Source: Clostridia bacterium (GTDB lineage: Bacteria; Bacillota; DULZ01). Taken from it: a stretch of DNA of 57,137 nucleotides. Made by a program: the position numbers and the translations under genes. The DNA lies in NCBI GenBank assembly GCA_012840125.1, contig DULZ01000041.1, forward strand, positions 1 through 57,137, given 5' to 3'. The notes under the pieces were generated by a model. The model saw nothing but the letters and a program-made list of their open reading frames with translations, was not told where the DNA came from and ran no database searches. Positions 1 through 57,137 of the stretch are shown here, in pieces. Positions within the stretch are counted from its first letter, which is position 1; each line of letters starts with the position of its first letter.

Positions 1-164
1 CGGCTGATCTCCGGAAATTGGCGCGGATCCACATTCTTATCAGTAAGGAACTGGCGCTTGCACCGGAGAATGTGCTCCCATCGCTGGCTCAACAATTGTT
101 CATTCACGACGAAAGACTGATTCGCATTTTCCGGCGAATTTGGAGACACACCATAGGTATCCAC
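1..164 (-). CDS. Sigma-54-dependent transcriptional activator, N-terminal fragment (runs off left edge)
   Basis: The reverse strand is open from a GTG at 164 to the window edge (54 codons). The GTG has AGGAGG eight bases upstream; an in-frame ATG at 182 has no good ribosome site. The visible peptide contains LLSQRWEHILRCKRQFL, then VDPRQFPEIS. This resembles the start of AcoR-like enhancer-binding proteins, where a short N-terminal helix precedes a GAF/PAS sensor, AAA+ domain and Fis-type helix-turn-helix. Only the N-terminus is visible, so the family call rests on this short similarity and on context: the gene is divergent from an operon with a textbook -24/-12 promoter, which needs such an activator. 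I infer that it activates the oxidoreductase operon at 888. Confidence 0.55.
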   Translation of the reverse strand, partial: MDTYGVSPNSPENANQSFVVNEQLLSQRWEHILRCKRQFLTDKNVDPRQFPEIS

Positions 165-206
165 GAAAATCGCCTCCTGCATAAAAGATCCGGAAAAGTC
201 CGGTAG

Positions 207-757
207 TGCACTTCTTCACAAGACTTCCGCTGCGAATTCCTGACCAGGTATAGGTTGCCTAGCTGGAGCAGTATCATGCCTGTAGTTTTATTTTAATATA
301 CTAATGCTTTGTAAACAAGCTCAACTAGTGTTTAGGACAATGCTCCGCATGCATCAATAATAAATGTTATATAACTTCAACTTTTTAGACAGGGTTGGTT
401 TGCCCTTTTGCAATATCCCGTTGCCGCCGGCCTGCCCATAGCGTTCCTGATGGCGGCCTGCTCCGGGTCCGCCAGGGACATAGGGCGTAAAGCCCCTGCA
501 CCGGCCCCACCCTCTTCCCGGCTATGATGGGTATGCCCGGCGGAAGACACCCGGAATCAAGCATACATGGAAACCCCCACCGGCGGTTTTCCATACCTGA
601 AGCACTACATCCCCGGTAAGATGAAGATAAAATACCCGTTCCCGGCCGGGAATACCTTTGGGGGCCGGCTAATCCCATTTTGATAACGTTTTTTTAATTT
701 TGATACACCCCCCTTACCCTCAGACCCGCCGGCCTCGCTTTTCACCGGTGCGGCCGC
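207..757. other. Intergenic region between divergent activator and oxidoreductase operon
   Basis: This 550-base stretch holds no convincing intact gene. The first 170 bases are AT-rich. About 400-675 is GC-rich and, on the + strand, reads as two short open stretches in one frame separated by a TGA near 525; this may be a decayed gene. About 677-705 is AT-rich again and carries a direct repeat. It should contain the activator's own promoter and the upstream activator sites for the sigma-54 promoter. Confidence 0.5.
677..705. repeat. Direct repeat, candidate activator binding site
   Basis: ATTTTGATA occurs at 677-685 and again at 697-705, 20 bases apart (about two helical turns), roughly 55-80 bases upstream of the -24 element. 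Same-face spacing fits a dimeric or oligomeric regulator, but enhancer sites for sigma-54 activators are usually inverted repeats, so this is only a candidate. Confidence 0.3.
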
Positions 758-773
758 TGGCACGGAAATTGCA
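758..773 (+). promoter_or_regulatory. Sigma-54 (-24/-12) promoter
   Basis: TGGCACG at 758-764, four bases, then TTGCA at 769-773 reproduce the RpoN consensus with the required GG and GC dinucleotides at the correct spacing. It lies about 115 bases upstream of the oxidoreductase start and points towards it. Expression should require RpoN plus an AAA+ activator, for which the divergent gene at the left edge is the obvious candidate. Confidence 0.85.
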
Positions 774-887
774 TTTATATATGGTGCATTCATCCCGCAA
801 ATGCAGCCGTTACGGGGTGTTAGCCCCGCTTTTTCGCCTGCCGGAAGTTTGGCAAGGAGATTAAATAGTTTGGAGGCAGTTGATAAT

Positions 888-3128
888 ATGAGAATTGACC
901 TGCAGCAAGAAGGTGTGGAGATTAAAAAGTCCTGTTGCTATTTCTGCCATCAAAACTGCGGGGTGCTGGCCTATGTCAAGGACGGCCAAGTCCTCGCCAT
1001 CGAAGGCGACCCGGATCACCCCACCAACCAGGGCGGCCTGTGCTGCCGTGGTAACAGCGCCTTGAAACATCTCCATCACCCGGCCCGGGTGAACTACCCC
1101 TTAAAAAGGGTGGGACCCAAGGGCAGCGGCCAGTGGGAACGGATCTCCTGGGACCAGGCTTTAGAGGAAATCGCCCAAAGACTGCAAGCCATCAAGGACC
1201 AGTACGGGGCGGAAGCAGTGGCCACCGCCGGCGGCACCCAGCGGACCGACGACTGGGCCCGCCGGCGCTTCATGAACCTGTTCGGCAGTCCGAATTGTTT
1301 TCACAATTCCCATTTGTGCTGGATCCCTACCTTCATGATCGAAACCGCCATTTACGGCTGGTGTCCCTTTGAAATCGACCTGGCTCAAAGCCGTTGTTTA
1401 GTCTTGTGGGGCTGTAACCCGGGCGCCACCACCCTGCCTTTCATGCGGAGTATCAGCGATCTCAAAAGGAGAGGCTTGAAGGTCATTGTCATCGACCCGC
1501 GCTACAGCGAAACCGCCGCCAAAGCCGATGTCTGGCTGCCCCTCAGGCCCGGTTCAGACCTGGCTTTAGCCCTGGCCTGGCTGAACGTGATTATTCATGA
1601 AGGCCTTTGCGATTGGGATTTCGTCATGAACTGGTGTACCGGCTTCGATAAACTGGCGGCACATGTGGAACAGTTTACCCCGGAATGGGCTGCCCCTTTA
1701 ACCTGGCTCACCCCCGAACAAATTCGTGAAAGTGCATATATTTACGCCATGAACAAGCCGGGCAACATCCAATGGGGCGTAGCCCTGGACCAGATGGGCA
1801 AGCCCGGCGGGGCCGCCATTCATGCCCGGGCTTTGCTGCGGGCCGTGACCGGCAACCTGGACGCCCCCGGCTCGGACATTCTCACCGGTCCCGCCATGGA
1901 TTTCTTAACTGACGAGGAACTGGAAGCCAACGAGTATTTACCGGAGGAACAAAAGGCCAAGCAATTGGGCGCCGACAAATTCAAGCTCATCACCTGGCCG
2001 GGCTACAGCCGCATCGCGGAGATGACAAAGAAATTCTGGGGCAAAGCGCCCACGGCGGAATGGATGTGTGAGGCCCACCCGCCTACGGTTTTCCATGCCA
2101 TCATTACCGGTGAGCCCTATCCCGTGAAAGCCTTGCTGGTGTCAGCTACCAACCCGGTCAACTCTTACGGCAACAGTAAGAAAGTGCTGGAAGCCTTGCG
2201 GAAAGTTGAATTTATGGTCACCTGTGATTACTTCCTTACGCCCACGGCCATGCTGTCCGATTATGTGCTGCCCATAGCCGGGGCCCTGGAAAGACCGACC
2301 ATTACCACTTCTTACGGTTGCTCCGATTATTTCATCGCCTCCCAACGAGCCATCCGGCCCTTGTACGAGCGCCGCACTGATTACGATTTCTGGCGGGGCT
2401 TGGGACTCAAACTGGGGCAGGGAAACATGTGGCCTTGGGAGACCCTGGAAGACGCTTATTTCCATCGCATTGCCCAAGTCGCTGCCGGCTTTGGGGTAGA
2501 AACCTTTGATGACTTCGTGGAATATATCCGGTTCTACTTCCCGGAAAGAGAGTACTACCGTTACCAGGAACGGGGCTTCGGTACTCCCTCCGGTAAGGTG
2601 GAACTGTACTCCACCGTGCTGGAAGAACTGGGTTATTCACCCATCCCTGAATACATCCCGCCGGTGGAAAACGAGCTCTCCGATCCCGAATTGGCCCGGG
2701 AGTACCCGCTGGTCCTGACCACCGGATACGGGGTTATGCCTTTTCACCACTCGGAGCATTTCCAAAGCCCGGACTTGCGCTACATCAGGCATGAACCCTA
2801 TGCCGATATTAACCCGGAAACAGCACAAGCACTGGGTATTAAAGACGGGGATTGGATTTGGATCGAAACGAAACGGGGCCGGATTAAGCAAAGAGCCAAC
2901 GTTACCCCCGCCGTCCATCCCAAGGTGGTCATCACCCAACGGGGCTGGTGGTTCCCGGAAAGGGATCTGCGGGAACCGGTCCTGGGCGGCTGCTTGGAAT
3001 CCAACACGAACGTTTTAACGAGTGATGCCGACGAACACTGCGATCCCATCGGGGGAAGCTGGGCCAACCGGGGACTGTTATGTCGGATTTACAAAGTCAC
3101 AGATTCCGATGGAAAGGATGGTAAATAA
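888..3128 (+). CDS. DMSO-reductase-family molybdopterin/tungstopterin oxidoreductase, catalytic subunit
   Basis: A 746-residue Mo/W-bisPGD enzyme. An N-terminal 4Fe-4S motif uses C17, C20, C24 and C52. Cys144 in NSHLCWIP is in the position of the metal ligand. The C-terminal cofactor domain includes TPSGKVELYS near residue 565. From memory the closest described relatives are acetylene hydratase-like and polysulfide/thiosulfate reductase-like enzymes. The catalytic Asp of acetylene hydratase, next to the second cluster Cys, is His21 here, and an electron-transfer and a membrane subunit follow, so a redox enzyme is more likely. No twin-arginine signal is visible, suggesting a cytoplasmic active site. 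ATG 888 follows GGAGG with an 11-base gap; a TTG at 870 after AAGGAGA is possible. The substrate is unknown. Confidence 0.88.
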   Translation: MRIDLQQEGVEIKKSCCYFCHQNCGVLAYVKDGQVLAIEGDPDHPTNQGGLCCRGNSALKHLHHPARVNYPLKRVGPKGSGQWERISWDQALEEIAQRLQAIKDQYGAEAVATAGGTQRTDDWARRRFMNLFGSPNCFHNSHLCWIPTFMIETAIYGWCPFEIDLAQSRCLVLWGCNPGATTLPFMRSISDLKRRGLKVIVIDPRYSETAAKADVWLPLRPGSDLALALAWLNVIIHEGLCDWDFVMNWCTGFDKLAAHVEQFTPEWAAPLTWLTPEQIRESAYIYAMNKPGNIQWGVALDQMGKPGGAAIHARALLRAVTGNLDAPGSDILTGPAMDFLTDEELEANEYLPEEQKAKQLGADKFKLITWPGYSRIAEMTKKFWGKAPTAEWMCEAHPPTVFHAIITGEPYPVKALLVSATNPVNSYGNSKKVLEALRKVEFMVTCDYFLTPTAMLSDYVLPIAGALERPTITTSYGCSDYFIASQRAIRPLYERRTDYDFWRGLGLKLGQGNMWPWETLEDAYFHRIAQVAAGFGVETFDDFVEYIRFYFPEREYYRYQERGFGTPSGKVELYSTVLEELGYSPIPEYIPPVENELSDPELAREYPLVLTTGYGVMPFHHSEHFQSPDLRYIRHEPYADINPETAQALGIKDGDWIWIETKRGRIKQRANVTPAVHPKVVITQRGWWFPERDLREPVLGGCLESNTNVLTSDADEHCDPIGGSWANRGLLCRIYKVTDSDGKDGK

Positions 3129-3129
3129 C

Positions 3130-3693
3130 ATGCCTCGTTACGCCATGGTCATTGACACCCGTCGCTGTACCGGCTGTCACTCCTGTACCGTTGCCTGCAA
3201 AATCCACAACGAACTCCCGGTGGATGTGATCTATAATCCCGTGGTCACCAAGGGACCGGAAGGGGTTTTCCCAAAGGTGCACATGGAGCACCTGCCTCTT
3301 CTATGCATGCACTGCGCCAACGCTCCCTGCGTGAATGCCTGCCCCACCGGTGCATCCCGGCAAAGGGAAGACGGTATCGTCTACGTGGAGGAAGCAAAAT
3401 GCGTCGGGTGCAAAGCCTGCCTGATGGCTTGCCCCTACGGCGCCCGCGTATTCGTTCCCGGCAAAGGGGTGGTACAGAAATGCAATTTCTGCTTGGAGCA
3501 GTTGGCCCTCGGCAAGGAACCCTTTTGTGTCCGCACCTGCCACCAGAAAGCCCGGATCTTCGGCGATCTTTCCGATGAAAGCAGCCGTGTCTTTGAGCTG
3601 ATCCACAAAGAAGGTGCGGAACCGTTAATGCCTGAACTGGACACCGAGGCGCATGTGTTTTATATCCACGGATCGGAGGCTAAGATACTATGA
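3130..3693 (+). CDS. Four-cluster Fe-S electron-transfer subunit (PsrB/DmsB/HycB-like)
   Basis: A 187-residue ferredoxin-like subunit. It has four cysteine groups: CTGCHSCTVAC near residue 12, CMHCANAPCVNAC near 58, CVGCKACLMAC near 90 and CNFC with CVRTC near 120. This is the usual four [4Fe-4S] arrangement that wires a molybdopterin subunit to a membrane quinone site. The ATG at 3130 follows AAAGGATGG and sits one base after the stop of the catalytic gene; the longer upstream reading would overlap that gene by about 100 bases. It is the second gene of the three-gene operon and should form a complex with the products at 888 and 3690. Confidence 0.9.
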   Translation: MPRYAMVIDTRRCTGCHSCTVACKIHNELPVDVIYNPVVTKGPEGVFPKVHMEHLPLLCMHCANAPCVNACPTGASRQREDGIVYVEEAKCVGCKACLMACPYGARVFVPGKGVVQKCNFCLEQLALGKEPFCVRTCHQKARIFGDLSDESSRVFELIHKEGAEPLMPELDTEAHVFYIHGSEAKIL

Positions 3694-4607
3694 GTTACAG
3701 ACACGATACATGGGGTTGGATGCTGGCCGTTGATTTCTTTTTCGCCGGCATGGGCGGTGCTATGCTCTGTATTGCCGGTGTCGTTGATCTCTTTGGCCGA
3801 CAATCAGGTATTTCCCTCTTAGGCAGTTTTCTTGGTCCCATCTGTGTCGGCATCGGTGCTTGCTTTCTTCTCATCGAATTGGGGCGCCCCTTCCAGGGTT
3901 GGCGGGTCTTTATGAACCCGAAGGCGATTCTCACTTTCGGAGCCTGGAACATGCTGGTAGCCATTGCGGCCGGCTTGTGGTATGCTTCCTTCGGGCTGGC
4001 AGGCCTGCCCTGGTCCGCCAGCTTGGGATTGCGGAAAGTGCTGGCAGCCATTGTGCTCATGGCCGGCTTTATTGTCGCCACCTATCCGGGCGTCCTGCTC
4101 GGCAGGCATAAATCAAGGCCTTTCTGGATGGGGACAGGCATCATGAGCCTGTTCTGCCTGTCTTCTTTCGTCACCGGGTTTGCCGCCCACTTGCTCTGCG
4201 GGCTGGCTTCCTGGACAGCAAACTTGCCGCTTCACACCTTTGGCCGGATCCTGGCCCTATTGCTGGCACTGCAGCTGGTGTTCTGGCTGGGGTACCTCTG
4301 GACAAAAAGCTCCGGCGGTACCCGCTGGGAAGCAGACGCCGCCCGGCGCTGGCTCCGGGGGGATCTGGCCGCCACCTTTAAATACGGTTTTCTCCTGATT
4401 GGTACTTTGGCGCCGTTAATTCTCTTCCTCCTGCCGGCGGGCTTAGAAGCTCCGGGAGCCGTCCTGGCACTGCTGGGAGGTCTCATCATGCGCCTCCTGG
4501 TGGTCCGGGCCGGTGAAGAGCGGACCTGGCTGCCGGGCGAACGCCTCTACCACGCCAGGCTGCCCGTCGGCAACGAAGATTTCCTAAGGGCCTGGGATAA
4601 CAAATAG
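3690..4607 (+). CDS. NrfD/PsrC-type membrane anchor subunit
   Basis: A 305-residue integral membrane protein with about eight hydrophobic helices and short loops, the architecture of the NrfD/PsrC family that exchanges electrons between the quinone pool and the Fe-S subunit. Its ATG overlaps the stop of the preceding gene (ATGA), so translation is coupled. The three genes together form a complete membrane-bound CISM-type complex. No covalent haem site is visible. The direction of electron flow cannot be told from sequence. Confidence 0.87.
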   Translation: MSYRHDTWGWMLAVDFFFAGMGGAMLCIAGVVDLFGRQSGISLLGSFLGPICVGIGACFLLIELGRPFQGWRVFMNPKAILTFGAWNMLVAIAAGLWYASFGLAGLPWSASLGLRKVLAAIVLMAGFIVATYPGVLLGRHKSRPFWMGTGIMSLFCLSSFVTGFAAHLLCGLASWTANLPLHTFGRILALLLALQLVFWLGYLWTKSSGGTRWEADAARRWLRGDLAATFKYGFLLIGTLAPLILFLLPAGLEAPGAVLALLGGLIMRLLVVRAGEERTWLPGERLYHARLPVGNEDFLRAWDNK

Positions 4608-4617
4608 GCTGCTTTTC

Positions 4618-4706
4618 AATCCCACCGGCATGGCTAAGAGCCCCCCGTCCTCAACCTTGGCCCCCACAGCTCCTTTCAGAGCAACCGGCCGGTGGGATTT
4701 CTTTTT
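4618..4706 (+). terminator. Long-loop intrinsic terminator after the oxidoreductase operon
   Basis: AATCCCACCGGC at 4618-4629 pairs perfectly with GCCGGTGGGATT at 4688-4699, followed by a pyrimidine tract ending in five Ts. The 12 bp stem closes a 58-base loop, unusually long for a plain terminator. It sits 10 bases after the nrfD-like stop. Confidence 0.6.
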
Positions 4707-4759
4707 ACAGCCGGAAGGCTGCCATGAAAAGAAAATCAAACCAAAGGAGTGTTTATCTA

Positions 4760-5581
4760 TTGCTTAAACATGCCCTGCTGATCTTCACTAAAGCACCTAA
4801 ACCGGGAGTGACGAAAACCCGGCTCACGGAGGAAAAAGGCGGCATCTTCACCCCCGAGGAGGCAGCGGACCTGTACCAGGCCATGCTGCTGGACGTAGCC
4901 ACCATCGCCGGTCAGGCGATCCGTACCTTGAAACAAGCCGGTGATGATGAGTACCACCTGGTCATCAGCTCCCCTTCCCCGGCGGATCAGGAAGCCTTGA
5001 CTAACCTGTTTGCCCGGGAAGGAATCAAGCCCGACTTGTTTATTACTGACCGGGGGAAGAATTTCGACGAACACTTTGACAACGCCTTTCAACAGCTTTT
5101 TGCCCTGGGCTACTATGCTGTCGTGGCCGTCGGCGGGGACCTGCCTACCATGCCGGTCAGCCACTTGACACAAGCCTTTCAATGGTTGGAGCATTTCCGC
5201 ATCGCTTCCAACCAAGGCGGTTTTGTGCAAGCTCCCTGTCAAGAATGCGGGGTATCCCTGGTAGGCTATACCGTCGATACCCCCATGGACTCCCAAGGAG
5301 TTTACTACAACCTGGACGGTATTCCGGCTCTGGATGCCTATATCGCCAAGGCTAAGGCCAGGAACATCCCGGTGGCGGCCCTCATGCCCGTGGCCGATGT
5401 GGATAACACCCAGGATCTGGCCCATTCCATTTCCCTGCTCCGGTCCCTGGCGTATGCCGCCAAGTTTCAAAAGGATATGTTCCTCGCCACCCGGACGCTG
5501 AACTGGATTGACCAATCCGGCATCCTGGTCTGCACCCCCCCGAATGCCAATCATGACCCCCGGGAACAGGTGGATCGATAG
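4760..5581 (+). CDS. DUF2064 / TIGR04282-type nucleotidyltransferase-like transferase
   Basis: A 273-residue protein with a GT-A-like fold resembling CofC. The N-terminus LIFTKAPKPGVTKTRL is the hallmark of the family, with VAVGGDLPTMP around residue 130 supplying the metal/nucleotide-binding acidic residue. The family is described as associated with radical-SAM/selenodomain proteins; here selB and selA lie just downstream, convergent. TTG 4760 is preferred because AAGGAG lies ten bases upstream; an ATG at 4724 would add twelve residues. The C-terminal 70 residues go beyond the core domain. Its partner is probably the Fe-S protein 14 bases downstream. The substrate is unknown. Confidence 0.7.
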   Translation: MLKHALLIFTKAPKPGVTKTRLTEEKGGIFTPEEAADLYQAMLLDVATIAGQAIRTLKQAGDDEYHLVISSPSPADQEALTNLFAREGIKPDLFITDRGKNFDEHFDNAFQQLFALGYYAVVAVGGDLPTMPVSHLTQAFQWLEHFRIASNQGGFVQAPCQECGVSLVGYTVDTPMDSQGVYYNLDGIPALDAYIAKAKARNIPVAALMPVADVDNTQDLAHSISLLRSLAYAAKFQKDMFLATRTLNWIDQSGILVCTPPNANHDPREQVDR

Positions 5582-5595
5582 GAAGTAGGGATCCC

Positions 5596-6717
5596 ATGAA
5601 TATTTCTGCGGACAACCTCAACCGGATTTGCCGGCAAATCCAGGAAGATTGTACCGGCTGCCGGCAGTGTATGGCGGCATGCCCTTTCTTGCAGGAAACC
5701 GGTTGCTCTCCCGGGGAAATTGCCCGGCGCCGGCCTTCAGTCCTGGAAGCCTATTCCTGCACCCTCTGCGGTTTGTGCGAAGCCCTTTGCCCCTTGGGGC
5801 TCAGTCCCAACGCCATGTTTCTGGCGGCCCGGCAAGAAGCCGTGCGCACCGGGCAAATTGACATCAACGAGTACCGCTACCTGTTTCCCGACCGGAAGAG
5901 CACGGTAATGAGTTACTACCGGCAGTTCCACGGCATCAGCTACCATCACCTGCCTTGCGATAGGGTAGGCCCCAACGCCCTGTTCCCCGGTTGTGTGCTG
6001 CTCACCTATGCACCCCCTTTGATCGATGGCCTTTACCGTCATTTGCAGGCCAAATTGGGTTCTTTATCCCTGCTCACCGATTGCTGCGGGTTGCCCTTAG
6101 CCCAGCTGGGTTTAGCGGACAGGGCCCACCGTTTGCACGTTGCTTTGCGCCACAAGTTAACCGGCCTCCAGGTGGAGAACTTGTATATCGCCTGCCCGAA
6201 CTGTTACTATCTCCTCCGGCAGGTCTTGTCTGCCACCTCCATTAAACTGTTTACCGTTTATGAAGGGCTGGACCCGGCTCACCTGCCCGGCGGCGGGGGG
6301 CAAGTTGTCGCCATTCATGATTCCTGTCCTGACCGCCACGCGGGCATTTTCGCCCGCCAGGTCAGGCATGCCCTGATTGCTAAGGACTATATCATCGAGG
6401 AACTGCCCCACCACCGTAGGCATAGGGCCTGCTGCGGCAGCGGCGGGCAGGTGACCCATTTCCGCCCCGACCTGGCGGAGGAGCTCCTGACCCGGCACCG
6501 GCAAGAATTTGCCCGGCATCCCGCCCCTACGGTAGCGGCTTACTGCCTCGGCTGCGTCCTCAATTTCGCCAAGACTTCCGGGGAGAAAAAAGTACAACAT
6601 GTCCTGAACCTGCTGCTGGGCGTAGAGCAGGACTACACCGGCATCAAGGCTAAAGCTGCCGCACTCTTTGCCGGCCCGGCCGGGGAGGCCGCCTGGCAAG
6701 AAATCATGTCTGATTAA
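5596..6717 (+). CDS. CCG-domain Fe-S oxidoreductase (HdrB/GlpC/LutA-like)
   Basis: A 373-residue soluble protein. Two [4Fe-4S] motifs, CTGCRQCMAAC near residue 19 and CTLCGLCEALC near 55, are followed by two cysteine-rich CCG motifs, one ending CCGLPL near 160 and one containing CCGSGG near 280. Heterodisulfide reductase B, glycolate oxidase GlcF and lactate-utilisation LutA share this layout, in which the CCG motifs bind a noncubane cluster or support thiol/flavin electron transfer. It is co-transcribed with the DUF2064 transferase and ends in a shared bidirectional terminator. The partner dehydrogenase is not present next to it, so the substrate is open. Confidence 0.8.
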   Translation: MNISADNLNRICRQIQEDCTGCRQCMAACPFLQETGCSPGEIARRRPSVLEAYSCTLCGLCEALCPLGLSPNAMFLAARQEAVRTGQIDINEYRYLFPDRKSTVMSYYRQFHGISYHHLPCDRVGPNALFPGCVLLTYAPPLIDGLYRHLQAKLGSLSLLTDCCGLPLAQLGLADRAHRLHVALRHKLTGLQVENLYIACPNCYYLLRQVLSATSIKLFTVYEGLDPAHLPGGGGQVVAIHDSCPDRHAGIFARQVRHALIAKDYIIEELPHHRRHRACCGSGGQVTHFRPDLAEELLTRHRQEFARHPAPTVAAYCLGCVLNFAKTSGEKKVQHVLNLLLGVEQDYTGIKAKAAALFAGPAGEAAWQEIMSD

Positions 6718-6720
6718 AAA

Positions 6721-6749
6721 AATGAACAAGGGTTAATCCCTTGTTCATT
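6721..6749. terminator. Bidirectional terminator between the CCG protein gene and selB
   Basis: A perfect 12 bp stem, AATGAACAAGGG at 6721-6732 and CCCTTGTTCATT at 6738-6749, has a five-base loop and A/T tracts on both sides. The selB stop codon (6745-6747) lies within its right arm, so it serves both convergent transcripts. Confidence 0.85.
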
Positions 6750-8661
6750 CGCTTTTGTCGGAGAATAAGATGCGCACGTCACCAATCCGCTTGGTGAACT
6801 TGATTTGATCCAGGTATTCCAGCAAAGCCAGCACGTACTTCCGGGAGCTGCCCAAAGCATCCCGCATGCTCCCCAATTGCAGGGAGCCGTGGGTTTTAAT
6901 GAGGTCTCGGGCCACCTCTTTGGCCCGCTCCACCGCTTCCCGATGGAAATAGAGCCCTTCCGCCACTTTCACCAGCTGCTGGGTATCCAGCAGGTAATGC
7001 AGCAGTTCCTCCCCTGCTTCCCTGGGGCACTGCACCGCCTGCAGGGCTTCTTCCCAGGCGGGAGGCTGGAAAAGCTGCCGCCGGAACTGGGCCAGGATGC
7101 CCTCCATCCACTGCCGCTCCTTGGGCGAGGGAGTGGGCTCAAAGGCAGGCAGCCTTACCCCGCCGGCGGCGGTTACCAGGTGCCCTTGTTCCTCCCAGTA
7201 TTGGATGAAGCCGTTAAACAGCTTTGCCGGCCACTTGGAAAACTTGCGGGACCGGATCTCCTCTTTGGGGAAACCGCCCCGCAAAGGATATTTCCGGTGA
7301 TACTGCTCCAGCAGCTTCTCGACCTCTGCTAACACGGCCGCTTCAGCGGCGGCGGGCCAGTACCACTCTTGACCGTCGCAACCGAACTCCATCACTTGAC
7401 CTGCCTGCTTAAGGTCCTGCAGGTAGCCGGCCAGTTCTTCCCGGGCCAGGTTAACGGCTTTGGCCAAATCCGCCCCGGGCACCGGTACCGGTGCCCGTTG
7501 TAAAGCCTCCAGGATCAATTCCTCCGGTGTACCGGTGAGCCTGGTGGCCAGGCGCTCCAAGGTCTGCGGGTCAAAACGGCGGTGTTTCGGCGCCACGGGA
7601 TCGATAACCTGCCCTCCCCCGATGGTCCGCATGGGGGAGTAGGACCGGATCACGAGCCGGTCCTGTTTATCCGCCACCAGCGGTTCCTCCAGCTGCAGCT
7701 GGGCAAAGGCCGTCTCCCCCGGGGCTAAAGTATTCCCTTCTAAAAGGATCACCCGGCCCAGGACTTCCGCCGTGCCCAGGTGGACCCGCACCCGCTGCCG
7801 GTGTTCCATTTCCGGCGCACTTTTTAATAGGTGCAGCTGGATATCGATCCGGTAGGAGGCGGACAAGGTCCCCGGTGCCAGCAAAGTGCTGCCCCGGGAG
7901 ATCTCAGAGGTCTCCACCCCGGCCAAGTTCACCGCTACCCTTTGGCCGGCTTTAGCTGTGTCCACTTTTTGCCCGTGGACCTCCAGGTTCCGCACCCTGA
8001 CCTGCAAATTCTGGGGCTGGATTTCCAGCACATCTCCCACCTGGATCTGCCCGCTCCAAAGGGTACCGGTCACTACGGTACCAAAGCCCGTGATGGAAAA
8101 CACCCGGTCGACGGGTAAACGCACTTTGCCGGTGGGGCTCTTGGCCGCCGTTTGCGCCACCAACCGCTCCAAGCCTTCCTTCAGCGCCGGGATACCTTCC
8201 CCGGTGAGGGCGGACACCGGATAAATCGGGGCTCCTTCCAACACGGTTCCCTGCAGCGCCTCCTTGATATCCTCCACCACCAGTTCCAGCCAGTCCTGGT
8301 CCACCAGGTCCTTTTTCGTCACCACCACGATGCCTTGCCGGATTTGCAGTAAATCAATGATGTCCAAGTGCTCCCGCGTCTGGGGCATGATCCCCTCATC
8401 AGCGGCCACCACCAGGAGAACTAAATCCATGCCCCCTACCCCGGCCAGCATTTGTTTAATGAAGCGCTCATGGCCGGGCACATCCACCAGGCCGATCCTC
8501 TGCCCGTTCGATAAGGTGAGGGGAGCAAAGCCCAGCTCAATGGAGATGCCCCGCTCCTGTTCTTCCTTCAGCCGGTCGGTATTCACACCCGTCAGGGCTT
8601 TGACTAAAACCGTTTTGCCATGGTCTACGTGTCCCGCCGTACCGACGATTACATAATCCAC
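6745..8661 (-). CDS. selB: Selenocysteine-specific elongation factor SelB
   Basis: A 638-residue GTPase that delivers selenocysteyl-tRNA to UGA codons followed by a SECIS hairpin. The GTPase domain has GHVDHGKT near residue 10, DVPGHE near 60 and TKKD near 116. EF-Tu-like domains 2-3 follow, then about 260 residues of winged-helix repeats that bind SECIS RNA; the last repeat is SLQLGSMRDALGSSRKYVLALLEYLD-like (residues about 590-620). The start is GTG with GGAGG nine bases upstream. It follows selA by 21 bases. No in-frame-UGA selenoprotein, tRNA-Sec gene or selD is visible in the window. Confidence 0.96.
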   Translation of the reverse strand: MDYVIVGTAGHVDHGKTVLVKALTGVNTDRLKEEQERGISIELGFAPLTLSNGQRIGLVDVPGHERFIKQMLAGVGGMDLVLLVVAADEGIMPQTREHLDIIDLLQIRQGIVVVTKKDLVDQDWLELVVEDIKEALQGTVLEGAPIYPVSALTGEGIPALKEGLERLVAQTAAKSPTGKVRLPVDRVFSITGFGTVVTGTLWSGQIQVGDVLEIQPQNLQVRVRNLEVHGQKVDTAKAGQRVAVNLAGVETSEISRGSTLLAPGTLSASYRIDIQLHLLKSAPEMEHRQRVRVHLGTAEVLGRVILLEGNTLAPGETAFAQLQLEEPLVADKQDRLVIRSYSPMRTIGGGQVIDPVAPKHRRFDPQTLERLATRLTGTPEELILEALQRAPVPVPGADLAKAVNLAREELAGYLQDLKQAGQVMEFGCDGQEWYWPAAAEAAVLAEVEKLLEQYHRKYPLRGGFPKEEIRSRKFSKWPAKLFNGFIQYWEEQGHLVTAAGGVRLPAFEPTPSPKERQWMEGILAQFRRQLFQPPAWEEALQAVQCPREAGEELLHYLLDTQQLVKVAEGLYFHREAVERAKEVARDLIKTHGSLQLGSMRDALGSSRKYVLALLEYLDQIKFTKRIGDVRILFSDKSE

Positions 8662-8682
8662 TGCCTGTCACCTCCGCGTACC

Positions 8683-10083
8683 TCAATCGGGAAAAGCCGC
8701 GGCCAACGCTTTGACCAGCATCTCTTCCTCTTTCTCCAGCACCGTCCGCAAATCTAACAGGAGTCTCCCCTCCGCCAGGCGCCCCATGACCGCCGGCTCC
8801 CCTAACCTGAGGTTCCTGGCCCACAGGCTGAGTTTGCCGTTGTGCGGCAACAGGGTAATCAGGACTGTGGGTAATTCCAGTAAAGGCAAGGATCCTCCCC
8901 CGGCTTGGGACACCCCTTTTTCCAAGGAAACCTCCGCCTTGCCGGCTAGGACTTCCCGCAGCCGCCGGCTCACCCTTTGAGCCCTGGTCCTTAAATAAGT
9001 TTCGTCCATGGTCAGCATGCTTAAAATAGGCACTCGCCCGATGGTTTCCTCCGGTTCCCAGAGATAAGCCTTGAGAGTAGCCTCCAGGGCCGCCATGGTC
9101 AGCTTATCCACCCGCAAGGCCCGGGTCAGCTGGTTCTTAGCCATTAAATCTATGTATTCCTTCTTCCCTACGATAATGCCCGCCTGGGGACCGCCTAAGA
9201 GCTTATCGCCGCTGAAGGTCACAACATCTGCACCCCTGGCGATTTCCTCTTGCACGGTAGGCTCACCGGTAATGCCGTAGGGCTCTAAATCGATCAAAAA
9301 TCCGCTGCCCAGATCCTCCATAACCGGCAAGCCTGTTTCCCGGCCCAGCTCCACCAGTTCCTCCAGGGAGGTCTCATGGGTGAATCCCCGGATGCGGTAG
9401 TTGCTGGGATGGACTTTTAAAAGGAGCGCCGTTTCAGGCGTGATCGCCCGGCGGTAATCTCGTTGATATGTTTTATTGGTGGTGCCAACCTCCACCAGGC
9501 GAGCCCCGCTGGCCGCCATCACTTCCGGCACCCGGAAGGAACCGCCGATTTCCACCAGCTGCCCGCGGGAAACAATTACTTCCTTCCCCTGGGCCAGGGT
9601 GTTTAACGCCAGCAGCACCGCCGCCGCGTTATTATTCACCACCAGGGCGCCCTCGGCGCCGGTCAGATAACAGAGGAGTTCCACCACATGGCTGTACCGG
9701 GAACCCCGCTCCCCCGTGGTCAAATCCAGTTCCAGGTTGCTGTAGCCCCCGGTAACCTGCCAGAGGGCTTGGCGGGCGTCCTCACTCAAAACCGCCCGGC
9801 CTAAATTGGTATGCAGCACCACCCCGGTGGCATTGATCACCGGCCGCAGCCGGGGCTTTAAGAAGGCCTCTGCTCCTCTTACGGCCCTCCAGGCTACCTG
9901 CTCCGGGCTCAGTTCTTCCGGAGACAAAGCTTTTCCTCCCAACACCTGCTGCCGCAAATGACCAATAGCTGCCCTGACCTGCTCCACCAGTACTTTCCTA
10001 GGTATGCGAACCTGTACATCCTTCTCAATAATCTGCAGCACCTCATCCACCGATGGGAGCTGCCTTAAGCTTTGGTGATCCAT
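8683..10083 (-). CDS. selA: L-seryl-tRNA(Sec) selenium transferase SelA
   Basis: A 466-residue PLP enzyme that converts Ser-tRNA(Sec) to Sec-tRNA(Sec) with selenophosphate. It shows the SelA N-terminal domain (LPSVDEVLQ), the motif NATGVVLHTNLGRA near residue 85 and the PLP-lysine segment TFSGDKLLGGPQAG near 290. ATG 10083 is chosen: AAGGAGA lies about eleven bases upstream and the length matches the family, whereas the open frame extends another 23 codons without a better start. It forms an operon with selB. An extended -10 promoter lies about 45 bases upstream. Confidence 0.95.
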   Translation of the reverse strand: MDHQSLRQLPSVDEVLQIIEKDVQVRIPRKVLVEQVRAAIGHLRQQVLGGKALSPEELSPEQVAWRAVRGAEAFLKPRLRPVINATGVVLHTNLGRAVLSEDARQALWQVTGGYSNLELDLTTGERGSRYSHVVELLCYLTGAEGALVVNNNAAAVLLALNTLAQGKEVIVSRGQLVEIGGSFRVPEVMAASGARLVEVGTTNKTYQRDYRRAITPETALLLKVHPSNYRIRGFTHETSLEELVELGRETGLPVMEDLGSGFLIDLEPYGITGEPTVQEEIARGADVVTFSGDKLLGGPQAGIIVGKKEYIDLMAKNQLTRALRVDKLTMAALEATLKAYLWEPEETIGRVPILSMLTMDETYLRTRAQRVSRRLREVLAGKAEVSLEKGVSQAGGGSLPLLELPTVLITLLPHNGKLSLWARNLRLGEPAVMGRLAEGRLLLDLRTVLEKEEEMLVKALAAAFPD

Positions 10084-10128
10084 CCGGGGATCCACTCTCC
10101 TTACCTTCCGCATTCTCGCTCGGTAATT

Positions 10129-10137
10129 ATTATAGCA
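10129..10137 (-). promoter_or_regulatory. Extended -10 promoter for selAB
   Basis: On the reverse strand the sequence reads TGCTATAAT (TG at 10137-10136, TATAAT at 10134-10129), the extended -10 form used by vegetative sigma factors with a weak -35. It lies about 45 bases upstream of the selA start. Confidence 0.5.
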
Positions 10138-10161
10138 CAACGGAATGAGCATAATCTGCGG

Positions 10162-10195
10162 AAAAAAGCAAGCTCCCTTGCGTGGACAAGGGAGC
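10162..10195 (-). terminator. Intrinsic terminator of the liv-CBS/ACT operon
   Basis: On the reverse strand a 9 bp stem (GCTCCCTTG at 10195-10187 with its partner at 10180-10172) and six-base loop are followed by a T tract at 10167-10162. It lies just after the CBS/ACT gene and before the selA promoter. Confidence 0.85.
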
Positions 10196-10204
10196 CTAGC
10201 CGTC

Positions 10205-10864
10205 TTAAGGTTGAAATTCTGCGTAACTGTTTACGCTCAAAACGTGGTAGCCGTGTTCTTTCAGCTTGGCGGCGATTTGGCTGCCGTCGCTGGCATGGAT
10301 GCGAATCACGATTTTGGCCATGGGAGTGCCGTTGCGAAAAACCGCAATCCGAGCAATATTGGCGCCTAGGGCACCGATGACCCTGGTAATGTCCGCCAGA
10401 ACCCCGGGCTTGTCTTCCGCTTCCAGGCTGATGCGGCATCCTTCTTCTTTCAGACCCATGATTTCAATGAAAGCGTCGAAAATATTGGTTTCCGTAATAA
10501 TGCCCACCAGCTGCCCGCCGGATACCACGGGCAAGGCCCCTACCTTGTGCTCCCGCATCACCAGGGCCGCCTCTTCGATGTAGGCATCCGCATCAATCAC
10601 GTGCACCTTTTGCTTTTTGGGCAGGAAGTCGCCAATCTTCATCTTAGCCAGCAGGTAGTTGATCTCAAAAATACTCAAAGATGTAGCCGGAGACGGTGAA
10701 ATCTCCCGCAGGTCCCTGTCCGTCACAATTCCCACCAATTTCCCGTTCTCCATCACCGGTAAACGGCGGATGGCATGCCGGCGCATCAAATCCAAAGCAT
10801 CGGCAATGGTCGTCTCCTTGGTGACGGTGACCGGGTTAGGCGACATGTAATTTCGGACCAGCAT
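10205..10864 (-). CDS. CBS-pair plus ACT domain protein (AcuB-like)
   Basis: A 219-residue cytoplasmic sensor. Two CBS motifs (MSPNPVTVTKETTIADAL near residue 7 and a second centred near 85-125) form a Bateman module that usually binds adenosyl ligands. A C-terminal ACT domain (from about 140, DKPGVLADITRVIG) usually binds an amino acid. ATG 10864 is chosen because AGGAGG lies ten bases upstream; the TTG nine bases earlier is too close to it. The gene follows livF by 23 bases and shares its terminator, so it may sense branched-chain amino acids or nucleotide status for this transporter; that is an inference. Confidence 0.85.
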   Translation of the reverse strand: MLVRNYMSPNPVTVTKETTIADALDLMRRHAIRRLPVMENGKLVGIVTDRDLREISPSPATSLSIFEINYLLAKMKIGDFLPKKQKVHVIDADAYIEEAALVMREHKVGALPVVSGGQLVGIITETNIFDAFIEIMGLKEEGCRISLEAEDKPGVLADITRVIGALGANIARIAVFRNGTPMAKIVIRIHASDGSQIAAKLKEHGYHVLSVNSYAEFQP

Positions 10865-10887
10865 GCTGCTCAAACCTCCTTTTCCAT

Positions 10888-11592
10888 TTAACCCCCTAGG
10901 TAAGCCTTCCTCACTTCATCGCTTTCCGCCAAATCCTTGGCATACCCGCTCAACACGATCCGCCCCGTTTCCAACACATATGCACGATGGGCAATGGAAA
11001 GTGCCATGTGAGCATTTTGTTCCACAAGGAGCACAGTAGTTCCTGCTTTGTTAATTTCGGAGATGATCGAAAAAATCTCCTGCACCAGGATAGGGGCTAA
11101 ACCCATGGAAGGTTCGTCCAGCAAGAGAAGCTTGGGCTTCGACATCAAAGCCCGCCCCATCGCCAGCATCTGCTGCTCCCCGCCGCTTAAGGTTCCGGCC
11201 CGCTGGTACATCCGCTCTTTCAAACGGGGAAACCTGGTAAAAACCATTTCCATGGCTTGCTTGATTTCCTGCCGGTCCTTGCGCAGGTAAGCACCCATTT
11301 CCAGGTTTTCCAGCACCGTCAGATTGGCAAAAATCCGTCTTCCTTCCGGCACTTGGGAGATACCCTTCTTGACAATCATGGGCGCCGGTACATTGGAAAT
11401 CACTTCATCTTCAAAAACAATCTCACCGGTTTTAGACCTGAGTAAACCGGAAATAGTCCGCAGTGTCGTAGTTTTCCCCGCACCGTTGCCGCCAATGAGG
11501 GTGACGATTTCGCCTCGCTCCACTTCCAGGGAAACGTTTTTCAGGGCATGAATGTTGCCGTAGTAGACGTTGATATTGTTTATTTTGAGCAT
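10888..11592 (-). CDS. livF: Branched-chain amino acid ABC transporter ATPase LivF
   Basis: A 234-residue ABC ATPase. Walker A is GGNGAGKTTT near residue 35, the signature is LSGGEQQ near 138 and Walker B is LLLDEPSMGLAP near 158. LivF and LivG form the heterodimeric motor under the LivHM permease. Its start lies one base after the livG stop, with GGAGG upstream. The final genes of the cluster are ordered livG-livF-CBS/ACT, as in many Firmicutes. Confidence 0.94.
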   Translation of the reverse strand: MLKINNINVYYGNIHALKNVSLEVERGEIVTLIGGNGAGKTTTLRTISGLLRSKTGEIVFEDEVISNVPAPMIVKKGISQVPEGRRIFANLTVLENLEMGAYLRKDRQEIKQAMEMVFTRFPRLKERMYQRAGTLSGGEQQMLAMGRALMSKPKLLLLDEPSMGLAPILVQEIFSIISEINKAGTTVLLVEQNAHMALSIAHRAYVLETGRIVLSGYAKDLAESDEVRKAYLGG

Positions 11593-11593
11593 G

Positions 11594-12352
11594 TTACGCC
11601 TCCCTCCCTAGATAAGCTTCAATGACCCGCGGGTTTCGCTTAATCTCATCGGGAGTGCCTTCGGCAATAACTTTCCCATAGTCCAATACATAAATGCGTT
11701 CACAGATGCTCATCACCAGGGACATATCGTGTTCGATGAGAAGAATCGTCAAGTCAAACTTCTGCCGGATTTCCCCAATCAGGTGCATTAATTCCTTGGT
11801 CTCCAGGGGGTTCATCCCCGCCGCCGGTTCATCCAGCAGGAGCAGCTTCGGCTTGGCAGCCAGCGCCCGCACAATCTCCAGCCGTCTTTGTTCCCCGTAG
11901 GGCAAGTTCTGGGCCATTTCATAGGCTTTATGGTCTAGATTAAAGACTTTTAAAAGTTCCATGGCCTCCCGGGTCATTTTCGCTTCCCCGCGGTAATAAT
12001 CCGGGAGCCGCAGAAAAGCACCGGCCAGGCTGTACTTCCCATGCCAGTGGTAAGCCAGTTTCACATTATCCAACACCGTCATGGAGTTGAACAGGCGGAT
12101 GTTTTGAAAAGTCCGGGCAATACCCTTCGCCGTTACCTGGTAAGGTTTTAATCGCAGGATGCTCTGCCCTTCAAAACTGATGTCGCCGGACGTCGGTACG
12201 TAGATACCGGTCAGCAGGTTAAAAACCGTCGTTTTCCCCGCCCCGTTGGGCCCGATTAAGCCTACCAGTTCACCGCGCTTGATTTCAATATCCACGTTGG
12301 AGACAGCGGTTAATCCACCAAAGGTCTTAGTCAGTTTGTTTACCGTAATCAT
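11594..12352 (-). CDS. livG: Branched-chain amino acid ABC transporter ATPase LivG
   Basis: A 252-residue ABC ATPase. Walker A is GPNGAGKTT near residue 36 and Walker B LLLDEPAAGMNP is near 175. The signature segment is the non-canonical LPYGEQRRLEI that distinguishes LivG from LivF, and the C-terminus ends PRVIEAYLG as in the family. The start overlaps the end of livM by about 26 bases, indicating coupled translation. Confidence 0.94.
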   Translation of the reverse strand: MITVNKLTKTFGGLTAVSNVDIEIKRGELVGLIGPNGAGKTTVFNLLTGIYVPTSGDISFEGQSILRLKPYQVTAKGIARTFQNIRLFNSMTVLDNVKLAYHWHGKYSLAGAFLRLPDYYRGEAKMTREAMELLKVFNLDHKAYEMAQNLPYGEQRRLEIVRALAAKPKLLLLDEPAAGMNPLETKELMHLIGEIRQKFDLTILLIEHDMSLVMSICERIYVLDYGKVIAEGTPDEIKRNPRVIEAYLGREA

Positions 12353-13298
12353 AGTACCCGCTACCTCCCTTCCGTCTCAACAAGGTTTGAAAGGTGAATT
12401 CGCTGTTGCCCAGTAAGCCTTGGGGGCGGAAGATCATCACCAGGACCAGCAGCACGGCATAAATGACCATCCGCAGGGCGCCGAAGCTTTGCAAGGCGGC
12501 GTTCAGGATGGTAATACCGGAGGCCGCGATAATGGAGCCCGTCAAACTGCCCAATCCGCCCAGCACCACCATGACCAGAGCATCAAAGGACTTCAGGAAG
12601 CTAAAGGTCTGGGGCTGGATCAGGAAGAAATAGTGGGCATATAATGCCCCCGCCAAACCGGCAAAGAACGCTCCGATACTGAAAGCCAGCACTTTGTAAA
12701 AAGTGGTGTTGATGCCCATGGCATCAGCGGCAATCTCGTTTTCGCGAATGGCAATGCAGGCCCTGCCGTGGCTGGAGTTGATGAAGTTTTTAATCAGGAG
12801 CACCGTAACCACGGTAAAAATAAACAGCCAGGTCCAGTTCGTCATTTTCGGGATGCCGTTTAAGCCGGCGGCACCACCGACGTAGTCTATGTTAACCAGC
12901 AGTCCCCGGACAATTTCGCCAAAACCCAGGGTAGCAATGGCCAGGTAGTCCCCCCTAAGCCGCAAGGTCGGCAAACCGATCAAGATGCCCACCAGCCCGG
13001 AAGCCAGGGATCCGGCCACCACAGCCAGCAAAAAAGGCTGTCCCAACTTCAGGGTGAGCACAGCGGACACATAAGCCCCAACCGCCATGAAACCTGCATG
13101 CCCCAACGCCAGTTGTCCCGTAAAACCGACAATGAGGTTTAAGCTGACGGCCAGGATAATATTGATACCCATCCAGTACAAGTTCACCTGGTGGAAGGAA
13201 CTGATCAGGCGATGCTTGAGGGCATAAGCGACTCCGAAGTAGACGAGCGCCAGTAATATGATCACGATTATATTGTTTCTCCACCGCATTGCCCTCAC
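12327..13298 (-). CDS. livM: Branched-chain amino acid ABC transporter permease LivM
   Basis: A 323-residue polytopic membrane protein with about eight to ten helices. It contains the LivM-type segments GFTGQLALGHAGFMAVGAY near residue 60 and IAIRENEIAADAMGIN near 195, the latter being the coupling loop to the ATPases. The GTG start abuts the livH stop and has GGAG nine bases upstream; an ATG three codons later is an alternative. Confidence 0.94.
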   Translation of the reverse strand: MRAMRWRNNIIVIILLALVYFGVAYALKHRLISSFHQVNLYWMGINIILAVSLNLIVGFTGQLALGHAGFMAVGAYVSAVLTLKLGQPFLLAVVAGSLASGLVGILIGLPTLRLRGDYLAIATLGFGEIVRGLLVNIDYVGGAAGLNGIPKMTNWTWLFIFTVVTVLLIKNFINSSHGRACIAIRENEIAADAMGINTTFYKVLAFSIGAFFAGLAGALYAHYFFLIQPQTFSFLKSFDALVMVVLGGLGSLTGSIIAASGITILNAALQSFGALRMVIYAVLLVLVMIFRPQGLLGNSEFTFQTLLRRKGGSGYYDYGKQTD

Positions 13299-14183
13299 CT
13301 ACACTTTCTCCCCGGTGTCTTTGCCAAAAAGACCGGAAGGTTTTACAATCAGGATAAAGATGAGAATTAAGAATACCACCACATCGCGATAATTGGTACT
13401 CCAGTAGCCGCTCACCAGTGCTTCGATAATGCCCAGCAAAAATCCACCGGCCATGGCTCCCGGAATCACCCCGATGCCCCCTAACACGGCCGCCACAAAC
13501 GCTTTCAAGCCGGGCATCAGGCCCATCAAAGGCTGCACCGTTTGATAATACAGTCCTAAGAGTACGCCGGCTACCGCCGCCAGGGCACTGCCGATGGCAA
13601 AAGTCACGGAAATAACGGAGTCCACGTTAATGCCCATCAGCAGGGCCGCATCCTTGTCATAGGAGACCGCCCGCATGGCCTTACCGGTTTTCGTCTTGTT
13701 CACGATGAAATTTAAAACCAGCATCATGATAATCGTCACTACTAAAATGAGGATTTGGTAACTGGTGATGGTGATCATGCCGTCAAGAAACTGGAAGGTC
13801 TTTTTGGGAAAGGCTTGGGGAAAAGACCGGTAATCAGCACCTAAGACGTATAGACCGCCGTTTTGCAGGAACAATGATACGCCGATGGCGGTAATCAAAG
13901 CTGCCAACCGTCCTGAGTTGCGCAGGGGTTTGTACGCTATTCTCTCAATAATCACGCCGAGCAAACTGGATACCAGCATCGCCAAAAGCATGGCGGCAAA
14001 AAAGTTCATGTTATACTCGGCGATGGCAAAAAAACCTACAAAGGCACCCACCATGATGATTTCCCCGTGGGCGAAATTAATAAGCTGGATGATGCCGTAA
14101 ACCATCGTATAGCCCAAGGCAATTAACGCGTAAATGCTTCCCAGGGATATGCCGTTAATCAATTGTGCGAAAAAGAGATCCAT
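13299..14183 (-). CDS. livH: Branched-chain amino acid ABC transporter permease LivH
   Basis: A 294-residue polytopic permease. It begins with the family sequence LINGISLGSIYALIALGYTM and continues GIIQLINFAHGEIIMVGA; the coupling motif MRAVSYDKDAALLMGIN is near residue 165. It pairs with LivM in the membrane. It follows livJ by about 100 bases that contain a G/C-tract hairpin. Confidence 0.94.
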   Translation of the reverse strand: MDLFFAQLINGISLGSIYALIALGYTMVYGIIQLINFAHGEIIMVGAFVGFFAIAEYNMNFFAAMLLAMLVSSLLGVIIERIAYKPLRNSGRLAALITAIGVSLFLQNGGLYVLGADYRSFPQAFPKKTFQFLDGMITITSYQILILVVTIIMMLVLNFIVNKTKTGKAMRAVSYDKDAALLMGINVDSVISVTFAIGSALAAVAGVLLGLYYQTVQPLMGLMPGLKAFVAAVLGGIGVIPGAMAGGFLLGIIEALVSGYWSTNYRDVVVFLILIFILIVKPSGLFGKDTGEKV

Positions 14184-14227
14184 GATTTCACCCCTACATT
14201 GCCTTTAACACGGTCACAAGTTAAACA

Positions 14228-14254
14228 GGAAGAGGGGGGAACATCCCCCCTTCC
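14228..14254 (-). terminator. Intercistronic hairpin between livJ and livH
   Basis: Six Gs at 14234-14239 face six Cs at 14245-14250, extended by imperfect flanking pairs, with a five-base loop. The downstream T content is poor on the reverse strand. Such hairpins after a binding-protein gene commonly give partial termination or 3' protection, so livJ is made in excess over the permease. Confidence 0.5.
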
Positions 14255-14284
14255 TCCGTCAACCTACACCCAACACCATTACCA

Positions 14285-15511
14285 TTAATTGGGAGCAATC
14301 TTAGTCTTGAGCACTTGGTTGCCATCGAGCATCTCGATGATGGCAATTTCTTTCACCGGGTTGTGGAACTCGTCAAAGCTCATGGTACCTGTTACCGCTT
14401 CAAAATCCTTGGTATTGGCCAGAGCAGTCTTGATGGCTTCAGGATCAGCGGAGCCGGCCCGGTTGATAGCATCAGCCAACAGGTAGGCAGCATCATAACC
14501 AAGAGCAGCAAAGGAATCGGGCGCATCGCCGTATTTGGCTTTGTAAGCCTCAACAAATTTTTGTACTTTGGGATCCTGGTCTTGGGAAGAATAGTGGTTG
14601 GTAAAGAAGGTATTGTTCAGGTTCTCCGCACCGGCGATTTTGACCAGGTCCGGGGAATCCCAACCGTCAGCACCGACAAAGGGAACATTTAAGCCCAGCT
14701 CTCTCGCCTGGCTGACGATCAAAGCTGCTTGTTGATAATAACCGGGCAGGTAAACCACTTCGGCGCCGGCATCCCGGAACTTGGTTAAGGTCGGGCGGAA
14801 TTCCTTGTCCGTATCAACATATCCTTCCTCAGCCACAACGGTACCACCCAATTTGGTGAACTCTTCCTTGAAGACCTTGTACAAACCTTTACTGTAGTCA
14901 TTGGTATTATCGTAGTAGACAGCGGCCTTCTTCAGGCCCAGGTCATTGTAGATAAAGCTTGCCGCCACAATTGCCTGGGGCGGATCGATAAAGCAGGTTC
15001 TAAAGATGTAATCCCTGGTTTGCCCTGTTTGCGGGTCCACCGTCACGTCCGGTGAAGTAGCCGATGTAGTTAACAGGGGCACTTTGTATTCCGTCGCCAC
15101 CGGAATGGCAGCCAGGGTATTACCGGTAGTGGCAGGGCCAAGATGAGCCACTACTCCTTCGTCCGCGATCAACCTGGTGGCCACACTGAGGGATTCCGCG
15201 TTGTCTGATTTATTATCCAAAACAATGGGTTCGAGCATCCTGCCGCCTAAAACACCACCGGCAGCGTTAATCTCCTCAATAGCCAGCAAGATCCCGTCTT
15301 TGCTGTGGGTGCCGTAGGTTGCTACAGCGCCGGACAGCTCATAGTTAACTCCGACTTTAATGGGTTCACCGCCGCCGGAAGCATCGCCCTGTGACCCTTC
15401 AGAAGACGGCGCAGGTTGAGAGGATTGACCGCCTCCCCCACAGCCAATGGCGATGCCGGCCACAAAAGTAAGCAACACCACCATAACCAGCCATTTACTA
15501 ATTTTTTTCAT
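14285..15511 (-). CDS. livJ: Branched-chain amino acid ABC transporter substrate-binding lipoprotein
   Basis: A 408-residue extracytoplasmic binding protein. A lipoprotein signal ends at AIGC with the lipidated Cys near residue 24, followed by a Ser/Gly/Pro-rich linker. The mature part has the LivJ/LivK periplasmic-binding fold: IKVGVNYELSGAVATYGT near 50 and VAHLGPATTGNTLAAIPV near 120. It should capture Leu/Ile/Val or related ligands and pass them to LivHM. The ATG has AGGAGG upstream and overlaps the stop of a possible 49-codon leader reading frame. A strong vegetative promoter lies 165 bases further upstream. Confidence 0.93.
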   Translation of the reverse strand: MKKISKWLVMVVLLTFVAGIAIGCGGGGQSSQPAPSSEGSQGDASGGGEPIKVGVNYELSGAVATYGTHSKDGILLAIEEINAAGGVLGGRMLEPIVLDNKSDNAESLSVATRLIADEGVVAHLGPATTGNTLAAIPVATEYKVPLLTTSATSPDVTVDPQTGQTRDYIFRTCFIDPPQAIVAASFIYNDLGLKKAAVYYDNTNDYSKGLYKVFKEEFTKLGGTVVAEEGYVDTDKEFRPTLTKFRDAGAEVVYLPGYYQQAALIVSQARELGLNVPFVGADGWDSPDLVKIAGAENLNNTFFTNHYSSQDQDPKVQKFVEAYKAKYGDAPDSFAALGYDAAYLLADAINRAGSADPEAIKTALANTKDFEAVTGTMSFDEFHNPVKEIAIIEMLDGNQVLKTKIAPN

Positions 15512-15657
15512 ATCTTCCCCTCCTTAAAGTTTCCCCTTGAATTCCTCATGGAAAGAAAAGCAACTTCTTTCGGTTGGGCTTCACCTCCCCGGAGAATTAA
15601 AGACTGCTGCGCATCAGCAGTTGGAAAAACGAGACAGGAAGACCGCCTTCCCGGCAT
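15508..15657 (-). CDS. Possible 49-residue leader peptide upstream of livJ
   Basis: In the livJ 5' leader an ATG at 15657, six bases after GGAG, opens 49 codons that end in a TGA overlapping the livJ ATG (ATGA). The peptide starts MPGRRSSCLVFP and contains Leu-Val and Leu-Ile-Leu runs. A stem (GGAAG/CTTCC near 15635-15650) followed by GTTTTT, and a second perfect stem ACTGCTG/CAGCAGT at 15603-15621, lie inside it. This arrangement would suit attenuation or translational coupling, but no homologue is known to me and the frame could be chance. Confidence 0.35.
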   Translation of the reverse strand: MPGRRSSCLVFPTADAQQSLILRGGEAQPKEVAFLSMRNSRGNFKEGKI

Positions 15658-15684
15658 CCTTTTCTCCTTTAACACATTAATAAA

Positions 15685-15713
15685 ATTATATAATGGGTCA
15701 AATCAGGTGTCAA
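15685..15713 (-). promoter_or_regulatory. Vegetative (sigma-A) promoter of the liv operon
   Basis: On the reverse strand a perfect -35 TTGACA (15713-15708) and a perfect -10 TATAAT (15690-15685) are separated by 17 bases. Transcription would start near 15678, giving a leader of about 165 bases before livJ. Confidence 0.88.
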
Positions 15714-15738
15714 TCCTTGGCCCGCCTCATCTCCTCCC

Positions 15739-16929
15739 TTACAGAATTTGCATTTCATCAGGCGTCACCGTTAATTTCTCCACGCCCGTGGCAGTGACCA
15801 GGTAGGTGTTTTCAATGCCGGCCACTCCCACTCCGGGAAAGACAAATTTGGGCTCCAGGGCAAATACATGTCCTTCCGCCAGGGGTACCTCCACCCCTTT
15901 GGCAATTACCGGCCATTCATTCACTTCCAGGCCCACCCCGTGCCCGATAAAAGTGACCGGCTTGCCGTACCCCATGAAGTGCTCCGCCAGGCCCGCCCGG
16001 GCAGCAATACCCAGGGCTTCTTCATAGATTTCGGCCCCGTTTGCCCCCGGCTTAGCTCTTTCTTCCACCATGTGCTGTACCTCCAGGGCCACTTGAAATG
16101 CTTTCGCCAATTCACTGGGAGGTTTGCCGAGGCAATACATCCTGGTCTGATCCACCATGTATCCGGTATAATTGCCCATGGAATCGACGCTGATCACTTT
16201 ACCGGGCGTGATCACGGCCCCGCACGGGCCCTGGGGGTACAAGGGAGACAGCCCCTGGCCCCCGAGAGGAGTATCATAACAAGTCGGCACCGCCGCTTCC
16301 GGCCCTACCAGAACTTGTCCAATAAAGAGCTCCATGTTGAGCCCCCGGAACCTGGTAAAACCGTAATGGCCCCGCCGCCGCGCTTCGTATTCGAACTTGG
16401 CGGCTAAGGCCAAGTCCGTCATCCCCTCTTGGATCAAACCCGGTATGGCGGCAAATACTTCCCCGTGGACCAGCCCTGATTTTTTGACCAGGGCGATTTC
16501 ATAATCCGATTTGACCGACCTGACCAACCTGGTCAGGTGGCTGGCATCTTCGATGGCTACCTCTGGACCCAAGATTTTTTGATAGCGGAAATAATCCTTC
16601 GCCGGCAGCACATCCAGTTCCATACCCAGGCGTTGTGGCCGGTGCCCGTAGGCCTTAAGGACAGCCCCGAGACTGCGCAAACTGTCCAGGGATAGGACCT
16701 GGGTCAGCGCCGACTCGCGCCTGGCCCGGTTAAGGTCTTTGCGCACCAGGAGCAACGGTTCCCCTGCCTGTGGTATGTACAGGCACCCGTTGGGCACGGT
16801 CCCGCTGAAATAATACAGGCTGGTGTTCTCCACTATTAAGGCGCCGTCTAACCCTGCCCGGCCCAGCTGCTCTTGCAGCCCGGCTGTGCGCCGGGCCAGT
16901 TCCTCCGCCGGCACATGGCTGTAATCCAA
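15739..16929 (-). CDS. M24-family metallopeptidase (Xaa-Pro aminopeptidase-like)
   Basis: A 396-residue creatinase/prolidase-type protein. The N-terminal creatinase-like domain spans about residues 1-145 and the C-terminal pita-bread domain follows. The five metal ligands of the family appear in order: Asp in SVDSMGNY, Asp in VDQTRMY, His in IGHGVGLEVNEWP, Glu in ALEPKF and Glu in GIENTYLV. It probably removes N-terminal residues before proline in the cytoplasm. The TTG start has GGAGG nine bases upstream. It lies just upstream of the liv promoter, so amino-acid scavenging is a plausible shared theme. Confidence 0.85.
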   Translation of the reverse strand: MDYSHVPAEELARRTAGLQEQLGRAGLDGALIVENTSLYYFSGTVPNGCLYIPQAGEPLLLVRKDLNRARRESALTQVLSLDSLRSLGAVLKAYGHRPQRLGMELDVLPAKDYFRYQKILGPEVAIEDASHLTRLVRSVKSDYEIALVKKSGLVHGEVFAAIPGLIQEGMTDLALAAKFEYEARRRGHYGFTRFRGLNMELFIGQVLVGPEAAVPTCYDTPLGGQGLSPLYPQGPCGAVITPGKVISVDSMGNYTGYMVDQTRMYCLGKPPSELAKAFQVALEVQHMVEERAKPGANGAEIYEEALGIAARAGLAEHFMGYGKPVTFIGHGVGLEVNEWPVIAKGVEVPLAEGHVFALEPKFVFPGVGVAGIENTYLVTATGVEKLTVTPDEMQIL

Positions 16930-17076
16930 CGATTCACACCTCCATAATAGTCAATAGTCAGAATTTCCAGTAAAATTCTTCGCTATGTGGCAGAAAATTC
17001 CTCCTCTAACCTGCCGGGAATTATGTATTCAAAGGACACAGAAGTTCCATCCCCCTGTGTCCTGCTAATAGCTCCC

Positions 17077-18123
17077 CTAGCTCGGCTGGCTGTAATTAAG
17101 TTTATCCCCTACACTGGACCTGGTCAAGGGTTTGTAAATATCGGTACCCTCGGGAAGATAATCCCATCGTTCCCCTTCGATTAAGATTTGTACTTGATGC
17201 ACTCCGGGCAGGCTGGTTAAGGTGTAAACCAGGGAATTGACCAGCTGCTTCTCAAAGGCGCTGCCTCCTCCATAGCCCACAAATTCCCGGCTGAAATTCA
17301 CGGTTAATAATTTTTCCGTCTCCTGCCATTCCAGGCTGAGGATCTTGGTACCGCTCCACAGCACATGATTAAGGCTGCTGTCTTTCGGCGGTCCTTGGGC
17401 CAACAACTCCAAAGCCTCCTGGGCTTTTTCCGGTACCGTTAAGCCCGCCGGAATGGCGTAAGTCAGGGGCACCAAAAACATGGCGTTTTCATCGCCAAAG
17501 AATACCCGGATCTCGTCCTGGCCTTCCTGTTTTTTGCCCGTCAAGTTGACCCCGTGCTCCTTTTGCAGGGGTTGATCCAGGGTTACCCCGTGGAGTTCCT
17601 TGATAGGCTCCCCGTCAATGGAAAGCTGCACGCGTTTTACTTCCGGCAGTTCCGCCAAAGTATAGGTGAGGGATGCCAGGGCGAGCTCTACTTCCTGCTC
17701 ATCCTTTAATTGCAAGAAATCCTGGGTTAGGTCCAGGTAAACAGTACCGCTGTTGGCGGAAAAATAGATATCCCTCAGTTTCGTTCCCTCAGGAATGGTG
17801 GGCGCCACGAAATCGTTATTGGGGCCTGCCAGCAGCTTTTCCACCGCTACTTTAGCTACTTCTTTCGTTGGGTTGATATCAATGGTTACCGGCACCAAAT
17901 ATGCTTTATCAACGGTGGCAAAATATATTAAAACCTGACTCCGTTCACTGGACAGGACTAACTGCCTCTTGCCGTTGGTCGTTATTTCACTGCGGCCGTC
18001 ATCTTGAGGGCCGGCGGATCTGGCACGTAAACCGCAACCAGCCGTCAAGAAAACCAGCAGCAATAGAATGAGCACCACCCAAAGCCGCTTTCTCCGCATG
18101 ACGGTCAGCCAATTATGCTCCAT
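17077..18123 (-). CDS. GerM-type lipoprotein with two GerMN domains
   Basis: A 348-residue secreted lipoprotein. A positively charged start and hydrophobic run end in the lipobox LTAGC (Cys near residue 30). Two GerMN (sporulation/germination) domains follow; each has the pattern of a Pro-rich start, a KAVEKLLAGP/EALELLAQGP-like helix and a YLDLTQDF/LTVNFSREF-like strand, near residues 75-190 and 205-330. Such proteins act in spore cortex synthesis and germination. The ATG at 18123 is the first in-frame start after an upstream TAG. The only strong ribosome site lies 35 bases away across a potential hairpin. Confidence 0.8.
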   Translation of the reverse strand: MEHNWLTVMRRKRLWVVLILLLLVFLTAGCGLRARSAGPQDDGRSEITTNGKRQLVLSSERSQVLIYFATVDKAYLVPVTIDINPTKEVAKVAVEKLLAGPNNDFVAPTIPEGTKLRDIYFSANSGTVYLDLTQDFLQLKDEQEVELALASLTYTLAELPEVKRVQLSIDGEPIKELHGVTLDQPLQKEHGVNLTGKKQEGQDEIRVFFGDENAMFLVPLTYAIPAGLTVPEKAQEALELLAQGPPKDSSLNHVLWSGTKILSLEWQETEKLLTVNFSREFVGYGGGSAFEKQLVNSLVYTLTSLPGVHQVQILIEGERWDYLPEGTDIYKPLTRSSVGDKLNYSQPS

Positions 18124-18128
18124 GTCAA

Positions 18129-18168
18129 CCTAGGCTTAGTCGTAACAAAACCTAGGGGTCACCTCCTT
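18129..18168 (-). promoter_or_regulatory. Displaced ribosome-binding site with intervening hairpin (16S-3'-end-like)
   Basis: On the reverse strand a perfect AAGGAGGTGA (18168-18159) is followed by two CCTAGG palindromes (18156-18151 and 18134-18129) and then the GerM ATG at 18123. Pairing the two CCTAGG copies would loop out 16 bases and bring the ribosome site to about seven unpaired bases from the ATG. The + strand of the same segment also reads AGTCGTAACAA then TCACCTCCTT, both found near the 3' end of 16S rRNA. Confidence 0.4.
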
Positions 18169-18247
18169 GATGCTAGCTGAAATCGGCTTAAACAAGTATT
18201 CTATTCTCTTCACGGCTCTTTAATTCCTGCTATTTAGGTGTTTCCAA

Positions 18248-19279
18248 TTACCTGGCAATATATACTTGCCGGGCTTTCACCAAAACCGCAGCCAGTACCA
18301 CCAAATTCAAACAACCAAAAAACGGGTATATGGTCTTAATTAATACGGAGAAACCAATCCTGCTCAGCAAAGCGGCGCCGGTCAGCAAAAGGATTACCGT
18401 CACCGGATAGGACAATTGCCGGGCCGTTAATCTTAAAGCCAGCCCCATGGCATCGACCATGGCCGAGGTCAGCATGGCTAACCAAAGCACGACGGCATAA
18501 CCAAGGCCCACCGGGAAAGATTGCTGCCTGGCCAGGTACAAAAGGGGCACTTCCACCTGCTCAACCACCTGGTGATGCTCCAACAGCACCGCACACAGCA
18601 GCCAAGCAAGCATCCCCAACAGGATGCCGCCGAGCAAGACGGCACGGGTACCTTCATGCCGGTGAGTATTAGCAAAACTTACTAAAATTACCATCCCGCT
18701 AATCATATTATATGAAACATACAGCAACGCTGACAGCAGCCAGGATCCGTCACCCGTCATGCCGTCAGGGAAAGAAAAACGGCTTCCTCCTTGCCAGGCC
18801 GAGCCGGCCACGATCAAGATCCCCAAAATCATGGCAGGCACCAGCAGGGAGTTAAAAGCCAGTACTCCTTCCCGCTGGGCCAGCAGGACACATAACAGGA
18901 TCAGTGTGCTGGACAACACCCCCATCCAAGCCGGCAGGGCAAAATACTCTTGGAAGGCTGCCCCACAGCCGGCCAGCATGATGACCAAACCGGCAAACAG
19001 GTAAAGGGACAGCCACCCATCTACCACCGTACCGGCCTTTTTTCCCAGCAAGAATGCCAGGAATTCATGGTATGAATTAACCCGGTAATGTGCTGCCAAC
19101 CGGAAGATCAGCATCCCTACGAGCATAAACCCCGAGCCGGCCACCAGCGTACCCCACAAACCGGCCCGGCCGAAAGAAACGAAAAATTGCATCAATTCCT
19201 GCCCTGAGGCGAACCCGGCACCCACAACCGCCGCCACATAGGTCAGGGATAAGGCCCACACCTTGCCCATCTTATACAC
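18248..19279 (-). CDS. YkvI-family membrane transporter-like protein
   Basis: About 343 residues with around ten hydrophobic helices. The N-terminus contains YVAAVVGAGFASGQELMQFF, characteristic of the YkvI family, distant relatives of the amino acid/polyamine/organocation and LeuT-fold transporters with an unwound first helix (GAGFASGQE). The substrate is unknown. The start is uncertain: GTG 19279 follows AAAGGAG by twelve bases, ATG 19270 is next, and the frame opens upstream at a TTG (19303). It is divergent from yyaC, with a 110-base gap that presumably holds both promoters. Confidence 0.75.
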   Translation of the reverse strand: MYKMGKVWALSLTYVAAVVGAGFASGQELMQFFVSFGRAGLWGTLVAGSGFMLVGMLIFRLAAHYRVNSYHEFLAFLLGKKAGTVVDGWLSLYLFAGLVIMLAGCGAAFQEYFALPAWMGVLSSTLILLCVLLAQREGVLAFNSLLVPAMILGILIVAGSAWQGGSRFSFPDGMTGDGSWLLSALLYVSYNMISGMVILVSFANTHRHEGTRAVLLGGILLGMLAWLLCAVLLEHHQVVEQVEVPLLYLARQQSFPVGLGYAVVLWLAMLTSAMVDAMGLALRLTARQLSYPVTVILLLTGAALLSRIGFSVLIKTIYPFFGCLNLVVLAAVLVKARQVYIAR

Positions 19280-19416
19280 GGCTTGCTGCAACTCCTTTGC
19301 CAATGAAATATGGCTTCTTTCTAATCCTATGCCGCTTTAGCACTAATTACATCCGCCAGTATAAGATCTCCAATTTTTACATATACTAAATACCAAAACC
19401 GGAAAGGAGGCTGATT

Positions 19417-20058
19417 ATGTCAAGGATGCCATATCAATTGAGTCGTCCTGTGGAAACATCAGCACTTATGCCGCCTCCAAAAATCAAATGCCATCACGAA
19501 GAACCTTACCTGATCACCCGGTTGGGACGAGCCCTCCAGCAGCATTTAACGATTCTCGACCCCACAGGCTTAAGGAAACGGGTGATTGTTTGCATAGGTA
19601 CGGATCGCTCCACCGGTGACAGCCTGGGACCGATCGTAGGAACCCGTTTAATCGACCTGGGCACACCTGTCACTGTTTACGGTACCTTGACCAAACCGGT
19701 GCATGCCACTAACTTGCAAGAAACGCTGGACGAGATTTACTCCTGCTTCGACAGCCCCATCGTCATTGCCGTAGACGCCTGCCTGGGCCGGTCCGAAAGC
19801 GTCGGTTCCATTACCCTCGCCTCCGGGGCCCTCAAACCGGGCGCCGGGGTTAACAAGGAGCTGCCTCAAGTGGGCGATATTCATTTTACCGGTATTGTAA
19901 ACGTGGGAGGTTACATGGAGTATTTCGTACTGCAAAATACCAGGTTGGGCCTGGTGTGGAAAATGGCTAATGTCATCGCCGCCAGCATCCACCATGGTTT
20001 ACTCCTCACCCATGCGCAGCAAGCCGCGGAAACCGGTACGACACCCGGCCTCCAGTAA
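19417..20058 (+). CDS. yyaC: Spore protease YyaC
   Basis: A 213-residue protein of the YyaC family, which resembles the germination protease Gpr and HybD-type peptidases. Family signatures are VIVCIGTDRSTGDSLGP near residue 55, the acidic VAVDACLGR near 125 and GDIHFTGIVNVGGYMEYFVL near 155. It is found near parA/parB in many spore formers, as here. The ATG has AAAGGAGG six bases upstream. It is the only + strand gene in the left arm between 6.7 and 32 kb. Confidence 0.9.
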   Translation: MSRMPYQLSRPVETSALMPPPKIKCHHEEPYLITRLGRALQQHLTILDPTGLRKRVIVCIGTDRSTGDSLGPIVGTRLIDLGTPVTVYGTLTKPVHATNLQETLDEIYSCFDSPIVIAVDACLGRSESVGSITLASGALKPGAGVNKELPQVGDIHFTGIVNVGGYMEYFVLQNTRLGLVWKMANVIAASIHHGLLLTHAQQAAETGTTPGLQ

Positions 20059-20063
20059 AGATA

Positions 20064-20103
20064 TTGGCAGCAGGTCATAGGAACAAAGCATACCTGCTGC
20101 CAA
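20064..20103. terminator. Convergent terminator between yyaC and the bactofilin gene
   Basis: TTGGCAGCAGGT at 20064-20075 pairs perfectly with ACCTGCTGCCAA at 20092-20103 across a 16-base loop; A/T-rich bases follow. It lies between two convergent stop codons. Confidence 0.65.
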
Positions 20104-20110
20104 AAGAATT

Positions 20111-20506
20111 TTATGCCTGCCCCGCTTTCAGTTCCGTTTTTGCCGGGGCCGGTTTCTCCGCCTTGTCCATTTGACAGGTACCCTGAAAAACAGCCCCGTC
20201 ATCGATGACTAGACTGCTGACCTTGAGGTCACCGACAATCCTGGCCGTATTAGCTAACTCCAGTTTTCCGCTGGCCACCACATTACCTTGCATGTGACCG
20301 GCAATTAATACATTGCGGGCATAGATGTTGCCTTCTACCCTGCCCGTGTCTCCCACGACGATATCTCCTTTGGTGCTGATATCCCCTTGTAATCCCCCAT
20401 CAATCCGCACGCTGCCTTTGGCGGCAATTTTGCCGGTAAAGACTGTATCGGCACCGATAATCGTGTCTATTTCGCCGTAGGATTGGGCGTCCCGTTTGCG
20501 CAGCAT
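20111..20506 (-). CDS. Bactofilin (polymer-forming cytoskeletal protein)
   Basis: A 131-residue protein. A short N-terminus is followed by right-handed beta-helix repeats from about residue 14 to 110 (IIGADTVFTGKIAAKGSVRI, then GDISTKGDIVVG, VEGNIYARNVLI, GNVVASGKLEL), and an Ala/Lys/Pro-rich tail. Bactofilins form nucleotide-free polymers at the membrane and often recruit or position cell-wall hydrolases. The gene directly upstream encodes an M23 peptidase, a recurrent partnership. All three genes 20111-22120 form one operon. Confidence 0.9.
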   Translation of the reverse strand: MLRKRDAQSYGEIDTIIGADTVFTGKIAAKGSVRIDGGLQGDISTKGDIVVGDTGRVEGNIYARNVLIAGHMQGNVVASGKLELANTARIVGDLKVSSLVIDDGAVFQGTCQMDKAEKPAPAKTELKAGQA

Positions 20507-20528
20507 TACTTAATGTTACCTCCTCGGG

Positions 20529-21554
20529 TCACTGCTTTAATATAGTCAATGGATCTATGTACTGGCCGTCTTTCATAATGCGAAAATCCAAATGGGCCCC
20601 GGTGGAACGGCCGGTGCTGCCCACCCTGGCCACAATTTGTCCTTTCGTTACTTCCTCTCCCACTTTGACCAGCAGGCGCGAATTATGAGCATACTGGGTC
20701 TGGTACCCGTTACCATGGTCAATCACCAGTACCCTACCCCAGCCGCTCCGGTAACCGGCAAAAATCACTTTGCCGCTGGCGGCGGCTTTCACCGGCGTAC
20801 CTGCCCTGGCTGCAATGTCAATTCCTTCATGAAACTCCCTGCCGCGATTGGTAATGGGATTCTTCCTCCACCCAAAGGTGGAAGTAAGCCGTCCTTCCAC
20901 CGGCCATAAATCGGGGACGGTGGACAGGTACTCCAGCCTTTCTTCCACTTCCACCAGCAGTCGTTCCATTTCCATGGCCTTTTTTTCTGCCTTTTCCTGC
21001 AGTTCTTCATAATTTTCTGCTATCTGGTGCACCAGTTGGAGACTCTGCTCGGCGCCCCGGCCTGCCTGCCTGGAGGTGTTGACGGTGGTCAGGCGTTGTT
21101 CCAAATCCTCCCACCTACCGGCATCATAATTGTCCTGCTCCAAATCGAACTGCAAAGGCTCCAGGCTCCCGCCGGAACCGGCCAAACCTGCTTCGTCCCG
21201 GGATGTCTCCAACCCAACCAGGGAGCGCACTTTCCGGTCCAGTTCATCGAGCATGTGCAGCTTGGTTTCCATGGCTTGCGCTTGCCGCTCCAGCTCTTTA
21301 ATTTGCCTGGCTTGATACTCGTTAATGGTCTCCAGTACCTTCAATGACGCCACTTCTTCCTGGTAAGTAAAGTAGCCGTAGGCAAAGAAGATCATGCAGC
21401 CCAAACCGAATAAGCTGAAAAAGGTCATAAGCGGTACGAGGATCACGGGTATGCGCCATTTCCGCATGGAGTTTTCATTGTTGGGGATTAAAAGCAGGGT
21501 GTAGTATTTTTGTTTCTTGGAACGGCCGTCTATCTTGGGCCATTTCCTGTTCAA
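20529..21554 (-). CDS. Membrane-anchored M23-family peptidase with variant metal site
   Basis: About 341 residues: a cytoplasmic N-terminus, one transmembrane helix near residue 35-60 (VILVPLMTFFSLFGLG), a coiled-coil-rich spacer (about 65-215) and a C-terminal LytM/M23 domain. The domain has HEGIDIAARAGTPVKAA and YAHNSRL, but the usual H-x-H pair is H321-L-D323 (GAHLDFRI), so one zinc ligand is Asp instead of His. It may be a weak peptidase or a divisome/elongasome activator. TTG 21554 is chosen: AGGAGG lies seven bases upstream and it overlaps the preceding stop (TTGA); the open frame extends to 21587. Confidence 0.82.
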   Translation of the reverse strand: MNRKWPKIDGRSKKQKYYTLLLIPNNENSMRKWRIPVILVPLMTFFSLFGLGCMIFFAYGYFTYQEEVASLKVLETINEYQARQIKELERQAQAMETKLHMLDELDRKVRSLVGLETSRDEAGLAGSGGSLEPLQFDLEQDNYDAGRWEDLEQRLTTVNTSRQAGRGAEQSLQLVHQIAENYEELQEKAEKKAMEMERLLVEVEERLEYLSTVPDLWPVEGRLTSTFGWRKNPITNRGREFHEGIDIAARAGTPVKAAASGKVIFAGYRSGWGRVLVIDHGNGYQTQYAHNSRLLVKVGEEVTKGQIVARVGSTGRSTGAHLDFRIMKDGQYIDPLTILKQ

Positions 21555-22120
21555 GATGCGCCCTCCTCTCCCTGATAAGCCAGCCAACTGCTCAAATTGG
21601 GATCCTGCCTCGCCCGGTCCAGGGCTAACCGTTCTTCCTCCGTCAGGCGGTAGCGAGACTGTCCTTTTCTAATCGGCTTGGCAAAAAGGCGGCACTCATC
21701 CCGGCCGTAAAGGCTGGTTAAAACCACCCCGTCGTCCTGGCTGTCCAGCAGCGCCAGGGAAAAGCTCTGGTCACTGCCCTGATCTTGAAATGCATTGTAC
21801 CTGACGATACCTACTTTTTGGATAGCAGAGGCAAGCGTCTGTTCCAGTTCTCCGGTTTTCTTTTCCAAAGCCTCAATCCTGGTGAAATATTCCCTCACTT
21901 CTGCGCGGTGCTTGATGATCAGTTCCTCAACGTTGCCTGTATGTATACCGGCCAGTAACTCTAAGTATTGGCGGCGAAATTTCTTATTGGCTCTGCGTTC
22001 GAGGAGAAAAAGTACTAAAAAAAGCAGGTTAACCAGCACAAGACATGCGAGTAACATTGCTTGATTATAATCCATCTTGGACAAGAACTGCTGCAATGCC
22101 GGTATGGTTTCCAAATCCAT
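21551..22120 (-). CDS. DUF4446 family membrane protein
   Basis: A 189-residue protein with one N-terminal transmembrane helix (AMLLACLVLVNLLFLVLFLL, residues about 20-40), a basic/coiled-coil middle and a conserved C-terminal core with VGIVRYNAFQDQGSDQSFS and LALLDSQDDGVVLTSLYGRD. The family is common in Clostridia beside parB/bactofilin genes; its function is not known. ATG 22120 is preferred (GGAGG about eleven bases upstream) over the longer open frame. It leads the operon with the M23 peptidase and bactofilin. Confidence 0.8.
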   Translation of the reverse strand: MDLETIPALQQFLSKMDYNQAMLLACLVLVNLLFLVLFLLERRANKKFRRQYLELLAGIHTGNVEELIIKHRAEVREYFTRIEALEKKTGELEQTLASAIQKVGIVRYNAFQDQGSDQSFSLALLDSQDDGVVLTSLYGRDECRLFAKPIRKGQSRYRLTEEERLALDRARQDPNLSSWLAYQGEEGAS

Positions 22121-22262
22121 GGACTGACAATCCTCCTCAATTCTGCCTTGGTTACTATTCCACATGGAGGGCAAGTTTTCCTTTTTTCTGCATACTTTTT
22201 AGGCTTGTCTAATCCGTGGGAAATTGATGCATTATTGATATAATTTGTCAATAGTTCCATCC

Positions 22263-22970
22263 TTATTTAAAGAAAGAAAGGCACCACATCAGCCCCATGG
22301 CCACAAAAACCGCCGGCAGTAAGTTGCCTACTTTAAACTTTTTAATGGACAACAGGTCCAGCCCAATGGCAAAGATTAATAAACCGCCCACCGCGGTCAT
22401 TTCCGTCACCACCGCCTCCGTCAAAAAAGCCCCCAGCCAATGGGCCAGCATGGTGATGCTGCCCTGGTAAACAAAAACCGTGATAGCGGCAAAAGCCACG
22501 CCCCAGCCTAAAGACGAAGCCAGGATAACGGCGGACACCCCGTCCAGCAGGGATTTGGCATACAGGGTGGTATGCTGCCCTGTCAGACCGCTTTCCAGGG
22601 AACCCATGATGGCCATGGCGCCGACACAGTAAAGGAGGCTGGCACTGACAAATCCCTTCACAAAGGTTGTTTCTCTCCCGCCGTTGGACACCAGTCTTTC
22701 CATGGCTTGTCCCATTCTTTCCAGCTGGGTTTCCAAAGCCAGCAGTTCCCCCAGTATGCCCCCTAGGACCAGGCTGACCAGTACTACCAGGATATTGTCG
22801 GTGGTAATCGCCATGGTCAGGCCGATCAAGACCACCCCAAGCCCGATGGCCTGCATGACCACCTGCTGCATTTCTTCTTTGAGGGCACTACCTGCCCACC
22901 TGCCTAAAGCAGCTCCGACCACAATCGCCACCGTATTAACGATCGTCCCTAACACCGTCTTCTCTCCCAT
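22263..22970 (-). CDS. DUF554 family membrane protein (YdfK-like)
   Basis: A 235-residue protein with about six to seven hydrophobic helices. The N-terminus GTIVNTVAIVVGAALG, the middle ASLLYCVGAMAIMGSLESGL and SLLDGVSAVILASSLGWGVA are the conserved blocks of DUF554. The family is widespread in Firmicutes and proposed to transport small solutes, without firm proof. It stands alone between two - strand neighbours; the ribosome site before the ATG is weak. Confidence 0.8.
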   Translation of the reverse strand: MGEKTVLGTIVNTVAIVVGAALGRWAGSALKEEMQQVVMQAIGLGVVLIGLTMAITTDNILVVLVSLVLGGILGELLALETQLERMGQAMERLVSNGGRETTFVKGFVSASLLYCVGAMAIMGSLESGLTGQHTTLYAKSLLDGVSAVILASSLGWGVAFAAITVFVYQGSITMLAHWLGAFLTEAVVTEMTAVGGLLIFAIGLDLLSIKKFKVGNLLPAVFVAMGLMWCLSFFK

Positions 22971-23049
22971 CTTGCCTGTATTTTTGATATCTCTTATTTA
23001 AGTATAAACCCTGCTGTCAAGACCGGACCCTCCCTGGCGAAAGCTCACA

Positions 23050-23074
23050 AAAAAAGACAGGGTGTTCCCTGCCT
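23050..23074 (-). terminator. Intrinsic terminator after the 70-residue protein gene
   Basis: On the reverse strand GGCAGGG and CCCTGTC (23074-23068 and 23063-23057) form a stem with a four-base loop and one mismatch, followed by seven Ts (23056-23050). Confidence 0.85.
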
Positions 23075-23088
23075 GCGTATAAACGGGT

Positions 23089-23301
23089 TTATTTTTGTGC
23101 ATCATACATTTCATCGTCAATGGTGAAGAATTCTCCCGGTTTAATGGTAATCAAACCTTTGTCCCACAATTCTTTTGCTACTTCGTATAAGGAGGATCGC
23201 TGTTGCTCCGGTAGTCTGGCTACAAATTCATTGATTTGTTCAGGCGGCACATTGTTCACAAACTTGACCCCGCCGTACTTGAGAATATACTCTTTGGGCA
23301 A
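23089..23301 (-). CDS. Small conserved-looking hypothetical protein (70 aa)
   Basis: The product is a soluble 70-residue protein without membrane segments or cysteines. It has a predicted helical middle (PPEQINEFVARLPEQQRSSL) and an acidic C-terminus. I do not recognise the family. The reality of the gene is supported by an AGGAGG ribosome site before a TTG start and its own strong terminator. It is monocistronic between the DUF554 and PPC-domain genes. Confidence 0.65.
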   Translation of the reverse strand: MPKEYILKYGGVKFVNNVPPEQINEFVARLPEQQRSSLYEVAKELWDKGLITIKPGEFFTIDDEMYDAQK

Positions 23302-23542
23302 CGGTCTTCCCTCCTAACAGGATTTATTATTAAAATGACCCGGTTTTTAATTAATATTCCCTAGGAGTGGCATTATTTCTCAAAAATAATCTTTCTTTGC
23401 CGCTTTTTATTCCATTTTTTGTATTCATCCCAAAGAGCTTTTCTCCCAATAGGGCGGGCCTCAACCGGGCCTGCCGGTCAGTGGAAAAGTATTGCTGCCA
23501 CTTAATGCCGCCCAACGGGCCGTCTTTTCCCTGCCGTACTGC

Positions 23543-24001
23543 CTAACCCTCCGGATCATCCAACTCAAGCACGGCAAAGCCCATTTGCGGATCCACCTTT
23601 CTCCTCCCTTTAACCTGCAGCAATTCAAGAATGATCGCTTCGCCAATCTGCCACACTTTTACTCCTTCCCTGGTGCAGCCGGTAAGGGTGTCCTTTTCCC
23701 TACCGCAGGCGGCATGCAGGTGCAGTTTCGGTTTTCCTTCTTCATTGAGAAAGATAGTGCCCGTCCCCACGGCTTCACTGACGCCCCATAATGGTTCAAC
23801 CATGATTTTCGGTTTTACCTGTGTTCCGTCCTCCGGACCGACCACCAGCTTGCTGCCGCTATCGGCCCCGCCGAGGAAATGGACCAGGGCACTGCTGATA
23901 TTTTGCACCTGGGCAAATTCTTCGATCACATCGGGAATGACATCCCCGTGTTCCAACCTGAGCACAAAGATCCGCCCCAGCTTTGCTTCTCGATACTGCA
24001 T
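23543..24001 (-). CDS. PPC (PCC/DUF296) domain protein
   Basis: A 152-residue cytoplasmic protein made of a single PPC domain, the trimeric fold found alone in bacteria and fused to AT-hooks in plants. It shows LEHGDVIPDVIEEFAQ near residue 16, FLGGADSG, and the metal-site-like LHLHAACGRE near 95. Bacterial members are called DNA-binding proteins by annotation transfer, but their role is unsettled. ATG 24001 has AGGG six bases upstream; an ATG two codons earlier overlaps the ribosome site. Confidence 0.82.
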   Translation of the reverse strand: MQYREAKLGRIFVLRLEHGDVIPDVIEEFAQVQNISSALVHFLGGADSGSKLVVGPEDGTQVKPKIMVEPLWGVSEAVGTGTIFLNEEGKPKLHLHAACGREKDTLTGCTREGVKVWQIGEAIILELLQVKGRRKVDPQMGFAVLELDDPEG

Positions 24002-24258
24002 TTTCATCCCTCCCGGTTCTGCTTCTCAAGATACACGGATTTCCTACCACCGTCCCCTTGGCGGGCATATCTCCAGGCGCCGGCTCCGGTGATCCTGTTA
24101 TCGCCGCCGGTAACGCCCGGGCCGCTAACAGCACATCCGCCGGCCAGGCATGATTCTCAATGGTCACCGGCAAGACCGCCCGGGCCCAAGGGTTCCCGGC
24201 TGACTCCTGTGTTCTGACAGTATTACTTTTCTGCTTGCACTCCTTTGGATAAAGGGTT

Positions 24259-24284
24259 TCCCGCCCAGGCCCACCTGGGCGGGA
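24259..24284. repeat. Strong perfect hairpin in the parB-downstream intergenic region
   Basis: TCCCGCCCAGG at 24259-24269 pairs with CCTGGGCGGGA at 24274-24284 (11 bp, four-base loop). No T tract follows on either strand, so it is not a standard terminator. The surrounding 24002-24573 stretch (about 570 bases) holds no gene I can support, but contains both parS sites. Confidence 0.6.
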
Positions 24285-24374
24285 CCCAAAGATGACGCCG
24301 GTCGCACTTGCCACTCCGGCGTGCCGTCACTTCCATCGCCGCCGGGGCCGCCATCTTGGCGTTTTTGCCGGAAA

Positions 24375-24390
24375 TGTTTCACGTGAAACA
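24375..24390. other. parS: parS centromere site 1
   Basis: The 16-base palindrome TGTTTCACGTGAAACA is an exact copy of the bacterial parS consensus bound by ParB/Spo0J. It lies about 185 bases downstream of parB and 8.5 kb left of oriC, the usual origin-proximal position. ParB nucleates here and spreads to load SMC. Confidence 0.97.
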
Positions 24391-24555
24391 CGCCAGGGGC
24401 AATAAAAAGAAAACCGGTGTTAGCACTGCCAGCACCGGCACCAGTCCCCGGCTCCAATAAAACCCCGGAAGTCAAAAAGCCCTCCTGCTACCAAAAACAT
24501 CTATGGCCAGCCGGCCCAACCTGCCTCTCCAACACCTTTAATACATAAGCATCAG

Positions 24556-24571
24556 TGTTTCACGTGAAACA
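24556..24571. other. parS: parS centromere site 2
   Basis: A second exact TGTTTCACGTGAAACA palindrome ends two bases before the last base of the parB stop codon, so ParB binds immediately at the end of its own gene. The centres of the two sites are 181 bases apart. Confidence 0.97.
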
Positions 24572-24573
24572 GC

Positions 24574-25458
24574 CTATGGGTCCTCCAAAAGGAATTCCAA
24601 CACCCGGCTCAAATCCTCCGGGCTGTAGTATTCAATGATAATACGCCCCTTCTCTCCTCGCTGGTCAATCTCCACCTTCGTGCCCAGTTTTTCCCTCAAC
24701 CGTTCCTGGTAATCCAACACCAAGGTTTTCTCCAGCGCCGGATATATCTCTCTTTTCCTGGCAGGCCCCTTTTCTTCCCCGGCCAATGCTAAGATCCCTT
24801 TCACCAGGGCTTCACACTGCCGCACCGACAAGCCTTCCCGTACAATTCTCCGGGCCAGGTTAACCTGACCTTCTTCCGGCAGCGGCAGCAAAGCCCGGGC
24901 ATGGCCGACGGAGAGTTCCCCGCTGGCCACCATGGCCTGCACCGGTACCGCCAGGTGCAGCAAGCGCATTAAATTAGCGATGAAAGGACGGCTTTTACCC
25001 ACCCTGGCGGCCACTTCTTCCTGGGTGAGACCGTATTCCTCAATTAACGCCTTGTATGCTCTTGCCTCTTCCAGGGGGTTCAAATCCTCCCGCTGGATAT
25101 TCTCAATCAAGGCTATTTCCAGCAGCTGCTGATCGCTGTAGTCTTTGATGAGCGCTGGGATGGTCTTTCTGTTCAGCAGCCGGCAGGCCCGCCACCGGCG
25201 CTCCCCGGCCACTATCTGGTAGCCGCCCCGCGGCAGCTTCCGCACAATGATGGGCTGGATTACACCCTTTTCTTCAATGGAAGACGCCAACTCCTTTAAC
25301 GAGTCCTCGGAAAAATGCCGCCGCGGCTGCCGGTCATTGGGAACGATCTCATCAATAGCCAGTTCCACCACTTTCCCGGTGTCCCCGCTGCTGTCCGTCA
25401 GGCTGAAATTGCTAGGCAGCAGCGCTTCCAAGCCTTTCCCTAAACCTCGCTTAGCCAT
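24574..25458 (-). CDS. parB: Chromosome-partitioning protein ParB/Spo0J
   Basis: A 294-residue CTP-dependent DNA clamp. The N-terminal CTPase has IVPNDRQPRRHF near residue 38 and GERRWRACRLLN near 84, the GERRWRA arginine motif being the phosphate-binding signature. ENIQREDLNPLEEA near 120 precedes the helix-turn-helix (TQEEVAARVGKSRPFIANLMR, about 150-170) that reads parS. The C-terminal dimerisation domain ends at EFLLEDP. The N-terminus MAKRGLGKGLEALL is typical of the chromosomal protein. The gene overlaps parA by eight bases. Confidence 0.96.
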   Translation of the reverse strand: MAKRGLGKGLEALLPSNFSLTDSSGDTGKVVELAIDEIVPNDRQPRRHFSEDSLKELASSIEEKGVIQPIIVRKLPRGGYQIVAGERRWRACRLLNRKTIPALIKDYSDQQLLEIALIENIQREDLNPLEEARAYKALIEEYGLTQEEVAARVGKSRPFIANLMRLLHLAVPVQAMVASGELSVGHARALLPLPEEGQVNLARRIVREGLSVRQCEALVKGILALAGEEKGPARKREIYPALEKTLVLDYQERLREKLGTKVEIDQRGEKGRIIIEYYSPEDLSRVLEFLLEDP

Positions 25459-26212
25459 GGCTGATCACTTCCTTTGCCAACTCCATGTAAACCTCAGCTC
25501 CTTTGGACCGAGGGTCATAGGTGATAATCGGCTGTCCGTGACTGGGCGCCTCACTCAAGCGGACGTTACGGGGGATGATGGTTTTCATTAATTTATCTTT
25601 AAAATGTTCCTTCACTTCCTCCACCACCTGAATGGACAGGTTCGTGCGCGCATCAAACATGGTACACACCACACCCTCCAGGTCTAGCTCCCCATTCAGG
25701 TGCTTTTTCACCAGCTGCACCGTATTCATCAGCTGGCCGAGCCCTTCAAGAGCATAATATTCGCACTGAATGGGTATCAGCACGCTGTCGGCTGCCGTCA
25801 AAGCATTGAGGGTGAGCAGTCCCAGGGAGGGAGGACAATCCAGCAAGATATAATCATACCGGTCTTTCACCGGCTGCAGCGCTTTTTTCAGCTTCGTCTC
25901 CCTGGAGATGGCCGCCACCAGCTCAATTTCCGCCCCGGCCAGCTGAATGGTAGCCGGTACGATATCTAGATTCTCCACATCCGTAGGCACGATCACGCTC
26001 TCCATGGGGATATTGTTGATCAAGACATCATAAATGCAGCGATCCGTCTTAAGCCGGTTAATACCCAGCCCGCTGGAGGCATTGCCCTGGGGATCGTTGT
26101 CCACCAGCAGCACTCTCTTACCCAACCGCGCCAGGCACGCACCCAAGTTAATCGCCGTGGTAGTCTTTGCTACGCCTCCCTTTTGATTAGCAATTGCGAT
26201 GACCCGACCCAT
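25451..26212 (-). CDS. parA: Chromosome-partitioning ATPase ParA/Soj
   Basis: A 253-residue deviant-Walker ATPase. The Walker A is NQKGGVAKTTTAINL near residue 9, with Ala in the position where Gly is more usual, but both signature lysines present. DNDPQGN near 40 and DCPPSLGLLTLNAL near 120 follow. It acts with ParB/parS in origin segregation and can regulate DnaA. ATG 26212 is preferred since AAAGGTG lies upstream at a good distance; ATG 26218 and GTG 26221 are alternatives. Confidence 0.95.
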   Translation of the reverse strand: MGRVIAIANQKGGVAKTTTAINLGACLARLGKRVLLVDNDPQGNASSGLGINRLKTDRCIYDVLINNIPMESVIVPTDVENLDIVPATIQLAGAEIELVAAISRETKLKKALQPVKDRYDYILLDCPPSLGLLTLNALTAADSVLIPIQCEYYALEGLGQLMNTVQLVKKHLNGELDLEGVVCTMFDARTNLSIQVVEEVKEHFKDKLMKTIIPRNVRLSEAPSHGQPIITYDPRSKGAEVYMELAKEVISHG

Positions 26213-26292
26213 TTCCATCACCTTTTTCCCATAGATCTCCCCTCACTGGCTTATACATTCCACGTCCCTTAAACTTCTTCCTGCCCTCAAGT

Positions 26293-26325
26293 AAAAAAAG
26301 CTGGACCGGCAAGACAGGTCCAGCT
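26293..26325 (-). terminator. Intrinsic terminator after rsmG
   Basis: On the reverse strand AGCTGGACC and GGTCCAGCT (26325-26317 and 26307-26299) form a perfect 9 bp stem with a nine-base loop, followed by seven Ts. It separates the mnmE-mnmG-rsmG unit from parA. Confidence 0.9.
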
Positions 26326-26337
26326 CAGGCGTTTAGT

Positions 26338-27066
26338 TTACCTTGGCCCTAGAGGCCGTTTCTCCGGTAAGCCGCTGCGGCGAGGGTATGGTGCTGGCGT
26401 GGGATTAATCTTTTTGACGGCGATCAAGGAACGGGCATCCCCGCTGATGGGTAACGGGTAGCTATATACTTCCTCTACCTGCCCTCCTAAAATTCCCAGG
26501 GCTTCCTCAGCCTGAGCCAGTTCTGCTTGAAAACTGGGACCCTTAAAGGCATAGAAATAACCGCCCACCCTTACCAACGGCAAACAGTATTCCGCCAGCA
26601 CAGGTAAACCGGCCACCGCCCTGGCCACCACGATCCCGTAATGCTCCCGGTGTTCCTCTTGCCGGCCCAGGGCTTCAGCCCGGCTGTGCAGGGCCTGTAT
26701 ACCTTCCAGCTCCAACTTTTCCATCACCAGGGCCATAAAATTCACTTTCTTTTGCACCGCATCCACTAAAAGAAACTGCCGCTCCCGCTGCCAGATCTTT
26801 AACACCAGGCCGGGAAAACCGGCGCCGGCCCCCAGGTCCAGAATATCACCGGGTACATGCCAATGGATGTATCGCCCGCCGGCCAGGGCATCGAGAAAAT
26901 GCTTCACGGCTATTTCCCGTGAATCTGTGATAGCGGTTAAATTGATCCTTTTATTCCAATCCAACAGCAGTTCCAAGTACCGTTGACACTGGTCCAACTG
27001 CTTAGGGGTAAAATCCATCTTTAATTCCGCCAACCCTTTTTGCAACACCGCCAGGAAATCACTCAT
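26338..27066 (-). CDS. rsmG: 16S rRNA (guanine527-N7)-methyltransferase RsmG
   Basis: A 242-residue SAM-dependent enzyme that methylates G527 of 16S rRNA. It has [20 protein letters not shown] near residue 37, the SAM-binding [17 protein letters not shown] near 70 and [19 protein letters not shown] near 135. ATG 27066 has GGAAGG upstream and overlaps the mnmG stop by eight bases; the longer open frame is not needed. Confidence 0.95.
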
Positions 27067-28948
27067 GTTCCTTCCGCTTCCTTCTCCTTTGTTCCAGGTA
27101 AACCAGCAGCACATTGATATCAGCCGGGGAAACGCCGGCAATCCGGGCCGCCTGCCCCAGGGACCGGGGCCTGATTTCCGCCAGCTTTTCCCGAGCCTCT
27201 AAAGACAACCCGCTCATGCTGCCGTAATCCAAGTCCGGCGGCAGCTTCTTGCTTTCCATCTTATTAAACCGCTCTACCTGCTGCATCTGTTTCTGGATAT
27301 ATCCTTCATACTTAATCTGGATCTCTACTTGCTCTGCAACTTCCGCCGGCACCTGCCCATCCCCGGCAAACTCTGCTAAATCGCCGTAGCTCAATTCCGG
27401 CCGTTTCAGCAGGGACGCCAGGGAAGCAGGCTGCTTTAAAGGACTGCTGCCTTTTTGCACCAGTACTTCATTGATCCGCCCTTCTAAAGGCGACACCAGG
27501 ATGCTCTGCCAGCGCGTTATTTCCCTGTCGATGGCCTGCTTTTTGGCCAGGAAAGCTTCATAGCGCTCATCCGTGACCAGGCCCACCGCCCGGCCTATTT
27601 CCGTCAACCTTAAATCAGCATTGTCATGCCGGAGCAGCAGCCGGTATTCAGCCCGGGAAGTCAAAACCCGGTACGGCTCCGTGATATTCTTTGTCACCAG
27701 GTCATCAATCAGTACTCCGATATAAGCCTCGGAACGCTTGAGAATCATGGGTTCCCGCCCCTGGACCAGCAAGGCGGCATTGATGCCGGCCACCAGCCCC
27801 TGTGCCGCCGCTTCCTCATAACCGGAAGTCCCGTTAATCTGACCGGCAGAAAACAACCCGGGTATTTGCTTCACCTGCAGGGTCAAATCCAACTGGTAGG
27901 GCAGGATGTAATCGTACTCGATGGCATAGCCCGGCCTAATAATCTCCACCTTCTCCAACCCGGGAATGGTCCGCAGCAGTTCCAGCTGCACATCCTCCGG
28001 CAAACCGGTGGTTATGCCCTGCACGTAGACCTCCTGGGTATGGAGCCCCTCCGGCTCCAGGAACACCTGGTGGCTGGTTTTCCCGGCAAACCGCATGATC
28101 TTATCTTCAATGGAAGGACAGTACCTGGGCCCGGCTCCTGCAATATCGCCGCTGTAAATCGGCGAACGGTACACATTATCCCGGATAATCCGGTGGGTTT
28201 TTTCGTTGGTATGGGCCAACCAGCAGGATAAATTCGGCACCGGGATATCCCGGCTGAGGAAAGAAAAATAGGTAGGCGGGTCATCTCCTTTCTGTTCCTC
28301 CAACCCCTCATAATCAATGGTGTTCTTGTCCACCCGGGGGGAAGTGTTGGTGGAAAAGCGCCCCAGCTTGATACCCATTTCCTCTAATTGGGGCGACAAT
28401 CCCTCGGCGGCTAATTGCCCGTTGGGGCCGCCGGTATAGGATGTTTCCCCCAGCAGTATTTTGCCCCGCAGGTAGGTACCGCTGGTTAACACCACTGCCC
28501 GGGCCCGGTAAACCAGCCCGGATTTCACCCGCACCCCGGCGATTTTTCCCCCGTCCAACAGTATTTCCTCAACAATGCCTTGCTTCACCGTCAGGTTTTT
28601 CTGGTTAAATAAGGTTTGTTTCATTTTCTCCTGGTAAAGTTTTTTATCACTTTGCGCCCGCAAGGCCCTTACCGCCGGCCCCTTAGCGGTATTCAACATC
28701 CTGATCTGAATTGCCGTTAAGTCAGTATTGATACCCATTTGACCGCCCAGGGCGTCAATTTCCCGGACCAAATGCCCCTTGGCGGGACCCCCCACCGCCG
28801 GGTTACAGGGCATCAGCGCAATCTGATCTATATTGAGCGTAATTAGCAGCGTATCACAGCCCAGGCGGCTGGCGGCCAGGGCTGCTTCACAACCGGCATG
28901 ACCGGCCCCGACCACAACCACATCGTAACTGCCTGCAATGTAGCTCAT
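27059..28948 (-). CDS. mnmG: tRNA uridine-5-carboxymethylaminomethyl synthesis enzyme MnmG
   Basis: A 629-residue FAD protein that with MnmE modifies the wobble uridine of several tRNAs. The N-terminal FAD motif is [35 protein letters not shown] near residue 47, [11 protein letters not shown] near 268 and [17 protein letters not shown] near 370 are family blocks. The C-terminal helical domain contacts MnmE/tRNA. It lies 21 bases after mnmE. Confidence 0.97.
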
Positions 28949-28969
28949 AACTTCATCCTTTCTCCCTGC

Positions 28970-30367
28970 TTATTTGCCGATGCAGAACTCCGCAAAAATC
29001 CGGTCCAGCACATCCTCACCCACGGTTCTACCATTAATTTCCCCCAACGCTTCCCAAGCTGATCGTAAATCAATGGTCAAAAAATCTTCCGGCATGCCTT
29101 TATGTAAAGCCCTTAAGAATTCCTCCAGGTGATCCATTGCTTTCTGCAGGGATTCCCTGTGCCGCAAGCGGGAAACCAAGACTTCCTGATCGAATCTGGC
29201 TTCTCCCATGCCTACCATGAGCCGCACTTTTTCTTCCAGGGCCGGTAAGCCGTAGCCCGTCAAGGCGGAAATCTCAATAACGGTCTCCTCCCGGTCACCA
29301 AACCTTTCCCTTATTTCCCGGAGATCAAGCCTGGCGCTATTTAGATCAACCTTATTCACCAGGATGATACGGGGTACACCTGTTTCCCGGATTAACTGCC
29401 AGACCAGTTCATCGTTCCCGGTAATGCCGGCAGCGGCATCCAGCACAAAGAGCACCAGGTCGGCCTCCCTAAGCACCGCTTTCGTTCTTTCGACGCCGAT
29501 TTTTTCCACTAGATCTTCCGTCACCCGGACCCCGGCCGTATCAACCAGCTTTAACGGAACGCCTCCTATATCTATAAACTCTTCAATCAAATCCCTGGTA
29601 GTGCCGGGAATATCCGTGACAATGGCTCTTTCCCGGCCCAGGAGGGCATTAAGCAAACTGGACTTCCCTACATTTGGTTTTCCTAGAATGACGGTTTTTA
29701 AACCCTCTTGCAGTACCCGTCCCTTGTCAAATCCCGCTGCTAGTTTGGTCAAGCGCTGCAGCACGGCCCGGGCGGTCTCTTCCATCTCCCCGGCCCCCAT
29801 GGCCTCAATCTCGTCTTCCGGAAAATCTATCGCCGCCTCCAGGTGAGCCAGGATGCGCAGCAGCTCCTCCTGGCAGCTATCGATTTCTTGGGATAATTTA
29901 CCATCCAACTGGGAAACTGCCATTTGTAACCCGGCCAGGCTCTTGGCCCGGATTACATCTATAATGGCCTCGGCCTGGGCCAGATCAAGTTTGCCGTTTA
30001 AGAACGCTCTTTTGGTGAATTCACCGGGTTCCGCTAATCTTACCCCGGCCCGCAAAACCCCTTCCAACACCGACCGGACCACGAAAAAACCGCCATGACA
30101 GTGGATTTCCGCCATGTCCTCCCCAGTATAGCTGCGGGGCTGCCGCATGACCGTCACCAGCACCTGATCTAAGATCTCATCTGTACCGGGTCCTTTCCGG
30201 ATGTAACCTAAATACAGTTTATGGCTCACCCTTTGGTTCCAGTGGCCCTGGTTCTTGGGAACAAACAGCTGCTCCACCACTCTCTCGCTATCAGGACCGC
30301 TGATCCTGATAATACCGATGCCGCTTTCACCCACGGCCGTGCCGATGGCTGCAATAGTATCTTCCAT
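28970..30367 (-). CDS. mnmE: tRNA modification GTPase MnmE
   Basis: A 465-residue GTPase. The N-terminal folate-binding domain includes MRQPRSYTGEDMAEIHCHGG near residue 75-95. The inserted G domain has GKPNVGKSSLLNALLG near 228, the switch IPGTTRDLIEE, DTAG and NKVD. The C-terminus ends in the invariant CIGK motif. It partners MnmG. The ATG start is preceded by a weak ribosome site; the gene follows khpB after a terminator, so it probably has its own promoter. Confidence 0.97.
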   Translation of the reverse strand: MEDTIAAIGTAVGESGIGIIRISGPDSERVVEQLFVPKNQGHWNQRVSHKLYLGYIRKGPGTDEILDQVLVTVMRQPRSYTGEDMAEIHCHGGFFVVRSVLEGVLRAGVRLAEPGEFTKRAFLNGKLDLAQAEAIIDVIRAKSLAGLQMAVSQLDGKLSQEIDSCQEELLRILAHLEAAIDFPEDEIEAMGAGEMEETARAVLQRLTKLAAGFDKGRVLQEGLKTVILGKPNVGKSSLLNALLGRERAIVTDIPGTTRDLIEEFIDIGGVPLKLVDTAGVRVTEDLVEKIGVERTKAVLREADLVLFVLDAAAGITGNDELVWQLIRETGVPRIILVNKVDLNSARLDLREIRERFGDREETVIEISALTGYGLPALEEKVRLMVGMGEARFDQEVLVSRLRHRESLQKAMDHLEEFLRALHKGMPEDFLTIDLRSAWEALGEINGRTVGEDVLDRIFAEFCIGK

Positions 30368-30461
30368 GTTTTACACCTACCTCAAGTGCAGTCCCACTTC
30401 TTATTATAAATCAGCCGCTCATCTATCATGTGACAAAAACTGCCTAAAAACCTCGAAAGAA

Positions 30462-30487
30462 AACCCAGCAAAGCTTCTTGCTGGGTT
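30462..30487 (-). terminator. Intrinsic terminator after khpB (jag)
   Basis: On the reverse strand AACCCAGCAA and TTGCTGGGTT (30487-30478 and 30471-30462) form a 10 bp stem with a six-base loop, followed by a T-rich tract. It separates the rpmH-khpB unit from mnmE. Confidence 0.8.
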
Positions 30488-30497
30488 CTTGACACCG

Positions 30498-31115
30498 TCA
30501 TTTTAAACTGATGATTACCTTGCGATAAGGCTCCTGCCCTTCACTGTAGGTTTGAATGTCCGGATCTTCCTGCAGGGCCGTATGAATGATGCGGCGCTCT
30601 TGGGGACTCATGGGCTCCAGTACCACCCGCCGCCCGGTCCTTTTGGCTTTGTCCGACAACTTGCGTGCCAGTTTGACCAGGGTCTCTTCCCGCCGCTGCC
30701 GGTAGTTTTCCACATCCAGCACGATATGGACCCGGTGGGTCAGCTTCTTGTTCACTGCCAGGTTGCACAGGTACTGAATGGCATCCAGCGTCTCGCCCCG
30801 ATGGCCGATTAAAATGCCCAGGTTTTTCCCATAACAAGATAAGTAATAATACTTGTCTTTCTTACTGGCTTTAATCTCCGGCTGAACTCCAAGCTTCTTA
30901 AAGATGGGCATTAAGAAATTCCGCGCCAATTCCACCGGATCTTCCTTCACCTTAATTCTCACCTTGGCCATTCTCGACCCGATAATACCGAAGAGCCCCT
31001 TCGACGGCTCTTCCAACACCTCCACCTCAACGGACTCCCGGTCTACTTGCAGTTCTTTTAAAGCCGTCTGTACTGCCTCTTCTACAGTCTTAGCGGTGAC
31101 CTCTAACGTTTTCAT
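30498..31115 (-). CDS. khpB: RNA-binding protein KhpB (Jag/EloR)
   Basis: A 205-residue protein with the three Jag modules in order: Jag-N (VTAKTVEEAVQTALKELQV, residues 5-50), a KH domain (LGILIGHRGETLDAIQYLCNL near 103) and an R3H domain (PMSPQERRIIHTALQEDPDI near 165). It binds RNA with KhpA and influences cell elongation and, in spore formers, sporulation. It follows yidC by three bases, the conserved arrangement. Confidence 0.94.
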   Translation of the reverse strand: MKTLEVTAKTVEEAVQTALKELQVDRESVEVEVLEEPSKGLFGIIGSRMAKVRIKVKEDPVELARNFLMPIFKKLGVQPEIKASKKDKYYYLSCYGKNLGILIGHRGETLDAIQYLCNLAVNKKLTHRVHIVLDVENYRQRREETLVKLARKLSDKAKRTGRRVVLEPMSPQERRIIHTALQEDPDIQTYSEGQEPYRKVIISLK

Positions 31116-31118
31116 GGT

Positions 31119-31796
31119 TTAAGCCACTTCCTCCTTTTTCACACCGCCCGGAGCGCGCCGGATGACAAATTGTTCTAAGGCACTCATGATACTATACATC
31201 ACCCAGTACAGGGAAAGACCGGCAGGGAAACTACGGGCAAACCAGGCCATCATCAGCGGCATCACATACAGCATGGTTTTTTGGGTCTGGTCACCAGGGT
31301 TGCTCATGCTGAGTTTACTTTGCAAAAAGGTGAACAAACCCACCAGCACCGGCAGGATCCACGGGTCGGGAGCACCTAAATTCTCTACCCAGAAAAAGGA
31401 TGCATGATCCAAATTCACATACTCAGGATGCTGCTGGGGATCAAAAAAAGTACGCAGAGAATTAAATAACGCAATTAAAATCGGCATTTGAATGAGCAAA
31501 GGGAGGCAGCCGGAAAAAGGATTAACTTTTTCTTTTTGGTACAGCTCCAACATTGCCTGCTGGGCTTTTTGCGGATCATTCTTATACTTTTGCTGCAATT
31601 TCTGAATCTTAGGCTGGATCTCCTGGATTTTCTTCATGGAACGAACTTGGTATGCCGATAACGGGAACAATAGGATTTTGACGGCCACGGTGAACAGGAG
31701 AATCGCAATGCCGTAATTAGGTATACCAAAGCTTGCCGTCAAGGTGTAAAAAAACTGGATACAACCGGATAGAAAATCTACTAGCGCACCGAACAA
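31119..31796 (-). CDS. yidC: Membrane protein insertase YidC (short Gram-positive type)
   Basis: A 225-residue insertase of the Gram-positive form without a large extracytoplasmic domain and without an obvious lipobox. The hydrophilic-groove region includes FPLSAYQVRSMKKIQEIQP near residue 48, with the arginine that contacts substrates; NPFSGCLPLLIQMPILIALF follows near 92 and the last helices end in a basic tail. It inserts membrane proteins alone or with SecYEG. It sits in the canonical rpmH-rnpA-yidD-yidC-khpB order. Confidence 0.94.
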   Translation of the reverse strand: MFGALVDFLSGCIQFFYTLTASFGIPNYGIAILLFTVAVKILLFPLSAYQVRSMKKIQEIQPKIQKLQQKYKNDPQKAQQAMLELYQKEKVNPFSGCLPLLIQMPILIALFNSLRTFFDPQQHPEYVNLDHASFFWVENLGAPDPWILPVLVGLFTFLQSKLSMSNPGDQTQKTMLYVMPLMMAWFARSFPAGLSLYWVMYSIMSALEQFVIRRAPGGVKKEEVA

Positions 31797-31870
31797 ACCA
31801 TTCCCTGCATCACATTACCACAAAAGGTGGCACTTCTGCAGGATCCACCTCCCTAACACAGTTTAATAAA

Positions 31871-32077
31871 CTAAATTGGATCATAACCGCCAGGATGAAA
31901 AGGATGGCACTTTAAAATCCTTTTGATGGCCAACAAGCCGCCTTTACGCCAACCGTATTTTTGTAGGGCCAATACAGAGTATTCGGAACAAGTGGGATAA
32001 AAGCGGCAGTGCCTGGGCAGTAGAGGAGAAATAAAACGCTGATATAACCGGATAATGCCAATCAAAATACCAGTCAT
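31871..32077 (-). CDS. yidD: Membrane protein insertion efficiency factor YidD
   Basis: A 68-residue protein with the family signature [24 protein letters not shown]-like (residues about 8-32; key block [15 protein letters not shown]) and the C-terminus [12 protein letters not shown]. It aids membrane protein insertion near YidC. ATG 32077 overlaps the rnpA stop (ATGA), so I choose it over the open frame that reaches back to 32101. Confidence 0.93.
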
Positions 32078-32412
32078 CGCCATAACCCAGCTCTCGTACA
32101 TAATTTTTCAATTTCTTGTTCGACTAAGTGGTACCTAATTCCTTTTATTTTTTTTCTCGCCACAAAAATTATATCATATCCTTTGGCAAAACGATCCAGA
32201 TTCAAGCGACAAACTTCGCGCAACTTCCTTTTTATCCGGTTACGCACCACGGCCTTGCCGATCTTCTTGGACACGGTAAACCCAATCCGGGTCTGATCCG
32301 ATTGGTTTTCCTTCACATACAGCACCAGGTAATATCCCACGTAAGAACGGCCTCGACTGTATACCTCTTTGAACTGAGCATTTCCGGTCAGTCGATATCG
32401 ACGCTGCAGCAA
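32074..32412 (-). CDS. rnpA: Ribonuclease P protein component RnpA
   Basis: A 112-residue basic protein that assists RNase P RNA in 5' tRNA maturation. It shows the RnpA signature [17 protein letters not shown] near residue 56, and the N-terminus [20 protein letters not shown]. The start is TTG 32412, eight bases after a GGGGG ribosome site; the open frame continues 16 codons upstream but those residues do not look like RnpA. The gene follows rpmH, from which it is separated by a weak hairpin. Confidence 0.93.
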
Positions 32413-32481
32413 TCCAAAACCCCCGAATATAGTATTATAACCTCTTCTACCTCTGCTCAAACACTAAGGTCCATAAACGGG

Positions 32482-32504
32482 AAAAAGGCCACCTATGGGG
32501 CCTT
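32482..32504 (-). terminator. Weak hairpin (attenuator) between rpmH and rnpA
   Basis: On the reverse strand AAGGCC (32504-32499) and GGCCTT (32490-32485) plus two inner C-G pairs form a short stem, followed by a run of Ts. Its strength suggests partial termination, giving more L34 message than rnpA message. Confidence 0.55.
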
Positions 32505-32639
32505 CTATGCTGTCAATCTCTTTCTACCTTTGGCTCTCCTGGCTTTAATCACTTTACGACCGCCGGCAGTGGACATCCTCTTTAAGAATCCGTGCACCTT
32601 TTTATGTTTTCTCCGGTTAGGCTTGTAAGTTCTCTTCAA
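32505..32639 (-). CDS. rpmH: 50S ribosomal protein L34
   Basis: A 44-residue, extremely basic protein reading (M)[17 protein letters not shown], then [13 protein letters not shown] and [11 protein letters not shown] to a TAG. This is the full length and conserved sequence of bacterial L34. The start is TTG, nine bases after GGAGG. The gene is the first of the leftward operon from the origin, with a good promoter 80-110 bases upstream. Confidence 0.97.
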
Positions 32640-32719
32640 CTCCCTTTCCCTCCTATCTTCCAGGATATTGCCCTCAGGGGATTAAGCCAATACTGCGCAG
32701 GCATTGATACATATACGTT

Positions 32720-32749
32720 ATTGTACATTTACCACAACTGTTTTGTCAA
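32720..32749 (-). promoter_or_regulatory. Vegetative promoter for rpmH
   Basis: On the reverse strand TTGACA (32749-32744) and TACAAT (32725-32720) are separated by 18 bases. The predicted start is near 32713, about 75 bases before the rpmH TTG. Confidence 0.75.
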
Positions 32750-32804
32750 CTGCGTGCCCTTTCCTCCCGCCGTAAGATAAATCCTTTAATAAATCATAGG
32801 GAAT

Positions 32805-32928
32805 TGTGGATAAATTATTACGTTTTTCTCCCTTGTACGAAAGTTATTAACATAATCCACAGAAAGATATCACCAACTTGTTGATAACTGCCCAGGGCAC
32901 TGGAAAATATTATTGATTCTGTGGATAA
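32805..32928. other. oriC: oriC left portion: DnaA-box cluster upstream of dnaA
   Basis: Four DnaA boxes are visible in the 531-base rpmH-dnaA gap. There are two perfect copies of TTATCCACA on the reverse strand (32805-32813 and 32920-32928) and two one-mismatch copies: TAATCCACA at 32853-32861 (+) and TTATCAACA at 32879-32887 (-). The surrounding sequence is AT-rich. In Firmicutes with bipartite origins this cluster and the one after dnaA cooperate in initiation. I see no coding sequence in this gap. Confidence 0.88.
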
Positions 32929-32941
32929 GATTTGCTATCAT
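32913..32941 (+). promoter_or_regulatory. Candidate dnaA promoter overlapped by a DnaA box
   Basis: TTGATT (32913-32918) and TATCAT (32936-32941) are separated by 17 bases, and the perfect DnaA box 32920-32928 lies between them, an arrangement suited to DnaA autoregulation. The leader to dnaA would be about 220 bases. Confidence 0.45.
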
Positions 32942-33170
32942 GAAGGTAGCCTTCAACGATTAACCTATAATGTTCCTTTTTTTTTGCACTCAAGCCCCAT
33001 TTATCTTTTGTCAACAAAATACACAATTTGTTTTTCCACTTACCCACCGCCCTTGTTGTATAACTACATAATAACCAGCCGAATTTCAAGTAAAAATCCA
33101 CAAGCTTCTGCCCCCAGCAGAGGCTTTTTGTCCCCATTTAGCATCAAGCATCTAAGGAGGCCGTGTCAAA

Positions 33171-34529
33171 GTGTCTAAACACTGGTTAACCGATCTGTGG
33201 TCAAAAACACTGTCTATTCTTAAAGACGACTTGAATCATGAGATTTTCGATATTTGGTTTAAACCCACCGAACCAGTGTTTTTTGACGGAAAACAGCTCG
33301 TCGTAATGGTTCCCAACGAGTTTGCCCAGAATTACCTGCGGGATCGCTACTACACCCTCATTAAGAATACCCTGCAGCTCTTGTTGAACCAGGACGTGAT
33401 CGAAATCCAATTCATTTTGCCCGAAGAAAAGTCCCAATGGGTGGAAATGAACAAGCCGGCCGATAAAACCGGTAAAGCCGCCGGCACTCCTCCGAAACAG
33501 GGATGTCTTTCTCAATTAAACCCACGTTATACCTTTAACACCTTTGTCGTGGGCAACTCCAACCGGTTTGCTCACGCGGCTTGCCTGGCGGTAGCCGAAA
33601 GCCCGGCGGAGGCATATAACCCGTTATTTATTTACGGGGGAGTGGGCCTGGGCAAAACCCACCTCATGCACGCCATCGGCCACATGATCCTGGCCCGCAA
33701 CCCCCAGGCTCGCGTCCTGTATGTATCTTCCGAAACTTTTGTCAACGAGTTGATCAATTCCATCAAGGACGACGCCACCGAACAGTTTCGCAACCGCTAC
33801 CGCAACATCGACGTACTTTTGATTGACGATATCCAGTTCCTGGCCAAGAAAGAAAGGACCCAGGAGGAGTTTTTCCATACATTCAACGCTCTTTACGAAG
33901 CCAATAAACAAATCGTGATCTCCAGCGATCGCACCCCGAAGGAGATTCCCACCTTGGAAGACAGGCTTCGCTCCCGGTTTGAATGGGGTCTGATTACCGA
34001 TATCCAGCCGCCGGATTTTGAAACCAGGGTAGCTATTTTGCGCAAAAAGGCAGAGCAAGACAACCTCAACTTGTCTGACGAAGTGATGACGGCCATTGCC
34101 GCCAAGATCCAGTCCAACATCCGGGAACTGGAAGGGGCCTTAATCCGGGTGGCCGCCTACGCTTCCTTGCAAAACAAGACTATCGACAGCGACTTCATCG
34201 AAGAAGCTTTAAAAGATTTAATTCCCAATTCTCCGCCGAAAGAAATCACCATCTCCTTGATCCAGCAGTGCTGTGCCGAATACTTTAATTTAAGGGTAGA
34301 AGATCTCAAAGCCAAGAAGAGGACCAAAAGCGTGGCTTGGCCGAGACAAATCGCCATGTACCTGGCCAGGGAACTAACCGATGCCTCCCTGCCGAAAATC
34401 GGCGAAGAATTCGGGGGCCGGGATCACACCACCGTCTTGCACGCCTGCGAAAAGGTAAGCCTCCAGCTGGAACACGATCACAACCTGGCCAAAACCATCA
34501 AAACCCTCAAAGAAAAAATCACCGGGTGA
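33171..34529 (+). CDS. dnaA: Chromosomal replication initiator DnaA
   Basis: A 452-residue AAA+ initiator. Domain I is at residues 1-85 and a variable linker follows. The ATPase has [16 protein letters not shown] near 155 (Walker A) and [10 protein letters not shown] near 217 (Walker B). The C-terminal domain IV carries the DNA-binding signature [15 protein letters not shown] near 415. The start is GTG, with GGAGG ten bases upstream. It stands alone between the two DnaA-box clusters and opens the rightward arm. Confidence 0.98.
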
Positions 34530-34534
34530 ACAGC

Positions 34535-34670
34535 TGGGGATAAAGCAAAAAACAGCGGCCCGTCATGCACATCTTGTCCACATGAACCCACTCGGCATGA
34601 ATCAACGACCGCTGGCCTTATCAACTTATCCACAAGTCCTACTACTAAGTCTACTGGATCTTTTATTATG
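34535..34670 (+). other. oriC: oriC right portion: DnaA boxes, DnaA-trio-like repeat and AT-rich unwinding element
   Basis: The dnaA-dnaN gap has boxes at 34535-34543 (-, TTATCCCCA), 34574-34582 (+, TTGTCCACA) and a perfect TTATCCACA at 34626-34634 (+). Four bases after the perfect box comes CTACTACTA (34639-34647), AGT, then CTA, whose lower strand reads 3'-GAT repeats. This is the DnaA-trio pattern described for Bacillus subtilis basal unwinding. An AT-rich stretch (34661-34670) follows. I infer that strand opening begins here. Confidence 0.8.
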
Positions 34671-34707
34671 ATGAAGATCGTGAACATTCAAGGGAGGTCC
34701 TACTTAC

Positions 34708-35838
34708 ATGAAGTTCACATGCCCCAAAGACAAGCTCCTGAAAGCCATTCAAATTGTCCAACGAGCGGTAGCTACTAGAACCACCGCTCCTTACTTGAGC
34801 TGTATCTTGTTAGAAGCCGGGCCGGACCAGGTGGTTTTCCGCGCCACCGACCGGGAAATCATGATCCAATATGAAATACCGGTAGAAGTTGTCCAAGAAG
34901 GCAAAGCCTTGCTGCCCGCCCGCTACTTGGGAGACCTGGTCCGCCGCTTACCCAATATGGACATCACCCTGGAGCAGCAGCTGCCGGACCAAGTCTTTCT
35001 TTTCCGCTACGGTAATTCCCAAACCCAGCTCATTGGCATGGATCCGGAAGACTATCCCGCCATGCCTTCCCTGGCATACAACCAGTCTTTCGAAATACAA
35101 GCCGGTATTTTTCAAAAAATGGTACACCAGGTGAGTTCCGCTTCCGCTGTGGACAGCATCAGGCCCATTTTTTCCGGCATTTATCTTGAAAGCACCGGGA
35201 ACCAACAGCTGAATCTGGTAGCCACCGATACCCACCGGTTGGCTTATACCTCCACTAAACTGCCGGTGCCGTTAAACGGGGATCAGCCTATATCCATCGT
35301 AATTCCTACTAAGACTTTATTGGAAGTTACCAGGTTAGCGGAAGATGAAGAAAGCATGATCAAAGTTTTCATTGGGGGCAACCAGGTTATTTTTCTCATT
35401 GATACCGTCACCGTCGTGACCAGGGTCATTGAAGGCCAGTTTCCCAACTATCGCCAGGTGATCCCGGAAACCTACACCACCCGAATCAAAGCCAATACCC
35501 AGCTCCTGTATGAAGGAGTGGACCGGGCTACCCTGCTGGCCCAGGACAGCAACAAATTTGCCAGCAATGTGTTAAAACTTACCACAAAGGGAGAGACTTT
35601 AATACTGGAAAGCTTTTCCCAGGAAATCGGCCGGGCTTACGAAGAGATTCCCGTTTTCTTGCAAGGAGAAGAATTGGAAATCCGCTTCAACGGCCGGTAC
35701 CTGTTGGATGCCCTCAAAGCCGTTGATGCTGAAGAGGTCTACCTGGATTTAACCGGCAACTTAAATCCCGGGGTTTTCCGGCCGGCGGACGGCAGGGATT
35801 ACCTGTACCTTGTCTTACCGGTGCGCAGTGGCGTATAA
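34708..35838 (+). CDS. dnaN: DNA polymerase III beta subunit (sliding clamp)
   Basis: A 376-residue ring-clamp subunit with three similar domains of about 125 residues. It begins MKFTCPKDKLLKAIQIVQRAV, contains SSASAVDSIRPIFSGIYLE near residue 145 and ends near YLVLPVRSGV, matching the usual length. The ATG has GGGAGG upstream. A candidate promoter for the next gene overlaps its 3' end. Confidence 0.97.
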   Translation: MKFTCPKDKLLKAIQIVQRAVATRTTAPYLSCILLEAGPDQVVFRATDREIMIQYEIPVEVVQEGKALLPARYLGDLVRRLPNMDITLEQQLPDQVFLFRYGNSQTQLIGMDPEDYPAMPSLAYNQSFEIQAGIFQKMVHQVSSASAVDSIRPIFSGIYLESTGNQQLNLVATDTHRLAYTSTKLPVPLNGDQPISIVIPTKTLLEVTRLAEDEESMIKVFIGGNQVIFLIDTVTVVTRVIEGQFPNYRQVIPETYTTRIKANTQLLYEGVDRATLLAQDSNKFASNVLKLTTKGETLILESFSQEIGRAYEEIPVFLQGEELEIRFNGRYLLDALKAVDAEEVYLDLTGNLNPGVFRPADGRDYLYLVLPVRSGV

Positions 35839-35839
35839 T
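35810..35839 (+). promoter_or_regulatory. Candidate promoter for recF-remB-gyrBA
   Basis: TTGTCT (35810-35815) and TATAAT (35834-35839) are separated by 18 bases at the very end of dnaN. The predicted start is just upstream of recF. Confidence 0.5.
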
Positions 35840-35893
35840 AAAAAATTAAGGATAATTTACCTGCCTCGCCAGGCACCCTGAGGGGTGTTTTCA

Positions 35894-36988
35894 TTGTTAA
35901 TCAAAGAACTGGAACTGGTTAACTATACTAATTTTTCCCAGCAAACGGTTAGCTTCAGTCCCCACATCAATATTTTGACCGGTGCCAATGCCCAGGGCAA
36001 AAGCAATTTGATCGACAGTATTTTCTTCCTCGGTTTTGCCCGCAGTCACCGCTATCCTAATGACCTGGCCCTGATTCGTTGGGGACAAAGCTACTTTCGC
36101 TTAAGAGGCGTGATCCAGAACAGGCAGGGGTTAATTACCATAGAACATGCCGTCAAGAAAGGCCGGAAGCACGTGAAAATAAACGGCAGTTCCTTAACGA
36201 AGATCAAGGATCTTTTGGGGCAGTTTACCACCATTATCTTTACCCCGGATGATCTTACCCTGTTAAAAGGAGGCCCGGAGGAACGGCGCCGCTTCTTAAA
36301 CCGCCACTTGATCCAGCTCAGCCCGGTTTATTACGATTATTCCTTGATCTACCAGCGGATCCTGCAGCAGCGCAATGCCCTTTTAAAAAAGGGCCCGGCC
36401 CATGGGCCGGAAATAGAAATCTGGGATGAAAAATTAAGCCTGTACGGCAGCTTGATTATTCAAGCCCGGCGGGAACTGCTGGCCAAGCTGGCTCCCCTGG
36501 CCGGTGAGGTTCACACCCGGTTATCGGGGGGAGAAGAACAGCTGGTGCTCCGGTATGAGCCCAGCGCCGCCGCGGGCGAGGACACACCCCAAGCGATACA
36601 AGGGGCCTTGAAAGCAAGTTTATCCAAGCATCTTAAAGAGGATTTAAGAAAAGGCTATACTTCCGTAGGGCCTCACCGGGATGATTTTACCTGCCGTATC
36701 AATGGGATTGATGCTCGTGTTTACGCCTCCCAAGGCCAACAGAGGACCGCTGTCTTGACATTGAAACTGGCTATGCTAAAGTTAATGGCAGACGTGACGG
36801 GGGAATACCCTGTTCTTTTATTAGATGATGTGTTTTCCGAGCTGGATCAATACCGGAGAGAGTATCTTTTAAATACGGTAGCTCAAACGGTGCAAACCAT
36901 CATCACGGCCACAGACATAGGTGCTTGGACCGGGCCGGGGATGCAGTTGGCTAAAATTTTTCACGTAAGCCAAGGAAGAATAACATAG
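35894..36988 (+). CDS. recF: DNA replication and repair protein RecF
   Basis: A 364-residue ABC-type ATPase involved in recombinational repair of gaps. Walker A is TGANAQGKSNLIDSI near residue 30, the signature-region YTSVGPHRDDF is near 255, and Walker B PVLLLDDVFSELD is near 305. Start TTG 35894 gives MLIKELELVNYTNF, which matches the family, eight bases after GAGGGG; GTG 35885 is an alternative. Confidence 0.96.
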   Translation: MLIKELELVNYTNFSQQTVSFSPHINILTGANAQGKSNLIDSIFFLGFARSHRYPNDLALIRWGQSYFRLRGVIQNRQGLITIEHAVKKGRKHVKINGSSLTKIKDLLGQFTTIIFTPDDLTLLKGGPEERRRFLNRHLIQLSPVYYDYSLIYQRILQQRNALLKKGPAHGPEIEIWDEKLSLYGSLIIQARRELLAKLAPLAGEVHTRLSGGEEQLVLRYEPSAAAGEDTPQAIQGALKASLSKHLKEDLRKGYTSVGPHRDDFTCRINGIDARVYASQGQQRTAVLTLKLAMLKLMADVTGEYPVLLLDDVFSELDQYRREYLLNTVAQTVQTIITATDIGAWTGPGMQLAKIFHVSQGRIT

Positions 36989-36999
36989 AGGTGGAATTA

Positions 37000-37254
37000 A
37001 TGTACCTACATATTGGCAATGAAATATCCATTCCCTTACGGAAAATCATCGCCATTATCGATTTGGAGACGGCGGATCCCACCGGCCGGCTGCAGGAGCT
37101 GATTGAACTGGCGGAAAGGCAGCAAAAAGTCAACGTGACTGCTGGAAAATCAGATCCAAAATCCTGTATTATTACTGATGACCGGTTATATTTATCCAGC
37201 ATTTCCGCTTTGACGCTAGCTCGCCGCGCTGAAATCAAGGACAGACTACAGTAG
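37000..37254 (+). CDS. remB: Extracellular matrix regulatory protein RemB-like
   Basis: An 84-residue protein beginning MYLHIGNEISIPLRKIIAII, the signature of the RemB (YaaB) family found between recF and gyrB in many Firmicutes. In Bacillus it affects biofilm matrix genes. The ATG has AGGTGG upstream; the frame could open at a GTG three codons earlier. It lies 11 bases after recF and 21 before gyrB. Confidence 0.9.
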   Translation: MYLHIGNEISIPLRKIIAIIDLETADPTGRLQELIELAERQQKVNVTAGKSDPKSCIITDDRLYLSSISALTLARRAEIKDRLQ

Positions 37255-37269
37255 GGAAAGGAGGCCTAA

Positions 37270-39195
<1,926 letters not shown>

Positions 39196-39211
39196 GGGAA
39201 GTGATAATTAA

Positions 39212-41644
39212 GTGGGACAGTTATTTTTTGGCCATATCGTGCCGGTCAATATCGAAGATGAAATGAAAAACTGCTATATCGACTACGCCATGAGCGTGAT
39301 CGTCGGTCGGGCCCTGCCCGATGTGCGGGACGGGTTAAAACCCGTCCACCGGCGCATCCTCTATGCCATGCATGAAATGGGCATGACCGCCGACAAACCC
39401 CACCGCAAATCGGCTCATGTGGTGGGACAAGTCATGGCTCGTTATCACCCCCACGGGGATGCTGCCATCTATGATGCCATGGTGCGCATGGCTCAGGATT
39501 TCTCCACCCGGTATCCCCTGGTGGACGGCCACGGCAACTTCGGCTCCGTGGACGGGGACAGCCCGGCGGCCATGCGTTATACGGAAGTGCGCATGGCGAA
39601 GCTGACGGCGGAGCTGTTGGCTGACATACATAAAGAAACCGTAGATTTCATGCCCAACTATGATGAAAGTTTGAAGGAACCGGTGGTGCTGCCGTCCCGT
39701 TTCCCGAACCTGCTGGTGAACGGGTCGTCGGGTATTGCCGTGGGAATGGCCACCAATATCCCGCCCCACAACCTGGGTGAAGTCATCGACGGGTTGGTGC
39801 TGATGATTGACAGTCCCGATGCACCGGTGGAACAAATCCTCAAGAAAATCAAGGGTCCTGATTTTCCCACCGGGGGCATCATCCTGGGTGTCAAAGGGAT
39901 CAGGGAAGCCTATTTAACCGGGAAGGGCATCATCAAAGTCAGGGCCAAAGTGAACATTGAAGAGATGTCCAACGGCCGCGAGCGTATCGTGGTGACGGAA
40001 ATACCTTATCAAGTCAATAAGGCGAAGCTGGTGGAAAGAATCGCTTCCCTGGTGCGGGATAAAGTCATCGAAGGTATCGCCGATCTGAGGGATGAATCCG
40101 ACCGGAACGGGATGCGCATCGTGGTGGAGCTCAAAAAAGATGTATCATCCCGGGTGGTACTGAACCAGCTGTACAAGCATACCCAGATGCAGGAAAGCTT
40201 CGGCATTATCAACCTGGCCCTGGTGGACGGGCGGCCGAAGGTGCTCAACCTGAGAGAAATGCTGTATTACTACCTGGAGCACCAGAAAGAAGTGGTAACC
40301 CGCCGCACCAAATATGACTTGGGGAAGGCGGAAGCCAGGGCGCATGTTGTCGAAGGTTTACGCATAGCCTTAAAATACCTGGATCAGGTCATTAAGATCA
40401 TTCGCGAGTCCCGCAGCCGGGATACGGCCCGGGAAGCGCTCATGTCCAAATTCTCCCTGACCAGGATCCAGGCCGACGCTATCTTGGATATGAGGCTGCA
40501 CCAGCTGACCGGACTGGAAAGAGAAAAACTGGAACAAGAGTACAAAGAGCTGTTAGAAAGAATATCTTATCTTAAAGAAGTGCTGGCCAATGAAAAAATA
40601 CTGATGGGCATCATTAAGGATGAGCTGCTGGAGATCAAGCACAAGTACAGTGACCCGCGGCGGACCAGGATCGCCCCGGAAGAGCAGGAAATTGACGTCG
40701 AGGATTTAATTGCTGAAGAAGATATCGTGGTTACCGTAACCCACCGGGGCTACATCAAACGCATGCCCCTCAGCGCTTACCGCAGCCAGAAGAGGGGAGG
40801 TAAAGGCATCACCGGGCTGACGACCCGGGAAGACGATTTCGTGGAGCACTTATTTGTGGCCACCACCCACCACCAGTTGATGTTCTTTACCAACCGCGGG
40901 AAGGTCTATCGCTTGAAAGGGTATGAAATCCCCGAAGCGGGGCGGACCGCCAGGGGTACCGCCGTGGTGAACCTGCTGCCCCTTAGCAAAGGGGAATTCA
41001 TCAATGCTATTATTCCCGTGGGTGACTTTACCCAGGACGGGTATTTATTCATGGCCACTAAGCAGGGTGTGGTGAAAAAGACGGAGTTAAGCCAATTCAT
41101 CACTTCCCGGAAGGAAGGATTAATCGCCATTAGCCTTGACCAAGATGATGAGCTCATTGGTGTAAAGCTCACCGACGGGCGGCAAGAAATCATTCTGGGT
41201 ACCCGGGAAGGGATGGCCATTCGCTTCCCGGAAGAAGAAGTCCGGCCCATGGGACGCAGTGCCAAGGGAGTGAAAGGCATCAGTTTAGCCACCGGTGATG
41301 CGGTGGTGGGCATGGATATTGCCCAGGCGGGTGCCGACCTTTTGGTCCTGACGGAAAACGGTTATGGGAAGAGGACCGGTTTGGAAGAGTACCGTTCCCA
41401 GGCCAGGGGCGGCAAAGGCATTTTGAATATCAAAATGTCGGAACGAAACGGTAAAGTCATCGGCATCTCAGTGGTGCAGCCCGGGGAGGAGCTCATGATC
41501 ATCTCCAGTGAAGGGATCATCATCAGGTTGGATGTCGATGGTATTTCCAGAACCGGTCGGGTCACCCAGGGAGTTACTCTCATGCGCCTGGAAAATGACC
41601 AGCGCGTGGTAGCGATGGCAAAAGTGATCAACGGGGGTGACTAA
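39212..41644 (+). CDS. gyrA: DNA gyrase subunit A
   Basis: An 810-residue subunit that cleaves and rejoins DNA. It has [20 protein letters not shown] near residue 28, the active-site Tyr in [10 protein letters not shown] near 125, and a C-terminal beta-pinwheel starting near 505. The GyrA box QKRGGKG is near 527, which separates gyrase from topoisomerase IV. The start is GTG. Its stop overlaps the next start (TAATG). Confidence 0.98.
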
Positions 41645-42198
41645 TGCAGATTGGCCTCTTGTCTCTATCCATTGATCCGGTTTTTGGCAAGCATAACTCT
41701 TTGACCTGGACCGGCATAACCACACCGGGGGAGATCTATGGTCTCGACGGCCTGATTCTCGCCGGCAGCAATATCAGGGAGCTGCAAGATTTTCTCGTCA
41801 AGAACCGGCTGGTGGATCCGATTAGAGAAAAAGCAAAACAAGGGATGCCCGTGTGGGGGATTCAAGCGGGCCTGTACTTAATGGCCAAGAGGAGATCCGG
41901 CAGTTCTTTGGCCGCCCTGGATTTAATGGATGGGACGGCCGCCTGCAGTACGGAAGGGGCGAAGTTTACCGTGCCCCTTCATATCCAGGCTCTGGGGCCG
42001 GAACCGGTCTGCGGTATCTTTGACCGGTTCATCTACCTGTCCCAGGTGGAACCCCAGGTAGGGATCATGGCTTACCACCGGGAAAGGATCGTGATGGCCC
42101 GGCAGGGGAATTTGCTGGTTTCCGCTTTTCGCCTGCAGGCGGGAGAAGACAGGCCCTTAAGCTATTTCTTGCAAATGGTGCGGGAAAACCTGGACTAG
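41644..42198 (+). CDS. Degenerate PdxT-fold protein (catalytic triad lost)
   Basis: A 184-residue class-I glutaminase-fold protein whose blocks align with PdxT: GLDGLILAGSN near residue 33, PVWGIQAGLYLMAK near 69 and RQGNLLVSAFRLQ near 152. The nucleophile Cys of GTCAGL is Gln74, the His-Pro-Glu of SFHPEL is replaced (Arg163, Gln165), and the GGES oxyanion motif is AGSN. It therefore cannot act as a glutaminase. No pdxS lies beside it, although in many Firmicutes pdxS-pdxT precede serS. Its ATG overlaps the gyrA stop, so it is translated with gyrA. Function unknown. Confidence 0.7.
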   Translation: MQIGLLSLSIDPVFGKHNSLTWTGITTPGEIYGLDGLILAGSNIRELQDFLVKNRLVDPIREKAKQGMPVWGIQAGLYLMAKRRSGSSLAALDLMDGTAACSTEGAKFTVPLHIQALGPEPVCGIFDRFIYLSQVEPQVGIMAYHRERIVMARQGNLLVSAFRLQAGEDRPLSYFLQMVRENLD

Positions 42199-42239
42199 AG
42201 GTTGCATTTGCCTTGTTTTTGTAGTAAGCTAGTTTAAAA

Positions 42240-42490
42240 ATCAGCCCGTGAAACCTGATGAAGGGTATCCGGTATTGTCATTCCGTTAAAGAGAGCTGGT
42301 GGATGGTGCAAACCAGCCGGAAGCAATGCTTGGCAGCGACCTGGAAGGGGAAGTGAAAACCGCCTGTGGCGGGTTAAGCTTCAGCGGCGGCCGGCCGTTA
42401 CCCGGCATGGAGGTGAATCAGATCCGCCTGATTAACCAGGGTGGTACCGCGGGAAAATAGATCTCGTCCCTGATGAGGACGAGATTTTTT
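42240..42490 (+). promoter_or_regulatory. T-box leader of serS with terminator
   Basis: The leader carries the T-box sequence AGGGTGGTACCGCGG at 42438-42452, and a terminator stem ATCTCGTCC/GGACGAGAT (42461-42469 and 42477-42485) with a T run to 42490. The T-box would pair with the left arm to form an antiterminator when uncharged tRNA binds. Upstream structured sequence from about 42240 includes the GAGAGCTGGTGGATGGTGC-type element of T-box RNAs. The gene downstream makes it a serine-responsive element; I could not place the specifier codon with confidence. Confidence 0.92.
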
Positions 42491-42508
42491 GTTTAAATAC
42501 ACAAGTAG

Positions 42509-43801
<1,293 letters not shown>

Positions 43802-43833
43802 GGCCGGCTAATTGGTGGTGATCTAATCAACAC

Positions 43834-44382
43834 ATGTCCAAAGAATCCATGAAACTGCCCGGCATCGGTTTACGCAACATAAAAACGGCCTTGGGAGTAT
43901 TCCTGTGCATCTTGCTGTACGGTATACTCCAAAGGCCCTACGCTTTTTTTGCCTGCATTTCCGTGGTGATCTGCCTGAGCAATACCATGGAAAGTTCCTA
44001 CCAAACGGGCAAGGAGCGGATGATCAGCACGGCGGCCGGGGGCCTTTTGGGTATTCCGTTCTTGTACTTCAAGAACTCGGTCATGGAGTGGTTGAGCTTT
44101 CAGGCCGTGGAAGCCGTCGTTGTAAGCCTGGGCATTGTTTTACTCATTTACCTTTTTAACCTGTTGGGCCTTAAAGGAGCCATTGTGAATGCTTGCGTCG
44201 TGTTTTTGTCCGTAGTCATCAATTTAAGCGATACCCAGCAGCTGCTGTCGCCCTTCATGTATGCCGTGAATCGCATCATTGATAATGCAGCCGGTATTGT
44301 GGTGGCCCTGGCGGTGAACAAGTACTGCTTTCCGGTAAAAGGGGAGAGCTGCCATGGTGCCGGGCAGGAGGAGCGCATGTAA
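43834..44382 (+). CDS. FUSC/aromatic acid exporter family membrane protein
   Basis: A 182-residue protein with four to six hydrophobic helices. The N-terminus GLRNIKTALGVFLCILLYG and the later block YAVNRIIDNAAGIVVALAVN match the ArAE_1/DUF939-like (YgaE/YqjA) group of half-length FUSC proteins in Firmicutes. Transport of aromatic or other organic anions is assumed from the family. It lies 32 bases after serS and could be read through from it. Confidence 0.75.
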   Translation: MSKESMKLPGIGLRNIKTALGVFLCILLYGILQRPYAFFACISVVICLSNTMESSYQTGKERMISTAAGGLLGIPFLYFKNSVMEWLSFQAVEAVVVSLGIVLLIYLFNLLGLKGAIVNACVVFLSVVINLSDTQQLLSPFMYAVNRIIDNAAGIVVALAVNKYCFPVKGESCHGAGQEERM

Positions 44383-44398
44383 ACCGGTTATCCTGACA

Positions 44399-44428
44399 TT
44401 GACATCGCCCTCAGGCTTATGGTATACT
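44399..44428 (+). promoter_or_regulatory. Promoter of tRNA-Ser(TGA)
   Basis: TTGACA (44399-44404) and TATACT (44423-44428) are separated by 18 bases; the predicted start is about 20 bases before the tRNA. Confidence 0.8.
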
Positions 44429-44456
44429 TATCTCTGCTTTACCCAAGGATACCGCT

Positions 44457-44545
44457 GGAGGGGTGTCCGAGTGGTTTAAGGAGCTGGTCTTGAAAACCAG
44501 TGACTCCGCAAGGGGCCGTGGGTTCGAATCCCACCCCCTCCGCCA
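44457..44545 (+). tRNA. tRNA-Ser (anticodon TGA)
   Basis: Acceptor GGAGGGG pairs with CCCCTCC, followed by G and encoded CCA. The anticodon arm is CTGGT-CTTGAAA-ACCAG, the T loop TTCGAAT is present and there is a long class II variable arm. Confidence 0.97.
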
Positions 44546-44574
44546 TTTTTCCTAAGAATTACAATCTAATATGA

Positions 44575-44603
44575 TTGATTTCTTTTTTTTGTTGTGCTAT
44601 ACT
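44575..44603 (+). promoter_or_regulatory. Promoter of the tRNA-Ser(GCT)/tRNA-Arg(ACG) pair
   Basis: TTGATT (44575-44580) and TATACT (44598-44603) are separated by 17 bases, 20 bases upstream of the second tRNA-Ser. Confidence 0.65.
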
Positions 44604-44622
44604 ATCTTTGCATTGATTCCGC

Positions 44623-44717
44623 GGAGAGATGGCCGAGTAGGTCGAAGGCGATCGCCTGCTAAGCGATTATACGGGCTAAAACCTGTATCGAGGGTTCGAA
44701 TCCCTCTCTCTCCGCCA
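44623..44717 (+). tRNA. tRNA-Ser (anticodon GCT)
   Basis: Acceptor GGAGAGA pairs with TCTCTCC, followed by G and CCA. The anticodon arm is ATCGC-CTGCTAA-GCGAT, with a long variable arm and T loop TTCGAAT. Confidence 0.97.
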
Positions 44718-44720
44718 CAC

Positions 44721-44797
44721 GCGCCCGTAGCTCAACCGGATAGAGTAACTGACTACGAATCAGGAGGTTGGAGGTTCGAGTCCTCCCGGGCGCGCCA
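44721..44797 (+). tRNA. tRNA-Arg (anticodon ACG)
   Basis: Acceptor GCGCCCG pairs with CGGGCGC, followed by G and CCA. The anticodon loop is CTACGAA and the T loop TTCGAGT. It lies only three bases after tRNA-Ser(GCT), so the two are co-transcribed. Confidence 0.97.
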
Positions 44798-44900
44798 CAC
44801 GATGACTACCAAAACAGTAGCAGACGGCTAGGAGTGACAAGGTATTTCGCCATGACTTCTAGTCTTTATTTCACTTTAGAGAAAGATTAAAACTCGATAT

Positions 44901-44977
44901 GTTTCCGTAGCTCAGCTGGATAGAGCAACCGCCTCCTAAGCGGTAGGTCGTGGGTTCGAATCCCGCCGGGAACACCA
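44901..44977 (+). tRNA. tRNA-Arg (anticodon CCT)
   Basis: Acceptor GTTTCCG pairs with CGGGAAC (with one G-T pair), followed by A and CCA. The anticodon arm is CCGC-CTCCTAA-GCGG and the T loop TTCGAAT. Confidence 0.96.
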
Positions 44978-44986
44978 TCCGTACCG

Positions 44987-45018
44987 GTCCCAAGGCTTGA
45001 AGCCTTGGGACTTTTTTT
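44987..45018 (+). terminator. Terminator after tRNA-Arg(CCT)
   Basis: GTCCCAAGGCT (44987-44997) pairs perfectly with AGCCTTGGGAC (45001-45011), a three-base loop, then seven Ts. Confidence 0.93.
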
Positions 45019-45029
45019 CTGGGGGATTA

Positions 45030-45058
45030 TTGACAGGGGGAAAAAGATGTTATATACT
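45030..45058 (+). promoter_or_regulatory. Vegetative promoter of the feoA operon
   Basis: TTGACA (45030-45035) and TATACT (45053-45058) are separated by 17 bases; the start would be near 45065, giving a leader of about 70 bases. Confidence 0.8.
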
Positions 45059-45068
45059 ACAAACAAAA

Positions 45069-45082
45069 TTAGATCAGACTAA
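45069..45082 (+). promoter_or_regulatory. Candidate metal-repressor operator at feoA
   Basis: TTAGATCAGACTAA, flanked by AAA and GTTT, is an imperfect dyad whose TTAG/CTAA half-sites resemble DtxR/IdeR-family iron boxes. It starts about four bases after the predicted transcription start, the right place for repression by iron. Confidence 0.4.
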
Positions 45083-45134
45083 GTTTATTAGTTAAACATA
45101 AATTCAGTTTGAGAGGAAAAGGGGGAGGAGCAGT

Positions 45135-45389
45135 ATGAGTATCAATCTTGCCCTTAAGTATGAGCGGCCGGTAAGATCGTCCGTCTATCATGCGCCGAAC
45201 AACAAAAACTATGTGGTGCGTGACGTTCCGAACATAAGTTTACTAAAAAGTCTGGGTATTAGAAAAAACAGTCAGGTTTATAAAAAGCGCACTTACCGGC
45301 TGGGCGGTCCGGTGCTCTTAGTGGTGGATGCCAGGGAAATTGCCCTCGGCAAGGATATTGCCGAACAGATCATCGTCGAGGAGGCATGA
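45135..45389 (+). CDS. feoA: FeoA-domain ferrous iron transport protein
   Basis: An 84-residue protein ending in an SH3-like FeoA domain: ISLLKSLGIRKNSQVYKKRT near residue 38 and GGPVLLVVDAREIALGKDIA near 58. FeoA is a small cytoplasmic partner needed for FeoB-dependent Fe2+ uptake. The N-terminal 35 residues are longer than in minimal FeoA. The ATG has GGAGG six bases upstream; feoB starts six bases after the stop. Confidence 0.88.
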   Translation: MSINLALKYERPVRSSVYHAPNNKNYVVRDVPNISLLKSLGIRKNSQVYKKRTYRLGGPVLLVVDAREIALGKDIAEQIIVEEA

Positions 45390-45395
45390 CGGCCC

Positions 45396-47183
45396 GTGAG
45401 CAGTTGTCATGACGTGAACTACGGCAGCGGTCCCGGCAATCCTCACAAGACCATCTTACTCATGGGCAATCCTAACGTCGGCAAGAGTGTCTTTTTCACC
45501 TGGATGACCGGAGTGGATGCCATCAGTTCCAATTACCCCGGTACTACCGTGTCTTACTTGGAAGGCAAACTCACCATCAACAACGAGACTTATACCCTGG
45601 TCGATGTGCCCGGCGTCTATGCCCTGGAAGCATCCTCAGAGGCGGAGGCGGTAGCCCTGAAAATCCTGGCACAAGGTGCCGCCGCCATTATCTGTGTGCT
45701 GGATGCCACCAACCTGACCAGGAACGTGAAGCTGGCCTTGGAATTGCAGCGTTACCGGGTTCCCACGATCTATGCCCTGAACATGATGGATGTGGCTCAA
45801 AGACACGGGACGGAAATAAACGTCAAACTCCTGGCCCAGGAGTTGGGTGCTCCCGTTATTCCCACCGTTGCCGTGAAGCAGCAGGGTTTCCCTGAATTAA
45901 AGGCTGCCCTGGAGGAGGTGCTGGCAGGCCGGGCGCCGCAAGGTTGCGCCTGCGGCTGCAGTGAGTGTGGGTGTGGGGCGGCCGCCGCTGAGGAAATCAG
46001 TCTTTGGGACAGGGCGGCAGAAATCACCGCCCGGGTGAGAAAAAGCAAACAAGAACAAAAACTCAGCTTTCTGGATCGCCTAGGGGAATGGATGATCCGG
46101 CCTTTTCCCGGCATTTTTATTTCCCTGTCGGTGATGCTGCTTTGTCTAGCGGTTATTGTCTTCGGTGGCAAAGGGCTGCGGGCGGCGCTGCTTTTGCCCC
46201 TGGTCAATCAAGTAATCGTTCCCTTCTTAAGAACACTTTTTACCTCCTTTGTGCCAGAGGGAATGCTGCTCAATGTGCTAGTCGGTGAATACGGTATCTT
46301 TGTGATTAGTTTCGAATGGATTCTGGCTCTTGTTTTACCTTATGTGTTTCTCTTCTATGTGGTGTTTTCTCTGTTGGAGGATACCGGTTATCTCCCCCGG
46401 GTCAGCGTCATGTTTGATAACCTGATGCGCAAGATCGGGCTGCAGGGCGGGAGCATCATCAGCATGATGATGGGGTACGGTTGTGCCGTGCCGGCGATTA
46501 TCGGGACCAGGACGGCCACCACCAGGAAAGAAAGACTCATGGTTACTACGGCGGTATGTTTTGCCGTGCCCTGTATTTCCCAATCAGGTGCTTTGATTAG
46601 TCTACTGGGCAGCCACTCCATGGGTTTGGTGGCAGCTATTTACTTGTTTTCCCTGTTCATTCTGGTCCTGGTTACCGTCGTCACCGGCAAAGTTCTGAAA
46701 GGGCAGTTGGATCCGCTGATCATCGAAGTGCCGAACCTGCTCATGCCGAACCGCAAAACTTATTTCAAGAAGCTGTCCATCCGCATGAAGCATTTTCTGG
46801 CGGAAGCAGAAGTGCCGATGCTCCTGGCCGTATTCATCGCTGCTTTGTTGAAGGAAACAGGTTTATTGGATTTTATTGCCGTTTATTTTGAACCCCTGGT
46901 CCAAGGCTGGTTGGGCATGCCCAGGGAAGCGGTGATGGCCCTGATTCTAGGTATTGTCAGGCGGGAAATGGCGGCAGCGCCCCTTTTGGCGTTGGATTTG
47001 ACTCCGCTCCAGCTTTTCGTGGGGGGTACGGTAGCTTTGCTGTACCTGCCGTGCCTGTCCGTTTTCGGTATTTTAAGCAAGGAATTCGGCACCTTCACGG
47101 CGGTAGTTATTGCTCTGTCCACTACCCTGACGGCGTTTTTGTTGGGAGGCATGATCAATCATATCGGGCTGTTATTTATCTGA
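45396..47183 (+). CDS. feoB: Ferrous iron transporter FeoB (short form with Cys-rich insert)
   Basis: A 595-residue GTP-dependent Fe2+ permease. The G domain has GNPNVGKS near residue 24, YPGTTVSY, DVPGVYAL and NMMD near 130. The membrane part has the gate motif GYGCAVPAIIGTRTATTRKE near 365 and a second gate block near 430-520. It is shorter than the usual 650-750 residues. A five-cysteine run, CACGCSECGC (residues about 184-193), lies between the G domain and the membrane part. The start is GTG after GAGGAGG. Confidence 0.94.
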   Translation: MSSCHDVNYGSGPGNPHKTILLMGNPNVGKSVFFTWMTGVDAISSNYPGTTVSYLEGKLTINNETYTLVDVPGVYALEASSEAEAVALKILAQGAAAIICVLDATNLTRNVKLALELQRYRVPTIYALNMMDVAQRHGTEINVKLLAQELGAPVIPTVAVKQQGFPELKAALEEVLAGRAPQGCACGCSECGCGAAAAEEISLWDRAAEITARVRKSKQEQKLSFLDRLGEWMIRPFPGIFISLSVMLLCLAVIVFGGKGLRAALLLPLVNQVIVPFLRTLFTSFVPEGMLLNVLVGEYGIFVISFEWILALVLPYVFLFYVVFSLLEDTGYLPRVSVMFDNLMRKIGLQGGSIISMMMGYGCAVPAIIGTRTATTRKERLMVTTAVCFAVPCISQSGALISLLGSHSMGLVAAIYLFSLFILVLVTVVTGKVLKGQLDPLIIEVPNLLMPNRKTYFKKLSIRMKHFLAEAEVPMLLAVFIAALLKETGLLDFIAVYFEPLVQGWLGMPREAVMALILGIVRREMAAAPLLALDLTPLQLFVGGTVALLYLPCLSVFGILSKEFGTFTAVVIALSTTLTAFLLGGMINHIGLLFI

Positions 47184-47200
47184 TATAGGAGCAATGAGCG

Positions 47201-47842
47201 ATGTTGATCACCTTAAACCAGCTTACCGGGTTTACCAGGACCATAGAGGATTGGGCCGTTCATAACAGCTTAATGTACAAATTGGGCTATCTATACTATC
47301 GCGCCGTGGTGCAAAAAGAAGCGGCCCTGGCCGGTATTAGGGCGGAAGACAAAGTTTTATGCATCGGAGGGGGGCCTTGCCCGTTTACCGGCATCATTAT
47401 CCATCAGTTGACCCGGGCACCGGTGACGATTATTGATCAAGACCCGGCCAGCGTGGACCGGGCATGCCGGATCGTGCACCGGTTAGGTTTAGAATCAGGT
47501 GTGCAGGTCCGGTGTCAAAACGGCCGGGATGTGGATGTAAGGGAATTCTCCGTAATCCATTTGGCCATGCAAGTGGCTCCCTTCCGGGAAGTATTTCAAA
47601 AGGTGCGGGAAAACTGCCGGGCGGAAGCCAGGATCCTCGTGCGCTTACCGAAGGTATCCCTGAAGTGTCTTTACGGCGATCCTGATCTCAGTTACTTCCG
47701 CGGCTGCAGGCAGATCAAGCATGGCAGGAGCCGCAATATAGGCAGTACCGCACTTTATGTTAAAGCAGGTAAGGGTTATGTACAGGATACTGGGTATCAT
47801 TCTTTTGGCGCTATTTCTCCTTCTTATCACCCCTCAGCTTGA
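47201..47842 (+). CDS. Nicotianamine synthase-like methyltransferase-fold protein
   Basis: A 213-residue protein with a Rossmann-type SAM-binding core: VLCIGGGPCPFTGIIIHQL near residue 51, an acidic TIIDQDPASVDRA near 75, then IHLAMQVAPFREVF near 118. The order and sequence resemble the archaeal nicotianamine synthase from Methanothermobacter and, more distantly, staphylopine synthase CntL, which transfer aminobutyrate from SAM to build metallophores. No opine dehydrogenase partner is nearby. The gene is 17 bases after feoB, so a metal-related role is likely but unproven. It could also be an ordinary methyltransferase. It overlaps the next gene by 65 bases. Confidence 0.65.
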   Translation: MLITLNQLTGFTRTIEDWAVHNSLMYKLGYLYYRAVVQKEAALAGIRAEDKVLCIGGGPCPFTGIIIHQLTRAPVTIIDQDPASVDRACRIVHRLGLESGVQVRCQNGRDVDVREFSVIHLAMQVAPFREVFQKVRENCRAEARILVRLPKVSLKCLYGDPDLSYFRGCRQIKHGRSRNIGSTALYVKAGKGYVQDTGYHSFGAISPSYHPSA

Positions 47843-48755
47843 ATGGCAGGCTTTAGGCAAGGCAATCCGGCAAGTGCCCTTTAGCTCCTTACTGGGTTTG
47901 GTTTTGCTGCAACTGGTTACCCAACTGCTGCTGAACTGCCAGTGGTGCAGTCTGGGTAAAACTCTCCAGTCCCCCGTGAGTTTTAATAAAATGCTTTATA
48001 TTAACTCACAGGGCACTTTGCTGGAATCCATTACTCCCGGCGCCAAGATAGGCGGTGAAGTGGTCAGGGTATTGCTTTTAAAGAACATCGCCGGTTATTC
48101 CGCCGCGAAAGCGGTGTCCCTGGTGACCATCCAGAAACTGTTCAGTTTTAGTTCCTTTTTCTTATTAAGCCTGGCCGCTCTATTCCATATCACCGGCAAA
48201 ATCAGTTATTTTGACGGGCCGGCCCTTGTTAAAGGGACGGTTTACACGGCGCTGGTTTTATTAATCACGGTTTTTATGGCAGCGCTCCTGTATCCCGACC
48301 GGATGCTGGTCATGCTCAAGAAAAGAAATGAAAATTCTTTCCTGGTGGAAATCTTGACCCACATGACCGTTTTCCGGCAGCACCGGGGCGCCTGGTGGCG
48401 GCAGTTGGGCCTGTCCTTCCTCATCTGGCTGCTGTTTCCCCTGAAGTTCTGGCTGCTGGTGAGAGTCTTTACCCATGAGGTGGACCTTTTCACCCTGGCC
48501 GGCATCGCCATGGTGGCCTACCTGGCCGCCATGCTGCCAGTGGCACCGGGTGGACTGGGCAGTTTTGAAGTCACCATGTCCGGTTTGCTGCTGCTTTTGG
48601 GTCTCCCGGCTGCCGATGTGGTAGTGATTACGGTGCTATTCCGGTTTATTACTTTTTGGCTGGTGGTCCTCCTCAGCTTATTGTTTGTGGCGGTTTGGAA
48701 AATCCTGTGCAAGGAGGGAAACCCGGATGGGCCGCTTCAACAATCCTGTTCTTAA
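47778..48755 (+). CDS. Lysylphosphatidylglycerol synthase TM-region/flippase-like membrane protein
   Basis: A 325-residue protein with about eight hydrophobic helices. SITPGAKIGGEVVRVLLLK near residue 85 and AAMLPVAPGGLGSFEVTMSG near 255 are the two conserved blocks of the LPG_synthase_TM (DUF/YbhN/AglD) family. These proteins resemble the flippase half of MprF but lack the aminoacyl-transferase half; a lipid-handling function is likely. ATG 47778 follows GGTAAGGG; the frame opens at 47757. It overlaps both neighbours, so the run is one coupled operon. Confidence 0.82.
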   Translation: MYRILGIILLALFLLLITPQLEWQALGKAIRQVPFSSLLGLVLLQLVTQLLLNCQWCSLGKTLQSPVSFNKMLYINSQGTLLESITPGAKIGGEVVRVLLLKNIAGYSAAKAVSLVTIQKLFSFSSFFLLSLAALFHITGKISYFDGPALVKGTVYTALVLLITVFMAALLYPDRMLVMLKKRNENSFLVEILTHMTVFRQHRGAWWRQLGLSFLIWLLFPLKFWLLVRVFTHEVDLFTLAGIAMVAYLAAMLPVAPGGLGSFEVTMSGLLLLLGLPAADVVVITVLFRFITFWLVVLLSLLFVAVWKILCKEGNPDGPLQQSCS

Positions 48756-49338
48756 ACACTTGCCCAATGCCATCACCGTGACCAATATGGTCTTGGGCCT
48801 GTCGGTGATCTTTCTCGTCATTGGGGATCAGGGGAGGGCGGCGGTTAATGGCTGCTGTCTTTTGATCCTGTTGGGGGCCGTGCTGGATTATGTGGACGGC
48901 AGGCTGGCCAGGTACTTGCAGGCTGCCAGTGACTTCGGTAAACAGATGGACTCCTTTGCTGACCTGGTAACTTTCGGGCTGGCTCCGGTGGCCTTGTTGT
49001 GGTCTTTGGAACCGGCCGGCACCGGTGCTCCGGCTTTTTTACTTTTGGCGGTCTATCCCCTGGCCGGTGCGTTCCGTCTGGCCAGGTACAATACCGGCGA
49101 CTACCGGGATTATTTTCTAGGCTTGCCCATTACCCTGGCCGGTGCCGGCCTGGCGGTGTATATCCTGGTGTATGAAAACTTCCTTAGGGTGCATAAGGTG
49201 CCGGTGTTAAATGTTATCTCGGTTATCATCTTGCTGGTCTTGTCCCTATTGATGGTCAGTAACGTCAAAGTGCCCAGGCGATTGAGCCTGGGCGGTATGC
49301 TGAACCACCATCATTTTTTCAGCCTGCGCATGAAATAG
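48727..49338 (+). CDS. pssA: CDP-diacylglycerol-serine O-phosphatidyltransferase
   Basis: A 203-residue CDP-alcohol phosphatidyltransferase with about six helices. The catalytic motif D-G-x2-A-R-x8-G-x3-D-x3-D is complete, from DGRLAR near residue 59 to FGKQMDSFAD near 72. The early block LPNAITVTNMVLG is typical of the phosphatidylserine synthase branch. ATG 48727 follows AAGGAGGG and overlaps the upstream gene. No decarboxylase gene is adjacent. Confidence 0.9.
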   Translation: MGRFNNPVLKHLPNAITVTNMVLGLSVIFLVIGDQGRAAVNGCCLLILLGAVLDYVDGRLARYLQAASDFGKQMDSFADLVTFGLAPVALLWSLEPAGTGAPAFLLLAVYPLAGAFRLARYNTGDYRDYFLGLPITLAGAGLAVYILVYENFLRVHKVPVLNVISVIILLVLSLLMVSNVKVPRRLSLGGMLNHHHFFSLRMK

Positions 49339-49346
49339 CCCTGATG

Positions 49347-49411
49347 CCGCCTGTCAATTATTAACTTGGGCCTTTTGTGGGGCGGTTTTAATAGACAGGC
49401 GGGGATTTTTT
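49347..49411 (+). terminator. Long-loop terminator after pssA
   Basis: CCGCCTGTC (49347-49355) pairs with GACAGGCGG (49394-49402) across a 38-base loop; GGA and six Ts follow. It closes the feoA-pssA run. Confidence 0.6.
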
Positions 49412-49471
49412 AGTTATAATAAATCAGGTAGATGAACAGGGAAAACGGCTTCCCTGCCTGCAGGTGATGCT

Positions 49472-49918
49472 GTGCGTCATCATGACTACATGGCTATAGC
49501 TTTGGAGGAAGCCCGCCAGGGCTTCGCCCTGGGGGAAGTTCCCGTGGGGGCGGTGCTGGTGAAGGAGGGCCGGATCCTGGCCCGGGCCCATAATTGCAGG
49601 GAAACCTGGCAGGATCCTACGGCGCATGCGGAAATCCTTGCCTTGCGCCGGGGAGCCCAGGCGCTGGGAACCTGGCACCTGGACGGGTGCACCCTTTATG
49701 TGACCCTGGAGCCTTGCCCCATGTGTGCGGGCGCCATCGTGCAAGCCAGGGTTAAGACCCTGGTCTACGGTGCCACCGACCTCAAGGGAGGAGCCGTAGA
49801 ATCCCTGGTGAACCTGGTTCAGGATCCCAGGCTTAATCACCGGGTGGAAGTGATAGCCGGCATCCGGGAGGAAGAATGTAAAGCTTTGCTGAAAGAGTTT
49901 TTTCAATTAAGACGTTAA
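49472..49918 (+). CDS. tadA: tRNA-specific adenosine deaminase TadA
   Basis: A 148-residue zinc deaminase that makes inosine at the wobble base of tRNA-Arg(ACG), which is itself encoded at 44721. The active site shows HAEILALRRG near residue 52 and PCPMCAGAI near 81, with the proton-shuttle Glu in HAE. The GTG start follows a modest ribosome site (CAGGTG). It is followed after nine bases by tRNA-Ser(CGA). Confidence 0.96.
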   Translation: MRHHDYMAIALEEARQGFALGEVPVGAVLVKEGRILARAHNCRETWQDPTAHAEILALRRGAQALGTWHLDGCTLYVTLEPCPMCAGAIVQARVKTLVYGATDLKGGAVESLVNLVQDPRLNHRVEVIAGIREEECKALLKEFFQLRR

Positions 49919-49927
49919 GAAAGACAT

Positions 49928-50022
49928 GGAGAGATGGCCGAGTCCGGTTTAAGGCGCACGACTCGAAATCGTGTGAGGGTCCAAAAGGCTCTCCGTGGGT
50001 TCGAATCCCACTCTCTCCGCCA
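49928..50022 (+). tRNA. tRNA-Ser (anticodon CGA)
   Basis: Acceptor GGAGAGA pairs with TCTCTCC, followed by G and CCA. The anticodon arm is CACGA-CTCGAAA-TCGTG, with a long variable arm and T loop TTCGAAT. It is directly downstream of tadA and probably shares its transcript. Confidence 0.97.
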
Positions 50023-50027
50023 GTCGA

Positions 50028-50057
50028 AAAAAGCACCCTTTGTGATGGGTGCTTTTT
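50028..50057. terminator. Bidirectional terminator between tRNA-Ser and the Dam-type methylase
   Basis: AAAAAGCACCC (50028-50038) pairs with GGGTGCTTTTT (50047-50057) across an eight-base loop, giving A/T tracts on both sides. It serves the + strand tRNA and the - strand methylase gene. Confidence 0.9.
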
Positions 50058-50061
50058 GTAT

Positions 50062-50883
50062 TTACATGTTTTTCATGGCGATTACCTCCAGTGCCGGGGT
50101 CCGGTCGCCGGTGCAGCTGATCATGCGCGGCGCCGGCAGGATCGTCACCTGAAAACCAAGGTCTTGGTAGAGGTCCAGGATACGCCGGGTGGCCTGGTTG
50201 GAGAGTACTACCGGGCCTGGATGCCGGGCCAGCCATTCCGCCAGCCGTACCTGGTCCTGCCAGGTAAAGCCTTGCGCGGCATACTGGGTAAATTCCACAT
50301 CGTAAGGCGGGTCTGCATAGACAAAATCCTCCGGGTGGAGGGGTACGTCGGCAAAATCACCGCTGGTGAATTCCCAGGCAGTGAATACTTCTTTGTATAC
50401 CGTAAAATCCCGGATATAGTTGATCCTGTTATACCTGCCAAAAGGCACATTAAATATGCCCTTTTTGTTGAAACGGCAGAGGCCGTTATACCCGGTCCGG
50501 TTCAGGTAGTAAAAGAGTTCGGCTGCTTCTTTGGAATTGCTTTTTCCTTCCTGTATCAACCGGTTAAATTCATGCCGGTAGCGATAGTACATTTCCCGGT
50601 CATTAGCCATGGGAATCTCGATTACCAGGCCCCGTTTCAGCCACCGGAAAAAGTTGATCAAGTGAACGTTCACATCATTCAAGAGGGCTTGTTCAGGCAT
50701 GAGCCCCAAAGTGACCGCCAGCCCGCCGCACAGGGGCTCCACCAACCGCCTGCGGCGGTGGCGTTCCCAAAGGGGCCGGAGGTACGGCACAAGCCAGCGC
50801 TTGCCGCCGGCCCACTTCAAAGGAGGCCTGACCCTTGGTCTGGAAAGGTATTTTGTACTTGTGAGCGGGGCATTGGCGGCCAT
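50062..50883 (-). CDS. Dam-type (D12 class) adenine-specific DNA methyltransferase
   Basis: A 273-residue N6-adenine methyltransferase of the alpha (D12) class. The SAM motif PPLKWAGGKRWLVPYLRPL lies near residue 20, LVEPLCGGLAVTLGL near 47, and the catalytic motif FVYADPPYDVEFTQY near 187. No restriction endonuclease or specificity gene adjoins it, so it is an orphan or a remnant of a modification system. Target sequence is not readable from the protein. It is the last gene of a - strand block running against the replication fork. Confidence 0.9.
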   Translation of the reverse strand: MAANAPLTSTKYLSRPRVRPPLKWAGGKRWLVPYLRPLWERHRRRRLVEPLCGGLAVTLGLMPEQALLNDVNVHLINFFRWLKRGLVIEIPMANDREMYYRYRHEFNRLIQEGKSNSKEAAELFYYLNRTGYNGLCRFNKKGIFNVPFGRYNRINYIRDFTVYKEVFTAWEFTSGDFADVPLHPEDFVYADPPYDVEFTQYAAQGFTWQDQVRLAEWLARHPGPVVLSNQATRRILDLYQDLGFQVTILPAPRMISCTGDRTPALEVIAMKNM

Positions 50884-50904
50884 GCTGGTGTCACCTCCGG
50901 GAAA

Positions 50905-52704
50905 TTATAATCCACCCAGGTCTTCCTGCGTCAACTTGACCACTTTCCAATCCATTTGCTCCGTCTTTTCCAACACCAGTTTATAGATTTCTCCTGCCCC
51001 CGGCGGGCCGGTATGCAGAAACACCTTGACCGCATCGGCCCTGGCCACCAGCGGGGCAAAGTAATTCATGCCTTTGTTCCAAAACTGCACCTGCCCGATC
51101 TTCATGGGCTTATCCTGCAGCTCATCATAGAGGGTGTTGCCCAATTGGATGCCGGTGATGATGTCCTGTACGGTCTCTTCCACCAGGCGCCGCTCCTCGG
51201 AATCGGGAAAAGTGCTGAACCCGGTGATATACCAGTGTTCGCTGCTCTTGATTAATTCCAGGGCATAATCCACTACTTTCCCGGTGCCTTCGCTGCTGCG
51301 GGTGCTTACCCGGATGCGAAAAGCTGCCCTTTCCCCGGCCGGGTGGAGTTGAAAGTCCATGACTCTAATGTTTAGAGCATACCGCGGGGCGGGGAGTTTG
51401 CCGTTTTCCCGGCGGAAAATGGTTTCCATATCAAACAGGGCCCACTGGGCCGGGGTGTCTGTGTTAATAAAGTATTTGTCCAGATCCACCCAGTTCCGTT
51501 TACCCCTGAACCGGTACTCATAATAGGTGGTCATACCGCCCCTGATGGTCTCATAGATACCTGCTAAGTTAACTTCTGCCCCGGCACCCGGGAGATTATC
51601 CTCGGCCAGGGTGTGATCCACGAAATCTACTCTTTGCCATACCGGCCCGTTGACATAGCCAAAAGTGCCGTCCGGGGACAGGGCGATCCGGCCGCCGTAC
51701 ACTTTCAGCCGTTTCAACTGGCGTCCCTCAGGGCTGGCGATATACAAGTAAAAAGCGTTACCTGTTGTATCGCCGGCTTGGACGGTATAGGCGATTTGCC
51801 CGCCTGTTACGAATTTAGCGTCATAAACGTATTCGTCGGTTAAAGCAACGACCTGATCCGGCCGGGTAATATCCTTGATATAGGAGAGCCCAAAGCCGTG
51901 GTCATTGCCTAAAAGCAGGGATTTCTGATAGGCATCCCGGAAGAGGCCGGGGCCGATGGTTTTAATGACCTTCCGGTGTTTATCCAAAACCACCGTCTGC
52001 ATTTGACCGGTAGTAAAATCCCATTTGGTACCGTAGTAATAGTCATTGTCCAGCCTGCCTTTGTAATAAGTCTCCTCCCTGGTCTCGTAAGCTTCCACCT
52101 TGCGCTGGGAAGACAAGTAGTAGATGCTGGCGTTGGCCAGGTCCGGCTGTTCGGTATAAAGCTTATCCTTGCTGTCCGGCGACCAGTAAAAGCCGCTGAT
52201 GGTTTCCATGGAGAGTATTTCCTCCATGACCAGGCGGTCATTGACCGGGTCATAAATGGTCAGCCTTTCTCCCCCGCCGAAGGCCACCAGGTTCCCGTCC
52301 GGGCTCCAGGCGACTTTAGAAACGAAAGGGATCCCGTCCACAATGGTTTTCTGTTCTCCGGTCTGCACATTCTTGCGCAGGATTCTGACCTGGTCCGCCG
52401 GATCACCAAGGATCACATCAGGAAGTCCCTCGCCGGGGGATTTCTCCATCAGGAACACTTCTTCCCCGCCGGGGGATACGGACAGGAGTACCTGTCCCGG
52501 CTCGCAGTAGTGGGCCGGGTCTTCACTTTCGTATTTTTGAAAAGGGATTCTCCCCTCGATATTCAAAAGGTCAGCGTCTTCCGGAAAAGACTGGTTATCG
52601 CTGACCACATAGATTTGATTTTCTTCGACAGGATTTTGGCTGCAGCCGGTGACCAGCAGTATAATGGCTATTAGAAACGCGGCAAGGGGCGGGATTCTCG
52701 TCAT
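50905..52704 (-). CDS. Secreted lipoprotein with TolB/WD40-like beta-propeller region
   Basis: A 599-residue lipoprotein. The signal peptide FLIAIILLVTGC gives lipidation at Cys21. From about residue 70 to 350 there are repeated beta-propeller-like blades, with VAWSPDGNLVAFGGG near 130, GFYWSPDSKDKLY near 170 and IALSPDGTFGYVNG near 345. The C-terminal 230 residues form a separate domain that I do not recognise. Function is unknown; a scaffold or sensor on the cell surface is likely. It lies 21 bases upstream of the methylase gene and might share its transcript. Confidence 0.7.
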   Translation of the reverse strand: MTRIPPLAAFLIAIILLVTGCSQNPVEENQIYVVSDNQSFPEDADLLNIEGRIPFQKYESEDPAHYCEPGQVLLSVSPGGEEVFLMEKSPGEGLPDVILGDPADQVRILRKNVQTGEQKTIVDGIPFVSKVAWSPDGNLVAFGGGERLTIYDPVNDRLVMEEILSMETISGFYWSPDSKDKLYTEQPDLANASIYYLSSQRKVEAYETREETYYKGRLDNDYYYGTKWDFTTGQMQTVVLDKHRKVIKTIGPGLFRDAYQKSLLLGNDHGFGLSYIKDITRPDQVVALTDEYVYDAKFVTGGQIAYTVQAGDTTGNAFYLYIASPEGRQLKRLKVYGGRIALSPDGTFGYVNGPVWQRVDFVDHTLAEDNLPGAGAEVNLAGIYETIRGGMTTYYEYRFRGKRNWVDLDKYFINTDTPAQWALFDMETIFRRENGKLPAPRYALNIRVMDFQLHPAGERAAFRIRVSTRSSEGTGKVVDYALELIKSSEHWYITGFSTFPDSEERRLVEETVQDIITGIQLGNTLYDELQDKPMKIGQVQFWNKGMNYFAPLVARADAVKVFLHTGPPGAGEIYKLVLEKTEQMDWKVVKLTQEDLGGL

Positions 52705-52800
52705 AACGCCAGTTCCTTTCCCTGTAGCTGTTTAAATTATACCTTTATCAATTAGCAAATAAAAGAGCTTCCCCGGCTTGTGGCAGCCTTCAGCCGGCCT

Positions 52801-52837
52801 CGTCTTGCCCCTGATAGTACCATTCCCCGGCAAGACG
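52801..52837. repeat. Inverted repeat upstream of the beta-propeller lipoprotein gene
   Basis: CGTCTTGCC (52801-52809) and GGCAAGACG (52829-52837) are perfect 9 bp arms around a 19-base loop, about 100 bases upstream of the lipoprotein start. No T tract follows, so an operator or RNA structure is more likely than a terminator. Confidence 0.45.
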
Positions 52838-52847
52838 GTACAGAGGT

Positions 52848-52881
52848 TAAAAAAAGAGATCCCTTTGAAGGGGACCTCTTT
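52848..52881 (-). terminator. Terminator after the small acidic lipoprotein gene
   Basis: On the reverse strand AAAGAG-x-TCCC and GGGA-x-CTCTTT arms (52881-52871 and 52863-52853) form a stem with one internal mismatch, followed by a T run (52855-52849). Confidence 0.75.
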
Positions 52882-52899
52882 CGCTGTGTTGGACAGTAG

Positions 52900-53118
52900 T
52901 TACTGCTCCTGTTCTGTTTCAACCTCTGCAGCAGCCTGGTTATCTTCTCCCGCCGGTTCCGCTGCTTCTTCCTGTGCCTCTGTACCGGCTTCGCCCTGCA
53001 CTTCTTCTTGCCCGGCCGGGTTTTCCGCCGGCGGTGTTCCTTCTTCTCCGCCGCTGCATCCGACCACAAAGGCTGCACTCATGGCCAGAACCAGCAGTAC
53101 CGCAAAAATCTTTTTCAC
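52900..53118 (-). CDS. Small acidic lipoprotein (72 aa)
   Basis: The sequence is KKIFAVLLVLAMSAAFVVGC with lipidation at Cys21, then about 50 residues very rich in Glu, Ala, Gly and Pro without a fold I recognise. GTG 53118 has GGAGGGGG upstream; the longer open frame adds ten residues with no signal character. It follows the histidine kinase gene and has its own terminator. It may be a surface or signalling accessory to the two-component pair, which is inference from position only. Confidence 0.7.
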   Translation of the reverse strand: MKKIFAVLLVLAMSAAFVVGCSGGEEGTPPAENPAGQEEVQGEAGTEAQEEAAEPAGEDNQAAAEVETEQEQ

Positions 53119-53207
53119 GGGTATCCCCCTCCTTTGGTGTGTTTGCAACTGTTATGCTAGCAGGGGAATATATATAAAACGGCTCATCTTTGTAAAATAG
53201 TTGTAAA

Positions 53208-54608
53208 TTATTTTCCAAATTTGATCTGGATAGTGGTTCCTACGCCGGTTTTGCTGGTTATGGCGAATCCGGCGTTATGTTTCTCTACAATTTGCTTGAC
53301 CAGGGCCAGTCCCAGCCCGATGCCCCCTTCTTTCCTGGAACGGGATTGATCTACCCGGTAGAAGGGTTCCGTCACTTTGCTGACATGTTCCTCATCCATG
53401 CCTCTTCCTTGATCCGCCACAAAAACTTCCGTCCCCCGGTTGTCCTGTTTCACTCCCAAGATCACCTTCTGTCCGGGGGAACTGGCCTTGATGGCATTAT
53501 CTACCAGGTTGATCAGCGCCGTCTTAAACAGCTCCTTATCTACCGGCACCTGGGCCGGTGAGCCCGTGACTTCGATGGTGATGCCCTTTTCTTCCCCTTT
53601 CACCTGCATGATGTGTTGCACTTCCACCAGGATTGCCAGCACATCTTCTTCTTTCAATTGCAAAGGGTTTTCCCTGATGAAGATCAAGTCCATCATCTTT
53701 TTAGCCAGGTTTAGAATACGTTTTCCTTCGGCATGGATGTATAACAAGCTTTTGTGGAAGACTGCCGGGTCGTATTTAGCTTTTAACAAGAAGTCCGCAT
53801 AGCCGATAATGGAAGTAAGGGGAGTGCGGAGTTCATGGGTCAGATTGTCAATAAAAAGCTGCTGGCGCTGGCCTTGTTCTTCCAGTTGCTTGATTTTCCG
53901 TTCCACTTCCTCCGCCATGAGGTTGAATTGTTCTGCCAGGAGTCCTACTTCATCTTTACGCTTCACTTTAGTCCTCACGTGGTAATTCCCGGAAGCAATA
54001 CTCTGTGCCGTGGCGGTTAATTCTTGAAAAGGCCTTAAGAGAAAGATACTGGATTGCCAGGTTACCAGGGCCACCACCGCCAAGCCCACCAATCCCGTTT
54101 TTAAGAAAAACAAGTACTGGTCCCACCGGTGTTTCTCCACGTGGGTTATCTCTCTAATCATGGCCAGAACGATTTTTTCTTGGCCGATTTCCAAAAGGTT
54201 GGATACGAACAAGTATAGCCGGCCGTCTTCCCGCCGGATGATGAAATTCTTGTGACCTTCCAGCGCTACTTTAAGTTCAACCCGCTCATAAAACCAAGCG
54301 CGGGGGGCATTGGAAGCGAGAAGCTCCAGGTTCTCATCATAAATTTCCAAGTAATTTCTATCGGTACTGACCAGGTCCACCAGGTTTTTACTGTAGTCTT
54401 TTAATGCTATTCTTTCCTGCAGCGGCTGGGTGCTCATTAAATACAACTGCAGCGTGGAGTGCAGGTTGCCTTCTTCCTCAAGGCTTCTTTCAATCTCCTC
54501 GTTAAGGAGATTCCGGTACGTATTTTCCGTTACCACGATACTGGTGACCGACAAGGACAGGATATAGACCGCCAGGCAGAGGATGAAAATTTTCCGGCCG
54601 AATTTCAT
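53208..54608 (-). CDS. Sensor histidine kinase (HAMP-HisKA-HATPase)
   Basis: A 466-residue membrane kinase. TM1 spans about residues 8-28, an extracytoplasmic sensor about 29-165 and TM2 about 168-190. A HAMP domain near 192-245 is followed by HisKA with the phosphorylated His in NLTHELRTPLTSIIGYADF near 258. The HATPase has LVDNAIKASSPGQ near 368, VADQGRGMDEEHV near 398 and GGIGLGLALVKQIV near 430. It lies one base after the response-regulator gene and forms a PhoR/ResE-type pair with it. The signal is unknown. Confidence 0.93.
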   Translation of the reverse strand: MKFGRKIFILCLAVYILSLSVTSIVVTENTYRNLLNEEIERSLEEEGNLHSTLQLYLMSTQPLQERIALKDYSKNLVDLVSTDRNYLEIYDENLELLASNAPRAWFYERVELKVALEGHKNFIIRREDGRLYLFVSNLLEIGQEKIVLAMIREITHVEKHRWDQYLFFLKTGLVGLAVVALVTWQSSIFLLRPFQELTATAQSIASGNYHVRTKVKRKDEVGLLAEQFNLMAEEVERKIKQLEEQGQRQQLFIDNLTHELRTPLTSIIGYADFLLKAKYDPAVFHKSLLYIHAEGKRILNLAKKMMDLIFIRENPLQLKEEDVLAILVEVQHIMQVKGEEKGITIEVTGSPAQVPVDKELFKTALINLVDNAIKASSPGQKVILGVKQDNRGTEVFVADQGRGMDEEHVSKVTEPFYRVDQSRSRKEGGIGLGLALVKQIVEKHNAGFAITSKTGVGTTIQIKFGK

Positions 54609-54609
54609 G

Positions 54610-55263
54610 TTAATCCTCCAGCCGGTAACCGAACTTGTAGATGGTCTTGATCTTGTCGGTGCCCAGTTTGCTCCTCAGCCGCTGGATATGCATATCCACC
54701 GTCCTGGTGTTGCCTTCAAAATCATACCCCCACACCACTTCCAACAACCTGTCCCTGGACAAGGCACAGCCCTTGTTTTCCACCAGAATCCGCAGCAGGT
54801 CAAATTCTTTGCAGGTCAGTTCTATTTCTTTCCCCTGGCGCAGTACTTTGCGCTGGTCCAGGTAGATTTCCAAACCATCGTCAATGATTGCTTTATTTTT
54901 CTCCTTCCCCGCCCGGCGCAGCACGGATTTGATGCGGGCTAAAAGCTCGATGGCTTCAAAAGGTTTGGTGATGTAATCATCGGCTCCCATTTCCAAGCCT
55001 TTGATCTTGTCTTGCAGCCGGTCCTTGGCGGTCAAAACGATGGTGGGGATGTCCTTGCTCGCAATTTTGGGCAATAGCTCAAACCCGTCGTATTTGGGCA
55101 GCATGAGGTCCAGGATGACGAGGTCGATCTTCCCCGTGTCTATTAAGTTAAGGGCCTCCTCCCCGTCGGCGGCTTCCAGGGTATCGTACCCGGCCATGGT
55201 CAGATTCATTTTGATGAGCTCCCGAATGGGATCTTCATCTTCCACAATTAAAACAATACTCAT
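54610..55263 (-). CDS. OmpR/PhoB-family response regulator
   Basis: A 217-residue regulator. The receiver domain has VEDED near residue 8, the phosphorylated Asp in LVILDLMLPKYDG near 52, the Thr of TIVLTAKD near 80 and the Lys of DDYITKPF near 102. The winged-helix C-terminus runs to IKTIYKFGYRLED, with RTVDMHIQRLRSKLG as the recognition-helix region. ATG 55263 follows GTGAGGG; the open frame continues upstream to 55356 without receiver features. Confidence 0.95.
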   Translation of the reverse strand: MSIVLIVEDEDPIRELIKMNLTMAGYDTLEAADGEEALNLIDTGKIDLVILDLMLPKYDGFELLPKIASKDIPTIVLTAKDRLQDKIKGLEMGADDYITKPFEAIELLARIKSVLRRAGKEKNKAIIDDGLEIYLDQRKVLRQGKEIELTCKEFDLLRILVENKGCALSRDRLLEVVWGYDFEGNTRTVDMHIQRLRSKLGTDKIKTIYKFGYRLED

Positions 55264-55313
55264 AACCCTCACCCCACCTCTAAGTATAGCATGTAAAGGG
55301 CCGGGTCCGGTTT

Positions 55314-55577
55314 TCAGGTGGAGTAAAAAGCTGTGCGCTTCACCAGCACCTCCCAAACAAAAAGAAGGAGGATGTCGCCAATCCTTCCCGGCAGATCCGC
55401 TTCGAAGGCCGGGCTTACCTCCCGGGAAAAATACACAGCTAAATCGATGTCTCTCCCGGGATGCCGGTATTCGGTGCCGTAGGAGCCGAATAGGAAAACG
55501 GCGACGATTTCCGGGTCCTTGGCAAAGAGAGCAGGTAACAGGGGAGTTTTATCGTCAATATCCAGGAGGGTGTTCAT
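55314..55577 (-). CDS. MntA-like nucleotidyltransferase domain protein, C-terminally short
   Basis: An 87-residue protein with the minimal nucleotidyltransferase signature FLFGSYGTEYRHPGRDIDLA near residue 25-45 (GS then D-x-D). Family members of the MntA antitoxin type usually have about 100-140 residues and pair with a HEPN toxin gene. Here the protein stops after RTAFYST and no HEPN gene is adjacent, so it may be a truncated relic. ATG 55577 follows GGGGA. It lies upstream of the response regulator on the same strand. Confidence 0.6.
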   Translation of the reverse strand: MNTLLDIDDKTPLLPALFAKDPEIVAVFLFGSYGTEYRHPGRDIDLAVYFSREVSPAFEADLPGRIGDILLLFVWEVLVKRTAFYST

Positions 55578-55759
55578 GGGACAATCCCCTTTACACCCTG
55601 ATGGCAACGAGGAATAATATGGAAATCAAACTTTAGTTTTTCCGCCGGGAAGAAGGTAAAAGACCAGGGGGGAGAGAACTGTCTTAACGTTATCCCTGCC
55701 GGGATTTCGCAGGCAGTTCAAGTTTGGGACAAGAAGTTAACGCAAGGAGTGAAGGCTGT

Positions 55760-56092
55760 ATGAAGAAAGTAGGCATTATTCGCTGCCGGCAGACGGAAGA
55801 CCTGTGCCCGGGCACCAGTTGTTTTAAAGTTACCAAAGAGGGGAAGCAAGCTTTTGAGGAAACCGGCCCGGTGGAGGTCGTCGGTTTTGTTTCCTGCGGC
55901 GGCTGCCCTGGGAAGAGGGCCGTGAGCAGGGCGAAGCTTTTGGTAGACAAGGGGGCGGAAATCATTGCCCTGGCTTCCTGCCTGGGCTTAGGAAAGCCCT
56001 TGAGTTTTCCCTGTCCCCATTTCGAGGCCATTGCCAGCGCTACGAAAAAGAAACTCGGCCCTGAGATCACGGTACTGGAGTGGACTCATTAA
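55760..56092 (+). CDS. CGGC-domain putative metal-binding protein
   Basis: A 110-residue cytoplasmic protein of the CGGC family. The N-terminus KKVGIIRCRQTEDLCPGTSC holds two or three cysteines. The signature GFVSCGGCPGKRAVSRAKLL lies near residue 42 and ALASCLGLGKPLSFPCPH near 75. The spaced cysteines suggest metal or Fe-S binding; no reaction has been assigned to the family. The ATG follows AAGGAG at about ten bases. It is monocistronic, with a strong terminator downstream. Confidence 0.82.
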   Translation: MKKVGIIRCRQTEDLCPGTSCFKVTKEGKQAFEETGPVEVVGFVSCGGCPGKRAVSRAKLLVDKGAEIIALASCLGLGKPLSFPCPHFEAIASATKKKLGPEITVLEWTH

Positions 56093-56109
56093 GAAAGCAC
56101 CGGCATATT

Positions 56110-56147
56110 AAAAGAGCCTGGGCCTTGAACCGGCCCAAGGCTCTTTT
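56110..56147 (+). terminator. Terminator after the CGGC-domain gene
   Basis: AAAAGAGCC-T-GGGCC on the left pairs with GGCCC-AA-GGCTCTTTT on the right (56110-56147) across a short loop, ending in four Ts. Confidence 0.85.
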
Positions 56148-56245
56148 GCTCCTTCTTCAGGCACCTTGTTTCCCCACAGTCACCAACCGCCGCCGGCGAG
56201 CATATGATGGAAGCCAAATGAGTATGAAAATGGAGGAGACATTCC

Positions 56246-56695
56246 ATGGGGTTGTGTTATGGGGAACTAAACCACCTGCGGATCTTGGAAGAGGCGGGGT
56301 TTTGGAAAAGACAGGAAGCGGAGCATACGGTGGTGATTAGGGAAATTGTCCCTACTTTGGAGGCGCCCTATGCTGACCGGCTGCAAGACCTGCAGCTGTC
56401 CTTCCAGGAGATGGAAAACACCGTTGTGCAGTTGATCGAAAGGCTGGTCAGGGCCCACTGCCCGGTAAGCCCGGCTTTGGCCGGGGAAATCCGGCGTTTA
56501 ATCGAAAATACCGCACAGCAAAGCCGGGTGTTTGTTAACTTCCTCAACACCCTGCTGCAGGAGAGCGCCGCCCTGCAAGAAAATCCTACAGCGGCGGTGG
56601 TCATCAACCATATTATCCGGGAATCGGAATACTACCTGGGCATTGCCCAGGCTTATCTCAGCGACCGGCCTTGCAGTCCGGTGCCACCCGTTTAA
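56246..56695 (+). CDS. DUF2935 family protein (single-domain form)
   Basis: A 149-residue all-helical soluble protein. The N-terminal block ELNHLRILEEAGFWKRQEAEHT and the C-terminal VINHIIRESEYYLGIAQAYL fit DUF2935, a ferritin-like helical-bundle family with His/Glu residues suited to a di-metal site. Described members often have two such domains in about 270 residues; this one has one. The ATG has GGAGGAG seven bases upstream. Function is unknown. Confidence 0.7.
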   Translation: MGLCYGELNHLRILEEAGFWKRQEAEHTVVIREIVPTLEAPYADRLQDLQLSFQEMENTVVQLIERLVRAHCPVSPALAGEIRRLIENTAQQSRVFVNFLNTLLQESAALQENPTAAVVINHIIRESEYYLGIAQAYLSDRPCSPVPPV

Positions 56696-56713
56696 CCGCC
56701 GGGTGGCTGTTTT
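56683..56713 (+). terminator. Terminator overlapping the end of the DUF2935 gene
   Basis: GCCACCCG (56683-56690) pairs with CGGGTGGC (56700-56707) across a nine-base loop that contains the stop codon; TGTTTT follows. Confidence 0.7.
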
Positions 56714-56803
56714 GCTGTTGAGAAATATTTTATCCTGGAAGGAACAAAAAGGTGGGCGTCGAAGTCTATACCAGTGGAAAATATGCCAAAGGAGGAAGAT
56801 ATT

Positions 56804-57137
56804 TTGCGGCAGAGAGCAAGGATGATAGCCCTATTAAGTTTACTGGTATTCCTGGTATGGGTCGTGACCCCCGTTGGGGCGGCTGACGGCACCAAGACTT
56901 TAAAAGCCATCTTCAGGAATTTGCAGATTGTCGTTAACGGCAAAACCCTGATTTCCGATAAGGAACCCTTTATCGTAGACGGCGTTACCTACGTTCCCAT
57001 CCGGCTGGTATCCGAAGCCACCGGAGCCACGGTGGACTGGGACGGCGCCCAGGGCCGGGTGATTATCACCACTAAGGCGACCATGGATCAAGCCCAAATA
57101 GACAAGATTAAACAGGAAAGCTACCAGCAAGGGTACG
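56804..57137 (+). CDS. Secreted protein with copper-amine-oxidase N-terminal domain (runs off right edge)
   Basis: The first 111 codons are visible. A signal peptide with core LLSLLVFLVWVVTPVGAA (about residues 10-27, likely cleaved after GAA) is followed by the Cu_amine_oxidN1 domain: IVVNGKTLISDKEPFIVDG near 45 and TYVPIRLVSEATGATVDWDG near 65. The domain is common in secreted or S-layer-associated proteins of Clostridia and has no amine oxidase activity itself. TTG 56804 has AAAGGAGG eight bases upstream; an ATG six codons later lacks one. The rest of the protein lies outside the window. Confidence 0.8.
   Translation, partial: MRQRARMIALLSLLVFLVWVVTPVGAADGTKTLKAIFRNLQIVVNGKTLISDKEPFIVDGVTYVPIRLVSEATGATVDWDGAQGRVIITTKATMDQAQIDKIKQESYQQGY

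Follow-up and report, generated by a model that had tools for sequence, protein, structure and literature searches.

The DNA that we analysed, called the window throughout, is a stretch of 57,137 nt of contig DULZ01000041.1 from a Clostridia bacterium (GCA_012840125.1), read along its forward strand. In 4.2 kb of the + strand, five genes form one tight array: feoA, feoB, a gene for a nicotianamine synthase (NAS)-like protein, a flippase-like gene and pssA. The features are as follows.

44986-45012, tRNA-Arg terminator, preceding the operon promoter
45030..45058, + strand, sigma-70-type promoter TTGACA-17-TATACT (11/12 match to consensus), downstream of the tRNA-Arg terminator
45069..45082, + strand, DtxR/IdeR-type iron box TTAGATCAGACTAA, extended AAATTAGATCAGACTAAGTT, directly past the -10
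45135..45389, + strand, feoA, 84 aa (PF04023 35.9 bits, above cut-off)
45396..47183, + strand, feoB, 595 aa (TIGR00437 323 bits, above cut-off; G1 motif GNPNVGKS)
47201..47842, + strand, short NAS-like protein, predicted aminocarboxypropyl transferase, 213 aa (PF03059 30.3 bits, cut-off 27.1)
47778..48755, + strand, MprF-type flippase domain protein, 325 aa (LPG_synthase_TM PF03706 152 bits)
48727..49338, + strand, pssA, CDP-diacylglycerol-serine phosphatidyltransferase, 203 aa (PF01066 67 bits)
49347..49411, + strand, intrinsic terminator, with a 9-bp outer stem and inner hairpin (49347-49402) followed by T6 (fold z -2.8)

Six bp separate feoA from feoB and 17 bp separate feoB from the NAS-like gene; the NAS-like and flippase genes overlap by 65 bp, and the flippase gene and pssA by 29 bp. 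The first-pass annotation had described five packed genes with one terminator at their end, and all of them do lie at these coordinates, between a sigma-70 promoter and a hairpin with its T6. Its reading of the array as a single metal/membrane operon is also supported. There is one promoter, a search between 45058 and 49392 gave no forward promoter-like site within the operon, and the linkage is conserved. Immediately 5' of the operon are four tRNA genes (Ser-TGA, Ser-GCT, Arg-ACG and Arg-CCT, window 44457-44977), and 5' of these a short aromatic acid exporter/FUSC-type membrane protein (ArAE_1, window 43834-44382). Another tRNA gene, Ser-CGA, is found 3' of tadA (window 49928-50022).

FeoB is one of the main routes by which anaerobes import iron, and little is understood of how Fe(II) is collected for it. 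We know of no chelator that is generally assigned to FeoB. In the operon, the FeoA domain and the G domain, Gate and FeoB_C parts of FeoB were all matched. When the 54 linked FeoBs are aligned, an N-terminal Cys is kept in 38 and an N-terminal His in 36, and many of these relatives carry a Cys-rich insert past the G domain. Two other FeoB-type G domains are encoded in the window's genome (G000 C73 and C48); about 2.7 kb separate the C48 copy from a DtxR-family repressor.

By its sequence and predicted structure, the 213-aa protein is a member of the nicotianamine synthase superfamily. In the PDB, the sequence matches thermonicotianamine synthase (2e-14) and CntL (4e-6) best. A profile built from 40 relatives gives MtNAS 90 bits and CntL 73, whereas no enzyme annotated as a methyltransferase scores above 28.5 bits. 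The AF2 model (pLDDT 89) places MtNAS chains at ranks 1-4 of a Foldseek search against the PDB (E 3e-12) and CntL at rank 9. The kinship suggested in the first-pass annotation is therefore borne out: the protein is no ordinary methyltransferase, an identity that the Pfam NAS match, the profile scores and the top Foldseek matches rule out. Residues E16, Y33, E40, L53, G56, G58, P61, D79 and R148 are invariant in 40/40 relatives. Y33 aligns to Y107 of MtNAS and E16 to the CntL-type Glu, while the pairing of E16 with MtNAS E81 is ambiguous because the spacing differs. The catalytic Glu and Tyr are E81/Y107 in MtNAS and E77/Y106 in AtNAS1 (residue roles in PMC10491745, PMC10248798), and in AtNAS1 both are indispensable (PMC10248798).

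The two-domain architecture of the classical enzymes is not found. Most of the classical N-terminal domain is absent and its last two helices remain; because the full domain is missing, we class the protein as a short NAS-like variant and not as a classical NAS. The short NAS-like proteins group together, with moderate support (78/75), in a tree that also includes four full-length relatives. A second subclade, NAS2 (support 99/97), includes genes at L067 8537-9121, L070 7217-7921 and L074 9445-10062, of which those in L070 and L074 adjoin or are fused to a flippase.

The fourth gene product was also compared with solved structures. A sequence-only PDB search with the flippase profile gave no match; with the AF2 model (pLDDT 88.5), ranks 1-6 of the Foldseek search against the PDB are all MprF, and the next match has an E of 0.13. 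The 325-aa protein stops after the membrane domain, and the C-terminal aminoacyl-PG synthase domain is absent. E264 is invariant and R289 nearly so; the two may correspond, at the level of the motif only, to the gate pair E280/R304 of R. tropici MprF (PMC8131360), with a spacing of 25 vs 24. In a tree with seven generic paralogues, the linked flippases fall into a group of their own, with moderate support (75/90) and some long branches. MprF exports head-group-modified phospholipids outward (PMC8131360), and the P. aeruginosa protein scrambles many lipids (PMC11980842).

Our results also show that this gene combination is kept well beyond a single genome. A homologue of the NAS-like protein occurs in 46 of the 399 genomes of our phylum sample, and a profile search of genome contigs gave 35 loci in Bacillota and one Izimaplasma, with an alignment so narrow that it does not sample distant phyla fairly. 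No match was found in the viral contigs searched. Among 64 non-redundant loci (Bacillota and one Izimaplasma), counting partners within 4 kb of the NAS-like gene on the same strand, FeoB is present at 58 and the flippase at 55; FeoB, flippase and PssA occur together at 36. FeoB and flippase recur jointly at 54/64, which rules out chance linkage and confirms the conserved neighbourhood that the first-pass annotation had asked about. In an alternative layout two NAS-like genes lie beside the flippase, followed by FeoA and FeoB.

Two fusions join these partners, each seen in one case and each with both domains above the Pfam cut-offs. In the single-contig genome G307, the flippase and a second NAS form one 571-aa ORF; in G479, of the same genus, they are separate genes. 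On the MAG contig L083, the flippase and PssA form one 527-aa ORF; this one may be a frameshift artefact, produced by a single indel where two genes overlap. A count of open frames had hinted at flippase-NAS fusions in G434 and G427 as well, but there the genes are separate.

Some NAS-like genes have other neighbours. The second NAS-like gene of G263 (L056 6766-11727) has a ZnuA-type ABC transporter, a DtxR-family repressor and a VTT-domain (DedA-type) membrane protein as neighbours, and is possibly a zinc or manganese version. Others lie near Opp/Nik-type ABC transporters (L057 7969-15999, L074 1-5219, L121 6341-11001), in L057 with an EamA transporter too. Among the genes read at these last three loci there is no opine dehydrogenase.

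Iron-type boxes recur upstream of the genes, far more often than chance would give. Sites of the form TTAG-N6-CTAA (DtxR/IdeR type) occur in 18/54 orthologous upstream regions vs 0.34 expected, and Fur-like boxes (at least 13/19) in 30/54 vs 5.5, both expectations coming from a simple base shuffle. DtxR-family or Fur genes adjoin some of the clusters, and the window's genome has two DtxR-family repressors above cut-off.

The last gene, pssA, shows a pattern of its own. The protein has an intact D-x2-DG-x2-AR-x8-G-x3-D-x3-D motif and matches the PssA structure 7b1k (E=2e-13), with a TIGR00473 score of 98 bits, slightly below the cut-off of 107; the remaining PssA matches in the window's genome are far weaker. 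We examined 30 NAS-positive genomes. In 19 of them pssA lies in the cluster, and PS decarboxylase (Psd) occurs in 0/19, a set that includes the window's genome and a few incomplete drafts. In the other 11, where pssA lies outside the cluster, Psd occurs in 10; these are mostly genomes with both PssA and Psd, and hence PE synthesis is possible there, a point that weighs against the lipid model proposed below. In the window's genome, which is 97% complete, no Psd was found, and a role of PS as a mere PE precursor is not supported. When PssA is called at E below 1e-20 across the phylum sample, NAS is found in 21/23 PssA+/Psd- genomes (the 21 belonging to 11 families) vs 17/122 PssA+/Psd+ genomes (Fisher p 5e-13, a value that overstates independence, since the genomes are related and most are MAGs). 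Eight NAS-positive genomes of the sample, including G307 with its flippase-NAS fusion, have no PssA at this threshold. Therefore PS is not the acceptor in every genome, and its role as a universal acceptor is ruled out.

What could such an operon do? We tentatively favour an operon for iron starvation whose product is a lipid-anchored, nicotianamine-like chelator, and would give this interpretation nearly even confidence. The reading in which a NAS-type chelating head group on PS is displayed by the MprF-type flippase as a membrane-anchored metallophore and Fe(II) is handed to FeoB is possible, with somewhat less than even confidence. We infer the acceptor, the product, its flipping, its binding of metal and the delivery to FeoB as follows. 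PssA would make phosphatidylserine. Its head group is an amino acid whose amine is free, and in this it resembles glutamate, histidine and aminobutyrate, the acceptors that known NAS enzymes use. From SAM, the short NAS-like enzyme would then transfer at least one 3-amino-3-carboxypropyl group to this amine; where PS is absent, another amino-phospholipid could serve as acceptor. Finally, the flippase would expose the modified lipid, which would supply Fe(II) to FeoB.

By analogy, the acceptor is probably phosphatidylserine. Known NAS enzymes place aminocarboxypropyl groups onto the amines of amino acids (PMC10491745), and we favour aminocarboxypropyl-PS, or another modified amino-lipid, because PS offers an amine of this kind in its head group. 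The MprF-type flippase, the two fusions and the occurrence of pssA where PS decarboxylase is absent favour a lipid-borne product over a small soluble one. There is also a precedent for aminocarboxypropyl transfer onto a lipid in BtaA, which is not homologous to NAS (PMC10491745). What the first-pass annotation proposed is supported in part: the metal/membrane operon and the NAS kinship stand, and conserved linkage and iron-type sites are now added to them. For its small-molecule chelator as the product we find less support.

That product nevertheless belongs to the main rival of the lipid model. Here, the SAM-derived aminocarboxypropyl group handled by NAS would be coupled either to a free amino acid or to another such group, and a small chelator of the nicotianamine or xNA kind would result. 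The MprF-like protein would export this chelator or be an unrelated membrane support, and FeoB would import the released metal. We consider this unlikely, but some observations speak for it. Characterised NAS enzymes take soluble amine acceptors (PMC10491745), the eight NAS-positive genomes without PssA fit it, and the NAS-like copies that adjoin soluble-metallophore-type transporters (EamA, Opp/Nik ABC, ZnuABC) count against a lipid product. It does not sit easily with the core operon for the following reasons. First, the operon has no opine dehydrogenase, no exporter of a known metallophore type and no solute-binding importer; the partner is instead a protein of the MprF fold. Second, PssA tracks NAS where Psd is absent. 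Third, NAS and PssA have each been fused once to the flippase. A staphylopine-type opine cluster is ruled out, the CntM-type gene being absent: no CntM-type opine dehydrogenase lies beside the NAS-like gene among the window's neighbours or the neighbourhoods read. Three contrast loci from three genomes of one family (L114, L115 and L119), judged by reading, appear to be of the CntL/CntM type with a CntM-like neighbour and are quite different in appearance.

One could also argue that the same lipid is made for surface charge or stress, or as membrane support for FeoB, and not for binding iron. The logic of MprF (PMC8131360) and the regularity with which lipid genes accompany a membrane transporter are in keeping with this, but the iron-type boxes and the near-constant FeoA/FeoB partner are not, and the NAS-family products characterised to date are metal chelators or their precursors (PMC10491745). 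We regard this explanation as improbable. Very improbable is an iron regulon with no chemical coupling, in which several membrane functions merely shift together under low iron: operons can hold loosely related genes and many clusters have no pssA, but the partners are kept over many families, the dedicated flippases form one group, and both the fusions and the PssA/Psd/NAS pattern speak against it.

Returning to the lipid-anchored chelator, the conservation of the operon across many anaerobic Firmicutes suggests that a metal-binding group may be built onto a membrane lipid and may feed iron to the importer. If this is true, a new lipid class and a new way of capturing ferrous iron would be widespread among anaerobic Bacillota. 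A conserved set of FeoB, a metallophore-type enzyme and lipid genes would offer a direct and testable answer to how Fe(II) is gathered for FeoB. The lipid model would also give phosphatidylserine synthase a role in bacteria without PS decarboxylase, and extend the NAS family and the flippase logic of MprF to new chemistry. The component families are already known; in the open literature searched, we found no description of this gene combination, of the short form of NAS or of the product proposed here.

Compared with known systems, the operon shares with opine-type metallophore clusters (staphylopine, CntKLM with an ABC importer) a NAS-like transferase in a metal-regulated operon, but its core has no CntK, CntM or Cnt importer. 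As in FeoAB uptake its FeoA and FeoB domains are standard; unlike there, FeoB is short, with the N-terminal Cys-His and the Cys-rich insert, and is one of three FeoB-type genes in the genome. With the NAS superfamily (plant NAS, MtNAS, CntL) the protein has in common the Rossmann SAM domain, the IGGGPxPxT motif, the equivalent of MtNAS Y107 and an invariant upstream Glu. It differs in length (about 190-215 aa vs about 260-320 aa) and in its partners, which are FeoB and a flippase, with no opine dehydrogenase. In the BtaA betaine-lipid pathway a SAM-derived aminocarboxypropyl group is likewise placed onto a lipid, as we propose for the short NAS, but BtaA is reported as non-homologous to NAS (PMC10491745) and its product is a betaine lipid. 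Finally, MprF has the same flippase fold and likewise couples a cytosolic head-group transferase to a flippase; in the operon, where aminoacyl-PG synthase domain and aminoacyl-tRNA chemistry are both missing from the flippase, the candidate transferase is the NAS-like enzyme.
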